Assembly (NCBI GenBank): GCA_017518185.1
Contig: JAFWWB010000047.1
Coordinates: 1-52,495, forward strand
Direction of reading: 5' to 3'
DNA: 52,495 bases
Source: Lachnospiraceae bacterium
GTDB taxonomy: Bacteria; Bacillota; Clostridia; Lachnospirales; Lachnospiraceae
Part shown: positions 1 through 52,495 of the stretch, in pieces
How the letters are laid out: each line of letters opens with the position of its first letter
How positions within the stretch are numbered: the first letter of the stretch is position 1
Translations under genes and position numbers: made by a program
Notes under the pieces: generated by a model
Told to the model about the DNA's origin: nothing
The model's input: only the letters and a program-made list of their open reading frames with translations
Databases searched by the model: none

Positions 1-6
1 AGCTTC

Positions 7-444
7 CTACCTTATCATCTCCTCTATCCTCTCTGCGTTTTCCGGGAATCTCGGGGAGGCGGCCATTTTTTCCAGCTGCCGCATTTCCTCCTCTGCATAG
101 CTTTCGCAGTCCATTCCCGCAGCCGCAGCGCTCTTATAATCCTCATATGCGGTGCGGTGTTCCTTCGCCCGTATGATCTCCCAGTATTTTCCGTAGATAC
201 TGTTGTCGGGGATATCATACAGGAGCATAAGATCGCGCAGGCTGCCGTAACTCCCCTCGAAATAATACCGATCATAGTAAGTCGTGTCCTCTACGGAATC
301 CGGCAATGATCTGAAGAAATCCCTGTTATACGCTTCATACATGCAGAAGCAGAGAAACAGCAGTATGAGTACGGTAAGTATGCACAGCCTTATGCCGAAC
401 CAGAGCCGGTTGGGAGGACTGTATTTCTTTTTATCAGCCATCAT
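7..444 (-). CDS. Small single-pass membrane protein, last of three tandem related genes
   Basis: Unrecognised protein of about 145 residues. It has a charged N-terminus (MADKKKY), one transmembrane helix at about residues 20-38, and a soluble Tyr- and Glu-rich helical tail. I chose the ATG-ATG at 439-444 because GAAAGGAG lies just upstream. The longer reading back to 543 runs inside the preceding gene, so the two genes overlap by 11 nt. It resembles the next two genes in plan (membrane helix plus a helical repeat-like domain with 'YD.L/YG' patches) but has no zinc ribbon. It is probably co-translated with them. Function unknown; the gene is certain, the family is not. Confidence 0.75.
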   Translation of the reverse strand: MMADKKKYSPPNRLWFGIRLCILTVLILLFLCFCMYEAYNRDFFRSLPDSVEDTTYYDRYYFEGSYGSLRDLMLLYDIPDNSIYGKYWEIIRAKEHRTAYEDYKSAAAAGMDCESYAEEEMRQLEKMAASPRFPENAERIEEMIR

Positions 445-1159
445 TCCCGCGTCTCCTTTCGTTGAGTTTTTCACAGAGCTCTTGAAGCTCTCCCGAATGC
501 CACCAGTTATCCGGATCCGACAGGAAGGCGATATCATCATCATCGCACATCATGGTCCCCCTCCAGAAAGCCATGATCCGGCGGTTGTATTCCTCATACT
601 CCGGTTCATTCTCTTCATAATATTCCGTATACATGCCTATATGGTGCTGGTATATGGACATGGCTTCGTGCATGGTAAGAGCTGTATAGGCGGCATCTTC
701 GTCCACCGCACCGTCTCTTATATACTTGATCCTGTAGGTGAGGAATTCCTCATAATGATGTGCCATCAGTGCAGCCTGGGCCATCCGATAGGTGACTCTT
801 CCGAAGAGATCCCTCCCGTCCAGGTAGTCATACAGCTCATCATACTTCCCGGCATCGAACAGCTTCTCCGCATGTTTATCTATGAGCTTACCGTCTTCAT
901 CCCTCGGCATCAGCGCACCTGTGGAATAAAAGAGCGCAGCAAGTACCAACAGTGCGAAAACGAGAATGAGCGTATTGACCATCTTGCTCGCAACATAGGG
1001 TACATATTTTTTCTTTGCGAGTTTCTGCTCCTCTTCGTAGCGCTTTATCGTCTCGGTGCGCTTTAAGACCAGCATCCTGCCCAGCAGGTTTTCGGTCTCG
1101 CAGTAAGGGCACCTGAGCGCCTTCAGCCTGTAGCTCGCTCCGCAGTTTTTACATTCCAT
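434..1159 (-). CDS. Zinc-ribbon membrane protein of unknown function
   Basis: 241 residues. An N-terminal zinc ribbon (CKNCGA at residues 3-8 and CPYCE at 17-21) is followed by a basic/coiled stretch (about 30-55). A transmembrane helix follows at about 60-80, then an acidic helical domain that looks TPR-like. The ribbon would sit in the cytoplasm and the helical part outside, if the positive-inside rule holds. It overlaps the upstream gene by 11 nt and the downstream gene by 11 nt, so the three are almost certainly translated together. The same plan as the neighbour at 1149-1880 suggests tandem duplication. Role unknown. Confidence 0.8.
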   Translation of the reverse strand: MECKNCGASYRLKALRCPYCETENLLGRMLVLKRTETIKRYEEEQKLAKKKYVPYVASKMVNTLILVFALLVLAALFYSTGALMPRDEDGKLIDKHAEKLFDAGKYDELYDYLDGRDLFGRVTYRMAQAALMAHHYEEFLTYRIKYIRDGAVDEDAAYTALTMHEAMSIYQHHIGMYTEYYEENEPEYEEYNRRIMAFWRGTMMCDDDDIAFLSDPDNWWHSGELQELCEKLNERRRGNDG

Positions 1160-1880
1160 TTATCAGACGCTCCGCAAGTTCGGAATAATCGGTATTTCTC
1201 CCGTCATATCTCTCTGTTCCTTCACGTATCTCATCATCGCTCATGCCCCAAAGCTCCTTCATGGCCGACTTCATCTCATCCTCCAGCTTTTCCACCGCGT
1301 CTCCCTCACCGTATATGAAGCCCTGTTCCCTCATTCTCTGAGCCAGGTAGAGACATCTGAAGGATTTCTGCAATGCCCGCTCAAGTGATGCGGCATCCGC
1401 ATCGCCTGCGCTGAGTGTTTCCAGATCCCTTACCGCATAGTATCTTTCCATTGCTATGTCAGCCGTATTCTCATATTTCCCGAAAGAAGCTCCGTAGTAG
1501 CCCTTGCCGTAATACGCATCAAACAGTTCATCATACTCGCCGTTCTGATACATTTCCTCCAGCCTTGCAATGAACTTCTGTTTGGCCGCATACTTTGCGC
1601 GTTCCGAGATATTATAGATGATGCTGCCTGCGATGACAGCCACGATGATAAATATGACAGCCGCCACCATAGCTGAAAGTATGCGCCGCCTGTTCTTTAT
1701 TACCAGAGCCTGCGGCATTTTCTTCATTACGGCCTCATGCCTGGAGCGGAGCTCTTCCATCTCGGACTCTTCCTGTTTAAGCGCCAGGTCGTCATTATAG
1801 AAACCGCAGAAAGGACAGCGTATATTCAGATCATCAAACTCCGCCCCGCATTTGGGACAGAGCTTAACTTCGGTATTCAA
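1149..1880 (-). CDS. Zinc-ribbon membrane protein of unknown function
   Basis: 243 residues, starting MNTEVKLCPKCGAEF. The zinc ribbon has two CxxC knuckles, CPKC (8-11) and CPFC (22-25). A charged helix (about 38-60) precedes a transmembrane segment at about 68-90 (SAMVAAVIFIIVAVIAGSII). A soluble helical region follows, containing 'YDELFDAYYGKGYYG', similar to the 'YDELYDYLDGRDLFG' of the next gene. Its start overlaps the stop of the methyltransferase gene by 4 nt (ATGA), so it belongs to the yaaT/holB transcription unit. The function is not known to me. Confidence 0.8.
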   Translation of the reverse strand: MNTEVKLCPKCGAEFDDLNIRCPFCGFYNDDLALKQEESEMEELRSRHEAVMKKMPQALVIKNRRRILSAMVAAVIFIIVAVIAGSIIYNISERAKYAAKQKFIARLEEMYQNGEYDELFDAYYGKGYYGASFGKYENTADIAMERYYAVRDLETLSAGDADAASLERALQKSFRCLYLAQRMREQGFIYGEGDAVEKLEDEMKSAMKELWGMSDDEIREGTERYDGRNTDYSELAERLINGM

Positions 1881-2593
1881 TATCCGTATTTCTCCCTCAT
1901 TTCGGCCGAATACGTCCCATCCGGCTCATAGATGATCAGGGGCGGCTCTGCCTTCATACCCGGATTGCCGTATTTAACCGCTTCGATGAGCACCATAGCC
2001 GGTTCATGGGTCACATAGGGGCAGACTATGCGCAGGCGTTTCGGCTCCAGCCTTCCCGTTGACAGTTTTATGAAAAGCTCCGGCAGCCGCTCCGCCTTAT
2101 GCACCAGGAACAGGCTGCACTTCGGCTTTAACAGCTTCTCCGCCGCCCTGACCAGATCAGTGAAATCCATCTTAAGCTCGTGCCTGGCCAGGGCTTTTGA
2201 ATCATCGGGATTTGTAAGTCCCGTCCCCTCCGGAATATAGGGCGGATTGCAGCTTATCGCATCAAAAGAAGCAGGCGGATATATATCCCCTGCCTCCCTG
2301 ACATCACCGCAGGTGATGAACACCCTGTCCTTAAGGCCGTTTAGCTGCACACTCCGTTCAGCGAGCGAAGTGTTCTTCGGATTGATCTCCAGGGCATCTA
2401 TTCGGGCCGCCTCTGTCTTAGCGCTTGCCAGCAGCGCCACTATGCCGTTACCGGAGCACATATCAAGAAGCCTTCCGCCCTTCTTCACCTTAAGGAAACC
2501 GGAAAGGAGCACCGCATCCATGCCGAAACAGAAAAGCTCCGTATCCTGAATGATGCGGAGCCCCGAAAGCTGAAGGTCGTCAATGCGTTCCAT
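1877..2593 (-). CDS. trmN6: tRNA1(Val) adenine-N6-methyltransferase family (TrmN6/YfiC)
   Basis: 238 residues, class I SAM-dependent methyltransferase. The SAM-binding motif I is DMCSGNG (44-50), and the N6-adenine/glutamine catalytic motif NPPY is at 116-119 (CNPPYIPEG). The family modifies A37 of tRNA1(Val) in E. coli; the exact substrate here is inferred. In Bacillota this gene normally lies downstream of holB and yaaT, as it does here. The start shares its A with the stop of the upstream PSP1-domain gene (TAATG-type contact at 2593). Length fits the family. Confidence 0.85.
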   Translation of the reverse strand: MERIDDLQLSGLRIIQDTELFCFGMDAVLLSGFLKVKKGGRLLDMCSGNGIVALLASAKTEAARIDALEINPKNTSLAERSVQLNGLKDRVFITCGDVREAGDIYPPASFDAISCNPPYIPEGTGLTNPDDSKALARHELKMDFTDLVRAAEKLLKPKCSLFLVHKAERLPELFIKLSTGRLEPKRLRIVCPYVTHEPAMVLIEAVKYGNPGMKAEPPLIIYEPDGTYSAEMREKYGY

Positions 2594-3504
2594 CAGTCGC
2601 CGCCGCCTTCCAGCTTCTTAAGTTCATTGAGTTCTTCCTTCGTCAGCTTCTCTTCCTGTCGGTCCTTCTTTCCTCCGCCGCCCTTTCCCTTCCGGGGACT
2701 GAATTTCAGCTCCTCCACGGGATATTCCTCTATCTCCTTTTCATCGTTCACATCCACGATGACGCTGACCTTCTGCCTCAGCACATCCACGCTCTGCACG
2801 GTACCCTTCGTACCGTAGGGAGTGGTGACCTCATCGCCTATCCTGGGCAGACGCCTGTTCAGATATGCATAAGTGTCCGACTCATACTGAAGGCAGCACA
2901 TGAGCCTGCCGCACATACCGGAGATCTTCCCCGGGTTCAGGGAAAGGTTCTGCTCCTTGGCCATCCTTATGGACACGGGTATGAAATCTCCCATGTAGGA
3001 ATGGCAGCAGAGCACCCTGCCGCAGCTTCCCAGACCGCCCAGCATCTTGGTTGCATCACGGACACCGATCTGTCTGAGCTCTATCCTGGTCCTGAACACG
3101 CCGGCCAGATCCTTTACCAGTTCACGGAAATCCACCCTTCCGTCAGCGGTGAAATAAAACACCACCTTGTTCCGGTCAAAGGTGTACTCCACATCTATAA
3201 GCTTCATGTCAAGACCGTGAGCGCGGATCTTCTCCTTTGCTATTGTAACGGCCTCTTTTTCCTTTATCCTGTTCTCCGCATTCCTCTCGTCATCCTGGGG
3301 AGTGGCGATGCGTATGATCTGCTTAAGGGGCTGGGGCACCTTTTCGTCAGGCAGTTCCCTGGGGGCGCTGACGGCGGTTCCGTATTCCATGCCTCTTGCG
3401 GTCTCCACTATGCAGTGGCTGCCGCGCTTTAACTGAAACTCTCCGGGATCAAAAAAGTAGATCTTGCTTCCGGGCCTGAAACGCAGCCCTACTATGGTCT
3501 TCAT
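2593..3504 (-). CDS. ricT: PSP1-domain protein RicT/YaaT
   Basis: 303 residues. Family knowledge: YaaT (RicT) forms the Fe-S-containing Y-complex with YlbF and YmcA, which promotes maturation of mRNAs by RNase Y and affects sporulation and biofilm decisions in Bacillus. The PSP1 C-terminal-type domain is visible. The conserved cysteines are at residues 161, 166-167, 198 and 203-204 (SCGRVLCC and MCGRLMCC), the set proposed to hold a [4Fe-4S] cluster. The C-terminus is a basic, low-complexity GKGGGGKKD tail. It lies directly downstream of holB (3-nt gap), the usual context. Confidence 0.9.
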   Translation of the reverse strand: MKTIVGLRFRPGSKIYFFDPGEFQLKRGSHCIVETARGMEYGTAVSAPRELPDEKVPQPLKQIIRIATPQDDERNAENRIKEKEAVTIAKEKIRAHGLDMKLIDVEYTFDRNKVVFYFTADGRVDFRELVKDLAGVFRTRIELRQIGVRDATKMLGGLGSCGRVLCCHSYMGDFIPVSIRMAKEQNLSLNPGKISGMCGRLMCCLQYESDTYAYLNRRLPRIGDEVTTPYGTKGTVQSVDVLRQKVSVIVDVNDEKEIEEYPVEELKFSPRKGKGGGGKKDRQEEKLTKEELNELKKLEGGGD

Positions 3505-3507
3505 CCT

Positions 3508-4506
3508 TTACTTCTCCTGTATGGTCAGCAGCAGCAGCTCCATGGTGAGCTCATAGTTCACCTGGCTGCGGAGACGGCCCTTCGCCACCTCCAGGGCGCG
3601 GATGATCTCCTCTATGCCCTCGTAGTCGCTATACTGCGCCACTTTCTGTATACTCTGTATCTCGTCCCTGAATATCAGGTGGTTCATATCGTGGGTAGCC
3701 TTGAAAAGGAGTATATCCCTGTACCACACTGCCATGATATCCAGGTAGTCGTTTATGTCAAAGCCGTATTCCCGGATCTGCTTGAGGGCCTCCAGGATAT
3801 CGGCCGTATCCATATCACGTATGTTCTTAAGGAGCGTGAGCGCTCCGGTCCTGATCTTGTCAAAATCCTCCGAGGATGCCAGAGCCTTTGCGCGGCCCAC
3901 ATTTCCCCTGGCGAAGGCTATGCAGATCTCCGCCCTGCTCTCGGGCACATGGAGCTGCTCCATAAGGTAATCCCGCATCTCGTCGTCGCGCACCGGCATC
4001 ATGGTGAGCACCGCGCAGCGGCTCAATATAGTAGGAAGCAGCACCTCGGTGGAGGTTGTGAGCAACAGGAATACCACATACTCCGGCGGCTCCTCCAGCG
4101 TCTTCAGAAGAGCGTTCTGGGCCTGGGGAGTAAGCTTCTCCGCCTCCTCTATGATGTAGATCTTATACGGCGCGCTGTAGGGCTTTATCATCACTGTCTC
4201 CACTATGCCCAGTCTCACGTCGTCAACACCTATGGTGTTGGGCTTTTCGTGTGTGACATAGATGATGTCGGGATGATTTCCCGTCTCCGCCTGACGGCAG
4301 GAATGGCATTCACAGCAGGGCTCTTTATCCTCGCTCTCCTCACGCTTCTCGCAGAGCAGGGCCTGGGCAAAGGTCTTGGCTATGAACTCCTTGCCGGAAC
4401 GGGCTTCGCCGCAGAGTATGCAGGCGTGGGGAATGCTGCCTGCTGCCAGCGCCGCCTTCAGCTGTTCCTTTATCGCTGCCTGGCCTACTATGTCTGAAAA
4501 TCTCAT
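3508..4506 (-). CDS. holB: DNA polymerase III delta-prime subunit
   Basis: 332 residues, clamp-loader AAA+ subunit that helps load the beta sliding clamp. Opening motif FSDIVGQAAIKEQL and a degenerate P-loop GEARSGKE (33-40) are seen, as expected for delta-prime, which does not need to hydrolyse ATP. The zinc-binding cysteines fall at about residues 52, 64, 67 and 70. 'NALLKTLEEPP' and 'TILSRC' are the family signatures. RBS-like GGGGGTGAGG precedes the ATG. It lies between yaaR and yaaT, the standard Bacillota arrangement. Confidence 0.93.
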   Translation of the reverse strand: MRFSDIVGQAAIKEQLKAALAAGSIPHACILCGEARSGKEFIAKTFAQALLCEKREESEDKEPCCECHSCRQAETGNHPDIIYVTHEKPNTIGVDDVRLGIVETVMIKPYSAPYKIYIIEEAEKLTPQAQNALLKTLEEPPEYVVFLLLTTSTEVLLPTILSRCAVLTMMPVRDDEMRDYLMEQLHVPESRAEICIAFARGNVGRAKALASSEDFDKIRTGALTLLKNIRDMDTADILEALKQIREYGFDINDYLDIMAVWYRDILLFKATHDMNHLIFRDEIQSIQKVAQYSDYEGIEEIIRALEVAKGRLRSQVNYELTMELLLLTIQEK

Positions 4507-4565
4507 ATTCCCTCACCCCCTGTACTTCGTATTCTCGTTCGGAATGTACATATCCTGTCCCGTTT

Positions 4566-5015
4566 TCAGGTGAACAGATCCAGTAACAATCCTCTTATCT
4601 CGCCTATCTTTGCAAGTATGGTCATGTTGTCGGATTCTTCCTTTACCAGCTCCTGTGCAAGAGCGTCCAGGTTCTCATCCACCAGCCGCACTATGCCGTA
4701 GACCCGGTGGCGTCCGCGCCTGTCCAGGAAATTCTCCCTGGCGAACTCGTGGGAACGGTTCACCACCTCGTTCATGAACTCCTTGATAAGGCTCCGGTAC
4801 CTCTTCATGTCCCGGATATCCTTCTTCTTGCTGATGCGCTCTCCCTGGGCGGTTATCTCGCCTATAAGCGTGCTCAGCTTCTCCTGAAGCTCGGTTTCCT
4901 TTATACTGCTGGACAGTATGAACTTAAAGCTGTCGTCCCCGTTCTGTACGGGCGCAGCCTGCTCCGGCATCTGTGTCTGGTTTATCTGACCAACCCGTAT
5001 GGTGTCCATGCTCAC
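4566..5015 (-). CDS. yaaR: YaaR family (DUF327) protein
   Basis: 149 residues, all-helical. Matches the DUF327/YaaR family by length, by the motif '[24 protein letters not shown]' split over residues about 70-95, and by position just upstream of holB. The biochemical function is not established. The start overlaps the stop of the guanylate kinase gene by 4 nt (ATGA). A 59-nt gap separates it from holB and contains only a weak inverted repeat around GTAC...GTAC (4528-4555), with no clear terminator, so readthrough into holB is expected. Confidence 0.88.
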
Positions 5016-5590
5016 GCGTTTGCTATATAGCTCCTGATCCTTCTAACGCAGGTTTCCAGTTCATCATTCACAAATCTTGCCTCTATCCCCGCCTTCTCCA
5101 GTTCCTGCTCCGAGAAATCCTTTTCATCCGCCAGGAACCTTCTGCAGAGCTCGGCATATTTAGGCTCCGCCTGCTGACGTTCACGGCTCACTGCCCTCTG
5201 CAGGCGCTCCCCGTCATCCAGCTCTATGTAAAGCCCCTTTACTGCCTCATCTCCGAAATACGCCTTGAGGGCTCTTATGCCTTCCGGGGTACTGATAAGG
5301 AGATAGTCCTTTCCGGGATCTATGCTCCCGTCGTCCACGGTGAAGTAATGCCAGTCCCCGTGAACGGTATGATATACCCGCTCCTCTATGAGCTTCCCGG
5401 AAGCCCGGAATGCTTCAAGGCCTTCAAGGTCGCTGAAGTGGTATTCCTTCCCTTCGGTCTCTCCGTCACGCCTGGGTCTTGTGGTATAGCTCACCACGCT
5501 GCCGAACCCGAGTCCTTCGTCCGCCATGAGCCTGCGGTATATGCTGTCCTTGCCGCTGGCACTTTTTCCGCAGATACAGTACAGGCTCAT
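5012..5590 (-). CDS. gmk: Guanylate kinase family protein
   Basis: 192 residues. Guanylate kinase fold: P-loop GKSASGKD (8-15), GMP-binding '[19 protein letters not shown]' (about 34-52) and '[10 protein letters not shown]' near the C-terminus. It would convert GMP to GDP with ATP. The residue after the P-loop lysine is Asp15 rather than Ser/Thr, with Ser16 following. Sitting just upstream of yaaR-holB, it takes the place that tmk (thymidylate kinase) holds in Bacillus. It may not be the main housekeeping Gmk, which in Clostridia usually sits beside rpoZ. Its start shares one base with the GH31 stop codon. Confidence 0.85.
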
Positions 5591-7593
5591 TACAGACGCT
5601 TAAAGGCAGGTATCTGGTCAAGAGGCGCAGAAACACATACCCGCTTTCCGCCCTCCGTTACTTCTTTGGTAAAGATGTTCTCCCACTTTCCGGCAGGAAG
5701 ATAAAGCTCCCTTTCCCTTGCACCGCAGGTATATACGGGCGCCACCAGATAATCCGGTCCGAACATGTACTGGTCTTCGCATTCCCAGCAGGCTTCATCC
5801 TCCGGGAATTCGTAGAACATGGTCCTTATAACGGGAGAACCGTTCTCATGTGCTTCCTTCATGAGACCCGCGATATAATCCCTCATGGAAAGACGGAGCT
5901 CCACGAACTTCTTCATGATCGCCTCATTCTCTTCGCCGTAGGACCATATCTCATTGGGCTGTCCGGTATGAAGATAGCCGGCGCCGAAATCCCTTGTGTC
6001 CAGAGGAGGTATATCGTAAGGTCCCCTGTCGCCGTGAAGCCTCATGATGGGGCAGAACACGCCGAAGCCGAACCAGCGGAGCAGAAGCTCCTGAAATTCG
6101 GGGTCGTTCACGTCATCCGTCATGAAGCCGCCTATATCGGAATTCCACCAGGGAATGCCTGCTAAACCGGCGTTAAGGCCTGCGGAGATCTGGTCCCTGA
6201 AGGCCTCGAAGGTACTGGGCACATCACCGCTCCAGAGCACGGCGCCGTATTTCTGGCTGCCTGCCCAGGCTGAACGTATGAGGGACGGACGCATGCCGTC
6301 GCCGTCGCCCATAAAGCCTTCGGATACGGTGCGCAGATAGTACTTGGGATACTCGTTAGCCACCATTGATGCCCTGCCGGTGTAGTAACGCATATTGTCG
6401 TAGTGATAGATGATGCTGTCAGGTTCCGCATTGTCGAACCAGAACAGGTCTATCCCCAGTCTCTTATAGTTTTCACGGCACTTGCTCCAGAGATACTCCC
6501 TGGCTCCGGGATTGAAAACATCTATAGTGGCGCACTCGCCCTGATAGTCATAGGTCTCTATGCCGCCCCTTTCGTTGCGGACAAAGTAGCCTTTCATAAG
6601 CATCTCTTCGTAATTTTCGGAACGCTTGTCCACGGAGGGCCAGATACTTACCATGACCTTGATGCCCATGGAATGGAGCTCGTCGCACATGGCCTTAACC
6701 TTATCCTCAGGCCAGTACTTCTCATCGAAACGCCAGCTGCCCTGGTAAGGCCAGTGGAAGAAATCGATGACGATCACGTCAAGCTGTATGCCCATTTCAT
6801 TATAGCGGCGGGCCACCGAAAGCACCTCTTCAGGGGTGCGGTATCTGAGCTTGCACTGCCAGAAGCCGAGGTACTCGGGCCCCAGCACGGGAGCGCGTCC
6901 CACTGCAGCGGTGTATTTCTCAAGGATCTCCGCCGGCTTGTCAGCCACCGTGATCCAGTAATCCAGTTCATTGCTCTCATCGGCTGCCCATTCCGTAAGG
7001 TTCTTTCCGAAGGTCACCCTGCCCGTGGCGGGATTGTTCCAGAGAAAACCGTAGCCCAGGCTTGAGAGCGCAAATGGTATCGATACCTGGGAATTCTTCT
7101 GGGCCAGTTCGAGACTGCAGCCCTTCAGGTTCAGATAAGGATGCTGGTACTGTCCGCAGCCGTAGATACGCTCGCCCTCGTTACGTTCGAAGCGCGCCGT
7201 AAGCTTAAAGCTGCCGGATGCGGAGCCGGTAAACTCCCTTGCCTCAGCCTTGAGGCATCTGGTCTCCTTTGTGAGCGGAACGCCGTAATTCCTGTTGTAC
7301 TCATAAAGCACCCGCTCGTCATCCTTGAAGAATGCGACTATTCCCGAAGGATTTACCTCGGCACGGATCCGTCCGTTTGTTATGCTGCCGGACCAAAGCC
7401 CCCCCTCTTTTTCCGCCAGCTTTATATCTGCGCTGCCCTTATCGATATCCTCGGTCAGCGCCCTGTCAAGACCGGAAAACTCCGGCAGCACAGTGCTGCG
7501 GACCCTGAGGGAATCTTTCCCCCAGGGTTCGATGCACAGAGTCTCGTTCTTCTCACGCCCTATAAGAGCGTTACCTTTTTTCTCAAATACCAT
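5590..7593 (-). CDS. Glycoside hydrolase family 31 (alpha-xylosidase/alpha-glucosidase type)
   Basis: 667 residues, no signal peptide, so probably cytoplasmic. The GH31 TIM barrel starts near residue 240 (LGFWQCKLRYRTPEEV). The catalytic nucleophile is Asp387 in 'LFWFDNAEPD' and the acid/base is Asp457 in 'LWSGDVPSTF'. The N-terminal beta-sandwich and short C-terminal beta domain are as expected. The 'WFDNAEPD' form is nearer to alpha-xylosidase-like members than to classic alpha-glucosidases (WxDMNE), so substrate is open: xyloglucan-derived isoprimeverose or alpha-glucosides. It follows glgP by 22 nt, which suggests intracellular oligosaccharide breakdown. Confidence 0.9.
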   Translation of the reverse strand: MVFEKKGNALIGREKNETLCIEPWGKDSLRVRSTVLPEFSGLDRALTEDIDKGSADIKLAEKEGGLWSGSITNGRIRAEVNPSGIVAFFKDDERVLYEYNRNYGVPLTKETRCLKAEAREFTGSASGSFKLTARFERNEGERIYGCGQYQHPYLNLKGCSLELAQKNSQVSIPFALSSLGYGFLWNNPATGRVTFGKNLTEWAADESNELDYWITVADKPAEILEKYTAAVGRAPVLGPEYLGFWQCKLRYRTPEEVLSVARRYNEMGIQLDVIVIDFFHWPYQGSWRFDEKYWPEDKVKAMCDELHSMGIKVMVSIWPSVDKRSENYEEMLMKGYFVRNERGGIETYDYQGECATIDVFNPGAREYLWSKCRENYKRLGIDLFWFDNAEPDSIIYHYDNMRYYTGRASMVANEYPKYYLRTVSEGFMGDGDGMRPSLIRSAWAGSQKYGAVLWSGDVPSTFEAFRDQISAGLNAGLAGIPWWNSDIGGFMTDDVNDPEFQELLLRWFGFGVFCPIMRLHGDRGPYDIPPLDTRDFGAGYLHTGQPNEIWSYGEENEAIMKKFVELRLSMRDYIAGLMKEAHENGSPVIRTMFYEFPEDEACWECEDQYMFGPDYLVAPVYTCGARERELYLPAGKWENIFTKEVTEGGKRVCVSAPLDQIPAFKRL

Positions 7594-7615
7594 ATCGTAC
7601 CCCCGGAAAAGTTTA

Positions 7616-10120
7616 TTATTTCTTTAATACAACCTTGTCCAGCTTCCAGATGTCGTCAACGTATTCCTGGATGGTACGGTCGGAAGTGAACTTTCCTGAA
7701 CATGCGGTGTTCAGTATAGCGGAACGTGCCCAGCCCTTCTCGTCCCTGTAAGCCTTTTCCACCTTCTCCTGTGCCTCTGCATAAGACTTGAAATCCTTCA
7801 GGATGAAGTAGGTGTCTGCCTTTGCGGTATTCTGTGTGTTAAGCAGGCTGTTGTACAGAGGACGGAACAGCTCGGGATCATTGGGTGCGAAGGTTCCGTT
7901 GATGAGCTGCATCAGCACCTTACGCACATCGGGATCATTGTTGAAGATATCCATGGGATTGTAGCCGCCGTAATTCTCGAACTGTATGACCTCATCGGAG
8001 GACAGACCGAAGATGAAGGCGTTCTCCTCGCCTACTTCCTCAACTATCTCCACGTTAGCTCCGTCCATGGTACCTATGGTAAGCGCGCCGTTGAGCATGA
8101 ACTTCATGTTCCCGGTACCTGATGCCTCCTTGCTGGCGGTACTTATCTGCTCGCTGACATCGGAAGCCGCAAAGATGATCTCCGCGTTGGATACACGGTA
8201 ATCCTCTATGAACACAACCTTGATCCTGCCGTTGATGGAGGGATCGTTGTTCACCACATCCGCAACGGAATTTATCAGCTTGATGGTGAGCTTTGCATTC
8301 ATATAACCGGCCGCAGCCTTTGCTCCGAAGATGAAGGTACGGGGATAGAAATCCTTCTCGGGATGTTCCTTCAGTTCGTTGTAAAGGTACATCACGTGAA
8401 GTATGTTGAGCAGCTGCCTCTTGTACTCGTGAAGTCTCTTGACCTGTACATCGAAGATGGATCTGGGATCCACTTCAATTCCGTTGTGCTCCTTGATATA
8501 TTTTGCCAGACGCACCTTGTTCTGATACTTGATGTTCATGAACTCCTGCTGCGCCTTCTCGTCATCTGCATAGACCTTGAGCTTCTGGATCTTCGGAAGA
8601 TCGGTGATCCACTCGTCTCCGATATGTGCGGTCACCCAGTCTGCCAACAGCGGATTTCCGTGAAGCAGGAAACGTCTCTGGGTGATGCCGTTGGTCTTGT
8701 TATTGAACTTCTCGGGGAACATCTCGTAGAAGTCCCTGAGCTCCTGCTTCTTCAATATCTCGGTATGCAGTCTTGCCACACCGTTTACGGAGTAGCCGGC
8801 ACATATAGCCAGATGTGCCATCTTGACCTGTCCGTCATAGATGATGGCCATCTTGCGGATCTTCTCCTGGTCATTCGGATACTTGCGCTCGATATCAAGT
8901 ATGAAGCGGCGGTTGATCTCCTCGATTATCTGATAGATACGGGGGAGCAGCCTTGAGAAGAGCTCGATGGGCCACTTCTCCAGTGCTTCGGACATGATGG
9001 TGTGGTTCGTGTAGGCGCAGGTCTTTGTGGTGACCTCCCACGCCTCGTCCCAGGTAAGATAGTACTCGTCCATGAGTATACGCATCAGCTCGGCGATAGC
9101 CACGGTCGGATGTGTATCGTTGAGCTGGAAGGTGACCTTCTCGTAGAAGCCCCTGATATCTTTGTGGTTGCGCATGTACTTTGCAACAGCCTCCTGTACG
9201 GATGCGCTGATGAAGAAATACTGCTGCTTTAAGCGGAGCTCCTTACCTGCGTAATGATTATCGTTGGGATAGAGGACCTCGACGATATTCCTTGCCAGGT
9301 TCTCCTGCTCAACAGCCTTCTGGTAATCGCCCTTGTCGAAGGAATCAAGGCGGAACACATCGATGGGCTCAGCATCCCAGATACGGAGGGTGTTCACGAT
9401 GCCGTTGCCGTAGCCCACGATGGGAAGATCGTAGGGGATGGCCTTGACAGCCTGATAGCCTTCCTGGAAATAGTTGTTGCGTCCGTTCTCATCAGTACGG
9501 ACATTCACATAACCGCCGAAACGCACTTCCTTGGCATACTCGGGGCGGCGGAGCTCAAAGGGATTCCCGTTCTCCAGCCAGTTATCCGGAACCTCCACCT
9601 GGTATCCGTCCTTTATCTTCTGCTTGAACATACCGTAACGGTAACGTATGCCGCAGCCATATGCAGCATAGCCCAGGGTGGCAAGTGAATCCAGGAAGCA
9701 GGCGGCAAGTCTTCCCAGACCGCCGTTTCCGAGAGCCGCATCGGGTTCCTGATCCTCCACCACGTTAAGATCCAGCCCCAGCTCCTCCAGAGCCGCTGCC
9801 ACATCCTTATAGGCCTTCATATTGATCATCATATTCCCCATGGCACGTCCCATAAGGAATTCCATGGAGAGGTAATAGACCGTCTTCGGGTCTTTCTTCT
9901 CGTACTGCTTCTGGGTCTCCAGCCACATATCCACCACCTGATCCTTGATGGCATAGGACACTGCCTGGAATATCTGCTGGGGAGTAGCCTCGTCCAGCGT
10001 CTTTCTGTAAAGGGTCTTTACGTTGTACAGAACACTCCTCTTAAAGAGTTCCTTGTCAAAGCTGTCCCTGAGGGTTGCCCCCGATTCAGAAGTGGTGACC
10101 TGCGTCTTCTTTGCTGCCAT
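7616..10120 (-). CDS. glgP: Glycogen/starch/alpha-glucan phosphorylase
   Basis: 834 residues, GT35 phosphorylase that releases glucose-1-phosphate from alpha-1,4-glucans. The N-terminal region has 'YYLSMEFLMGRAMGNMMIN' (about 95-115) and 'ALGNGGLGRLAACFLDS'. The PLP-lysine motif 'EASGTGNMKFMLNG' is near the C-terminus. Full length for the family. Start ATG at 10118-10120 has AAAGGAGGAAGC just upstream. It is the first gene of the long leftward unit that includes GH31, gmk, yaaR, holB and yaaT, with its own promoter at 10159-10187. Confidence 0.96.
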   Translation of the reverse strand: MAAKKTQVTTSESGATLRDSFDKELFKRSVLYNVKTLYRKTLDEATPQQIFQAVSYAIKDQVVDMWLETQKQYEKKDPKTVYYLSMEFLMGRAMGNMMINMKAYKDVAAALEELGLDLNVVEDQEPDAALGNGGLGRLAACFLDSLATLGYAAYGCGIRYRYGMFKQKIKDGYQVEVPDNWLENGNPFELRRPEYAKEVRFGGYVNVRTDENGRNNYFQEGYQAVKAIPYDLPIVGYGNGIVNTLRIWDAEPIDVFRLDSFDKGDYQKAVEQENLARNIVEVLYPNDNHYAGKELRLKQQYFFISASVQEAVAKYMRNHKDIRGFYEKVTFQLNDTHPTVAIAELMRILMDEYYLTWDEAWEVTTKTCAYTNHTIMSEALEKWPIELFSRLLPRIYQIIEEINRRFILDIERKYPNDQEKIRKMAIIYDGQVKMAHLAICAGYSVNGVARLHTEILKKQELRDFYEMFPEKFNNKTNGITQRRFLLHGNPLLADWVTAHIGDEWITDLPKIQKLKVYADDEKAQQEFMNIKYQNKVRLAKYIKEHNGIEVDPRSIFDVQVKRLHEYKRQLLNILHVMYLYNELKEHPEKDFYPRTFIFGAKAAAGYMNAKLTIKLINSVADVVNNDPSINGRIKVVFIEDYRVSNAEIIFAASDVSEQISTASKEASGTGNMKFMLNGALTIGTMDGANVEIVEEVGEENAFIFGLSSDEVIQFENYGGYNPMDIFNNDPDVRKVLMQLINGTFAPNDPELFRPLYNSLLNTQNTAKADTYFILKDFKSYAEAQEKVEKAYRDEKGWARSAILNTACSGKFTSDRTIQEYVDDIWKLDKVVLKK

Positions 10121-10158
10121 GTACTGCTTCCTCCTTTGATAAAGACATTAACTAAGGT

Positions 10159-10187
10159 ATTATATCACATTTTTCCCTGAAATAAAA
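10159..10187 (-). promoter_or_regulatory. Sigma-A type promoter of glgP
   Basis: Perfect -10 TATAAT (10159-10164) with a 17-nt spacer and a weak -35 TTTTAT (10182-10187), read on the minus strand. The -10 lies about 40 nt upstream of the glgP ATG. The T-run of the argC terminator abuts the -35 region. Confidence 0.65.
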
Positions 10188-10189
10188 GG

Positions 10190-10219
10190 AAAAAATAAAA
10201 AGGGGGCTTTGCGCCCCCT
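10190..10219 (-). terminator. Rho-independent terminator after argC
   Basis: Minus-strand stem AGGGGGC/GCCCCCT (7 bp, 10201-10207 with 10213-10219) with loop GCAAA, followed by TTTTATTTTT. It lies 4 nt beyond the argC stop and separates the ABC-argC unit from glgP. Confidence 0.88.
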
Positions 10220-10223
10220 GACA

Positions 10224-11174
10224 CTATCTCCTCACATCAAGACCCTTTGTTTCCTCCGCGCCCAGAACTATGTTCATACACTGCACTGCGGCTCCCGAAG
10301 CGCCTTTCCCGAGATTGTCGAACACTGCCGTGAGCAGCAGCCTCTCCCTGTTCCCGGTAGCGTAGATCCTCATCGCATCGCTGCCCTGCATCTGATTGCC
10401 TGCCATGAAGGAGGCATGCTCCTCCTCAGATCCGAAGGGCATCACCCGTATCAGCTCCTCACCGGCATAGTAATTTGCGAAATAAGCCTGTGCCTCCTCC
10501 AGGCTCCACTGCTCATTGAGCATGTCGCCGTACAAAGGCACGGAGACCACCATCCCGCTGTAATAATCCGCCACTATGGGTGAGAAGAGGGGAGCCCTTC
10601 TGAGGCGGCAGACCGCCTGCATCTCCTTTAAATGCTTATGCTGCTGTGAAAGTGCATATTCCCGCGGAGAATCAAGCTCTCCGTCCCTCTCCTCCGCCTC
10701 GTACTGCGCTATCATCTTCTTGCCGCCGCCGGAATAACCGGTCAGTGAAAAAGCGGAAAGGGGATAGGTCCTGGGCAGGATGTTTCCGGCTATCAGCGGA
10801 TAGACCAGGGCGATAAAGCCGCTGGCATGGCAGCCGGGAACCGCTATTCGCCTGCTGCCGGCTACAGCCTTTCTGTGCTCCGTGGAAAGCTCGGGGAAAC
10901 CGTATGCCCAGCCGGGTTCGGTCCTGTGTGCCGTGGATGTGTCCAGGATCACCGTATCAGTCCCCTCAGCCAGGGTGACCGCCTCTCTCGCCGCCGCATC
11001 CGGCAGGCAGAGGAAGGTGATGTCTGACTCCGCTATGAACTTTTTTATCTCCTCCGGGTCCTTGCGTTTTTCGCTGTCTATCTTCAAAAGCTCGATATCA
11101 TCCCTGCTTTCCAGCCTCTGGTGTATCCTCAGCCCCGTTGTTCCTTCGCTTCCGTCGATAAATACTTTTTTCAT
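10224..11174 (-). CDS. argC: N-acetyl-gamma-glutamyl-phosphate reductase, short type
   Basis: 316 residues. NADPH-dependent reduction of N-acetylglutamyl phosphate in arginine (ornithine) synthesis. N-terminal nucleotide-binding motif 'GSEGTTGLRIHQRL' (8-21) and active-site Cys115 in 'AVPGCHASGF' identify the shorter type-2 ArgC. Start overlaps the ABC exporter stop by 4 nt (ATGA), an unusual partner: no other arg gene is visible in the window. A strong terminator follows at once. Confidence 0.9.
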   Translation of the reverse strand: MKKVFIDGSEGTTGLRIHQRLESRDDIELLKIDSEKRKDPEEIKKFIAESDITFLCLPDAAAREAVTLAEGTDTVILDTSTAHRTEPGWAYGFPELSTEHRKAVAGSRRIAVPGCHASGFIALVYPLIAGNILPRTYPLSAFSLTGYSGGGKKMIAQYEAEERDGELDSPREYALSQQHKHLKEMQAVCRLRRAPLFSPIVADYYSGMVVSVPLYGDMLNEQWSLEEAQAYFANYYAGEELIRVMPFGSEEEHASFMAGNQMQGSDAMRIYATGNRERLLLTAVFDNLGKGASGAAVQCMNIVLGAEETKGLDVRR

Positions 11175-13129
11175 GCCGTCATGACCTCCGATGTATTTCC
11201 TGTATATAACTGGTAATATCTGCCCTTCTGCTGCAGCAGTTCATCATGCGTTCCGCGTTCCACGATGCGTCCCTGCTCCAGGACCATGATGCAGTTCGAA
11301 TTCCTTACGGTGGAAAGCCTGTGGGCTATGACAAAGGTGGTGCGTCCATTCATGAGCGCGTCCATGCCCTCCTGCACCAGTTTTTCCGTTCTGGTATCAA
11401 TGGAGGAAGTCGCCTCGTCCAGTATCAGCACCGGGGGATCCGCGATAGCCGCCCTTGCTATGGAAAGCAGCTGTCTCTGTCCCTGGGACAGGCTTGCGCC
11501 GCCGCCCGTAAGCTCGGTATCGTAACCCTTGGGAAGATGCTTTATAAAGGAATCCGCGTTGGCCAGCTTTGCTGCCGCCTCCACTTCTTCGTCAGTGGCA
11601 TCCAGCCTTCCGTAGCGGATATTATCCCTCACTGTCCCGGTAAAGAGCTGGGTCTCCTGGAGCACCATGCCCAGGGAATGCCTCAGGTCGTCCTTCTTTA
11701 TCTTGTTGATATTTATGTCGTCGTAGCGTATCTTTCCGTCCTGTATATCATAGAAACGGTTTATCAGGTTCGTTATGGTGGTTTTGCCTGCGCCGGTGCT
11801 TCCCACGAAGGCTATCTTCTGTCCCGGCTTTGCAAAGAGCTGTATATCGTACAGGACCTGCTTCTCATCAGTATAGCCGAAGTCCACGCCGTCAAAGACC
11901 ACTTTTCCCTCCAACTTCACATAAGTGGTGGTATCATCCGCCTTGTGATAATGCTTCCATGCCCAGAGTCCGGTGCGCTCCGCGCTCTCTTTAAGCACCC
12001 CGTTCTCCTCCACGGCATTCACGAGACAGACATAGCCTTCATCCGTCTCGGGCTCCTCATCCAGCAGCTTAAAGATACGGTCAGCGCCCGCCAGGGCCAT
12101 CACGATCGAGGTAAACTGCTGGCTTATCTGGTTGATGGGCATGTTGAAACTCTTGTTGAAGGTAAGGAAGCTTGCCAGGTCACCTATGTTGATGGCCAGA
12201 GCGTTCGCCGGATCCACGACCAGCGCCAGTATGCCGCCCACCACGGCACAGACCACATAGCTGAGGTTCCCCAGCTGCGCGTTAATGGGCCCCAGTATGT
12301 TCACGTACTGGTTGGCCTTGCAGGAGCTGTCGCAGAGTCTTTCGTTCAGTTCATCGAAGCGGCTGATATTAGCCTCCTCATGGTTGAAGACCTTTACGAC
12401 CTTCTGACCCTCCATCATCTCCTCTATGAAGCCGTTCAGCTCACCCAGCTCCTTCTGCTGCTTGACGAAGAATCTTCCTGATCCCCCTGCTGCCTTTCCG
12501 GTGGCAAAGAGCATTATGCCCACCATCACCAGGGTCACGCCCGTGAGTGCCGGGCTTATGATGATCATGCTTATAAGCACGCTCACTATGGTTATGCCCG
12601 AATTGAAAAACTGGGGCATGGTCTGGCTGATCATCTGTCTCAGGGTATCGATATCGTTGGTATAGATGCTCATTATGTCGCCGTGGGCATGGGTATCGAA
12701 ATACTTCACCGGCAGACGCTGCATCTTTGAGAACAGTTCATAGCGCAGGTTCCTCAAGGTCCCCTGGGTCACATAGATCATGATGAAGCCCTGAAGGAAA
12801 TTGGCCAGGATCCCCACCAGATAAATGCCTGCCATGATCAGGAGCTCCTTTATCAGCGGCGAATAATCCGCTGTCTTTCCCTCAAGGGTATCCGTCAGCA
12901 TAGGCTGTATATAGTCATTTATCAGGGTACGGAGGAACATGGTGCCCCTTATGGTTGCCAGCACGCTTATCACTATGCAGACCAGCACCAGTATGACCGC
13001 CGGAAGGTAATCCTTGAAAACATAGGACAGCACACGCCCCAGGATCTTCCCGGGATTTTCAAGCTTCGGCATGGGACCCATATTCCTGCCCCTGCCCATC
13101 TTAACTTCTTTTACATTTTCATCCGCCAT
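11171..13129 (-). CDS. ABC exporter half-transporter (membrane plus ATPase domains), catalytic partner
   Basis: 652 residues, type IV (B-family) exporter half: six-helix membrane domain (about 45-345), an insert, then the nucleotide-binding domain. Walker A GSTGAGKT, signature LSQGQ and Walker B 'VLILDEATSSID' with the catalytic Glu present. It follows the companion half-transporter by 3 nt, so the two probably form a heterodimer of the YfiBC/EfrCD/LmrCD kind. Substrate unknown: drugs, lipids and peptides are all possible. A 30-residue Gly/Arg-rich N-terminal extension (MGRGRNMGPMPKLENPGK) precedes the first helix. Confidence 0.92.
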   Translation of the reverse strand: MADENVKEVKMGRGRNMGPMPKLENPGKILGRVLSYVFKDYLPAVILVLVCIVISVLATIRGTMFLRTLINDYIQPMLTDTLEGKTADYSPLIKELLIMAGIYLVGILANFLQGFIMIYVTQGTLRNLRYELFSKMQRLPVKYFDTHAHGDIMSIYTNDIDTLRQMISQTMPQFFNSGITIVSVLISMIIISPALTGVTLVMVGIMLFATGKAAGGSGRFFVKQQKELGELNGFIEEMMEGQKVVKVFNHEEANISRFDELNERLCDSSCKANQYVNILGPINAQLGNLSYVVCAVVGGILALVVDPANALAINIGDLASFLTFNKSFNMPINQISQQFTSIVMALAGADRIFKLLDEEPETDEGYVCLVNAVEENGVLKESAERTGLWAWKHYHKADDTTTYVKLEGKVVFDGVDFGYTDEKQVLYDIQLFAKPGQKIAFVGSTGAGKTTITNLINRFYDIQDGKIRYDDININKIKKDDLRHSLGMVLQETQLFTGTVRDNIRYGRLDATDEEVEAAAKLANADSFIKHLPKGYDTELTGGGASLSQGQRQLLSIARAAIADPPVLILDEATSSIDTRTEKLVQEGMDALMNGRTTFVIAHRLSTVRNSNCIMVLEQGRIVERGTHDELLQQKGRYYQLYTGNTSEVMTA

Positions 13130-13132
13130 AGC

Positions 13133-14887
13133 TTAACCAACCTCGTCAAAGTCACCGCTGCCGCCCGTCTGTGTTTCATAAACGTCGCGGTAGATGTCAT
13201 TGCTCCCAAGCAGCTCCTCATGAGTCCCGAAGCCGTCCACCTTTCCGTCATCCAGCACTATTATCCTGTCTGCATCCATGATGCTGGAGACACGCTGGGA
13301 TATGATCAGCTTTGTAGTACCGGGTATGACCTCACGGAAGGCTTTTCTTATCTTTGCGTCTGTAGCGGTATCCACCGCCGAAGTGGAATCATCCAGTATC
13401 AGCACTTTAGGTGATTTAAGCAGCGCCCTGGCGATACAGAGCCTCTGCTTCTGGCCTCCGGATACATTGCTTCCGCCCTGGTCGATACGGGTCTCGTATC
13501 TCTCCGGCATCTTCTCAATGAACTCGTCGGCGCAGGCCATCTTCGCCGCATTTATGCACTCCTCCTCCGTGGCATCGGGCTTTCCCCAGCGAAGATTATC
13601 CAGAATGCTCCCTGAAAAAAGCACGTTCTTCTGGAGCACCACGGAAACCTGGTCACGCAGAAACGATATATCATAATCCTTTACGTCCACACCGCCTACT
13701 TTGACGCTGCCTCCGGTAACATCATAGAGCCGGCTTATGAGGCTTACCAGGGTACTCTTTGAACTGCCGGTGCCGCCCAGTATGCCTATGGTCTCCCCGC
13801 TCTTTATGGAAAGGTTAACATCCTTGAGCACCGGCTCTCCTGATCCGTCCCTGTTGTAGTTAAAAAACACATTCTTAAACTCTATGCTTCCGTCACGCAT
13901 TGAGGTCACGGGCTTTTCGGGCTGCCTGATGTCAGGCTCCTCGTCCAGCACCTCGCAGATACGCTCCGCGCTCGCTATGGACATGGACACCATGACAAAG
14001 ATCATGGACATCATCATCAGGCTCATGAGTATGTTCATGCAGTAAGCCAGCAGGCTCATAAGATCACCCGTCTCCAGAAGAGTACCGCCCGAGTTTACTA
14101 TCATCTTTGCTCCCAGCCAGCTTATCAGGAGTATGCAGGCGTCCACCGTGAACATCATCACCGGGAAGTTGATCACTATATTCTTCTCTGCCTTCACAAA
14201 CAGACGGTAAATATTCTCGCATGCCGTCTTCATACGTGATATCTCATAATCCTCACGCACATATGCCTTCACCACGCGCATTCCCTTAACGTTTTCCTGC
14301 ACCGTAGCGTTCATCTCATCGTACTTTTTGAAGACCTGTGTAAAGTATTTCATGCCTCTTCGCATGATGAAGATAAGGAATGTCGACAGCGCCAGCACAG
14401 CCACAAGATACACCAGCGAAATCTTCGCGGATATCGTAAAGGCGGCCGCCATGGCGAGTATCATTGAAAAAGGCGCGCGGAAGCACATGCGCAGCATCAT
14501 CTGGTACGCATTCTGGATATTGGTCACATCCGTGGTAAGCCTGGTGACCAGACCTGCCGTAGAAAAATGATCTATGTTGGAAAATGAAAAAGTCTGGATG
14601 CGGTCGAACATGCCCTTGCGCAGATTCTTCGCAAAGCCGGTGGCTGCCTTTGCCGCAAAGACTCCACCCAGCAGACCGGAGATCAGGCCGCAGACCGCCA
14701 GCACCACCATAAGCGCCCCCGTCTTATAGATGTGCGGGAGATCGCCCTTGCTTATACCGTCATCCACTATGGACGCCATCAGCATCGGGATAAGTATCTC
14801 GAAAAGCACCTCGAATATCATGCAGATGGGAGTGGCTATGCTGGGCGCCTTGTATTCTTTTATATATGCCGCAAGTTTCTTTAACAT
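13133..14887 (-). CDS. ABC exporter half-transporter, degenerate-site partner
   Basis: About 584 residues from the ATG at 14885-14887, chosen because AAGGAAAGGG precedes it by 8 nt. An upstream ATG at 14911 in the same frame contains that RBS and is less likely. Six-helix membrane domain, then NBD with Walker A GGTGSSKST (Ser for the usual Gly before Lys), signature VSGGQ and Walker B 'VLILDDSTSAVD', in which Asp replaces the catalytic Glu. Such asymmetry is typical of heterodimeric exporters with one degenerate ATP site. First gene of the exporter-argC unit. Confidence 0.9.
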   Translation of the reverse strand: MLKKLAAYIKEYKAPSIATPICMIFEVLFEILIPMLMASIVDDGISKGDLPHIYKTGALMVVLAVCGLISGLLGGVFAAKAATGFAKNLRKGMFDRIQTFSFSNIDHFSTAGLVTRLTTDVTNIQNAYQMMLRMCFRAPFSMILAMAAAFTISAKISLVYLVAVLALSTFLIFIMRRGMKYFTQVFKKYDEMNATVQENVKGMRVVKAYVREDYEISRMKTACENIYRLFVKAEKNIVINFPVMMFTVDACILLISWLGAKMIVNSGGTLLETGDLMSLLAYCMNILMSLMMMSMIFVMVSMSIASAERICEVLDEEPDIRQPEKPVTSMRDGSIEFKNVFFNYNRDGSGEPVLKDVNLSIKSGETIGILGGTGSSKSTLVSLISRLYDVTGGSVKVGGVDVKDYDISFLRDQVSVVLQKNVLFSGSILDNLRWGKPDATEEECINAAKMACADEFIEKMPERYETRIDQGGSNVSGGQKQRLCIARALLKSPKVLILDDSTSAVDTATDAKIRKAFREVIPGTTKLIISQRVSSIMDADRIIVLDDGKVDGFGTHEELLGSNDIYRDVYETQTGGSGDFDEVG

Positions 14888-14906
14888 ATCATTGACCCTT
14901 TCCTTC

Positions 14907-14945
14907 GGCATGAGGCAGCTCCGCAGGAGCCGGAGTCCTGATGCC
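14907..14945 (-). other. Interrupted hairpin in the ABC exporter leader
   Basis: Three paired blocks are nested around one loop: GGCAT/ATGCC (14907-14911 with 14941-14945), CAG/CTG and CTCCG/CGGAG. It ends about 20 nt before the chosen start and abuts the RBS. No T-run follows, so it is not a terminator. It may shape mRNA stability or translation. Confidence 0.4.
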
Positions 14946-14973
14946 TGTTTTCAGTTAATGATACCTGCCGTTT

Positions 14974-15002
14974 AATATATAGTCCGGCCGGCCCGTTGTC
15001 AA
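14974..15002 (-). promoter_or_regulatory. Consensus promoter of the ABC exporter-argC unit
   Basis: Minus-strand -35 TTGACA (14997-15002), 17-nt spacer, -10 TATATT (14974-14979). The -35 overlaps the stop codon of the Hpt gene. The spacer holds the palindrome GGCCGGCC, a plausible repressor site. Confidence 0.75.
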
Positions 15003-15445
15003 ATGTCACCCCCGCCGGGACCGAACTCCATTATCTCTTCATCTTCATCCGGCTTTTCCGACCCGGTATCCCCGCAGACAGAAGCAAGAAGTCCGAGCAT
15101 TGCATCGTAATCTTTCATGAACTGCGGATGCCGGGCCCTCACCGTATCCAGTTCCCCGGCCTTTGCCGCCAGTTCAAGTATCTTCGCTTCTTCGGAGAAG
15201 GCATCCGCGCCTATGAGTCTGGCGCCGCTCTTAAGGGCATGTACGCTCACCCCGTATCTCTTCCAGTCTTCCCCGGCATATAGTTCCTCCAGATCCCTTA
15301 CCTTTTTCTCCCTGTTGCCGCAGAACTCTTCGAGCACCTTCAGGTAGAACATCTCGCTCATGCCGCAGTATTTAAGTCCGGCTTCCGTGTTTATCCCCGC
15401 GTCTTTCAGCCTCTTCATAGGATCTTCGTATCCCTGTCCGTTCAT
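14999..15445 (-). CDS. Histidine phosphotransfer (Hpt) domain protein
   Basis: About 148 residues from the ATG at 15443-15445, which follows GGAAAGGAAGG; the longer ORF to 15502 lies inside the response-regulator gene. A single Hpt four-helix domain with the phospho-accepting His69 in 'HALKSGARLIGA', then an acidic tail. Hpt proteins pass phosphate between receiver domains. The start is 1 nt past the stop of the REC-GGDEF gene, so the two are almost surely a phosphorelay pair, with a hybrid kinase elsewhere. No terminator is visible at its end. Confidence 0.88.
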   Translation of the reverse strand: MNGQGYEDPMKRLKDAGINTEAGLKYCGMSEMFYLKVLEEFCGNREKKVRDLEELYAGEDWKRYGVSVHALKSGARLIGADAFSEEAKILELAAKAGELDTVRARHPQFMKDYDAMLGLLASVCGDTGSEKPDEDEEIMEFGPGGGDI

Positions 15446-15446
15446 A

Positions 15447-16805
15447 TCAGCCTTCCTTTCCCGTATCCCGGTCTGCATCCGCTCCCGTATACTCAGATTC
15501 ATAACGTATCCTTATCCCGGTCCCGCCGCTGCTCCTCCAGTGCCCGATAGCGTTTTCCACCACCATCCGGACCGAATCGGCCCTGACATCTATAAGGAGC
15601 ACAAAATACTGGTTGGACCGGCTTTGTGTGATTATATCCGACTTTCTCAGGCTGTTCTTCAGCTGTTCCCCGAAGCTGTCGCAGCATTCCGCAAATTCTT
15701 CTTCGGAAACACCTTCTTCGGGCGAGAGCGTGAACAGCACCTTTCCCGCGCCGCCCCTGTTCCTTACCAGATAGCGCATTATGAACTGGTATACATAGGG
15801 AAAGGTAGTGCGGTCCAGCATAAGGGCGGTATCAAGAATATTCCTCTCACCCATGATGGCGGATATGGTCTTAAGGTCTCCCTCCGCCCCGTCATCGTCC
15901 CCGGGCATGGCACCTTTGTAAAGGGCGAAGCCGTGCTTGCCGCCGGTCTTTACCCTGTAGAGCGCTTTGTCCGCCAGTGTCCTCAGCTCTTCCGGCACAG
16001 TGCCCCATTCCGGCACCATGACCGCTCCCACGGAAACCCCGAGTGGGATGTCCGTATCCTCTCCCATGATACGCTTTCCGTTTGCTGCTATACGCTCATT
16101 GAGACCCGCGGTAAACTCCCTGAGCTTCTCCTCATCGGCCGCGCCCGGGATAAAGGCGATGAACTCATCTCCTCCTATCCTTCCCAGGCTGCTCCCTTCA
16201 GGCACGGAATTCCTGAGATCCTCCGCAAAATCCCTCAGCACCTCATCTCCCGCGTCATGACCGTAGATATCGTTCACCAGCTTGAAGGAATCCAGGTCTA
16301 TCATCATGAGGCAGCCCTCATTCCCGGCACATCTTGCGGCAAAGATCTTTGTGACCCCTGCCTTATTGAGAAGCCCCGTCATGGCATCGGTCTCCGCCTC
16401 GTTCTTAAGGGTGGAGATCCTGCGCTGCCTGGAGAGTATGTTGTCAATGCGCTTCACAAGAATGTCAGGCTCAAAGGGCTTTCTGATATAATCCAGCACG
16501 CCCGCCGCATAACTCTGGTTTTCCCTGTCTGCAGTCTCATCCGCCGTAAGGAATACCACAGGCATCTCTTCCCGCTTCTCTGCCTTTTCCCAGTCCCTTA
16601 AGCTTTTCAAGGTCTCGAAGCCGTCCATCTCAGGCATGTTGATGTCCAGCAGCACCAGATCAGGCGCTCCCTTCTCCCTGACATATTCAAGAAAAGTCTT
16701 TCCCGACTTAAGCGCCGTGACGCGCATACCGGCACCGCTGAGTATATGTCCTGCTACTTTAAGGTTTGCGGTATCGTCATCCACTACAATGACCCATTCG
16801 GCCAT
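15447..16805 (-). CDS. Response regulator with GGDEF diguanylate cyclase domain
   Basis: 452 residues. N-terminal receiver domain (about 4-122) with acidic pocket VVDDD and phosphoacceptor Asp54 in 'LVLLDINMPEMDG'; Lys109 in 'RKPF' completes the site. A GGDEF domain follows (about 135-290) with an intact GGDEF signature at 211-215, so c-di-GMP synthesis is expected. No RxxD inhibitory site is seen just upstream. A third domain (about 315-445) resembles a degenerate GGDEF-like fold but lacks the signature. It sits between the cellulase and Hpt genes, implying phosphorelay control of c-di-GMP in the same unit. Confidence 0.9.
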   Translation of the reverse strand: MAEWVIVVDDDTANLKVAGHILSGAGMRVTALKSGKTFLEYVREKGAPDLVLLDINMPEMDGFETLKSLRDWEKAEKREEMPVVFLTADETADRENQSYAAGVLDYIRKPFEPDILVKRIDNILSRQRRISTLKNEAETDAMTGLLNKAGVTKIFAARCAGNEGCLMMIDLDSFKLVNDIYGHDAGDEVLRDFAEDLRNSVPEGSSLGRIGGDEFIAFIPGAADEEKLREFTAGLNERIAANGKRIMGEDTDIPLGVSVGAVMVPEWGTVPEELRTLADKALYRVKTGGKHGFALYKGAMPGDDDGAEGDLKTISAIMGERNILDTALMLDRTTFPYVYQFIMRYLVRNRGGAGKVLFTLSPEEGVSEEEFAECCDSFGEQLKNSLRKSDIITQSRSNQYFVLLIDVRADSVRMVVENAIGHWRSSGGTGIRIRYESEYTGADADRDTGKEG

Positions 16806-16817
16806 ACCGTTGTCCTC

Positions 16818-18908
16818 TTACTTTCCGACCGAAGTCCCGTTTTCCCCCAGTGGGATGCGGTGATCCAGTCCAACAAATTTTCCGTTCTTCTGCCACAGTA
16901 CTTCCTTAACAAACTCATACTTCTCACTGTCCCAGGTTGTGAAGTCGTCCATCAGCAGTCCTCCGGTATCGCCCGAGTTTGCATTCAGGCACCAGAAGGT
17001 GTGATTGAGATGGTAAGTGCTTATCAGCTGTCTCATGCAGGTCATCCATTTGAGATTGGGTTCCCTCATAAAGCCGCCCCACTCACCTATGAGCAGCGGT
17101 GCCGTATTGTCCTCGTAGATATAGAACCAATTGTCTTTCCAGCAGTCCGCCATCAGGCTGTCGTAGCTGTAGCTCCCCTCGAACCAGGGCTGTTCGTATA
17201 CCGTAGGTCCGTAATCATGGGGCGAGTACACAAGCTTGTTCTGATACTTTCCCAGATTCACGGGATAGTCCTTTACACCCCTTAAATTTCCGCCCCACCA
17301 GTTGAAATAGTAGTCCTTCTCATCCTGGGAGTGGAAATCGGAATTGCTCCTTATGTCGGTGGGGTAGATCTCTATTCCCTCCACCATGACGAGCACATTG
17401 GGATTCTTTTCCAGCACCGCCATTGCCGCGCGCTCCGCCATGTACTTCCAGTTATTTGCGTCCCTGGAATCATTCCAGATCGCGGCGTTGTCTCCTTCAA
17501 AGGGCTTGCCGTGAGGCTCGTTCTTAAGGTCAAAGGCTATTATGGTGTCATTATCCTTATAGCGCTCTGCCGCCCAGGAGAGAGCTGCCAGATACTGGGC
17601 ATCGCTAACCCGTGAGGTATGCCAGAGGTTCACGTTATGACCGGAAGCATCGGTCTCAGCACTGTGGATGTCTATCATGACCTTTATGCCGTTGGCCTCG
17701 GCCAGTGCCAGGAAATAATCGAAGATCTCCAGGCTGTTCATGGAGTTCAGCTCCGTATTGTAGGCATTGTTATAATTGGCCCTGGGATAGGTCCCCGCGG
17801 CCCATTCGTTCAGAAGCTGGGCTGACATGGGCACGCGGATCAGATTGAAGCCGTGATCTGCTATCGCCTTTACGGTAGGCGCCAGCCGGCTGTTCCATAA
17901 GCCGTCGAAGGTGTTGGTGCCTGTATTATAGCCGAACCAGTTGAGCCCCGTGAGCCACACCTCGTTGCCCTTGGAATCCAGTATGCGCCGTCCGTCGGTA
18001 TGGAGCCAGTCGTCTCCCTGCACAGCATCCGCGCTGCGGCTGAGCATGGCAGAGACATCCACGGACTGAGCGGCGTTACCGCCGTTATTGTTCCCGTTAT
18101 CCTGCTGTCCGCTGTTCCCGCCGTGATCATTATTGTTATTGGCGGCGTTCTGATCCACTGCCCCCGCCACCACAGTGCAGGCCGTGCCGTTCAGGGTGGC
18201 GCTCTTAACCTGAAGGCTGCCTGCGGTCACTCCCAGATTACAGCCGCAGGTTGTGCTGCCGCCGTTCCCGAGGCCTGCGTTGTAGCCCGCATCGCTTATG
18301 CTCAGGGTATTTCCGTCACATACAAAGCTGCCGTTCCAGCCGTCAGCCTCAGCCAGTCCTTCTATATCAAGCTTAAGGTTCCAGCCGTCTATGGGTGCGG
18401 CTGTATTGTTGGTTATCATGAATTCCACGCCGTACATCGTGACGCCGCTCTTGTCCCAACTGTTACCCGGACTGTAGGTCAGCACATAGCCCTCCGCTTT
18501 TGCAGCCGTTGTCCCGGCTGTCGTCTGTGATGCCGGCGCGCCTGCTGCCGCGCTGCTCTCCTTTTCGGAAGATGCCTCTGCTGTGCCTGTTTCCACCCTG
18601 ACTTCTTCAGTCCCGGCGCTGTCCGCAACAGGCTTCCCTCCCGCGGGAATCTCCTCCGTAACAGTCTCTTCCGTGGCATGTTCCTCAGAAACAACGGTCC
18701 CCTGAGAAGACACCCCGGCAAGAGAAGACCCGCCCAGCTCCTCCTCCGGATACGCCTCCAGGGTCTCTTCCGAGACAGGCACGGAAAGCTCTTTACTGCT
18801 TCCTCCGCTTTTCACGCCGGCATTATAAGCGATCAGGGCCGTGCAGGTCAGGGCCGCCACCGCTCCCGCTGCCATGCCTCCTGTTATGAGCAGTTTCTTT
18901 TTATCCAT
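16818..18908 (-). CDS. Membrane-anchored modular GH5 endoglucanase with CBM2-like domain
   Basis: 696 residues. N-terminal signal-anchor (about 6-30, after MDKKKLL) and a long acidic/Ser-Thr linker come first. A CBM2-like beta-sandwich (about 140-247; paired Cys and conserved Trp in GWNLKL and GWNGSF) and an Asn/Gly-rich linker (254-280) follow. The C-terminal GH5 barrel (about 300-680) has acid/base Glu464 in 'DLKNEPHG' and nucleophile Glu609 in 'LLIGEWGGF'. It should cleave beta-1,4-glucan at the cell surface. No sortase motif or dockerin is seen. It is 12 nt upstream of the REC-GGDEF gene. Confidence 0.93.
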   Translation of the reverse strand: MDKKKLLITGGMAAGAVAALTCTALIAYNAGVKSGGSSKELSVPVSEETLEAYPEEELGGSSLAGVSSQGTVVSEEHATEETVTEEIPAGGKPVADSAGTEEVRVETGTAEASSEKESSAAAGAPASQTTAGTTAAKAEGYVLTYSPGNSWDKSGVTMYGVEFMITNNTAAPIDGWNLKLDIEGLAEADGWNGSFVCDGNTLSISDAGYNAGLGNGGSTTCGCNLGVTAGSLQVKSATLNGTACTVVAGAVDQNAANNNNDHGGNSGQQDNGNNNGGNAAQSVDVSAMLSRSADAVQGDDWLHTDGRRILDSKGNEVWLTGLNWFGYNTGTNTFDGLWNSRLAPTVKAIADHGFNLIRVPMSAQLLNEWAAGTYPRANYNNAYNTELNSMNSLEIFDYFLALAEANGIKVMIDIHSAETDASGHNVNLWHTSRVSDAQYLAALSWAAERYKDNDTIIAFDLKNEPHGKPFEGDNAAIWNDSRDANNWKYMAERAAMAVLEKNPNVLVMVEGIEIYPTDIRSNSDFHSQDEKDYYFNWWGGNLRGVKDYPVNLGKYQNKLVYSPHDYGPTVYEQPWFEGSYSYDSLMADCWKDNWFYIYEDNTAPLLIGEWGGFMREPNLKWMTCMRQLISTYHLNHTFWCLNANSGDTGGLLMDDFTTWDSEKYEFVKEVLWQKNGKFVGLDHRIPLGENGTSVGK

Positions 18909-18920
18909 ATAAGATCCTCA

Positions 18921-19835
18921 TTAAAGTTCAGGCTTTTCGTACTCGTTCCTGTAATATGTCATGGCGCGCTCTTCGTCTCCCACAAGCTGCAGCATGCCGC
19001 CGGTCTCCCAGCGCAGCAGCTCGCTCACCTTATAGGTATCGTTGGTAATGGGATAACCGCAGTTAGACACCACATGGATCTCCGGGGTCTGCCTTTCGGA
19101 GGCGCTCTTCAAAAACTGCGCTTCGAACAGGAGGGACCCCCAGGGTATATGATAGCTGCTGCTGACCAGCGCCACGGAATTCACCTGAGGATGATCCGAC
19201 AGCAGTATATCATATGAGAACTCAGCATTCTGTGCCGTGGTCATGGATTTATCCTCGACTATGAGACGTTCCTCGGCCAGACCGTGCTCCAGCATCCAGT
19301 CTCCCATACGGCCGCCCTCGGTTGCCTCCCTGTTATTAGCCGCAGTTCCTCCTCCGGTGCATACCACATATGCATTGGGATACTGCTCCGCGCAGGCAAG
19401 GGCTGTCTCAAGCCTGCCGATGAGCTCGTCCTTCATGCCTCCGTCGGGTTTGAGCTCGAAGCCCAGCACCACGATACAGAGGCTGTCATCCTTCGGAAGG
19501 TCATCGGGAAGGGAGCCGGTGTTTACCACCATATCCGTATTGGCATAGCTCCAGTAGCCCATGATCTCCGTCCAGAGTTCTCCCTGACGCACATCTGCGG
19601 CATACAGTTCCTTCAGCAGCTCATCCACCTTGTCATCGGCTTCCTCGCCGTAGCTGCCGTAATACCTTATCATCTCATCTATGATCTCCTCCGGAGCCCT
19701 TTCGGGCTTTTCCGGAGCAGCAGTAGCCGCCGCTGTCTCTGTGACGGCAGGCTCTGTTTCGGGCTCTTCTTTTCCGCAGGCCCCCAGCACAAGTGCCGCG
19801 CACAGGGCGGAAGCTATTAATATCCTTCTCTTCAT
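18921..19835 (-). CDS. YdcF-type (DUF218) lipoprotein
   Basis: About 304 residues from the ATG at 19833-19835, which has AGGAGAA 7 nt upstream; the reading back to 19907 crosses the promoter. Lipoprotein signal with lipobox LVLGAC (Cys20), an acidic Ala/Glu linker, a helical region, then the DUF218 domain. Recognisable features are 'CIVVLGFELKPDGGMKDELIGRL' (split), 'VVCTGGG', 'DKSMTTAQNAEFS' and 'VALVSSSYH'. The family includes SanA and YdcF, linked to envelope maintenance; no reaction is firmly known. First gene of the cellulase/c-di-GMP unit, with its own promoter. Confidence 0.87.
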   Translation of the reverse strand: MKRRILIASALCAALVLGACGKEEPETEPAVTETAAATAAPEKPERAPEEIIDEMIRYYGSYGEEADDKVDELLKELYAADVRQGELWTEIMGYWSYANTDMVVNTGSLPDDLPKDDSLCIVVLGFELKPDGGMKDELIGRLETALACAEQYPNAYVVCTGGGTAANNREATEGGRMGDWMLEHGLAEERLIVEDKSMTTAQNAEFSYDILLSDHPQVNSVALVSSSYHIPWGSLLFEAQFLKSASERQTPEIHVVSNCGYPITNDTYKVSELLRWETGGMLQLVGDEERAMTYYRNEYEKPEL

Positions 19836-19895
19836 GGAATATTCTCCTGCAAAGTGTTGATCCACTCCGGATCCGTGCTCCAAACCATTCAAGGC

Positions 19896-19904
19896 ATTGT
19901 ACCA
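19896..19904 (-). promoter_or_regulatory. Extended -10 promoter of the ydcF-cellulase unit
   Basis: Minus-strand TGGTACAAT (extended TGn plus TACAAT; -10 at 19896-19901) about 60 nt before the ydcF-like start. No good -35 is seen at 17 nt, consistent with an extended -10 promoter. Confidence 0.5.
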
Positions 19905-19937
19905 CAACTCTAAAATAATTACCAGCTATAGCGATTC

Positions 19938-19966
19938 TTGCATTTAAACGTTAAATACGTTACACT
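19938..19966 (+). promoter_or_regulatory. Promoter driving the hairpin leader and cyclophilin gene
   Basis: -35 TTGCAT (19938-19943), 17-nt spacer, -10 TACACT (19961-19966). The expected transcription start, near 19973, lies at the very beginning of the long inverted repeat. The mRNA would therefore open with the hairpin. Confidence 0.5.
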
Positions 19967-20168
19967 GTTCGTATTTCAGACGGTTCGGACATCATGTGCT
20001 TCGCACAAGGACCGTATTTCGCCGTCGGTGCTTAATGAGCATGGCCGGACGGCCCGGGTTATCAAGCCGGACGGCCCGAAATGCGAATTTAGCACCGTTA
20101 CTGGCGAAATCCGAGCGGAAGCGTGTCCGTGTGCGATCACATGTGTCCGGACCGGCGTGACACGAACA
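19966..20168 (+). repeat. Long imperfect inverted repeat (about 200 bp), possible structured RNA or MITE
   Basis: The left arm (19966-20043) pairs with the right arm (20081-20168) over nearly its whole length. Blocks: TGTTCGT/ACGAACA at the ends; about 17 bp around 19981-19998 with 20141-20157; TCGCACAAGGAC with GTCCGTGTGCGA; ATTTCGCC with GGCGAAAT; GGTGCT with AGCACC; GAGCAT with ATGCGA as a weaker inner part. The right arm has an 11-nt extra bulge. The 37-nt apical region holds two copies of GCCGGACGGCCCG (20044-20056 and 20066-20078, period 22). The repeat ends 19 nt before the cyclophilin start and leaves the RBS free. No coding function is likely; ORFs read through it on both strands are by-products of the symmetry. 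Confidence 0.75.
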
Positions 20169-20187
20169 ACAAAAAGGAGAATCGAAC

Positions 20188-20709
20188 ATGGCACAGAATC
20201 CTGTAGTGACCATCACAATGGAAAACGGCGATGTTATGAAGGCAGAACTTTATCCCGAGATCGCCCCTAACACCGTCAACAATTTCATAAGCCTCGTGAG
20301 CAGGGGCTTCTATAACGGCCTGATCTTTCACAGGGTCATCAGCGGCTTTATGCTCCAGGGCGGGGACCCCGAGGGCAGCGGCATGGGCGGCCCCGGCTAC
20401 TCCATCAGAGGGGAATTTTCAAAAAACGGCTTTGAAAACAATTTAAAGCACACCCCGGGCGTGCTCTCCATGGCAAGATCCTCCATGCCGAACTCTGCCG
20501 GAAGCCAGTTTTTCATCATGCATAAGGAATATCCCTATCTGGACGGCGATTATGCAGCCTTCGGCAAGGTGACAGAAGGGATCGATGTTGTGAATAAGAT
20601 CGCGGAATGCGCTACAGACTATAATGACAGGCCTCTTCAGGAGCAGAAGATGAAGTCTGTTACCGTTGAAACCTTCGGTGTTTCTTATCCGGAACCGGAA
20701 AAAATGTAA
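20188..20709 (+). CDS. Peptidyl-prolyl cis-trans isomerase, cyclophilin type
   Basis: 173 residues, single cyclophilin domain without signal peptide, so cytoplasmic. Motifs: 'FHRVISGFMLQGGDPEGSG' (the Arg and Phe/Met/Gln active site), 'LSMARSSMPNSAGSQFFI' and 'LDGDYAAFGKV'. It catalyses proline isomerisation in protein folding. RBS AAAAAGGAGA lies 7 nt upstream of the ATG. It is monocistronic by position and preceded by the 200-bp inverted repeat. Its stop codon overlaps a cre-like operator. Confidence 0.95.
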   Translation: MAQNPVVTITMENGDVMKAELYPEIAPNTVNNFISLVSRGFYNGLIFHRVISGFMLQGGDPEGSGMGGPGYSIRGEFSKNGFENNLKHTPGVLSMARSSMPNSAGSQFFIMHKEYPYLDGDYAAFGKVTEGIDVVNKIAECATDYNDRPLQEQKMKSVTVETFGVSYPEPEKM

Positions 20710-20718
20710 GCGTTTACT
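20705..20718 (+). promoter_or_regulatory. cre-like operator (CcpA/LacI-type)
   Basis: TGTAAGCGTTTACT fits the CcpA consensus TGWAARCGYTWNCW at every position. It overlaps the cyclophilin stop codon and lies about 35-40 nt upstream of the possible TraX promoter (TTGTTT 20754-20759, 18 nt, TAACAT 20778-20783). Whether CcpA or another LacI-family protein binds it is inference; a chance match is possible. Confidence 0.5.
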
Positions 20719-20817
20719 TTACATAACTTTGGTGTTCATAATATGTTAACAGATTGTTTTTTATAAATTAACCTGATTAACATCTTTCATCCATTTTCAG
20801 GATGTATTATTACACCA

Positions 20818-20914
20818 TCGAAGGGAACAGAAAAAACCTTTCGACCCGGATAAGACGTAATCGCAAAACTTTTTCATAATTAATGCCAGGTAGATCGCAA
20901 GATCTGCCTGGCAT
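20818..20914 (+). other. Structured leader in front of the TraX-family gene
   Basis: Two hairpins are present. The first is TCGAAGGG/CCTTTCGA (20818-20825 with 20837-20844). The second is a nearly perfect 14-bp stem (20883-20896 with 20901-20914) closed by a GCAA (GNRA) tetraloop. The second is followed by CCTCCC and five Ts that abut the TraX ATG. The T-tract is separated from the stem by 6 nt, so termination would be weak. No Shine-Dalgarno is seen before the start; CCTCCC is instead complementary to one. It does not fit a riboswitch class I know. Confidence 0.45.
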
Positions 20915-20925
20915 CCTCCCTTTTT

Positions 20926-21669
20926 ATGGACAATTTTCTTAAAACAAAAGAATCCTTTCCCTTTAGCGCGGCTGTCCTTAAGTGGATAGCCCTGGTGACC
21001 ATGTTCATAGACCATATCGGCGCAAGCTATATGGCTTATTACTTCCGGCTTAACGGACGCACGCGTGAGCTCAATTTCCTTTACAACGTGCTAAGGGACA
21101 TAGGGCGCATAGCCTTCCCCATCTTCATCTTTCTCCTGGTACAGGGAGTGGAAAAGAGCAAAAACCGGGGAAAGTACCTGCTGAGGATGCTGGTCTTCGC
21201 CGCAGTCTCGGAGCTGCCCTTCGATCTGGCACTCAAACAGACCCTGTGGGATCCGTCCCACCAGAATATCTTCTTTACGCTTTCCATAGGCCTGTCCATA
21301 TGCCTGTGCATGAAATACATGGAAGAGGAGCTTATGAAACTTCCGGCGGTATCCGCCCTTTACCTTCCCATGCTGAATGCTGGGCTTGTAGTATCCGGCT
21401 GTCTCGTAGCCTGGCTTTTGAAGACCGACTATTCCTGGATGGGTGTGCTTGCGATCTGTACCGCCTATATCCTCCGCAGGAATCCCCTCATCGCCACACT
21501 GCTCTCCTGTTTTGTTCTGATGTTCTCCTCAAAACGTGAGATCTACGCCTTCGGCGCTCTTATCCCCGTATCCCTGTATAACGGAAAAAGGGGCAGACAG
21601 GCGAAATATTTCTTCTACGCCTTCTACCCCTTGCATTTTCTGTTTTTATATCTGCTCACTCGCCTTTGA
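20926..21669 (+). CDS. TraX family membrane protein
   Basis: 247 residues with about seven or eight hydrophobic segments. The TraX signature is at the N-terminus: 'LKWIALVTMFIDHIGA' and 'LRDIGRIAFPIFIFLLVQG', then 'FFYAFYPLHFLFLYLL' at the end. TraX acetylates F-pilin in E. coli; chromosomal copies in Clostridia are of unknown role, possibly acyl transfer at the envelope. The ATG has no Shine-Dalgarno, and the upstream in-frame stop at 20881 leaves no ATG, GTG or TTG alternative. It ends in a 14-bp tail-to-tail overlap with the HPr-like gene. Confidence 0.88.
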   Translation: MDNFLKTKESFPFSAAVLKWIALVTMFIDHIGASYMAYYFRLNGRTRELNFLYNVLRDIGRIAFPIFIFLLVQGVEKSKNRGKYLLRMLVFAAVSELPFDLALKQTLWDPSHQNIFFTLSIGLSICLCMKYMEEELMKLPAVSALYLPMLNAGLVVSGCLVAWLLKTDYSWMGVLAICTAYILRRNPLIATLLSCFVLMFSSKREIYAFGALIPVSLYNGKRGRQAKYFFYAFYPLHFLFLYLLTRL

Positions 21670-21907
21670 GCATGCTCTCTATATCGTTTACCGCAGCCTC
21701 TTCATCCGAGCCTTCAGCCGCTATCACAACTTCTCCGCCTCTGGCCACCACCATGTTCATCATGCCCATGATACTCTTCATATTTACCCGGCGGGTGCCT
21801 GCGCTGAGATAGATCCTGCTGTCGTACTTGCAGGCTTTCTGCACCAGCAGGGATACCACATCGGCATCTATACCGTCCTTTAATTCCACTTTAACAGTCT
21901 TTTCCAT
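21656..21907 (-). CDS. HPr-family protein lacking the PTS histidine (Crh-like)
   Basis: 83 residues, HPr fold. The PTS active site, GIHARPA in true HPr, reads GIDADVV (12-18): Asp14 stands at the catalytic His15 position, and Arg17 and Pro18 are also lost. It therefore cannot take phosphate from enzyme I. The regulatory serine region 'VNMKSIMGMM' is kept (Ser45), so HprK could phosphorylate it. That is the pattern of Crh, which acts as a CcpA co-effector in Bacillus. It sits after whiA, as crh does in Bacillus, and overlaps whiA by 17 nt. Confidence 0.85.
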   Translation of the reverse strand: MEKTVKVELKDGIDADVVSLLVQKACKYDSRIYLSAGTRRVNMKSIMGMMNMVVARGGEVVIAAEGSDEEAAVNDIESMLKGE

Positions 21908-22766
21908 GTTTCTCTCCTTCTGCCATACTTACAAGCTTTCTAAGCCTGTGGTTGACTCCTGACTTTCCAAGAGGCGGGTCCATCATCTCACCCAGCTCCT
22001 GTATACTCGCTTCAGGATTTTCCAGCCTGAGCTCCGCAATGTCCCTCAGGTTCTCCGGAAGATCCTCCCCCATTTCCATCAGTTTTTCTATAGCCCGTAT
22101 CTGCCTGTCCGCCGCATTGAGCGTCTTTCGTATGTTGGCGGTATCGCAGTTTACCTGCCGGTTCACATCGTTCCTGAGATCCTTTTCGATACGCAGGTTC
22201 TCAAATTCCATGAGCGACCTGTGTGCACCGGAAAGATTCAGGAATTCCGATATCCCCTCGCTCTCCTTGATGTAGACCACATGATGTCCCTTACGCAGGG
22301 TCTCCCCTGCCCTGATGCCGAAGCCTTTCAGCAGTTCACATATCTGCGCGGCATATCCCGCCTCATTCAGACAGTATTCCAGGTGATACCCCCTTCTCGG
22401 GTCACTCATGGAACCGCAGCAGCAGAATGCTGCTCTCAGATAGGCTCTTCTGCAGCAGGAGCTTTTCAGAAGCAGCGGGCTCACTCCGCCGGCAGAGCTG
22501 TCGTGGAGGGATCCAATAAAGAACCCTGCCTCCTCGGCCGAAGAGATGCAAAGCCCCCCTTCGAAAGCATCAGCGTATATATTATAGTTTTTTTGGAGTA
22601 TTGTAAAGATTTTTTTAAGAAGGCTCTCATGCTCGCTTTTGAAGACCAGCTTTCCGTCTTCCTGTTCCATGAGCATGGAGTATGCCGCCATCTCCGCTAT
22701 ACAGCAGTGTCTGGCGGAGGGTATAATGGATATGAGTTCGTCCTTTATCCTCGATGAAAAGGACAT
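21891..22766 (-). CDS. whiA: DNA-binding protein WhiA
   Basis: 291 residues. N-terminal degenerate LAGLIDADG homing-endonuclease-like domain ('FIGSLHDSSAG', 'RRAYLRAAFCCCGSMSDPRRGYHLEY') and a C-terminal helix-turn-helix ('LRDIAELRLENPEASIQELGEMM', split, then 'GKSGVNHRLRKL'). Family role: cell division, chromosome segregation and, in actinomycetes, sporulation gene control. It shares one base with the rapZ stop codon. In Bacillus the order is rapZ-yvcK-whiA-crh; here yvcK is absent between rapZ and whiA. Confidence 0.93.
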   Translation of the reverse strand: MSFSSRIKDELISIIPSARHCCIAEMAAYSMLMEQEDGKLVFKSEHESLLKKIFTILQKNYNIYADAFEGGLCISSAEEAGFFIGSLHDSSAGGVSPLLLKSSCCRRAYLRAAFCCCGSMSDPRRGYHLEYCLNEAGYAAQICELLKGFGIRAGETLRKGHHVVYIKESEGISEFLNLSGAHRSLMEFENLRIEKDLRNDVNRQVNCDTANIRKTLNAADRQIRAIEKLMEMGEDLPENLRDIAELRLENPEASIQELGEMMDPPLGKSGVNHRLRKLVSMAEGEKHGKDC

Positions 22767-23626
22767 TATCCGAGCCTCGCGTCCCTGTGGGTAAGTGTTA
22801 TGCCGTACTTGCCTTCGGCATGCAGGTTCTTATAAAGCTCTCCGGCCAGGGTAACGCTCCTGTGCCTGCCGCCGGTGCAGCCTATGCAGATAACAAGCTG
22901 GTGCTTGCCTTCCTTCACATAGTTGGGTATGAGAAAACTGATCATATCCGTAAGGCGTTTAAGGAATTCTCCCGCCTCTTCGAAGGACATGACATAATCG
23001 TGTACCGGGGCATCCTCTCCCGTAAGAGGCTTCAGCTCTTCGATATAGAAGGGATTCGGCAGGAAACGAACGTCGAATACCAGATCCGCATCGATCGGTA
23101 TGCCGTACTTGAAGCCGAATGACATTATACGTACTATCAACCCGTTGAATTCGCCGTTCTGCAGGAAGATCCTGTCAAGCTCCTCCTTCAGCTCCCTTGT
23201 GAGCAGATCGGAGGTATCAAACACGTAATCCGCCTGCTTCTTTATATTGGCCAGGATCTGCCGCTCCCTGCTGATACCGCTCTGGGCCCCGTCATTTCCC
23301 GCAAGGGGATGTATACGGCGGCTCTCCTTATAACGGCGTATGAGCACGTTATCGGCAGCGTCCATGAATATCAGTTCAAAAGAGTGTCCCTTCTGCTTAA
23401 GCCCCGCAAGGGTCTCCTCCGCCTCGGCAAAGTTCTGGTCCGAGCGGACATCAAGCCCCAGGGCAACCTTTGAGATCTCGCTCCCGGGCCTGTTCAGCAG
23501 CTCGAGAAAGGTTCCTATAAGAGGCACGGGCAGGTTATCAACGCAGTAAAAGCCCATATCCTCCAGCATCTTCATTGTTGTCTGTTTTCCGGCACCGCTC
23601 ATGCCGGTAACGATAACAAAACGCAT
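22766..23626 (-). CDS. rapZ: RapZ/YvcJ family nucleotide-binding protein
   Basis: 286 residues. N-terminal P-loop 'VTGMSGAGKQTT' (6-17), then 'LEDMGFYCVDNLP'; C-terminal domain with 'VICIGCTGGRHRSVTLAGEL' (split). RapZ is an RNase E adapter and GlcN6P sensor in E. coli; in Bacillus the homologue YvcJ hydrolyses GTP and affects competence. The residue after the P-loop lysine is Gln15 rather than Ser/Thr, which should weaken Mg2+ coordination unless Thr16 takes over. Strong RBS AGGAGAGG lies 3 nt before the ATG, 9 nt after the acyltransferase stop. Confidence 0.93.
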   Translation of the reverse strand: MRFVIVTGMSGAGKQTTMKMLEDMGFYCVDNLPVPLIGTFLELLNRPGSEISKVALGLDVRSDQNFAEAEETLAGLKQKGHSFELIFMDAADNVLIRRYKESRRIHPLAGNDGAQSGISRERQILANIKKQADYVFDTSDLLTRELKEELDRIFLQNGEFNGLIVRIMSFGFKYGIPIDADLVFDVRFLPNPFYIEELKPLTGEDAPVHDYVMSFEEAGEFLKRLTDMISFLIPNYVKEGKHQLVICIGCTGGRHRSVTLAGELYKNLHAEGKYGITLTHRDARLG

Positions 23627-23635
23627 ATGCCTCTC

Positions 23636-24754
23636 CTAAGTGGTCACTTTTTTTAGACCGGGTATCCTCCGCACCAGCCAGGTGGGCACGAAGCAGATAC
23701 AGTACACTATGACAGACCATACGAATGCGGCCCAGAGCACCACCACCCCCTCCGCATCTCCCCTCAGGGTGAGGCGCAGATTTTCAAAAAGATCCACCCT
23801 CCCGTCCAGGAAAAGAGGCCCCAGCAGGTATATCCCCAGGGAGCAGCCTCCCAGGGAGCCTATGGTCCTGTGAAGATTGTTCTTCTCCCTGCCGTGGAAA
23901 AGCGCCTTGGCGCAGACAAACAGGGTGATGCAGTGGAGCATCACGCAGCGTCCATGATAGGAAGGATACATCTCCACACTGCCTGCGGAGGTACCCGTCG
24001 TCTCCATGACGAAGGTGTTGTAGAGCATCCAGATGATATCCAGTATGGCCAGCACGGGAGCCAGCACACGGCATTCCCTGAGCTTCACCCTGTTATGGAA
24101 ATAGTATCCCAGTACAGGATAGATAAAGAGCTCGGCGCTGAGCCAGTCAAGCTTCATGCTGGGGTTTAAGCAGTAACGTCCCAGGAGTACCTTCGCATCT
24201 ATCAGCGGAAGTATGGAGGAAAGGACAAAGACAGCGGCTATCAGGTAGATAAAATCCGCATTCCTCATGTTCTTTACAAGGGGACGGAGGAAAGGCAGGC
24301 ATACCAGGAAGCCGATGTAAGCATAAAGATACCAGAACTGTATCAATCTCTCCCTGCTGTAGATGTCGATAAGGAAACGGGCCAGGTCAAATTCCTCCCT
24401 ACCCTTGATCACATCCAGCATATAGTAGCCGAAGGAGGAGACCAGCAGTATTATGACCACCCTGGAGATCCTTCCGCCCCAGACCTTTTTTATGGACTCT
24501 TCCTTCTCCAGCAGCACGGCGCCGGATATCATAAGGCAGAGCCAGAGTGAAAAACGTGAAAACACCGTCATGAACAGACAGAAACGGTAGGACATGCTCC
24601 CAAAGGCACAGAGCTCATATGCGTCCTTTCCCTCGGAGTACGCGAATATCTGAAAGAGCATCGCAAATACCCAGAGCACGTCAAAATAAAGCTCTCTCTT
24701 TTTTATAACGCCTGTTTTAAGTAATCCTGTATCAGTTTTCATCGGTAAATCCAA
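23636..24754 (-). CDS. Acyltransferase family 3-like integral membrane protein
   Basis: 372 residues with about ten hydrophobic helices. Opens with 'KKRELYFDVLWVFAMLFQIFAYSEG' (split), the position of the R/H motif of acyltransferase 3 proteins; the usual His is not obvious. 'FWYLYAYIGFLVCLPFLRPLVK' is a family hallmark. Members O-acetylate or succinylate surface sugars; the substrate here is unknown. It overlaps murB by 23 nt from the first ATG; a second ATG at 24742 would shorten this to 11 nt, and neither has a clear RBS. Its insertion between murB and rapZ departs from the usual order. Confidence 0.8.
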   Translation of the reverse strand: MDLPMKTDTGLLKTGVIKKRELYFDVLWVFAMLFQIFAYSEGKDAYELCAFGSMSYRFCLFMTVFSRFSLWLCLMISGAVLLEKEESIKKVWGGRISRVVIILLVSSFGYYMLDVIKGREEFDLARFLIDIYSRERLIQFWYLYAYIGFLVCLPFLRPLVKNMRNADFIYLIAAVFVLSSILPLIDAKVLLGRYCLNPSMKLDWLSAELFIYPVLGYYFHNRVKLRECRVLAPVLAILDIIWMLYNTFVMETTGTSAGSVEMYPSYHGRCVMLHCITLFVCAKALFHGREKNNLHRTIGSLGGCSLGIYLLGPLFLDGRVDLFENLRLTLRGDAEGVVVLWAAFVWSVIVYCICFVPTWLVRRIPGLKKVTT

Positions 24755-25655
24755 GCAGCTCTATCTCCGGTTCCAGCATTATGCCGGAGTTCCCATAAAC
24801 CTCTTCCCGCACTTTGCGGATAAGAGCGTAAATGTCTGAAGCAGTAGCCCCTCCCCTGTTGATGATGAATCCGGCATGTTTTCCGGAAATCTGCGCCGCG
24901 CCCACGGATAGCTCCTTAAGCCCTGCCTCCTGAATGAGCCGCCCGGCGAAATCTCCCTCCGGTCTCTTAAAGGTGGAACCGGCCGAAGGGAATTCCAGCG
25001 GCTGCTTCTCCAGCCGTTTTTCCTTAAGTTCCTCCATGCGGCGCTTTATCTCTTCCTTATCACCGTATGAAAGCCTTATGACCGCGCCCAGTGCGACGGC
25101 CTTCTTTTCTTTGAATATGCTGTGACGGTAACCGAAGTCCAGCTCTTCCGGTGAAAGCTCCCTGATCCCCTCTCCGGGGAACAGCACCTCCGCGCTATAG
25201 ACCACGTCCGCCATCTCTCCGCCGTAGGCTCCCGCATTCATGCAGAGAGCCCCGCCGAGGCTTCCCGGAATGCCCGAAGCAAACTCCAGTCCCGTAAGGC
25301 CTCTGTCCGCAGCCTCAGCCGCGACGCGTATCAGGGCAGCAGCAGCACCGGCTCTCAGCGTCTCCCCTTCGAAACGCGTTTCCGCGAATTCTCCGGAGAG
25401 CCTGATCATCACGCCCTCATAGCCCTCATCCGACACCAGGAGATTGCTGCCGCGGCCCAGGATGAACCAGTCCGCGCCTTCCTCTTCACAGAGAGCGATG
25501 ACCGAAGACAGCTCCTCCCTGTTCCCCGGCTCAAGAAGGAAAGCGGTATTTCCTCCGGCCCTGAAACTGCAGTGCGGCGACATATTTTCATCCGCTCTTA
25601 CGCTGTCGGCGCCCAGCAGTTCCGTGAATTCTCTTAAAAGCTTAAATCTATCCAT
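24732..25655 (-). CDS. murB: UDP-N-acetylenolpyruvoylglucosamine reductase
   Basis: 307 residues. FAD-dependent reduction of UDP-GlcNAc-enolpyruvate to UDP-MurNAc in peptidoglycan synthesis. FAD-binding 'ILGRGSNLLVSDEGYEG' (about 71-87), 'GLEFASGIPGSLGGALCMNAGAYGGEM' (split, about 121-147), catalytic Ser in 'PSAGSTFKRP' and Glu286-type 'LEPEIELLG' at the end. Type IIb-like, without the long insertion. No obvious Shine-Dalgarno precedes the ATG; 42 nt separate it from the glucokinase stop. Confidence 0.95.
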   Translation of the reverse strand: MDRFKLLREFTELLGADSVRADENMSPHCSFRAGGNTAFLLEPGNREELSSVIALCEEEGADWFILGRGSNLLVSDEGYEGVMIRLSGEFAETRFEGETLRAGAAAALIRVAAEAADRGLTGLEFASGIPGSLGGALCMNAGAYGGEMADVVYSAEVLFPGEGIRELSPEELDFGYRHSIFKEKKAVALGAVIRLSYGDKEEIKRRMEELKEKRLEKQPLEFPSAGSTFKRPEGDFAGRLIQEAGLKELSVGAAQISGKHAGFIINRGGATASDIYALIRKVREEVYGNSGIMLEPEIELLGFTDEN

Positions 25656-25697
25656 TAGGTTAATGCACGACGAAACGTTTTTATTTCACCGGGATAT

Positions 25698-26639
25698 TTA
25701 TTCCGTGATGACAAGCTTTGCAGCGCCGTAGATGCCGGCGTCATTGCCAAGCTTTGCAAGCGCGAACTTTGCGTCCCTGCAGCCGTGGAACACATATTTC
25801 TTATACTCGTCCACTATGTATTCAAAGAGCACTTCGCCGGCCTTGGAAACGCCGCCGCCTATGACAAAGATCTCGGGGTTCACCGTACATGCCACGGCCG
25901 CAAGTCCCTTGCCAAGGTAATGCCCGAAACGCACTGCCACCTCTTTTGCCACCTCATCACCGGCCTTCACCGCATCGAATACCGCCTTTGCAGAGACATC
26001 ACCGTTCCTGAGTATGGAAGCAGCGTCATCCTCAGCCAGTCTTCTGGAAGCGAGGCGGCTTATGCCGGTCGCGGAGGCATACTGCTCAAGGCAGCCGTGA
26101 TTACCGCAGCCGCAGCTTTCGGGCTCATCATCGACTATGTGGATATGGCCGATCTCACCGCCTGCGCCGGTGGCTCCTGTAAGTATCTTTCCGTCAACTA
26201 TGATACCGCCGCCCACGCCGGTACCGAGGGTAACAGCCACAAGATTTCTGTGTCCTTCGCCGCCGCCCTTCCACATTTCTCCGAGGGCTGCCACGTTGGC
26301 ATCGTTCCCGGCCTCAACCTTTATGCCGCCGGTAAGCTTTTCCATCTCTTCCTTGATGGAGAATACACCCCAGCCAAGGTTCGCCGCTTTGTGGATGACA
26401 CCTTTTGAATCTACGGGGCCCGGCACGCCTATGCCGATACCTTCCACTTCGGAAGCAGGAATATCCTTCTCTGCCATCTTTGCCTTGATGCTCTCTGCGA
26501 TATCCGGCAGTATATGGCTTCCGCTGTCCTCCTTTCGGGTCACTATCTCCCACTTGTCGCTGACATTCCCCGCCGTATCAAAAAGTCCCATCTTCACGGT
26601 AGTCCCGCCAAGATCCACTCCAAACACATATTTTCCCAT
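25698..26639 (-). CDS. glk: ROK family glucokinase
   Basis: 313 residues. Phosphate-binding 'VFGVDLGGTTVKMGLFD' (4-20) and the ROK zinc motif 'CGCGNHGCLEQYAS' (about 175-188) place it among ROK glucokinases (glcK type). It makes glucose-6-phosphate from free glucose and ATP, a likely fate for glucose freed by the GH31 and cellulase activities. GGAGG lies 7 nt before the ATG, 49 nt after hprK, in one transcription unit with it. Confidence 0.93.
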   Translation of the reverse strand: MGKYVFGVDLGGTTVKMGLFDTAGNVSDKWEIVTRKEDSGSHILPDIAESIKAKMAEKDIPASEVEGIGIGVPGPVDSKGVIHKAANLGWGVFSIKEEMEKLTGGIKVEAGNDANVAALGEMWKGGGEGHRNLVAVTLGTGVGGGIIVDGKILTGATGAGGEIGHIHIVDDEPESCGCGNHGCLEQYASATGISRLASRRLAEDDAASILRNGDVSAKAVFDAVKAGDEVAKEVAVRFGHYLGKGLAAVACTVNPEIFVIGGGVSKAGEVLFEYIVDEYKKYVFHGCRDAKFALAKLGNDAGIYGAAKLVITE

Positions 26640-26688
26640 GATGATACCTCCAAATATTTATTTCGGCTGACTGATGAGGGGTTACTCT

Positions 26689-27618
26689 TTACTCCTCATG
26701 TTTTCCCAGCGAAGCCTGCACTCTCTTGTACAGCTCTTCCGCCGCGTTGTATCCCATCTTCTTCTGACGATAATTTACTGCCGCCGACTCGCATATCAGC
26801 GCCGTGTTACGTCCGGGACGTATGGGGATATTGTGGCACACCACCTTGTTACCCAGATACTCCGTGTATTCCTCTTCCATGCCTATCCTGTCATAATCCT
26901 TGTCCTTGGACCACTCGGAAAGCTTGATGACCAGATTGATCTCCTGATCCTCCTTGACAGACTGTACGCCGAAGAGCATCTTTACGTCCACTATGCCTAT
27001 ACCCCTGATCTCTATGAAATGCTTGGTGACCGCAGGCGCGGTACCGATAAGTGTCTCCTCGGACACTTTTCTTATCTCCACCACATCGTCGGTGACCAGA
27101 CGGTGTCCCCTCTTTATGAGCTCCAGGGCACATTCGCTCTTTCCTATCCCGCTCTCACCGGTGATCAGCACGCCTTCGCCGAAGATATCCACCAGCACGC
27201 CGTGCACCGTGATGCAGGGAGCCAGCTTCGCATTGAGCCATCTTATGACCTCTGCCATGAACACGGAAGTACCCTTTGATGTGGAGAGCAGGGCCACACC
27301 GTTCTTTATGGCGATCTCCTTGAAAAGGGGATCCGGCTGCAGGTCACGGCAGAATACAAATGCAGGCGTGGAGGGATTGATGACCTTCTCGTAGATCTCC
27401 CTCTTCTTATCCTCGGGCATCTGCTCCATATAGGAGTACTCGACAAAGCCCACGATCTCTAAACGGGTGGCGTCATAGTGCTCCAGGTAACCTGCCAGCT
27501 GAAGGGCCGGACGGTTGATATCGGGCTGGGTTATCTTGATCTCTTTTGCATCGATCTCATCCGTAAGATTGGTAAGCTTCTGCTTGTCGATGAGCCGCTG
27601 AAGGCTGATGCTCGGCAT
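26689..27618 (-). CDS. hprK: HPr kinase/phosphorylase
   Basis: 309 residues. Bifunctional enzyme that phosphorylates HPr (and Crh) on Ser46 and reverses it; the sensor of glycolytic state in Bacillota. Walker A GESGIGKS (154-161), conserved His139 in 'VHGVLVDIFG', catalytic Asp in 'LVTDDVVEI', and the HprK signature 'EIRGIGIVDV'. RBS AAGGAGGA precedes the ATG by 5-6 nt. It heads the operon and has its own strong promoter. Confidence 0.96.
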   Translation of the reverse strand: MPSISLQRLIDKQKLTNLTDEIDAKEIKITQPDINRPALQLAGYLEHYDATRLEIVGFVEYSYMEQMPEDKKREIYEKVINPSTPAFVFCRDLQPDPLFKEIAIKNGVALLSTSKGTSVFMAEVIRWLNAKLAPCITVHGVLVDIFGEGVLITGESGIGKSECALELIKRGHRLVTDDVVEIRKVSEETLIGTAPAVTKHFIEIRGIGIVDVKMLFGVQSVKEDQEINLVIKLSEWSKDKDYDRIGMEEEYTEYLGNKVVCHNIPIRPGRNTALICESAAVNYRQKKMGYNAAEELYKRVQASLGKHEE

Positions 27619-27682
27619 ATGGTCTTCCTCCTTATTATCTCTGTAAAACTGCTGCCTGCCGAAGTGACAGGCCTAAAATATG

Positions 27683-27711
27683 ATTATACTCTTCTTTAAT
27701 GCCATTTTCAA
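27683..27711 (-). promoter_or_regulatory. Promoter of the hprK operon
   Basis: Minus-strand -35 TTGAAA (27706-27711), 17-nt spacer, perfect -10 TATAAT (27683-27688). Leader of about 60 nt with a small hairpin GCCTGT/GCAGGC. It probably serves hprK through to the Crh-like gene. Confidence 0.8.
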
Positions 27712-27727
27712 CAGCTGTATACATTGC

Positions 27728-29590
27728 CTATTTTTCTTCCCCTTCCAGGTACTTTTTCACCGACTCCGCCACGTTTAGCGGTATGCCTGCCCTCTCGGCT
27801 ATCCCGGCGGCGTCCGCGTTCCTCATCTCCTCTATGGAGGAAAAAGCCTTCATGAGCGCCTTTCTTCTTGAGTCCCCGATCCCCGGGATATCATCCAGCA
27901 CCGAATGTGTCTGGGCCTTTGTCCTCAGTGACCTGTGATACTCTATGGCAAAGCGGTGCACCTCATCCTGTATGCGGGTCAGCAGCTTGAAGGACTCGCT
28001 GTGCACATCGATGGGAAGCTCCGTATTATTGAAATACAGCCCCCTCGTCCTGTGGTGGTCATCCTTCACCATGCCGCAAACGGGAATATCGAGTCCCAGA
28101 CTGTCAAGCACCTCCAGCGCTATGTTCACCTGTCCCCTGCCGCCGTCCATAAGTATGATATCGGGGAATACGTCAAAGTGGCCGTTGTCAGTTCCCTCTT
28201 CCTTCTCCTTAAGGCCATGGGTAAAGCGCCTGGTCAGCACCTCCCTCATGGAAGCATAGTCATCAGGTCCTTTTACACTTCGTATCCTGAATTTCCTGTA
28301 ATCGCTGCGCTTGGGTTTTCCCCTGTCGTAGACCACCATGGAGCCCACATTCTCAAAGCCGGAGATATTGGAGATATCGTAGCTCTCCATCCTGTTCAGC
28401 CCCCTGAGCCCGAGTATATCTTCCAGTTCCCTCACCGCACCTATGGTGCGGCCCTCTTCCTTTTTTATCTTCTCCCTGTCCTTACTGAGTGCCGTGGCGG
28501 CGTTGGCCTTTGCCAGCTCCACCAGTTTTTCCTTCTGCCCTATGCGGGGCGTGATAAGGTAGGTCCGCCCTCCGCGCTTTTCGCTGAGCCACTTCTCCAG
28601 CAGCTCCTTTTCGCTGCTTTCCTCCTGGAGCATTATCTCTCTGGGTATAAAAGGTGTTCCGGCATAGAACTGCTTTATGAAGCTTGTGAGTATGCTCTCG
28701 TCACTCTCGCTCTCGCTCTGCTTCATGTAATAGTGTTCGCGGCCCACCATACGTCCGCTCCGGACGAAGAATACCTGTACCACGGCATCCTCCTCGTCCC
28801 TGGCCAGGCCCAGTATATCCCGGTCCTCCTGGTTCGTATCCTCTATCTTCTGTTTCTGGGCTATGCTCCTTACATGCTCCAGCAGATCCCTTATACGTAT
28901 GGCCTCTTCATATTCCATGGCCTCTGAGGCCGCTTCCATCCTGGCTGTCAGCTCCTTTATGACCGGTCCGTAATTCCCTGCCAGAAATTCGATCGCCTTA
29001 TCCAGCCTCTCCTTATACTCCTCTCTGCTGACCTTTCCTTTTATGCAGGGACCGCAGCAGAGGCCTATGTGATAGTTCAGGCAGGGCCTCTCCTTTCCCG
29101 CGTCCCCGGGAAGCTTCCTGTTGCAGTCCCTGAGTCCGTAGAGGCTGTTGATCAGGTCTATAGTCTCCCTGACGGAATGCGCGCTTGGATAAGGCCCGAA
29201 ATAGCGGGCTTTGTCCTTTTTCATAAGCCTGGAGAAAAATATCCTGGGATAGGCTTCGGCTACCGTGACCTTTATATAGGGATAGGTCTTATCATCCCTG
29301 AGCATGGTGTTGTATCTGGGCCTGTGCTCCTTTATCAGGTCATTCTCCAGGACCAGTGCCTCGAGCTCGCTGTCCGTGACTATGTATTCGAACCTGGCTA
29401 TCAGGCTCACCATCCTGTCGATCTTGGGCCCCCGGCCGATATTTGCGCGAAAATAAGACCGCACTCTGTTGTTCAGATTTACGGCCTTACCTACATAGAT
29501 GATGGTATCGGCAGCATCCCGCATGATATACACGCCGGGCCTTGCCGGGAGCTTTTTAAGCTCCTCATTTACATCAAAATCAGAATCCAT
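27728..29590 (-). CDS. uvrC: UvrABC excinuclease subunit C
   Basis: 620 residues, full length. N-terminal GIY-YIG nuclease '[20 protein letters not shown]' (about 16-35), Cys-rich patch '[27 protein letters not shown]' (split), UVR domain '[17 protein letters not shown]', RNase H-like nuclease domain '[13 protein letters not shown]' and tandem HhH at the C-terminus ('[19 protein letters not shown]'). Makes both incisions in nucleotide excision repair. Start shares a base with the ftsH stop. Confidence 0.97.
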
Positions 29591-31866
29591 CAGTTCTTAT
29601 CATTCTTTTCCCTGTACATCCTGTTCTTAAGCTCTCTTGCAAAGGGATTGCCGTCATCCTTCTGCTCTGTCTCTTCAGTGCTTTCCCCGGCGGGAGAAGA
29701 CTCTTCCTGCGGCTGTACCGGACCTTCCGCCGGCGCAGGACCTTCCGCAGATACGGGGCCTTCGGTCTTAACCGGCCCCTCAGCAGCTACCGGGCCTTCA
29801 GCTTCCGCCACAGTCCCGGGCTGTGCAGCAGACTGCGGCATCTGATACGCCGGATACGAAGGTGCCGGAGTCTCTTCCCTGTCCGGCTTCTTCTCTCCCC
29901 GTCCTCTTGTAACGGAGATTATCTCTTTTCCTTCTTCAGTATATTTCACCTCATCGTCGATCTCACCGATGACAGCAGCCTTATCCCCTGCCTCCTTGCC
30001 GGGCATGGGCAGTCCCTTCTCACGGCAGTAGATCTCCATGAACTCGTGCCCCGAGATGGTCTCCTTGTCGATGAGGTATTCAGCTATCTTATTGAGCACC
30101 TGACGGTTCTCGGAGAGCAGCCTCTTGGCCTCGGCATAGCTTTCCTTGAGCAGAGCCATGACCTCCTGGTCTACGGCAGCCGCCGTCTCATCCGAACAGT
30201 TCATAACGGTGCTCCTGTTCAGATACTCGTCCTGCACGGTCTCAACACCCATCATGCCGAGACGGGCGCTCATACCGAAGCGGGTCACCATGGCTCTCGC
30301 CATCCTTGTGGCCTTTTCTATATCATTGGCAGCGCCGGTGGTAACGGTATCAAATACGATATCTTCAGCAGCACGTCCGCCCAGCAGGCTCACCAGCTCC
30401 GCCCTGAGCTCCTTCTGGGTCTGGGTGAACTTCTCGTCCTCGGGATAGCTCAGCACGTAACCCAGCGTACCCATGGTCCTGGGTATGATGGTGATCTTCT
30501 GCACAGGCTCGGTGTTCTTCATAAGTGCGCTTATGAGGGCATGTCCCACCTCGTGGTAGCTCACTATGCGGCGCTCCTGCTTCGAAAGGATACGGTCCTT
30601 CTTCTCCTTGCCCATGCTCACCAGCTCAACCGCATCCAGCAGATCTTTCTGGCTCACATACTGCCTGCCGCCCTTTACCGCGAGTATGGCCGCCTCGTTT
30701 ATCATGTTGGCCAGATCGGCGCCCACGGCGCCCACGGTCGCAAGTCCTATCTCATCCAGGTTCACTGTCTGGTCCATGAGCACATTCTTGGCATGAACCT
30801 TGAGTATGGCCACCCTGCCCTTGAGATCGGGCTCTTCCACGATGATGCGCCTGTCGAAACGTCCGGGCCTCAGGAGAGCCTTGTCGAGTATCTCGGGCCT
30901 GTTGGTAGCCGCCAGTATTATTATGCCCTTCCTGGCATCAAAACCGTCCATCTCCGAAAGCAGCTGGTTCAGGGTCTGCTCCCTTTCGTCATTGCCTCCG
31001 CCGTAGCGTGAATCCCTGCTGCGGCCGATGGCATCGATCTCGTCTATGAATATGATGCAGGGTGCGCTCTTCTCAGCTTCCTTGAAGAGATCCCTCACAC
31101 GGCTTGCGCCCACGCCCACGTAGAGCTCCACGAAGTCGGAGCCTGCCAGTGAGAAGAAGGGCACGCCGGCCTCACCGGCAACAGCCTTTGCAAGAAGTGT
31201 CTTACCTGTTCCCGGAGGTCCTACCAGAAGTGCTCCCTTGGGTATCTTTGCACCTATCTTTGAATACTTGTCGGGATTGTGGAGGAAGTCAACTATCTCC
31301 ACCAGGGATTCCTTGGCCTCATCCTCGCCGGCCACATCCTTAAAGGTTATGCCGGTCTCCTTTCCGCCGTACATCTTGGCATTGGTCTTACCCACGCCGA
31401 AGATGCCGCCGCCGCTGCGCTCCATCCTTCTGAAGATGAAGCCCATGAAAAGCCAGATTATGACGATGGGAAGAACATAGGTAGCCAAAAAGGAGAGTAT
31501 CATGGTGCTGCCGTCCTCAACGGCGCTCTTTACCTCCACTCCCGCATCCAGCATCCTTCCCGTAAGAGTGGTGCCGTCCTCGCAGAGACCGGTATAATAG
31601 CCTCTCGCGCTGTCCTTCATCTCAATGGTCACATGATCCCTTTCGATGAGAACGGATTTTACCCTGTTCTCCGAGACCAGAGCCATGAACTCGTTATAGC
31701 TCAGCTCCTCGGACTGGGCGGAATTGCGTCCCACGATCCAACTGATAAAGAGCAGCGAGACCAGAGTCACTACTATGAAGGCCAGTATGTTCGGCCCCCT
31801 GTTTCCGCCGGACTGTCCGCCTGAGCTGCCGTCTTCCCCCTGGGGGATATTATTGTGTTCATCCAT
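29590..31866 (-). CDS. ftsH: ATP-dependent zinc metalloprotease FtsH
   Basis: 758 residues. Two N-terminal membrane helices (about 27-46 and 122-145), AAA+ domain with Walker A GPPGTGKT (216-223) and Walker B '[11 protein letters not shown]', then the protease domain with HEVGH (438-442). Degrades misfolded and regulatory membrane proteins. The C-terminal tail after about residue 655 is long, acidic and Pro-rich, and carries six-residue EGPV-type repeats. RBS AGGTGAT is just upstream, 6 nt after the DUF1846 gene. Confidence 0.96.
29713..29805 (-). repeat. Hexapeptide-coding repeat in the ftsH tail
   Basis: Encodes about residues 688-718 of FtsH: five imperfect copies of the unit (A/T)EGP(V/A)xx, such as [24 protein letters not shown] and AEGPVQ. 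The DNA unit is 18 bp and has diverged at third positions, so it is an established repeat rather than a very recent slip. Confidence 0.7.
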
Positions 31867-31872
31867 AGATCA

Positions 31873-33357
31873 TCACCTGTGATATAATTTCTTTGTCTGA
31901 TAATGGGGTTCGCTGGTAAGGTTTACACCGAGCTTCCGGAAGGTCGCCATGTCAACTCTTGAGAGCATTACCGATGTATGTACCTCGGTGCCTTTAAGAT
32001 TCTTAAGCTGTGCCTTTGCGAGCGCTGCCCTCTGATCCGTTGCCGCGCAGACTGAAAGGGCTATGAGCACCTCGTCAGTATGAAGCCTGGGATTGTGGCT
32101 CCCAAGACTCTCGGTCTTCAGCGACTGTATGGGGTCTATGACCTCCGGGCTGATAAGCTTCACATCATCGGGTATACCTGCAAGTGTCTTAAGCGCATTA
32201 AGGAGAAGCGCTGCTGAAGCTCCGAGGAGATCCGTGGTCCTTCCTGTAACTATGCGTCCGTCCGGAAGTTCCATCGCCGCTGCGGGGCCGCCGGTCATTT
32301 CCGCCTTTAAGAGAGCAGCCCCCACCACCGGCCTGTCCTCTGAGGTGACTCCCGCCTGCTTCATCAGAAGCTCAAGCTTCATCACCTGGTCATCACTGCC
32401 CGTGCCCTGTCTTCTGGCGCACATGGCATCATAATAACGTCTTATGATCTCCTGCCTGGAGGCGCTGCTGACGGCCTCATCATCGGTAATCGCATTGCCC
32501 ACCATGTTCACGCCCATATCCGTAGGCGATTTGTAGGGCGAGCTTCCCATGATCTTCTCAAACATGGCATTGAGCACCGGGAAGATCTCCACATCCCTGT
32601 TGTAATTCACGGTCTTCTCGCCGTAAGCCTCCAGATGGAAGGGGTCGATCATGTTAACATCGTTAAGATCCGCAGTTGCCGCCTCATAAGCCAGGTTCAC
32701 CGGATGCTTGAGAGGCAGGTTCCAGATAGGGAAGGTCTCAAACTTGGCATAGCCTGCCCGGACCCCCCTCTTGAATTCATGGTAGAGCTGGGACAGACAG
32801 GTCGCCATCTTTCCCGACCCGGGACCGGGAGCGGTGACCACCACCAGTGAGCGGCTGGTCTCTATGTAATCATTCCTTCCGTAGCCTTCATCGCTTACTA
32901 TGAACTGAACGTTCGCAGGATAACCGGGAATGGGATAATGCCTGTATACCTTTATCCCGAGGGTCTCCAGCTTTTTCTGCCAGGCCACGGCCGAAGGCTG
33001 GTCCTTAAAGCGGGTCAGCACCACCGAACCCACATAGAGCCCGTAATCCCTGAAGGCATCGATGAGTCTCAGCACATCCATGTCATAGGTAATGCCGTAG
33101 TCCGCCCTGACCTTGTTCTTCTCGATATCCTCTGCGTTTATGGCGATGACTATCTCAGCATCCTCCTTCATGGTAGAGAGCATGCGTATCTTTGAATCCG
33201 GCTGGAATCCGGGCAGCACACGGCTGGCATGGAAATCATCAAAGAGCTTTCCGCCGAATTCCAGATACAGCTTTCCGCCGAAGTTCCTTATACGCTCCTG
33301 GATCTTCTCCGACTGGAGCCTCAGATATTTATCATTATCAAAACCCGGTACCGTCAT
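31873..33357 (-). CDS. DUF1846 domain-containing protein
   Basis: 494 residues, full length for DUF1846. Recognisable family features: '[19 protein letters not shown]' at the start, '[23 protein letters not shown]' (split), and P-loop-like '[20 protein letters not shown]' in the first half. Structures of the family show a nucleotide-binding-like N-domain, but no reaction is established. It contacts the AGCS symporter gene (TGATG) and precedes ftsH by 6 nt. Confidence 0.9.
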
Positions 33358-34913
33358 CAGTCTTCTCCTGTCTCTGCTATAGCCTTTGCATTTTCCCTCT
33401 GTATCTCGGGATCATACGAGAGCATGGGCTCCACATCCTTTCCCTTTATACGCCTGTCAACATAGTTCCGTGTAAGCTTCATTACCAGCGGGCACATCGC
33501 CAGCACACCTATAAGATTGGGTATCATCATCATACCGTTAAAGGTATCGGATATATCCCAGGCGATGGATGAGGTCATCAGCGCGCCGGATATTATCATG
33601 AGCACGAAGACTATCTTATAGATCTTTGTGGCCACCGGCGCATTCTTTCCTGCCAGATACTCTATAGCCTTGGTACCGTAGTGGGACCAGCCCAGCACTG
33701 TGGTAAAGGCAAAGAGAAGTATCGCTATTGCGACGAAATAACGGCCGTATTCCACATTGCCCACCTTGAAAATGGTGTTGAAGGCCTCTGCCACAAGAGT
33801 GGAGTCGCCGTACTCCGTCATACCCTTATCCAGGTCGATGACACCCGAGGTAAGGATCACCAGCGCAGTCATGGTACACACTATTATGGTATCAGCAAAT
33901 ACCTCGAATATACCCCACAGTCCCTGCTTTACCGGTTCCTTTACGTTTGAATTGGAATGCACCATAACGGAGGAACCGAGGCCGGCTTCATTTGAGAACA
34001 CGCCTCTCTTGCAGCCCTGGGTGATTATGGTCGAGAACAGCACTCCTTCCGCGCCGCCCCAGGCAGCCTTAGGCGTAAAGGCCATGCTGAAGATATGGCC
34101 GAAAGCCGTGCCTATGTGGTCGATATGTGTAAAGATTATTATGAGCGAGCCGAGGATGTACATGACGACCATGAAGGGGATTATCTTCTCGGCCACCATG
34201 GCTATACGCTGGAGTCCGCCTATCACGACCACGCCCACCAGCAGCATCAGTATCAGGCCTACGATGACCATGTAGAGGTTCACGCTCTTATCACCGGATG
34301 TGTAGAGCACCACCGATGAAAGGGGCCTGATATCAAAAGCTGAGGTCAGGTTGATGACTATCTTGTTGATCTGGCCCATGTTGCCTATACCGAAGCTTGC
34401 GAGCACGGCGCAGAGCGCAAAGATCACGGCCAAGATCTTTCCTATGGTCTTGCAGCCCTTATAGCCCCCCAGTCCGTCCTGAAGGTAATACATCGCTCCT
34501 CCGGACCATTCCCCGTGATGGTTCTTTCTGCGGAAATAGATACCGAGGATGTTTTCGGAATAGTTGGTCATCATTCCGAAGAAGGCTGCCAGCCACATCC
34601 AGAACACCGCCCCGGGCCCGCCTGTGATGATGGCTGCGGATACGCCGGCGATATTGCCGACACCCACTGTGGCCGCCAGTGCGGTACAGAGGGCCTGGAA
34701 CTGTGATATGGAAGCATGCTCTCCCGTATGTCCCGTTACCTTCTTGTCAAAAAGGCTGCCAACGGTCTTCTTCATCCAGTGGCCTATACGGCGCACCTGG
34801 AAGAAACCTGTGATGATCGTCAGTATCAGGCCGGTGGCTATGAGAAGCCACACGCCCACCGTAGTCCATACAAATCCGTTTACAGCGTCATTGATCTTTA
34901 CTATAGTTTCCAT
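33357..34913 (-). CDS. Alanine or glycine:cation symporter (AGCS family)
   Basis: 518 residues, about 11 membrane helices. AGCS signature '[22 protein letters not shown]' (split, about 73-94), '[27 protein letters not shown]' (split) and '[17 protein letters not shown]'. Imports D/L-alanine or glycine with Na+ or H+. AGAGGTAAAG precedes the ATG. It stands between the hydratase and DUF1846 genes in one leftward unit. Confidence 0.94.
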
Positions 34914-34916
34914 ACT

Positions 34917-36449
34917 TTACCTCTTATTATAGTTTATAAGGCAGCCTTTAAGTATGATCTCTCTTTCGGTGTCCGTCAGGGCGCCCAGTGTCAGTTCGAA
35001 ACGCTTAAGGCCATCGGCGTTTACCGTAAAGGCCTCTATGATCTCCGTCTTTTCCTCCACAGCCTTTCTGATGCCGGGGATGTAGACATAATCGAGATTC
35101 CTGAAGGGAAGCTCTCCCTCCTTTATAAGGAAAGGAAGCATGCCCCAGTTTATAAGATTGGAACGGTAGCGCTTGGTGGCGTACTCATTGGCGATATTCG
35201 CCCAGCCCCCCAGGACCTTCTGGCAGGAAGCAGCCTGCTCTCTTGCAGAGCCGTCGCCGGGCTTTACCGCAAATATGGAAGAGCCCACGCCCAGCTTTCC
35301 TTCGGAGGCGGGTGCATACTTCTTCACTGCCTCCAGCACTGCGGAAAGTCCCTCGAGCGCTGCCGCAGGATCCTCTCCCGCTTCTATGGCCTTCTGTGCC
35401 TTCTGTACTTCCTTCGCCCTGCCCACGTATTCGGGATCCCTTCTGGAAAGGGTGAACTCGGCAAGTCCCAGAGGATTGCTCCTGTAGGAAGAGGTCTCTC
35501 CGGAAGGGATGAGCTCGTCCGTGGTGGTCACGGGATCGTGTATCTCCGAAACTATCCTTATGAGAAGGTCATCAGGCAGCGCGGACATAGCCGGCCAGTC
35601 CTTGATGTTGGGCCCGAGCTTTATCTCAGCATTGGGATCCGCCACGCCGTGGGAATCAAAGACCCTCTTCTCATAGATGCTCTTATCGAAATGATATTTA
35701 TACTTTCCGATCTTCTCGGGCATATCGGTAGCCGCCGTGAGCATACCCTTATTCGCCGAGGTAGCAGCGATGGATCTTGCATCCATGAGTGCCACCGAAG
35801 CGATCTGGCCATTCTGAAGCTTGCTGCCCTCGCGGTTCGGGAAGTTTCTCGTTGAATGCCTGATGGAAAGTTCGTTGTTGGCGGGAGTGTCGCCCGCGCC
35901 GAAGCAGGGGCCGCAGAACGCTGTCTTTATGATGGCTCCGGCCTTTAAGAGCTTTGCTGCAGCTCCGTTCTGTATGAGCTCCATGTACACGGGCACGGAT
36001 GCGGGATATACGGACATGTTGTATTCATCCGAACCTATATCGGCGCCGTCCATGATATCCGCAGCGGCGCAGATGTTCTCAAATCCGCCGCCGGCGCAGC
36101 CCGCGATTATACCCTGGTCTACCTTAAGCCTGCCGTTCACAAGCTTGTTGCGCAGCTTAAACTCCACAGCATCTCCGAGACTCTTCTTTCCCTTCTCTTC
36201 GATCTCCGCCAGTATATCCTCCGCATTGGCGTTCAGCTCTTCTATCGTGTAAGCATTTGAGGGATGGAAAGGCAGGGCTATCATGGGCTTCACTGCAGAA
36301 AGGTCCACTTCCACCACGCCGTCGTAGTAAGCCACTGCGCCGGGTTTAAGTTCCCTATGGTCACTCTCCCTGCCGTGTATGGCATAGAACTCGCGTATGG
36401 TCTCATCCGTCTGCCATATGGAAGAAAGGCAGGTGGTCCCGGTCTTCAT
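34917..36449 (-). CDS. Aconitase-family hydratase, C-terminal two thirds
   Basis: 510 residues. Holds the [4Fe-4S] cysteines ('IIAGCAGGGFEN' and 'AFCGPCFGAGDTPANN') and the C-terminal swivel domain ('HDPVTTTDELIPSGETSSYRSNPLGLAEF', split). By family knowledge this belongs to a single protein of about 750 residues in Lachnospiraceae. The first third is the separate ORF at 36452-37177, which stops 2 nt before this ATG. AGGAG lies 13 nt upstream, a long spacing. Either the gene is frameshifted or the protein is made as two coupled chains. Confidence 0.8.
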   Translation of the reverse strand: MKTGTTCLSSIWQTDETIREFYAIHGRESDHRELKPGAVAYYDGVVEVDLSAVKPMIALPFHPSNAYTIEELNANAEDILAEIEEKGKKSLGDAVEFKLRNKLVNGRLKVDQGIIAGCAGGGFENICAAADIMDGADIGSDEYNMSVYPASVPVYMELIQNGAAAKLLKAGAIIKTAFCGPCFGAGDTPANNELSIRHSTRNFPNREGSKLQNGQIASVALMDARSIAATSANKGMLTAATDMPEKIGKYKYHFDKSIYEKRVFDSHGVADPNAEIKLGPNIKDWPAMSALPDDLLIRIVSEIHDPVTTTDELIPSGETSSYRSNPLGLAEFTLSRRDPEYVGRAKEVQKAQKAIEAGEDPAAALEGLSAVLEAVKKYAPASEGKLGVGSSIFAVKPGDGSAREQAASCQKVLGGWANIANEYATKRYRSNLINWGMLPFLIKEGELPFRNLDYVYIPGIRKAVEEKTEIIEAFTVNADGLKRFELTLGALTDTEREIILKGCLINYNKR

Positions 36450-36451
36450 AT

Positions 36452-37177
36452 TTATCGTACCACTCCTATACGGAAGTCCGCCGAAAGCTTCTCCACTCCG
36501 GGGCCGACGAATTCCATGACCTTATTCTTGACATAGCCGTTTTTGAACACAGCCCCTATTATGGCAAGGGCCACGTCCTGGGGACCCACTCCCCTTGCAG
36601 GCTCGCCCTTGAGATATACGGCTACCACGCCGGGCATATCTATATCGTAAGTCTGCTCAAGCAGCTGCTTTACCAGCTCGCCGCCGCCCTCACCTATGGC
36701 CATGGTGCCGAGAGCACCGTAACGGGTATGGGAATCGGAGCCAAGTATCATGCCGCCGCCGGTGGCAAGCATCTCACGCGCAAACTGATGTATGACAGCC
36801 ATGTGGGGCGGTACGTATATGCCGCCGTAGCGCTTTGCGCAGGAAAGCCCGAAGACATGGTCATCCTCGTTAATGGTGCCTCCCACCGCGCAGAGTGAAT
36901 TGTGGCAGTTTGTGAGCACATAGGGCATGGGGAACTTCGTAAGCCCCGAAGCCCTTGCGGTCTGTATGATACCCACAAAGGTTATATCGTGGCTGGTGAG
37001 CTTGTCGAAGCGAATGTTCAGCTTTCTCTCATCCGCCGACTTGTTGTGATCGTGAAGTATCTTCCATGCTATCGTGTCTTTTGCCGCCTCTTCGGCAGCC
37101 TTTCCGGCCTTTGCCGGATCCGTTACCAGTTCCTTCCCGTCTAACAGGAAGGCTCCGCCGTCATACAGCTTTACCAT
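36452..37177 (-). CDS. Aconitase-family hydratase, N-terminal third (interrupted)
   Basis: 241 residues: '[23 protein letters not shown]' (split), '[18 protein letters not shown]', '[20 protein letters not shown]'. It ends '..[10 protein letters not shown]-stop', while related full-length proteins continue with a 'DVMTTETTCLSSIW'-like segment, whose second half (TTCLSSIW) opens the next ORF. The reading frame is thus broken inside a conserved core. RBS GAGGTGAAAAG precedes the start, and a promoter lies about 45 nt upstream. Substrate (citrate/isocitrate or another hydroxyacid) is not settled. Confidence 0.8.
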
Positions 37178-37221
37178 CTTTTCACCTCACTCAAATGTCT
37201 GTTTTTTCTAAACAAAAGCTT

Positions 37222-37250
37222 ATTTTATCATAAAGAGCTTCCTTTTTCAA
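37222..37250 (-). promoter_or_regulatory. Promoter of the hydratase-symporter unit, set in a hairpin
   Basis: Minus-strand -35 TTGAAA (37245-37250), 17-nt spacer, -10 TAAAAT (37222-37227). The -35 starts in the loop of the hairpin that follows the ynbB stop codon. Confidence 0.65.
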
Positions 37251-37259
37251 GGAAGCTCT
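37232..37259 (-). terminator. Hairpin terminator at the end of the ynbB-like gene
   Basis: Stem AGAGCTTCC/GGAAGCTCT (9 bp) with an 8-nt loop, followed on the minus strand by TTTATGATAAAAT. The T-tract is broken, so strength is uncertain. The stem includes the last codons of the gene. Confidence 0.55.
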
Positions 37260-38527
37260 GCAAGACCTCTTTCTGTCAGATACTGTACCGTCTTCAGCAT
37301 GCCGTAAAGGCCGTGGGGCGCGGTAAGACCGCCCTGGAAATACACGTTGTAGGGCTCTCTCAGCGGTCCGTCAGCCGAAAGTTCGATGGATGAACCCGAT
37401 ATAAATGCCCCCGCTGCCATGATGACCTGATCCTCATAGCCCGGCATATCCCAGGCCTCCGGACGCACGTGCGAATCCACCGGTGCCGCCGCCTGCACGG
37501 CTTCGCAAAAGGCCGTGAGCCTTTCGGGAGTCTCCAGCCGGATGGCCTGTATTATGTCATTTCTGGGTGCATCGGGCAGGGGATGGGTCTTAAAGCCCAT
37601 GGCATCGTAAAGGGATGCCGCAAAAATGGCGGTCTTTAAGGCTGCCGCCGTTACCGTTGGTGCAAGGAAGAGCCCCTGGTACATGTCCCTGAGAACTCCC
37701 AGGGATGCGCCAACCTCCTTGCCAAGTCCCGGAGAGGTGAGCCTGTAAGCCGCGTTCTCCACGCATTCCTTTCTGCCCACGATATAACCGCCTATGGGGC
37801 AGAGGCCGCCGCCGATGTTCTTTATAAGGGAACCAACAGCCATATCCGCCCCGGCTTCCACCGGTTCGCGGTCAAGGACGAATTCGCCGTAGCAGTTGTC
37901 CACCATGATGATGAGCTCCGGTTTGATACCCCTGAGGGACTTTATCAGCTCCTCTATCTCATCCACGGAAAAGCTCTTTCTGTCGGCGTAGCCCTTTGAA
38001 CGCTGTATGGTCACCATGCGGGTACGCTCGTTCACTGCCGCCTTTATAGCGGGATAGTCGAAGCTTCCGTCTTCCTTCAGATCCGCCTGCCGGTAGCTTA
38101 TACCGTATTCCGCCAGCGACCCGCGGCTGGGTCTGATGCCTATCACCTCTTCCAGCGTATCGTAAGGCTTTCCCACCGGGCTCAGAAGCTCGTCCCCGGG
38201 CCTTAAGTTGCTCATGAGGGCCAGTGCCAGCGCATGGGTCCCGCAGGTTATCTGCGGCCTCACCAGAGCGTCCTCCGCCCTGAACACCCTTGCGTAAACC
38301 CGCTCCAGGGTGTCACGGCCCGTATCACCGTAACCGTAGCCTGTGCTTGAACCGAGGCAGGCTTCGCTCACCTGCTCCTCCTGCATGGCCTTGAGAACCT
38401 TCAGTTGCCCCGCTTCCGCCCTGTCGTCTATGGCTTCAAAACGGGGTTTAAGCTTTTCCCTTATGCTCTCGCCAAAGGCAAAGACCTTATCGTCTATGCC
38501 CAGCTCTTTATAGATATTCTCTCTCAT
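37247..38527 (-). CDS. Methionine gamma-lyase family PLP enzyme (YnbB, 'aluminum resistance' family)
   Basis: 426 residues, fold-type I PLP enzyme. Schiff-base Lys236 in 'VGSLIKNIGGGLCPIGGY', PLP-phosphate region 'ITCGTHALALAL' and Asp210 of 'MVDNCYGEF'. Related to cystathionine-lyase/methionine-gamma-lyase enzymes; the true substrate is not established, and the 'aluminum resistance' label is historical. GGGAG lies just before the ATG, which overlaps the thrH stop by 4 nt. Confidence 0.88.
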   Translation of the reverse strand: MRENIYKELGIDDKVFAFGESIREKLKPRFEAIDDRAEAGQLKVLKAMQEEQVSEACLGSSTGYGYGDTGRDTLERVYARVFRAEDALVRPQITCGTHALALALMSNLRPGDELLSPVGKPYDTLEEVIGIRPSRGSLAEYGISYRQADLKEDGSFDYPAIKAAVNERTRMVTIQRSKGYADRKSFSVDEIEELIKSLRGIKPELIIMVDNCYGEFVLDREPVEAGADMAVGSLIKNIGGGLCPIGGYIVGRKECVENAAYRLTSPGLGKEVGASLGVLRDMYQGLFLAPTVTAAALKTAIFAASLYDAMGFKTHPLPDAPRNDIIQAIRLETPERLTAFCEAVQAAAPVDSHVRPEAWDMPGYEDQVIMAAGAFISGSSIELSADGPLREPYNVYFQGGLTAPHGLYGMLKTVQYLTERGLAELP

Positions 38528-39126
38528 AACGCTCCCTTTATGGCTGCAAGGAGCTCGTCGTATTCTTCAAAAGCCTGAAGCTCCGGATGATCCGCCTTTA
38601 TCTTCTCCGTGGAACGGAAAAGGAAGCCGGCCTTTCCGGCCTGTATCATGGCAAGGTCATTATAGCTGTCACCGGCAGCAATGGTATCGTAGCCTATGGA
38701 CTGCAGCGCCTTCACGGTGGTAAGTTTGGAATCCTTTATGCGCATCTTAAAGTCCGTGATCTCGCCGCTCTCCGCCACCACCAGGGTGTTGCAGAGTATC
38801 GTGGGCCAGCCCAGCTTCTTCATCAGGGGGGACGCGAACTGCGTAAAGGTATCGGAAAGTATCATCACCTGGGTAATGCTCCTGAGTTCGTCCAGAAACT
38901 CCTTTGCTCCGGGCAGCGGGTCTATCCCCTCTATGGTCTTCTGTATCTCCTTAAGCCCCAGGCCGTGCTCCTTAAGGATCCCCAGCCTCCAGCGCATGAG
39001 CTTGTCGTAATCCGGCTCATCCCTGGTAGTACGCGTAAGCTCGCTTATCCCGCTGGCTCCCGCAAAGGCTATCCATATCTCGGGCACCAGAACTCCCTCA
39101 AGATCAAGGCATACAATTTCCATCAT
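38524..39126 (-). CDS. thrH: ThrH-type phosphoserine phosphatase/homoserine phosphotransferase
   Basis: About 200 residues from the ATG-ATG at 39121-39126, preceded by AAGGAGGA; the longer reading to 39198 crosses the promoter. HAD superfamily: motif I 'CLDLEGVLVPEIW' (nucleophile Asp8, with the Glu10 typical of ThrH), motif II 'ILSDTF', Lys in 'RIKDSKLTTVKAL', motif III 'AAGDSYNDLAMI'. ThrH dephosphorylates phosphoserine and can pass the phosphate to homoserine. Coupled to the PLP-enzyme gene by a 4-nt overlap. Confidence 0.9.
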   Translation of the reverse strand: MMEIVCLDLEGVLVPEIWIAFAGASGISELTRTTRDEPDYDKLMRWRLGILKEHGLGLKEIQKTIEGIDPLPGAKEFLDELRSITQVMILSDTFTQFASPLMKKLGWPTILCNTLVVAESGEITDFKMRIKDSKLTTVKALQSIGYDTIAAGDSYNDLAMIQAGKAGFLFRSTEKIKADHPELQAFEEYDELLAAIKGAL

Positions 39127-39154
39127 ATCTTCCTCCTTCGACAATCCTGGCATC

Positions 39155-39182
39155 ATTATACTGATTTTGCTCTTTTTTTCAA
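39155..39182 (-). promoter_or_regulatory. Promoter of thrH-ynbB
   Basis: Minus-strand -35 TTGAAA (39177-39182), 16-nt spacer, perfect -10 TATAAT (39155-39160), about 30 nt before the thrH start. Its -35 is 9 bp from the -35 of the divergent SDR promoter. Confidence 0.75.
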
Positions 39183-39191
39183 CCGTTGTCT

Positions 39192-39220
39192 TTGACACAC
39201 CCTCAGGTTTATGGTATCAT
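39192..39220 (+). promoter_or_regulatory. Promoter of the SDR gene
   Basis: Plus-strand consensus -35 TTGACA (39192-39197), 17-nt spacer, -10 TATCAT (39215-39220) with an upstream TGG making it an extended -10. Back to back with the thrH promoter. Confidence 0.75.
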
Positions 39221-39235
39221 CCGAGATATATGATT

Positions 39236-39257
39236 GCTGCCGCAATACCGCGGCAGC
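39236..39257 (+). other. Hairpin in the SDR gene leader
   Basis: Perfect 8-bp stem GCTGCCGC/GCGGCAGC with loop AATACC, about 10 nt after the expected transcription start and about 17 nt before the RBS. No T-run, so an mRNA-stabilising 5' hairpin is likelier than an attenuator. Confidence 0.5.
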
Positions 39258-39286
39258 TGTAAAAACATTTAAGTGAGGTATATGAA

Positions 39287-40063
39287 ATGGCAAAAAACTA
39301 TTTTGATCTCTCCGGACAGACAGCCATAGTCACCGGGGCATCCGGGGGACTGGGCGTGCAGATGGCAAAGGCACTTGCCAATCAGGGCTGCAACATCGTC
39401 TGCATGGCACGCCGCAAGGAAAAGGTGGATGAGGTATCCGCGGAGATCGCAAAGGAATTCGGCGTAAAGGCCATCGGCATCAAATGCGATATCACTGACA
39501 CTGCCAACGTGGATGCTTCGGTTGACGAAGTCCTCAAGGAGTTCGGACGTATAGATATCCTGATCAACAATGCAGGCACCGGCGCAGTGGCTCCCGCTGA
39601 GGATGTTACCGATGAACAGTTCGACAACGAGATGCAGATCGACCTCTTCGGCAGCTTCAAGGTTGCCAGGGCATGCGCAAAGAAGGCCATGATCCCCGCA
39701 AAGTACGGCCGTGTCATCAACATAGCTTCCATGTACGGTATGGTAGGCAACAAGATCGCCGGCTCCGCTCCCTATCATGCAGCTAAGGGCGGCGTTGTGA
39801 ACATGACCAGAGCCCTTGCCGCAGAATGGGGCAAGTACAATATCACTGTTAACGCGATCTGCCCCGGATATTTCTACACTCCTCTTACCCAGGAGACCCT
39901 TGACAGCGATTTCTTCCAGGCCAACGCAAAGACCATGATCCCCATGGAACGTTACGGCAACGAAGGTGAACTTGATACCGCGACCATCTTCCTCGCTTCC
40001 GGGGCCAGCAGCTATGTGACAGGCGATATCATCCCCGTAGACGGCGGATACACCTGTATGTAA
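39287..40063 (+). CDS. Short-chain dehydrogenase/reductase
   Basis: 258 residues, classical SDR. Cofactor motif 'TGASGGLGVQMA' (16-27), 'NNAG' (94-97), catalytic Ser148, Tyr163 and Lys167 (YHAAK), and a C-terminal 'GDIIPVDGGYTCM'. It is nearest in pattern to gluconate 5-dehydrogenase/2-deoxy-gluconate dehydrogenase-like SDRs, but substrate cannot be told from sequence. Arg residues after beta-2 (ARRKEK) suggest NADP(H). Monocistronic: own promoter, strong terminator. Confidence 0.92.
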   Translation: MAKNYFDLSGQTAIVTGASGGLGVQMAKALANQGCNIVCMARRKEKVDEVSAEIAKEFGVKAIGIKCDITDTANVDASVDEVLKEFGRIDILINNAGTGAVAPAEDVTDEQFDNEMQIDLFGSFKVARACAKKAMIPAKYGRVINIASMYGMVGNKIAGSAPYHAAKGGVVNMTRALAAEWGKYNITVNAICPGYFYTPLTQETLDSDFFQANAKTMIPMERYGNEGELDTATIFLASGASSYVTGDIIPVDGGYTCM

Positions 40064-40097
40064 CAGCGTAAAGAGGAAGCGAGCGCCACGACATATC

Positions 40098-40129
40098 AAA
40101 ACGTCCGGCCATGTGCCGGACGTTTTTTT
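40098..40129 (+). terminator. Strong terminator, probably bidirectional
   Basis: Stem AAAACGTCCGGC/GCCGGACGTTTT (12 bp) with a 5-nt loop, running into seven Ts. On the other strand the same stem is followed by TTTTGATATGT, so it can also end the converging diguanylate cyclase transcript. Confidence 0.92.
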
Positions 40130-40137
40130 ACGTTCAC

Positions 40138-41640
40138 TTATTCACGGGTGGGCGCCCCCATCCCCTTTAATTCCTTTTTGCGTATGTACATAAGGTGGTC
40201 CGCCCGTTCAAACACATCATGAAGCTGCTCGTCTTCCGGCTTCAGCGTTGAACAGCCTATCGATATCACCACATCTTTTGTCCTGATGTTCTCCTCCACC
40301 CTGCTGTTGAACGTGGCGATAGTCTCTTCCATGGTGTCGTAGCCCTTCTCACGGAGAATGACCGCGAATTCATCTCCGCCTATCCTGAACACCATACCGT
40401 GGGTAAAGTATTCGCAGATCAGCATGCTGGCGTCTTTTATCAGCTTATCACCTGCCGCATGCCCCTGTGTATCGTTGATCAGCTTCAGTCCGTTAACATC
40501 ACAGACAATAACCGCCAGATCACTGATCCCACTGTTCTTTATCTTTTCATTTACTTCCGCTTCATAAGCAGAAAAAGCATGTTTGTTCCTTACTCCCGTC
40601 ATGGAATCCGTATTGGCCATGGTGTGGAATGAACTGCTTTTTTCCTTCTCATCCTCAAGCTTATACTTTGCCAGCAAACCAAGTTCGACCAGCAGTATGA
40701 CCGCAAACAGAAGCATCAGGACCAGTATGTACAGGACCATGTTCCGGCTGGTCCTTATGCTGTTTTCACTTATATCATGTATCGTCTCGTGAATGACACT
40801 CCCGCTTATAAGGACCACCATCTGCCAGTCCGTACCTTCGACAGGCACATAAACGAGCGTTGCTTCATTTCCGTCCGCCGTAAAGGTTATGCAGCCTTCC
40901 AGCCCCCTCGAAAAATTATTACGGTTCTGGTCCCACTCTTCTATCGGTACCACGCCCTTAATGGCTTCAAAGATGTTCGTTCCTGCGATATAAGGACCAA
41001 GTTCCGTACCCGAAAGATTTTCGCCGTTAGGGGTATACAGGCCGAAATAAGTTCTCCCCTGATCATCAAATGCCAGCAGATCAACTATCTCATTTATATC
41101 TATCTGGACAAAACAGGCTTTGATATCCTTATCCATCAGTCTTATATCCCGTGACGGCGCTGCCAGACAAAGCTCCATTGAAGAGCCATACTTTAGAACA
41201 GTGCTTATATATCTCTCTTCCATCTTTTCTTCAGCCAGAAAAGCATGCCTGCTTCCGCCGGTATAGGTCGTATACTGCGTATATACGATATTGTCGGTAT
41301 CCACCACTGCAAAACGGTTAAGCGACAGCAGGGATTTCACCTTTCCGATGGCAAGGCGGAGGTCATCCTGTGTCATTATATCCTCATCCCGGATAAAGGC
41401 CATGGCCTTATCCATCTGCTCAAAGCTGTTGTTGATCAGGTTTGTGATGGTCCTTGCCCGGCGGTCCGCCATTGCTTCCAGATAGAATTCGCTTACTGCG
41501 GAAACAGCCTCATCAGTTGCGTTGTTGGTCCTCTTGTAGGACCATAATATACTGATCGCCAGCACGACCATGATCAGGATTCCGCCGGTAACCGCGGTAA
41601 GAACAAAGGTTCTGTGGGTGATCCGCTTTTTCTTTTTCAT
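40138..41640 (-). CDS. Membrane diguanylate cyclase with extracytoplasmic sensor domain
   Basis: 500 residues. Membrane helices at about 11-33 and 301-322 bracket an outside domain of about 265 residues of the Cache type. Its closing segment, 'GNEATLVYVPVEGTDWQMVVLI' (split), is typical of dCache. The cytoplasmic GGDEF domain (about 335-500) has 'DSMTGVRNK' and an intact GGDEF at 421-425, so c-di-GMP synthesis is expected. Its start overlaps the stop of the sugar-binding lipoprotein gene by 4 nt. The lipoprotein probably presents its ligand to this sensor. Confidence 0.92.
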   Translation of the reverse strand: MKKKKRITHRTFVLTAVTGGILIMVVLAISILWSYKRTNNATDEAVSAVSEFYLEAMADRRARTITNLINNSFEQMDKAMAFIRDEDIMTQDDLRLAIGKVKSLLSLNRFAVVDTDNIVYTQYTTYTGGSRHAFLAEEKMEERYISTVLKYGSSMELCLAAPSRDIRLMDKDIKACFVQIDINEIVDLLAFDDQGRTYFGLYTPNGENLSGTELGPYIAGTNIFEAIKGVVPIEEWDQNRNNFSRGLEGCITFTADGNEATLVYVPVEGTDWQMVVLISGSVIHETIHDISENSIRTSRNMVLYILVLMLLFAVILLVELGLLAKYKLEDEKEKSSSFHTMANTDSMTGVRNKHAFSAYEAEVNEKIKNSGISDLAVIVCDVNGLKLINDTQGHAAGDKLIKDASMLICEYFTHGMVFRIGGDEFAVILREKGYDTMEETIATFNSRVEENIRTKDVVISIGCSTLKPEDEQLHDVFERADHLMYIRKKELKGMGAPTRE

Positions 41641-42743
41641 AATACTTCTCCATACAGCAGTTCCAGCATCATTGCTGCATCCTTCTGATAGATCACTGTG
41701 GTTATCTCATTCGTCCTCTCGGGGAAAAGATCTCCCGGTGTATTACCGTCCGCGATCATTACTGCGATCTGAAGCGTATCAAAACCTATGGAATAGCAAT
41801 CCTGAACACCCAGGCAATAAATGACACCGTCCCTCAGGTATTCCAGTGCCTCCCGGTCATGGTCCATGCCTACTATCACCGTGCTGCTGTTCTTTTCGGT
41901 CACGGCCCTTGCGGCACCTACGGGATTGCTCATATTGCAGCATATGATGCCGTCAAGATCGGGATGATCGTCAAGTATCTTTAAGGTAAGCTCATATGCA
42001 AGGTCTATGGAATCCATATCATACTCGGTAGCGACCACTTCCATGTCCCCGTATTTCGAGATCGTATCTGCAGCGCCTCTCGCCCTGTCCTCATGGCAGG
42101 GTGCACCCTTGCTTCCCACGAGTACAGCAACTTTTCCTTTATAATCAAGCTTTTCGCAGAGAGCTTCCGTCAGGGCCACTCCGTCCTCATAGTTATGCGT
42201 GTTCCCTACATAGGCTATCCTCCTGCAGCCCTCACGGGCATCGGAACTGGAAAAGGTCATCACCTTTGTGCCGTTTGCAGCCATTCCGTCAATGACAGGA
42301 GAGATGATATCCTCATCCGCCACATCCACGCCTATCACATCATATCCTGTCTTTTCGGCTGCAAGAAGCCGCTGTATCTGATCTTCGGCTGATGTGCCAT
42401 CCGGTGCCATGTACTCATAGGTAATGCACACGCCCTTCTCCAGGAACTGTCTCTGGGCATCCTCCATCCCCAGGGCTACGGCATCCCACCAGGGATGAAC
42501 GGTCTTATAGGTAAAATAAAAGTTGTAACTGTCCTTCGCCGGCTGATACGAAGCCAGCTCATGGTCGAAATCTACCGCCGTGCTCACAGCGTCATCAGCC
42601 GGAGCTGCTGCTTCTACAGCTTCTCTCAAGTCCTCCGGCTCCGTCCCTGCTGTTCCGGCTGTGGAAGAACAGGCCGTCAGGCAAAGCAGTGCTGCCGGTA
42701 TGACCGCCAACAGGCCTTTTCTTTTTATCCTCGCAGTCCTCAT
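41637..42743 (-). CDS. Periplasmic-binding-protein-like lipoprotein (sugar-binding type)
   Basis: About 368 residues from the ATG at 42741-42743, which has AAAAGGAG 7 nt upstream; the ORF back to 42881 runs through the promoter. Lipoprotein signal with lipobox LTAC (Cys25), then a type 1 periplasmic-binding fold as in ribose/galactose-binding proteins. Recognisable parts: 'YKTVHPWWDAVALGMEDA', 'AAEKTGYDVIGVDVAD', 'GICCNMSNPVGAARAV'-like region (reads DGIICCNMSNPVGAA) and 'VIVGMDHDREALEYL'. No ABC ATPase or permease gene is nearby; the only partner is the GGDEF sensor. Likely a sensory rather than transport lipoprotein. Confidence 0.88.
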   Translation of the reverse strand: MRTARIKRKGLLAVIPAALLCLTACSSTAGTAGTEPEDLREAVEAAAPADDAVSTAVDFDHELASYQPAKDSYNFYFTYKTVHPWWDAVALGMEDAQRQFLEKGVCITYEYMAPDGTSAEDQIQRLLAAEKTGYDVIGVDVADEDIISPVIDGMAANGTKVMTFSSSDAREGCRRIAYVGNTHNYEDGVALTEALCEKLDYKGKVAVLVGSKGAPCHEDRARGAADTISKYGDMEVVATEYDMDSIDLAYELTLKILDDHPDLDGIICCNMSNPVGAARAVTEKNSSTVIVGMDHDREALEYLRDGVIYCLGVQDCYSIGFDTLQIAVMIADGNTPGDLFPERTNEITTVIYQKDAAMMLELLYGEVL

Positions 42744-42825
42744 GATCCATCTCCTTTTTTGTTGAATCATGCCATATTGCATCCGTCCGCTCATCTCCGG
42801 CATTACCTGCCGGAAACATATACAC

Positions 42826-42854
42826 ATATTATCGCGCCTTATGATCTTTTGCAA
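42826..42854 (-). promoter_or_regulatory. Promoter of the lipoprotein-diguanylate cyclase operon
   Basis: Minus-strand -35 TTGCAA (42849-42854), 17-nt spacer, -10 TAATAT (42826-42831). The leader of about 75 nt contains a 7-bp hairpin TCCGGCA/TGCCGGA (42796-42814). Confidence 0.65.
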
Positions 42855-43001
42855 GTGATCTGTTTGGGCAGCCAATGCCACTGCTTTTGATGCTCTCCCG
42901 CGTATCGCGGATGAGATCAGCTATATCGAAGGGTGTCCGACAGGAGATATACCGAATGTCCAGGTGGATGGCCCGGGATTCCGGGAGTATCAGCCTTCTA
43001 C

Positions 43002-43772
43002 TCATTTTCTCAGCTTCCTGATCCTCTCGGCAGAGTATTCCTCGATCTGCTTCCAGAGGGAATTAAGCTGCTTTTTATGGGCACAGAGCTTTTCGGAGCA
43101 GTTTTTGCACTGCAGGTAGTCATTTGTTTTCTCGGAGAAACGTTCGGGATGCAGAAAGAAGGTTATCTCCCAGCGTACCATCAACGCTACCGATAATGCC
43201 AGCAGGCTCCATGTATAGCTCTTTCTCACAAAGAACAGCGGTGTGAACATCATCGCATAATCCCAGTTATATATCCTGCAGGTACTGCAGCACTTATTCT
43301 TCAAGAACCAGGTCTGGAAAGGGCAGAAGAACAGGATGCAGATGATATCACAGATGGAATAGGCGCTGCACAGCAGGACCATGATCCCGTCATCCAGTAT
43401 CCCCACCATATGCAGTGCTCCGAAAAGAGCATTGAAAACTATCCAGATAAGGGCGACCAGCATGGTAGCATTGTTGTCATGGATCTTTATCTCTGTGCTG
43501 CCTGACTTTATATAATTACGCGCAAACTGCTTCTGACATCCGGGACTCTCATATCTGTTCGGAAAAAAACGCTGGATCATCTCCACCACAAAAACAGCCC
43601 AGGTTATATAGATGATCGTCGGCATCTTTTCAACACTTTCGATGACAGATGCTTCCGAATAGAATCTGAAACGGATATAGCTTATCAGAAGCAGTATGAA
43701 CAGCGCTGTTCTGTAGAGCAAACGTACATAATGGATCAGGCTGACTTTACTGATCCTTTTTTTATTTTTCAA
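43002..43772 (-). CDS. Uncharacterised polytopic membrane protein with Cys motifs
   Basis: 256 residues with four to six hydrophobic segments (about 18-35, 50-65, 105-125, 130-150, 180-205). Cys-rich spots 'KNKCCSTCRIYNWDYAMMF' and, near the C-terminus, 'YLQCKNCSEKLCAHKK' suggest metal or disulfide sites. I have no family name for it. Basic N-terminus MKNKKR. Start overlaps the Gfo/Idh stop by 4 nt, so they share a transcript, though a functional link is not evident. Confidence 0.75.
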   Translation of the reverse strand: MKNKKRISKVSLIHYVRLLYRTALFILLLISYIRFRFYSEASVIESVEKMPTIIYITWAVFVVEMIQRFFPNRYESPGCQKQFARNYIKSGSTEIKIHDNNATMLVALIWIVFNALFGALHMVGILDDGIMVLLCSAYSICDIICILFFCPFQTWFLKNKCCSTCRIYNWDYAMMFTPLFFVRKSYTWSLLALSVALMVRWEITFFLHPERFSEKTNDYLQCKNCSEKLCAHKKQLNSLWKQIEEYSAERIRKLRK

Positions 43773-44743
43773 TACCCCGTCTCCTTAAATATCCTGTCCA
43801 TGAGCTCGGCGTTCCTTATCGAGAAGGAAGGACTTATGTGCGGTTTGTCTCCGTTCAAAATGCATCTGCCGAGCTGTTCTATCTCCATCGAATAGTTCTG
43901 CGGGACGGAGATCCTTCTCTCAGTCACACCGCCGTCCTTAAATATCCGGTAACGGATCTCTCCTTCCTGATTGTACTCCGCTTCAGATCTTATAGCTCCC
44001 CTGCTGCCATGTATATAGAGCCGGTCAAACCTGGAGTTGGTGTTCACACCGAGTATCATCCCGACGTTGAAGGATGCTCTCACGCCGTTTTCAAAGCGCA
44101 GGATCGCCGAAGTTGCAAGATCCACTCCCAGATCGGAGAACTCGGCATTTGCCCTGACAAAAACAGGATCAGAATCGATAAGCGACAGGATCATAGTCGT
44201 GCAATAGCATCCCAGATCATACATCGCTCCGCCGCCATGTTCCTTGTGCAGTCTGAAATCTTCTCTATAACACTGTGTGATAAAAGCCGTTTCAATATAA
44301 TCAACATCACCTATCACGCCCTCAGCAATATCCTTCCGGAGACTGTCCATATAGGGACTGTGAAGATATGCGTACGCCTCCATGAGAAATACACCGTTTT
44401 CCTCAGCCGTCCTGTACATCTCCTTTGCCTCTGCAGCATTCAGCGCAAGGGGCTTTTCGCAGAGCACATGTTTACCGTTCTCAAGAGCAGCTTTCACCCA
44501 TTTAAGGTGCAGATCGTTGGGAAGCGGGATATAAACAGCCTGTACATCGGGATCTGCTATGAGCGCCTCATAGCCGGTGTATGCTTTTTCGAAAGCAAAT
44601 TCCGTTCTGAAGGCCTCTGCCTTTTCCGCACTCCGTCCCGCAATGGCATACGGAACACAATTGTCCGCCAGCATCATTCCGGGTATCGTGCATGATCTTG
44701 CGATATTTGCAGTCCCCAGTACTCCCCACTTTACTTTTTCCAT
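43769..44743 (-). CDS. Gfo/Idh/MocA family oxidoreductase
   Basis: About 324 residues from the ATG at 44741-44743, with GGGAGGAGG 8 nt upstream; the longer ORF to 44791 lacks one. N-terminal Rossmann motif 'WGVLGTANIARS', the family 'EKPLALNAAEAKEM' stretch with the catalytic-region Lys, and C-terminal alpha/beta domain 'EHGGGAMYDLGCY'. NAD(P)-dependent oxidation of a sugar, inositol or sugar derivative; substrate unknown. Own promoter at 44800-44828. Confidence 0.9.
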   Translation of the reverse strand: MEKVKWGVLGTANIARSCTIPGMMLADNCVPYAIAGRSAEKAEAFRTEFAFEKAYTGYEALIADPDVQAVYIPLPNDLHLKWVKAALENGKHVLCEKPLALNAAEAKEMYRTAEENGVFLMEAYAYLHSPYMDSLRKDIAEGVIGDVDYIETAFITQCYREDFRLHKEHGGGAMYDLGCYCTTMILSLIDSDPVFVRANAEFSDLGVDLATSAILRFENGVRASFNVGMILGVNTNSRFDRLYIHGSRGAIRSEAEYNQEGEIRYRIFKDGGVTERRISVPQNYSMEIEQLGRCILNGDKPHISPSFSIRNAELMDRIFKETGY

Positions 44744-44799
44744 TGCATCTGCCTCCTCCCGTATATCCTGTATTGCCCCCTCATCCGCCATCTTTTCCC

Positions 44800-44828
44800 A
44801 TTCTAAATTGCTGCAGGCATGATTTCAA
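44800..44828 (-). promoter_or_regulatory. Promoter of the Gfo/Idh gene
   Basis: Minus-strand -35 TTGAAA (44823-44828), 17-nt spacer, -10 TAGAAT (44800-44805), about 57 nt before the start. Confidence 0.65.
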
Positions 44829-44883
44829 GCCCTTTTTACCTTTTTCCCCACAGCTTAACGGCAAGTCCCCGCTCTTACTCCTC

Positions 44884-44913
44884 TTGACACGTTTTTCCCC
44901 TGTATGCTAAATT
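44884..44913 (+). promoter_or_regulatory. Promoter upstream of the alpha/beta hydrolase
   Basis: Plus-strand consensus -35 TTGACA (44884-44889), 18-nt spacer, -10 TAAATT (44908-44913). Divergent from the Gfo/Idh promoter, 55 bp apart. Confidence 0.65.
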
Positions 44914-44916
44914 GAA

Positions 44917-44938
44917 CAATTGATCACCATATCAGTTG
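44917..44938 (+). promoter_or_regulatory. Operator-like inverted repeat
   Basis: CAATTGAT, 6 nt, ATCAGTTG: 8-nt arms with one mismatch, immediately downstream of the -10, where MarR- or TetR-type repressors commonly bind. No regulator gene stands beside it now. Confidence 0.45.
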
Positions 44939-44955
44939 ATAGGAGGTTCGATGAG

Positions 44956-44985
44956 ATGAACTCCGGAAAAATCTTCAGGCAATAA
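44956..44985 (+). CDS. Possible 9-residue leader peptide or truncated gene start
   Basis: An AGGAGG (44941-44946) is followed 9 nt later by ATG and the reading MNSGKIFRQ-stop. A second ATG at 44951 gives only two codons. The RBS is much better than that of the hydrolase 41-70 nt further on. It is either a translated leader that couples to the hydrolase, or the stub of a lost gene (for example the regulator that the adjacent operator calls for). Low confidence as a functional gene. Confidence 0.3.
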   Translation: MNSGKIFRQ

Positions 44986-45025
44986 CCGGGGCCTGATCTT
45001 ATTTCAGAAAAGGATGAACAGTGAT

Positions 45026-45859
45026 ATGAACGATTATATGCGTGAGAGCCTGAGCTACTTCGGGCTGTACATAAAAATGTTCCGGATCAGGAAGAAATAT
45101 GTGCCGGAAGAGATTTCTTACGGCAGTAACAAGGAACAGTATTTCCTGTACTATGAACCAAAGAAGACAGTCAGCGACAAGATCATAGTCTGGGTCCATG
45201 GCGGAGGCTGGAATGCAGGGAATCCCAGATTTTTCGATTTTGTCGGGCAGTGTGTCTGCGATCAGGGATACAGGTTTATTTCTCTGGGCTACAGACTTTC
45301 TCCGAAATACAAGTATCCCTGCCAGCTCCGGGATATCTGTAAGGCCTATGGTTCTGCGATCAGATGCCTGCAAGATAAAGGGATAGACACATCAAAGATC
45401 ATAATGGCGGGCCCTTCTGCCGGGGCACACCTGACTTCGATCATGTGCTACTGCCGGAAAGTTCAGCAAAAATACGGTGTTGATGTTTCAAATATCATCG
45501 GATTTATCGGTACAGGCGGACCCTACAGTTTCAGGGATGACCAGGGTCTGATGATCAGATTGCTTCTGGACCAGCTTTTCAGGAAAGGCTATAACAGGAA
45601 AAACGGGGAACCTGTAGCGCTTCAGTCAAAGAACGGTATTCCCATGCTACTTATCCAGAGTAAACATGACGGGTTGCTGCAGTATGCCTGTGCCGAGGAT
45701 TTTGCTAAAAGGGCGGAAGAGCTGGGAAATCCCTGTGAGCTTTACAGCGTAGTAGATAAGAAGAATACTCATTCATGGTATACGGCGGGAATGTTTCTGG
45801 AAAGCAGGGAAGAAAACAAAGGACTGGATAAGTTCTTTTCCTGGATAGAGGAACGATAA
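45026..45859 (+). CDS. Alpha/beta hydrolase fold protein (esterase/lipase, HSL-like)
   Basis: About 277 residues from the ATG at 45026 (AAAAGGA 11 nt upstream); an ATG at 45014 in the same frame directly touches that RBS and is less likely. Oxyanion-hole motif HGGGW (58-62), nucleophile Ser131 in GPSAG, acidic residue near 'QSKHDG', and His in 'KKNTHSWY'. That is the layout of carboxylesterases of the hormone-sensitive-lipase group. No signal peptide. Substrate unknown. Translation of the following fragment begins at its stop codon. Confidence 0.88.
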   Translation: MNDYMRESLSYFGLYIKMFRIRKKYVPEEISYGSNKEQYFLYYEPKKTVSDKIIVWVHGGGWNAGNPRFFDFVGQCVCDQGYRFISLGYRLSPKYKYPCQLRDICKAYGSAIRCLQDKGIDTSKIIMAGPSAGAHLTSIMCYCRKVQQKYGVDVSNIIGFIGTGGPYSFRDDQGLMIRLLLDQLFRKGYNRKNGEPVALQSKNGIPMLLIQSKHDGLLQYACAEDFAKRAEELGNPCELYSVVDKKNTHSWYTAGMFLESREENKGLDKFFSWIEER

Positions 45860-45924
45860 TGCATTTTGTTGATGCCAAAGGTATCCTTACCGGCAGCGGC
45901 GGATACTTTGGAATGAACAGATTG
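45859..45924 (+). pseudogene. 5' remnant of a radical-SAM (spore photoproduct lyase family) gene
   Basis: Starts at a TAATG contact with the hydrolase stop, with GAGGAA as RBS. The first codons read MHFVDAKGILTGSGGYFGMN, closely resembling from memory the N-terminus of SPL-family radical SAM proteins, in which a GMNxYRGCxHGCIYC segment follows. After 'GMN' the similarity stops; the next codons read RLYYITS and no CxxxCxxC follows. Only about 20 codons survive, next to the converging DUF3795 gene. Recognition rests on memory of the family, not on a search. Confidence 0.45.
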
Positions 45925-45939
45925 TATTACATCACTTCA

Positions 45940-46995
45940 TCAGTTTTCCTCAAGTATCCGCAGCGCCTCTTTATGATCCTGTCCGATGATCTCCTGCACC
46001 TTCTGAAAATCATATTTCTCATGCAGTCTTGCCTGTACTTTCATAAATTCTTTCTTTCCATATTTCCTGATATAGAGAGATTGAGCCTTTGCTGCATTTG
46101 CTCCGTCATTTGACGGCACAAAAAATCCCTTTTCACAGGTCTCAAGCTCACTGCATTCGTAACATCCGTCTATATTCTTCTCGTTGCAGCACTTTACATT
46201 GGGACATATCCTGTCCTCAGAACAGGTGGCAAAGGAGCAGGCATTGTACTCTGTCCTGCAGCCGCCGCACCACGCTCCCAGGAAACAATGGTTACAGGAT
46301 AATCCGCAGACAGCAACAGGATCGATACCCTTTCTTGCGATTTTGCAAAGCCTGTTTTTTATGCGCTGCATTGCTTCGATATGCATGATCCAGTGCCGTG
46401 AAAACGGCATCTGAATGAGCCCTTTTACATCCTTCCCGCACCAGTAGTCTATCAGCCAGAATGCATTTTCATCCTCGCTGATACACTTGCTTTCTATCAG
46501 CCTCTGCCTGGCATCATCACTGAACTTTCTTTTTAGATCTTTATACTGTAATTGTAAAAGTATCCTGTCAGATGATTCTTTTACAGCCTTTGCATAAAGG
46601 TAGAGTTCTTTTACATTCAACTTCTTTGAAAACTCAGCGATCTTTTCGCCTTCAAGCTCATTACCCGTTGTAATGATCGGGGATGCTGTCTTTTCGAGGA
46701 ACTTTTCACGAAACAGGATCTGCTCATCTTCCGCTATCATCTCATGAGCCACGATATCTTCTATCCTGAAAATGTGCCAGATAGAATATGCAAGAGTTTT
46801 GCTATGATAACCATTGACACCGGCAAACGGCATCTGATAAAAAGCCTTATCTGGATAGCCTTCTACGATCCATGTTATCTGTTGAAACAATTCTTCCCTG
46901 AATCCGGTCAGTTTGCTGATGGCTTCATCGAAAGCGGCTTCTTTTGACAACAGTTTCTGTATTTCCTTATTCTTCTCCGACCAATTCTTATCCAT
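45940..46995 (-). CDS. DinB-like / DUF3795 fusion protein
   Basis: About 351 residues from the ATG at 46993-46995, preceded by GGAGGAGG at 11 nt; the track start at a GTG (47019) lies upstream of that RBS. The N-terminal part (about 1-220) looks like a DinB/YfiT-type four-helix bundle with spaced His residues ('YSIWHIFRIEDIVAHEM', 'SRHWIMHIEAM') that could bind metal. The C-terminal part is DUF3795: 'VCGLSCNHCFLGAWCGGC' followed by further Cys pairs (about 10 Cys in 60 residues). Role unknown. The joining of the two domains is uncommon as far as I know. Confidence 0.75.
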   Translation of the reverse strand: MDKNWSEKNKEIQKLLSKEAAFDEAISKLTGFREELFQQITWIVEGYPDKAFYQMPFAGVNGYHSKTLAYSIWHIFRIEDIVAHEMIAEDEQILFREKFLEKTASPIITTGNELEGEKIAEFSKKLNVKELYLYAKAVKESSDRILLQLQYKDLKRKFSDDARQRLIESKCISEDENAFWLIDYWCGKDVKGLIQMPFSRHWIMHIEAMQRIKNRLCKIARKGIDPVAVCGLSCNHCFLGAWCGGCRTEYNACSFATCSEDRICPNVKCCNEKNIDGCYECSELETCEKGFFVPSNDGANAAKAQSLYIRKYGKKEFMKVQARLHEKYDFQKVQEIIGQDHKEALRILEEN

Positions 46996-47175
46996 GTCTG
47001 ATCCGGCCTCCTCCAACACCCGCCTTTATGTAAATAACCCATTTCTTTTTCTCATCAACGATGCTTTGAATAAAACACAATAACCGTAAACTCATAGTCC
47101 AGACCTGCTATCATCAATGATCATCACTCCAAAGCTATAAGGGTTTCATAAAACTGATCCCTTCTCGGTTTCTGT

Positions 47176-47631
47176 TTATCTTTCAACAACAAATCTTGCC
47201 AGTTCTACATTGCTGTCTTTTTCAGTTGATACAATATGAAACCCACATTTTTCAATATAAAACTTCACGTTCTGCTTCTTGTCTAATGGTGTTACTAAGG
47301 TTAGTTTCTTCCAATCTTCAAGGAGTGTCTGCAAAAATCGAATTGCCTGAGTTCCTATTCCTTTACCCTGAAATTCAGGAACAATACACAAACAGGCAAC
47401 CTCATATTCTCCTCCACCCAGCTTTGTATAGGAAACACAGCCGACAGGCTCATCATCACTAAGTATGATATGTTTCGGGTGCCGTTTGATCGACTCTTCC
47501 ATCATTTCTCTTGTGTTTCCATATCCCGGGCATGAACCATATTGCAGATGATCGTCATAAAAAGAAGCATTATAAATATTTACCAATAGCTCTGCGTCCT
47601 CAATACCCGCTTGTCTATAGTCTATTTTCAT
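47176..47631 (-). CDS. GNAT family N-acetyltransferase
   Basis: 151 residues, single GNAT domain. Acetyl-CoA site 'VPEFQGKGIGTQAIRFLQ' (Q-x-x-G-x-G) after beta-4 'YEVACLCIV', and 'VKFYIEKCGFHIV' for the C-terminal beta strands. Opens MKIDYRQAGIEDAELLVNIY. Substrate unknown. The Shine-Dalgarno is poor (AAGAG). It stands alone: 155-180 nt of AT-rich, gene-free DNA on each side. Confidence 0.85.
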   Translation of the reverse strand: MKIDYRQAGIEDAELLVNIYNASFYDDHLQYGSCPGYGNTREMMEESIKRHPKHIILSDDEPVGCVSYTKLGGGEYEVACLCIVPEFQGKGIGTQAIRFLQTLLEDWKKLTLVTPLDKKQNVKFYIEKCGFHIVSTEKDSNVELARFVVER

Positions 47632-47786
47632 AAAACTCTTGCCTTTTTCTCCGTTTTACAGTTAAAACGCTGCTTCTGCGATCCGTGATCATAGTTTAAC
47701 ATCAACGTTCTTGAAATTTTGTATCGTAATGATCCTTTTCAACGAAAAGCATCGGTGCCGTCAGCGCTCACCATCATTGCTAACGT

Positions 47787-48425
47787 TTATCCGAATATCT
47801 GTCCCGGCAGCTTCAGCTTCTCTTTGGGCGGAAACTCCTTGTCAAACTCATCCACATCCTCATCCTTCACGTAGTACCCCTGCGGAGTCTGATATACCCC
47901 GGTCACATCATCCAGATATCCGGGGATCAATTCCTTGCACAGGAAGAATGATGAATCCGCATCTTCCGGAAGGTCATGATACCGGATGCCAAACTCTCTG
48001 GCATAGGTAAAACCACTTTTTCCATAAAAATCAATGTTTCCTTCAAAAAGAACTGCCCCGAAGCCCATTTCTGCCGCTTTCTCCAAAGAGTAGTCCAGCA
48101 AAGCCTTTCCGTAACCCTTACGCTTCAGCTCCGGGGTGATCCCGATCGGTCCCATCGTTAAGATTGGGATTGTTCTTTGAGGGGCAGGAGCATCCCTTTC
48201 AATGATCGTCCTCATAAACATATTCTGTCCGATCAGTTTACCATCCTGTTCCATAACGAAATCAAGTTCTTTTACAAATGCCGGATCATCCCTGAGCACA
48301 TGGATCACATAATGCTCACTGCATCCAGGACGGTAAACATTCCAGAATGCTTCCCTCACCAGGTTCTCAACAGCCCTGTGATCCTCTTTCTTCTCCAGTC
48401 TTATCGTATATTTGTTTGTATTCAT
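47787..48425 (-). CDS. GNAT family N-acetyltransferase (Eis/YhbS-like)
   Basis: 212 residues. N-terminal 'YTIRLEKKEDHRAVENLVREAFWNVYRPG' (split) and acetyl-CoA motif 'GITPELKRKGYGKALLDYSLEKA' (split) resemble YhbS-type acetyltransferases. 'GAVLFEGNIDFYGKSGF' marks the end of the fold. Start overlaps the CPBP gene stop by 4 nt, so it is the third gene of the TetR-CPBP-GNAT unit. Substrate unknown. Confidence 0.85.
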   Translation of the reverse strand: MNTNKYTIRLEKKEDHRAVENLVREAFWNVYRPGCSEHYVIHVLRDDPAFVKELDFVMEQDGKLIGQNMFMRTIIERDAPAPQRTIPILTMGPIGITPELKRKGYGKALLDYSLEKAAEMGFGAVLFEGNIDFYGKSGFTYAREFGIRYHDLPEDADSSFFLCKELIPGYLDDVTGVYQTPQGYYVKDEDVDEFDKEFPPKEKLKLPGQIFG

Positions 48426-49141
48426 CTCATTTCCTCATTTTTTTCTTTTTTCATCTTGGCAAGATATATGCAGTATACGATTGCTACAACTATCGTTGCT
48501 CCTATGTAGATCCAGTCGACCAGCTCATTATCAGCACCGAACAGCGAAAGGACATCGATCATGGAGTGCGCTATGATACACGGGATAATACTGCCGCTCT
48601 TATAACAGACCATCGTCAGGATAAAGCCCCAGCTGATCGCAAAAATGATCTGCATGACTGTCTCCAAGCTTGCCTGTCCGGTAAAGAGGTTAACGATATG
48701 GCCTATACCGAATGTCATGGCAGATACTATGACCGCCACTATCGTCTTATCCTTTGAAAGCATTGCCCTGAAAAGGAATCCCCTGAAGATCATTTCTTCC
48801 ACAAAGCCTACAAGGACCATGGAAAGTGATGCTATCACCAATTCCGAACCATGATATGAAGGAGCGAAACCATCCCAGATATTACCCGTAGCCAGGATCC
48901 ACATCGGTATGAAGAAAAGATACTTTTTCATGTCCTTTGGCCATCCGGTAAGACCATACTTTTCTTCCAGATGATCCGTTTTTACAAATGCAATGATCCC
49001 TGCCGTAAAAACAAGCAGCGCTATAAGCATATAGATGCTCTCATCCCCGAAGTTCCCTCTTATCGTACCTAAAATGACGCAGTAAGCAATGATCCAAAGT
49101 ACCGCAAATAATACTTCTTTCTTTTCATACAGTTTTCGCAT
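48422..49141 (-). CDS. CPBP family intramembrane glutamic endopeptidase
   Basis: 239 residues, about seven hydrophobic helices. CPBP (Abi/Rce1) motifs: 'GFVEEMIFRGFLFRAML' (motif 1, EExxxR), 'FGIGHIVNLF' (motif 2, FxxxH) and 'IIAHSMIDVLSL' (motif 3, HxxxD-like). Members act as membrane proteases in bacteriocin self-immunity or protein maturation; target unknown. Located 1 nt after the TetR gene and overlapping the GNAT gene, so it is under that regulator. Confidence 0.9.
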   Translation of the reverse strand: MRKLYEKKEVLFAVLWIIAYCVILGTIRGNFGDESIYMLIALLVFTAGIIAFVKTDHLEEKYGLTGWPKDMKKYLFFIPMWILATGNIWDGFAPSYHGSELVIASLSMVLVGFVEEMIFRGFLFRAMLSKDKTIVAVIVSAMTFGIGHIVNLFTGQASLETVMQIIFAISWGFILTMVCYKSGSIIPCIIAHSMIDVLSLFGADNELVDWIYIGATIVVAIVYCIYLAKMKKEKNEEMR

Positions 49142-49142
49142 A

Positions 49143-49793
49143 TTATTTCCCTTTCCGCGCCGCTATCATTCCGAAGAAGACATTCTCCAGCATCTTCCTG
49201 CACTGCCCCTCATCATATTCCATCGAGTTATTTGCAAGCAGACTCGCCATGCCATGAGCCACGCAAAAGAATGTCAGGAACATCTCTGTTGCCTGCTCTA
49301 TATCTGCCTTAAGGCCTGCCGCCATGATCTCCATGATCTCCGAAAGTCCGGGATCAGTCATAAGAACCGCCACATCCTTTCCTCCAAACTTATCCGTCTG
49401 GAACAAAAAGCGGAACAGGTTTTTCTCTTCCTGACCGAACCTCACATAGTTAAGCCCCAGCGCCAGCATCGGATTTTTGTCTGTATCTGCCCCCGATCTA
49501 CGATCGGGGGAGCCCGTCGCTGCTTTGAGCGACTTCAGAGCTTCGCCGTCAGGAGAAGCCTCCTTGTCTGCTTTTTTGGGGATTATGAACTCCGTATGAT
49601 ACTTATCAGCTATCTCATAAGCAGCTTCCCGGATCTCATCCACCGTCTTGAAACTGTACAGTACCGGCTGAGTCGAGCATCCAAGATATTCCGAAATGGT
49701 CCTGGCATTCAGGTTCTCATGCCCGTTTGCCCTGATCACCTCAAACGAAGCTTCCGCAACCATTTTCTTTGTAATCTTCACTTTCGGCGGCAT
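49143..49793 (-). CDS. TetR/AcrR family regulator carrying an in-frame insertion
   Basis: About 216 residues from the ATG at 49791-49793, with GGGGGG 5 nt upstream. N-terminal HTH 'KKMVAEASFEVIRANG' and 'TISEYLGCSTQPVLYSF'; C-terminal effector domain from 'NPMLALGLNYVRFGQEEKNLFRF' (split). Between them a 29-residue segment (from EASPDG to GADTDK) is encoded by a palindromic 87-bp insertion flanked by TTGTCTG. Without it the protein would read 'KKADKNPMLALGL', as expected for the family. It probably represses its own operon through the repeat at 49810-49823. Confidence 0.88.
   Translation of the reverse strand: MPPKVKITKKMVAEASFEVIRANGHENLNARTISEYLGCSTQPVLYSFKTVDEIREAAYEIADKYHTEFIIPKKADKEASPDGEALKSLKAATGSPDRRSGADTDKNPMLALGLNYVRFGQEEKNLFRFLFQTDKFGGKDVAVLMTDPGLSEIMEIMAAGLKADIEQATEMFLTFFCVAHGMASLLANNSMEYDEGQCRKMLENVFFGMIAARKGK
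49477..49570. mobile_element. Small palindromic element with 7-bp target duplication inside tetR
   Basis: TTGTCTG occurs at 49477-49483 and again at 49564-49570, exactly 87 bp (29 codons) apart. Between them lie three hairpins: CCCCCGATC/GATCGGGGG (49490-49498 with 49502-49510, loop TAC), GTCGCT/AGCGAC (49516-49521 with 49528-49533), and GCTTC/GAAGC (49540-49544 with 49555-49559). No transposase is encoded, so it would move in trans like a MITE or REP-type element. It keeps the host gene open. Not recognised as a named family. Confidence 0.7.
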
Positions 49794-49809
49794 GACATCC
49801 CCCCCTGTC

Positions 49810-49823
49810 ATAACATTCGTTAT
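49810..49823. promoter_or_regulatory. Likely TetR operator
   Basis: Inverted repeat ATAAC, ATTC, GTTAT between the -10 region and the tetR start, placed for autorepression. Binding by the adjacent TetR protein is inference. Confidence 0.45.
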
Positions 49824-49832
49824 ATAATCCTT

Positions 49833-49860
49833 ATTATATGTAAAAAAGTGCAGTTGTCAA
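49833..49860 (-). promoter_or_regulatory. Consensus promoter of the tetR-CPBP-GNAT unit
   Basis: Minus-strand -35 TTGACA (49855-49860), 16-nt spacer, -10 TATAAT (49833-49838): both hexamers match the consensus fully. Confidence 0.85.
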
Positions 49861-49889
49861 TAAAAAAAGAAGGACCGGCCGCCCGATCC
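49859..49889 (-). terminator. Terminator of the AAC(3)-GNAT unit
   Basis: Minus-strand stem GGATCGG/CCGGTCC (7 bp with one U-G pair, 4-nt loop) followed by TTCTTTTTTTATT. It directly follows the GNAT stop and runs into the tetR -35. Confidence 0.8.
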
Positions 49890-49890
49890 A

Positions 49891-50655
49891 TTATAGCCTG
49901 GCTTTAAAATATGCATACTGTGTCACGACTTCAAATCCTACGCTTTCCGCTGTCGCTCTTGAACCTGCATTTGCGGCATCACAATCCCACACCGGTTCTT
50001 TCCCAATACTCGGTATATACTCCGTCATCTTCTTTGCCGCTATGACAGCCAAGCCTTTTCTCCGATGGGCTTCCTTTGTCTCAATTCCTATATCTATCTG
50101 CCTGCTGCTGACAGCTGCCGAAAAAGCAACAGCAGCCACATCATCATCCTTTACCAGACAGTATCCCCTGCCTCTCGTCAAAAACTCCTGTGCACTGCTC
50201 CAGAAATTCAACGGTACAACTCTCCCTTCTATCCGGGAAAGCAAACCCTCATCGATCTCTTTCAGTTCATATCCTTCCGGAATGTTTCCCACAGGCTGCA
50301 ATTCTCTTAAACGCAGCCCATATCTGGGATGCATCTCTATATCTTCTTTCTCGCGAAAATACCCTGCAACCGGCTCATCCTTTGTTTCCAATACAAAGCG
50401 TCTCGGATTGTTTCCGCTCTCATTTTTCATAAGTGCATATACAGCATCAAGGTCTTCCGGATAGGGATGACCGGAAATATACGCAAACCCACTTTCATGC
50501 CAGAATAACGCAAATCGACGATCTTCCGCTTCATCCATATAGATGTCTCCCCGCTGTACACCTTCTGCTATGGCCATTGGATAGATCGTATTACACGTGT
50601 TTAATCCTGCCAGTTCTATAAAATCAGAATAATGCTCTTCTTTTACCTTTTTCAT
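49891..50655 (-). CDS. GNAT acetyltransferase (GNAT_acetyltran type)
   Basis: About 254 residues. C-terminal GNAT domain with 'IGIETKEAHRRKGLAVIAAKKM' (split; R-x-x-G acetyl-CoA site), then 'DCDAANAGSRATAESVGFEVV', typical of the GNAT_acetyltran family. The N-terminal half ('GLNTCNTIYPMAIAEGV') is the family's linker domain. I favour the ATG at 50653-50655, 7 nt after the AAC(3) stop; an upstream ATG at 50697 would overlap that gene by 35 nt. Neither has a strong RBS, suggesting translational coupling. Confidence 0.82.
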   Translation of the reverse strand: MKKVKEEHYSDFIELAGLNTCNTIYPMAIAEGVQRGDIYMDEAEDRRFALFWHESGFAYISGHPYPEDLDAVYALMKNESGNNPRRFVLETKDEPVAGYFREKEDIEMHPRYGLRLRELQPVGNIPEGYELKEIDEGLLSRIEGRVVPLNFWSSAQEFLTRGRGYCLVKDDDVAAVAFSAAVSSRQIDIGIETKEAHRRKGLAVIAAKKMTEYIPSIGKEPVWDCDAANAGSRATAESVGFEVVTQYAYFKARL

Positions 50656-50662
50656 AATGAGA

Positions 50663-51430
50663 TCAAAATGCCCTGTTCCCTCGATTTTTCTGCCCATCCA
50701 TTCCCCAGAGACCGTATGGGTCGTGCTTTAACTCATTTTCATACAGTGATATCACTGACCATATATCAAAAAACATGACCTTGCAGTCACCGATAGCAGT
50801 TTCTCTTATGAGTCCTTTTTCATAAGCCATATCCTGGATTTTGTACCATGCTTTTACAGGCGGATGTCCCGCTTCCATGAACCACTCATCAGGGGGATAC
50901 TTTCGGTTTATTTCATCTGTCGGTTTAAATTTTTCGTTAATATCTTCCGGTGTTATCCCTTCCACATAATGCATTGCGGTCAGCTTATAAATATCAACAC
51001 CGAGCATTAACGCCATACCGCCGTTATGGATCGGAAAATCAAGACCGCCTGTTAAAGCCTCTTTTCCGTGCCTGCCCCAGCCTGAAGTGCTTATCACATC
51101 CTGTCCGGTATAAGTATCCGGAAGTTTGCGGAATGTATCTGCTACTATCCCCATTGCTGTTCTCTCTGAATCGGGCGGTAATACCTTTATCTTTACTGTG
51201 ATCCCCAGCTCTTTATCTTCCTCAGAAAGCGGCAGTTCCGGGCTCAGCCTGAGCGCCGGCATGAAAATGCTCCCTTCCTCCGTAACGATCTCTTTTAACG
51301 AATTTATTACTGTTTCAGCTCCGCCTTCAAGTTCTCCAAAGCTGCTGAGAGATGAGTGGACCTCCAGTATCATGCCCTTTTCGACCCCAAGGTCGATCAG
51401 TGCATTTTTAAGCTTTTCCTTCGTGACCAT
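50663..51430 (-). CDS. AAC(3) family N-acetyltransferase
   Basis: About 255 residues from the ATG at 51428-51430 (AGGGG 4 nt upstream). Antibiotic_NAT fold: 'MILEVHSSLSSFGELEGGAETVI' (split), 'SIFMPAL', 'HNGGMALMLGV' and a late His. AAC(3) enzymes acetylate the 3-amino group of aminoglycosides, but many chromosomal homologues (for example FrbF- and YokD-like) act on other amines, so resistance should not be assumed. Coupled to the following GNAT. Confidence 0.85.
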   Translation of the reverse strand: MVTKEKLKNALIDLGVEKGMILEVHSSLSSFGELEGGAETVINSLKEIVTEEGSIFMPALRLSPELPLSEEDKELGITVKIKVLPPDSERTAMGIVADTFRKLPDTYTGQDVISTSGWGRHGKEALTGGLDFPIHNGGMALMLGVDIYKLTAMHYVEGITPEDINEKFKPTDEINRKYPPDEWFMEAGHPPVKAWYKIQDMAYEKGLIRETAIGDCKVMFFDIWSVISLYENELKHDPYGLWGMDGQKNRGNRAF

Positions 51431-51484
51431 TATGCCCCTCATGCTTTCTCATCCATCCCTATCCACTGTATAAAAGCTATCTTA

Positions 51485-52108
51485 TCACTGCTGTTCGTAA
51501 TCGCCGCTCCCAAGCTGATCTTCTGCCCGGCGGATCATATTATCTTTGAGTTCTTTCAGCCAGTCCTCCCTCGAGATCGCCGATACATGTGTTGTTCCGT
51601 TTTCCTTATCCGGATATTCACATGCAAAACGCATACCGATGGATTCTGCCGTCCGGAAGGACGGAATATTAGTATGTTTGCAGTAGGAGTACAAGGCCGG
51701 ATAATCTGTATTCCGAAACGCCCAGTCACGGACGGCCTTTGCCGCCTCTTTGGCATAGCCCTTCCGCTGACAGTCTCGGCGGATATGAAAGCCGATCTCG
51801 GGGAGCAATTCTCCGTTGATTTTTTGTATTGTCAGCCCGCAGTCGCCGATCATCTCCCCGGATTCCCTAAGGCAGACTGCCCACAGCCCAAAGCCATCCT
51901 TCCGGTATCGATTCATATTTCGTTCGATCCAATCCCTGACATGCTGCCCGTCGAAGGTATAAGGATAATGCCACATGGTTTCAGGGTCGCTGAGTACCTT
52001 AAGCAGAGCCTGATGATCATCCGGAGTCATTTCCCGCAAGAACAGCCTTTCTGTTTTCACGATCATTTCCGTACTGCGTACAATAAAGCCTTCATTACTA
52101 TTATCCAT
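51485..52108 (-). CDS. GNAT family N-acetyltransferase (RimJ/RimL type)
   Basis: 207 residues. 'TERLFLREMTPDDHQALLKVLSD' (split) and 'IGDCGLTIQKINGELLPEIGFHI' (split) are RimJ/RimL-like; acetyl-CoA motif 'RRDCQRKGYAKEAAKAV', then 'NIPSFRTAESIGM'. The start at 52106-52108 has AGAGGA 8 nt upstream. A second in-frame ATG at 52066 is possible. Substrate unknown. The 137 nt upstream (52109-52245) are AT-rich and hold no gene that I can see. Confidence 0.85.
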   Translation of the reverse strand: MDNSNEGFIVRSTEMIVKTERLFLREMTPDDHQALLKVLSDPETMWHYPYTFDGQHVRDWIERNMNRYRKDGFGLWAVCLRESGEMIGDCGLTIQKINGELLPEIGFHIRRDCQRKGYAKEAAKAVRDWAFRNTDYPALYSYCKHTNIPSFRTAESIGMRFACEYPDKENGTTHVSAISREDWLKELKDNMIRRAEDQLGSGDYEQQ

Positions 52109-52245
52109 ACGATCAGTCCTCTCTCATGAATACCTCGCAAAAATGCTTCTATAGAATTCCGGTATATAAACAACACCGTCAAACAACGTGGATTGACCGT
52201 TATCCGTTATCTTTACTGTAATCATTAAGAAAATAGCCTTCTTTA

Positions 52246-52495
52246 TTATTTCATTAGTTCGTCGAGTACTTCCCCGATATCACCATCAATACATATGCTT
52301 CTGTTTTCTATTTCTCCGGGACAAAATGCCTCTCCATAATTTAAGCAGGCATATACGGCATTTTCTTTCGATAATGTCATCTGCCAGAACGGATACTTTA
52401 TTATTACGGGCGTATTAGCTCCTACTCCCAATTCAAGATAAAGAACATGAAGATTCTCATGTCTGCGAATAAAATCAGAATATGCTGCAGATGCC
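52246..52495 (-). CDS. Sirtuin-like NAD-dependent protein deacetylase/ADP-ribosyltransferase, C-terminal end (partial)
   Basis: The frame is open from the window edge to the stop at 52246, giving 82 residues of C-terminus. It reads 'HENLHVLYLELGVGANTP', 'VIIKYPFWQMTLSKENAVYA', 'CLNYGEAFCPGEIENRSICI', 'DGDIGEVL'. From memory this matches the end of the class M sirtuins (SirTM), which ADP-ribosylate lipoylated carrier proteins and are paired with macrodomain hydrolases. The catalytic region lies beyond the window, so this is an inference from the tail alone. Confidence 0.65.
   Translation of the reverse strand, partial: ASAAYSDFIRRHENLHVLYLELGVGANTPVIIKYPFWQMTLSKENAVYACLNYGEAFCPGEIENRSICIDGDIGEVLDELMK

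Follow-up and report, generated by a model that had tools for sequence, protein, structure and literature searches.

The long hairpin upstream of a Lachnospiraceae cyclophilin gene is probably one copy of a MITE-like mobile repeat with a selected, RNA-like core

ERIC/IRU, Correia/NEMIS and RUP are small MITE-like mobile sequences of bacteria, as described in the available extracts of PMC2229807 and PMC10969869. Judged by the same extracts (PMC2229807, PMC10969869), they share with the repeat described here a length of about 100-200 bp, a non-coding sequence, an intergenic location and a long stem-loop, formed in their case by transcripts. Also shared, within the same partial coverage, are inverted repeat ends with target duplications, a copy number that varies widely among related genomes, and a transposase that is either borrowed or not identified as the element's own. 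These three families are the closest in kind to the repeat, which however occurs in other bacteria and has a core with a precise covarying fold and a GNRA hairpin, enclosed by different end types. We know of no sequence shared with ERIC, Correia or RUP, and of no such exchange of ends for ERIC. The same core between different transposon ends may be what sets the repeat apart from known MITE-like elements.

The repeat also resembles REP/BIME sequences, which are palindromes scattered between genes and in some cases arranged as inverted pairs a short distance apart. REPs are 20-40 bp long and carry a GTAG or CGTC tag, according to the extract of PMC3733652. Close pairs of the repeat, with the minus-strand copy first, the plus-strand copy second and some 30-300 bp between them, occur in loci L072, L125, L207, L220, L239, L240 and L261. 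HEARO, the IscB-associated RNA, has a defined structure and spreads within a mobile element. The repeat is comparable in this respect, but has no HEARO match at the Rfam threshold in the window or in 18 copy-holding loci.

The hairpin lies in a stretch of 52,495 nucleotides of a Lachnospiraceae genome (contig JAFWWB010000047.1), hereafter the window, where it is flanked by a DUF218 gene and a cyclophilin gene. The first-pass annotation had described it as a long imperfect hairpin, and folding of 19960-20190 bears this out: position 19966 pairs with 20168, and 78 pairs with small bulges connect the two ends. The minimum free energy is -111.2 kcal/mol, compared with a mean of -73.5 (sd 4.72) for 200 shuffles, none of which is as stable (z = -7.99). 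An ungapped inverted-repeat search listed no inverted pair in the hairpin region because the pairing is interrupted; the evidence for the hairpin is thus its fold. Two 13-nt direct repeats of the apex, GCCGGACGGCCCG, were found where they had been noticed, with a spacing of 22. The hairpin ends 19 nt before the cyclophilin ATG at 20188, and the AAGGAG ribosome-binding site (20174-20179) is unpaired in the fold, as had also been claimed. The promoter proposed with 17-nt spacing is readable in the sequence as TTGCAT (19938-19943) and TACACT (19961-19966); it is weak, with 7 of 12 consensus matches by hand count, and a promoter scan reported none over the hairpin region of the window. The features of the window copy and its downstream context are as follows.

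19966-20168, + strand: whole imperfect hairpin (window copy; the span is the extent of pairing), by fold z-score and checked pairing ends
19984-20151, + strand: match to covariance model R1, 136.3 bits in the R1 search, the window copy itself being among the 23 copies that built R1
20014-20034, + strand: 5' conserved core segment GTATTTCGCCGTCGGTGCTTA, from alignments A1 and A3
20042-20081, + strand: apical arm, variable in length and sequence among copies and containing both 13-nt repeats, from alignments
20044-20056, + strand: apex direct repeat, copy 1, from the repeat search
20066-20078, + strand: apex direct repeat, copy 2, from the repeat search
20083-20128, + strand: 3' conserved core segment, from alignments
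20115-20122, + strand: GC-GGAA-GC, corresponding to the consensus GNRA side hairpin of two base pairs, from consensus pairs and loop counts
20188-20709, + strand: cyclophilin-type peptidyl-prolyl isomerase gene, downstream context outside the repeat (PF00160, E 1.9e-48)

When the window copy is folded as a single sequence, an alternative side hairpin (20110-20112 with 20117-20119) is preferred to the GNRA hairpin of the consensus.

The hairpin belongs to a repeat family that is short, non-coding, multi-copy and dispersed, as MITEs are. All copy numbers given here are lower bounds, as a limited number of candidates was scored. The genome of the window holds four copies, including further ones on contigs C39, C31 and C10. 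A DNA search of 60 genomes, this one included, gave matches in 10, all of one genus, and R1 matched in 21 of 35 genomes of that genus, with 1 to 29 matches each. Among seven genomes picked for having copies, with at most 150 candidates scored in each, there are at least 107 copies in Oribacterium sinus, at least 101 in a [Clostridium] symbiosum MAG and at least 90 in Eisenbergiella tayi; the other four hold at least 60, 34, 24 and 12. A class-wide sample of 393 genomes, searched under stricter filters, contained 20 genomes of the family to which the window belongs, probably Lachnospiraceae judging by the record titles; 9 of these had matches, as against 0 of the 373 others.

A pattern scan of named contigs found at least 118 stretches, 80 of which are listed (L194-L273). 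Among the matches listed, 48 of the 80 records are labelled Lachnospiraceae (hand count), and 11 more carry the name of a genus or species of this family. Of these 11, the family placement of Eisenbergiella, Oribacterium, Robinsoniella (two), Lachnotalea and Marvinbryantia was looked up; the rest, Butyrivibrio, Roseburia and [Clostridium] symbiosum (three), we take to be Lachnospiraceae. Broad labels account for 16 of the 80 listed matches, and five bear the label of another family: two Clostridiaceae, Falcatimonas (Clostridiaceae in NCBI) and two MAGs labelled Mogibacterium (Anaerovoracaceae) and Muribaculaceae. These five labels may reflect true spread or mislabelling. R1 gave 86 matches in the listed loci L194-L273, which constitute alignment A5. 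Scattered copies, named beforehand as the sign of a mobile repeat, are thus present in the window's own genome, its genus and other genera.

According to the first-pass annotation, the hairpin could be an RNA, either regulatory or independent, or else a MITE, and the annotation had named conservation upstream of cyclophilin genes alone as the sign of a cis-regulatory leader. The clearance of 19 nt and the free ribosome-binding site suit such a leader. However, the element is upstream of the gene in only one of 27 cyclophilin loci, the closest in sequence among 30 fetched, and this one is the window's own; elsewhere, copies adjoin many different genes on either strand. In genome G016, a copy lies beyond the 3' end of a cyclophilin gene in the opposite orientation. 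Since the position at cyclophilin is not conserved, a conserved cyclophilin leader was rejected, and we consider a cis-regulatory role of the hairpin as a 5' leader of this gene extremely improbable. What stands of the earlier proposal is a mobile-type repeat of scattered copies with a selected fold. The DUF218 neighbor is beside none of the other cyclophilins in the examined loci, so the window site provided no empty-site comparison.

Gene contexts, called by a simple longest-ORF method, likewise vary from copy to copy. The strands of the two neighbors of 65 genus copies are ++ in 18, -- in 17, +- in 16 and -+ in 9, with five copies lacking a neighbor on one side; the corresponding numbers for the 128 of 152 A3 and A5 copies with both neighbors are 45, 36, 26 and 21. 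There is no orientation bias relative to genes in these copies (45 versus 36, p = 0.37; upstream genes co-directional versus not, p = 0.25). The copies are mostly intergenic; overlap with a called ORF of over 150 aa was noted for 15 of 152. A conserved neighbor gene was rejected: the largest neighbor cluster of the 152 copies has eight members, by eye ATPases of ABC transporters, a large family.

The core of the repeat has a common fold that is backed by covariation, as expected of a structured RNA. In alignment A1, composed of 23 copies, RNAalifold predicts 43 pairs, 31 of which have at least one sequence that is changed on both sides and still paired. Covariance modelling of homologues, suggested earlier as a check, recovered the same kind of evidence in A5: 91.2% of the cells of its 86 copies are standard pairs, and 39 of 44 pairs contain two-sided changes; alignments A3-A6 are fits to R1 and are thereby biased toward the R1 structure. 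The covariation score of A5 is 0.699, compared with 0.180 for shuffles and at most 0.109 when the alignment is slid. The number of standard pair types in A5 is not above that of shuffles (149 of 500 reach the same), and helix 4 is paired in only 65.8% of the cells. In 59 independent closest pairs, in which each copy is used once, 2445 comparisons gave 145 two-sided and 141 one-sided changes; 19 two-sided changes would be expected if the arms changed independently. Selection on the fold of the core is supported by these counts, in agreement with the earlier suggestion that the imperfect pairing is under selection.

Pairing of the arms could also be kept without selection if the repeat were a neutral MITE in which one arm is copied from the other by intrastrand template switching. 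Two-sided changes are indeed very frequent even among copies of at least 85% identity, where copies were reused and the counts are not independent, and they extend beyond transitions, with 68 transitions versus 41 transversions or swaps in the independent pairs. Arm copying, however, does not predict an excess of G-U over A-C on one strand, and it would erase the constant mismatched or unpaired features and the GNRA loops that persist in the core. We regard neutral arm copying as improbable.

The one-sided changes identify the favored strand. They lead to G-U in 53 cases and to A-C in 21 (p = 0.00026), and to other mismatches in 56. In a double-stranded cruciform the two strands are equivalent, so that G-U and A-C should be equally frequent; the window + strand is therefore the favored folded form. 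The side loop conforms to GNRA in 107 of 107 loops from 108 genus copies (A3 and A4; one copy without an extractable loop was set aside), occurring as GGAA, GGGA, GAAA, GAGA, GCAA, GCGA and GTAA, and it is GNRA on the window + strand only. GNRA loops were also found in 23 of 24 A6 loops and in 82 of 84 A5 loops (two of 86 copies without an extractable loop set aside), the A5 count being partly circular since its seed pattern requires a purine at the third loop base. R1 itself was built from copies with GNRA loops, and under a separate counting rule, 182 of the 184 loops counted in 194 copies were GNRA. Near the apex, a GA/GA motif is matched by 86 of 222 rows of the alignments, none of them in A4, and was rejected as a general feature.

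A folded single strand need not be RNA. The top strand could fold as single-stranded DNA during replication or transposition and be bound by protein in this form, as are attC sites and REP hairpins. Such a role would fit the strand-specific fold, the lack of orientation bias toward genes, the failure of the scan to find a promoter in the window copy, and the stability of the hairpin under DNA parameters (z = -8.63). These points may temper the RNA reading, and folded single-stranded DNA also prefers G-T to A-C. Against single-stranded DNA stand the purine at the third loop base in all 107 genus loops, as in GNRA loops of RNA, and the absence of Y1 (HUH) transposases, the usual enzymes of single-stranded DNA hairpins, from G000, G007 (29 copies) and G453 (60 copies). 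From the sequences, the fixed purine favors RNA over single-stranded DNA, and we consider selection of a DNA form unlikely. The repeat also differs from the REP/RAYT system in that the presence of Y1 transposases does not track its copy number; identity with this system is not supported, as Y1 is missing from the three genomes named above and present in the zero-copy genomes G026, G028 and G010.

The outer ends of the repeat vary by lineage. Type A ends, TAGGYAATTGCGAAA, are accompanied by 10-14 bp duplications in some copies, and type B ends, GTAACAGTTCAGC, by duplications of 8 bp. Most copies in G012, G016 and G019 are bounded by TAGGYAATTGCGAAACT-type inverted repeats, which belong to type A. 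The mean score of type A duplications, determined for the 27 of 46 A4 copies with both ends placed, is 5.56, compared with 0.85 for permuted flanks and a maximum of 1.74 in 200 permutations. Exact duplications of 10, 11, 11, 11, 12 and 13 bp flank six A4 copies; several copies show none. The type A end also bounds 13 A5 copies, some of which have exact 10-14 bp duplications (L209, L227, L236, L254).

Type B ends bound cores in L196, L228 and L233. Three genomes contain 14 type B end pairs, 11 of them with a core signal. An 8-bp flanking repeat matching in at least 7 of 8 positions was found in 7 of the 14 pairs; 1000 permutations yielded 0.6 such pairs on average and never more than 4. One end is counted twice in the set of 14 (L404), and three sites are the same as earlier type B sites. 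Oribacterium has a further end, GAAGGACTGTA, and by eye several of its 24 aligned copies are nested in the broken apex of another copy. At one locus, G019 has about 390 bp, comprising the element and a neighboring repeat, where G016 has 16 bp. A separate repeat that adjoins the element at about 536-692 of L127 (G019:C85) is very frequent in G012, G016 and G019.

Type A or type B ends also delimit short elements that lack the core, in L173, L172, L402, L409 and L416, which implies that the core is dispensable for the spread of the ends, or that it was lost later. One of six defined end pairs is present in 61 of 218 copies, with pairs D and E, which are palindromic flanks, being putative ends. 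A generic scan for ends plus duplications identified 0 of 65 genus copies, 0 of 23 Oribacterium copies and 6 of 78 others (nulls 0-1), and one of the six positives, L206, is an extended palindrome only. Given the 61 of 218 copies with defined ends and the near-empty generic scan, end-based mobility is supported for a part of the family that does not include the window copy. Palindromic flanks of the GGGGACGG or GACAGGGGACG type are present on both sides in L067, L084, L091, L092, L103 and L270; they may be terminators, REP-like repeats or further end types.

No transposase was found near the type A ends at seven loci, which by eye contain ordinary genes in draft genomes, and a parent transposon with the same ends was found neither near these seven loci nor at IS66 genes, a weak test confined to drafts. 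According to the extract of PMC11946415, IS66 ends start with GTAAGCG and have 8-bp repeats. IS66 was rejected as the mover of type B ends: PF03050 is present in two of the three genomes, and the three loci examined contain no type B end at fewer than three mismatches. Similar copies in inverted orientation about 3 kb apart (L259:3192-6303, L270:1840-5226) flank two or three ordinary-looking genes; a composite transposon was rejected for these pairs, as no transposase was recognized by eye among the intervening ORFs. Some ends are located at contig edges, where draft assemblies would break off if larger elements shared these ends; the absence of a matching transposase is therefore weak evidence.

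We propose, with a probability of about 0.72, that the window hairpin is a copy of a multi-copy MITE-like mobile repeat composed of lineage-specific ends and a selected structured core that most probably acts at the RNA level. Its outer layer would consist of terminal inverted repeats, with target-site duplications in some copies and at least two end types that differ in duplication length. The inner layer would be the shared structured core of roughly 110-150 nt, comprising a long bulged stem, a junction with the two-base-pair GNRA hairpin of the consensus, a stem segment conserved as CTTA/TTAG and an unconstrained apical arm. Transposases supplied from elsewhere, belonging to more than one transposase system, would move the ends. 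What was selected in the core is probably its folded single-stranded form on the window + strand, most likely as RNA, and the core would in some way serve the element or its host. The place of the window copy between the DUF218 gene and the cyclophilin gene would then be due to chance.

A core of RNA-like structure common to copies with different surroundings could also have spread through RNA, as copies of an RNA gene retroposed by a reverse transcriptase of the group II intron or retron type. However, terminal inverted repeats and duplication lengths specific to the end type point to DNA transposases, and we consider retroposition very improbable. More tentatively than in the main proposal, the core of the mobile repeat could be a selfish RNA module, perhaps catalytic or bound by a host protein, that is enclosed and carried by several unrelated transposase systems. 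The conserved unit would then possibly be the fold, and the transposon ends would be interchangeable vehicles not of the module's own making.

Genomes of cultured bacteria from gut and mouth have up to about 100 copies of the repeat, and no Rfam family matches it at threshold where searched; it would thus constitute a large unannotated part of such genomes. Its many copies serve as natural replicates in which to study why some small mobile sequences of bacteria retain a precise RNA-like fold. Should the core indeed exchange its transposon ends, the selected part would be separated from the part that moves it, which can be tested in Eisenbergiella tayi and Oribacterium sinus.

A literature search by titles returned no description of such a repeat. 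The extract of PMC8040213 reports 250 palindromic candidate RNAs of human microbiomes, given in supplements, and the repeat may be among these candidates as an unnamed entry. In Rfam searches, the window has no match at gathering thresholds, and the 18 copy-holding loci have two matches at threshold, neither of them on the element. Clostridiales-1 RNA (RF01699), listed for Clostridiales and human gut in the extract of PMC2864571, gave a weak match that scored 22.6 bits (E 0.005 for 251 bases) and fell mostly on UGAGCAUG and AAUGCGAAU. Identity with this RNA was rejected given its gathering score of 48, and the match was not repeated in five other copy-holding loci or in L121. Other RNAs in the fetched loci are a T-box leader (L221:1988-2251), a TwoAYGGAY RNA (L223:2266-2431) and an L10 leader (L242:3948-4032). 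Near the hairpin, the window encodes a GH5 cellulase that carries a CBM2 domain (16818-18908) and a protein with a TraX domain (20926-21669).
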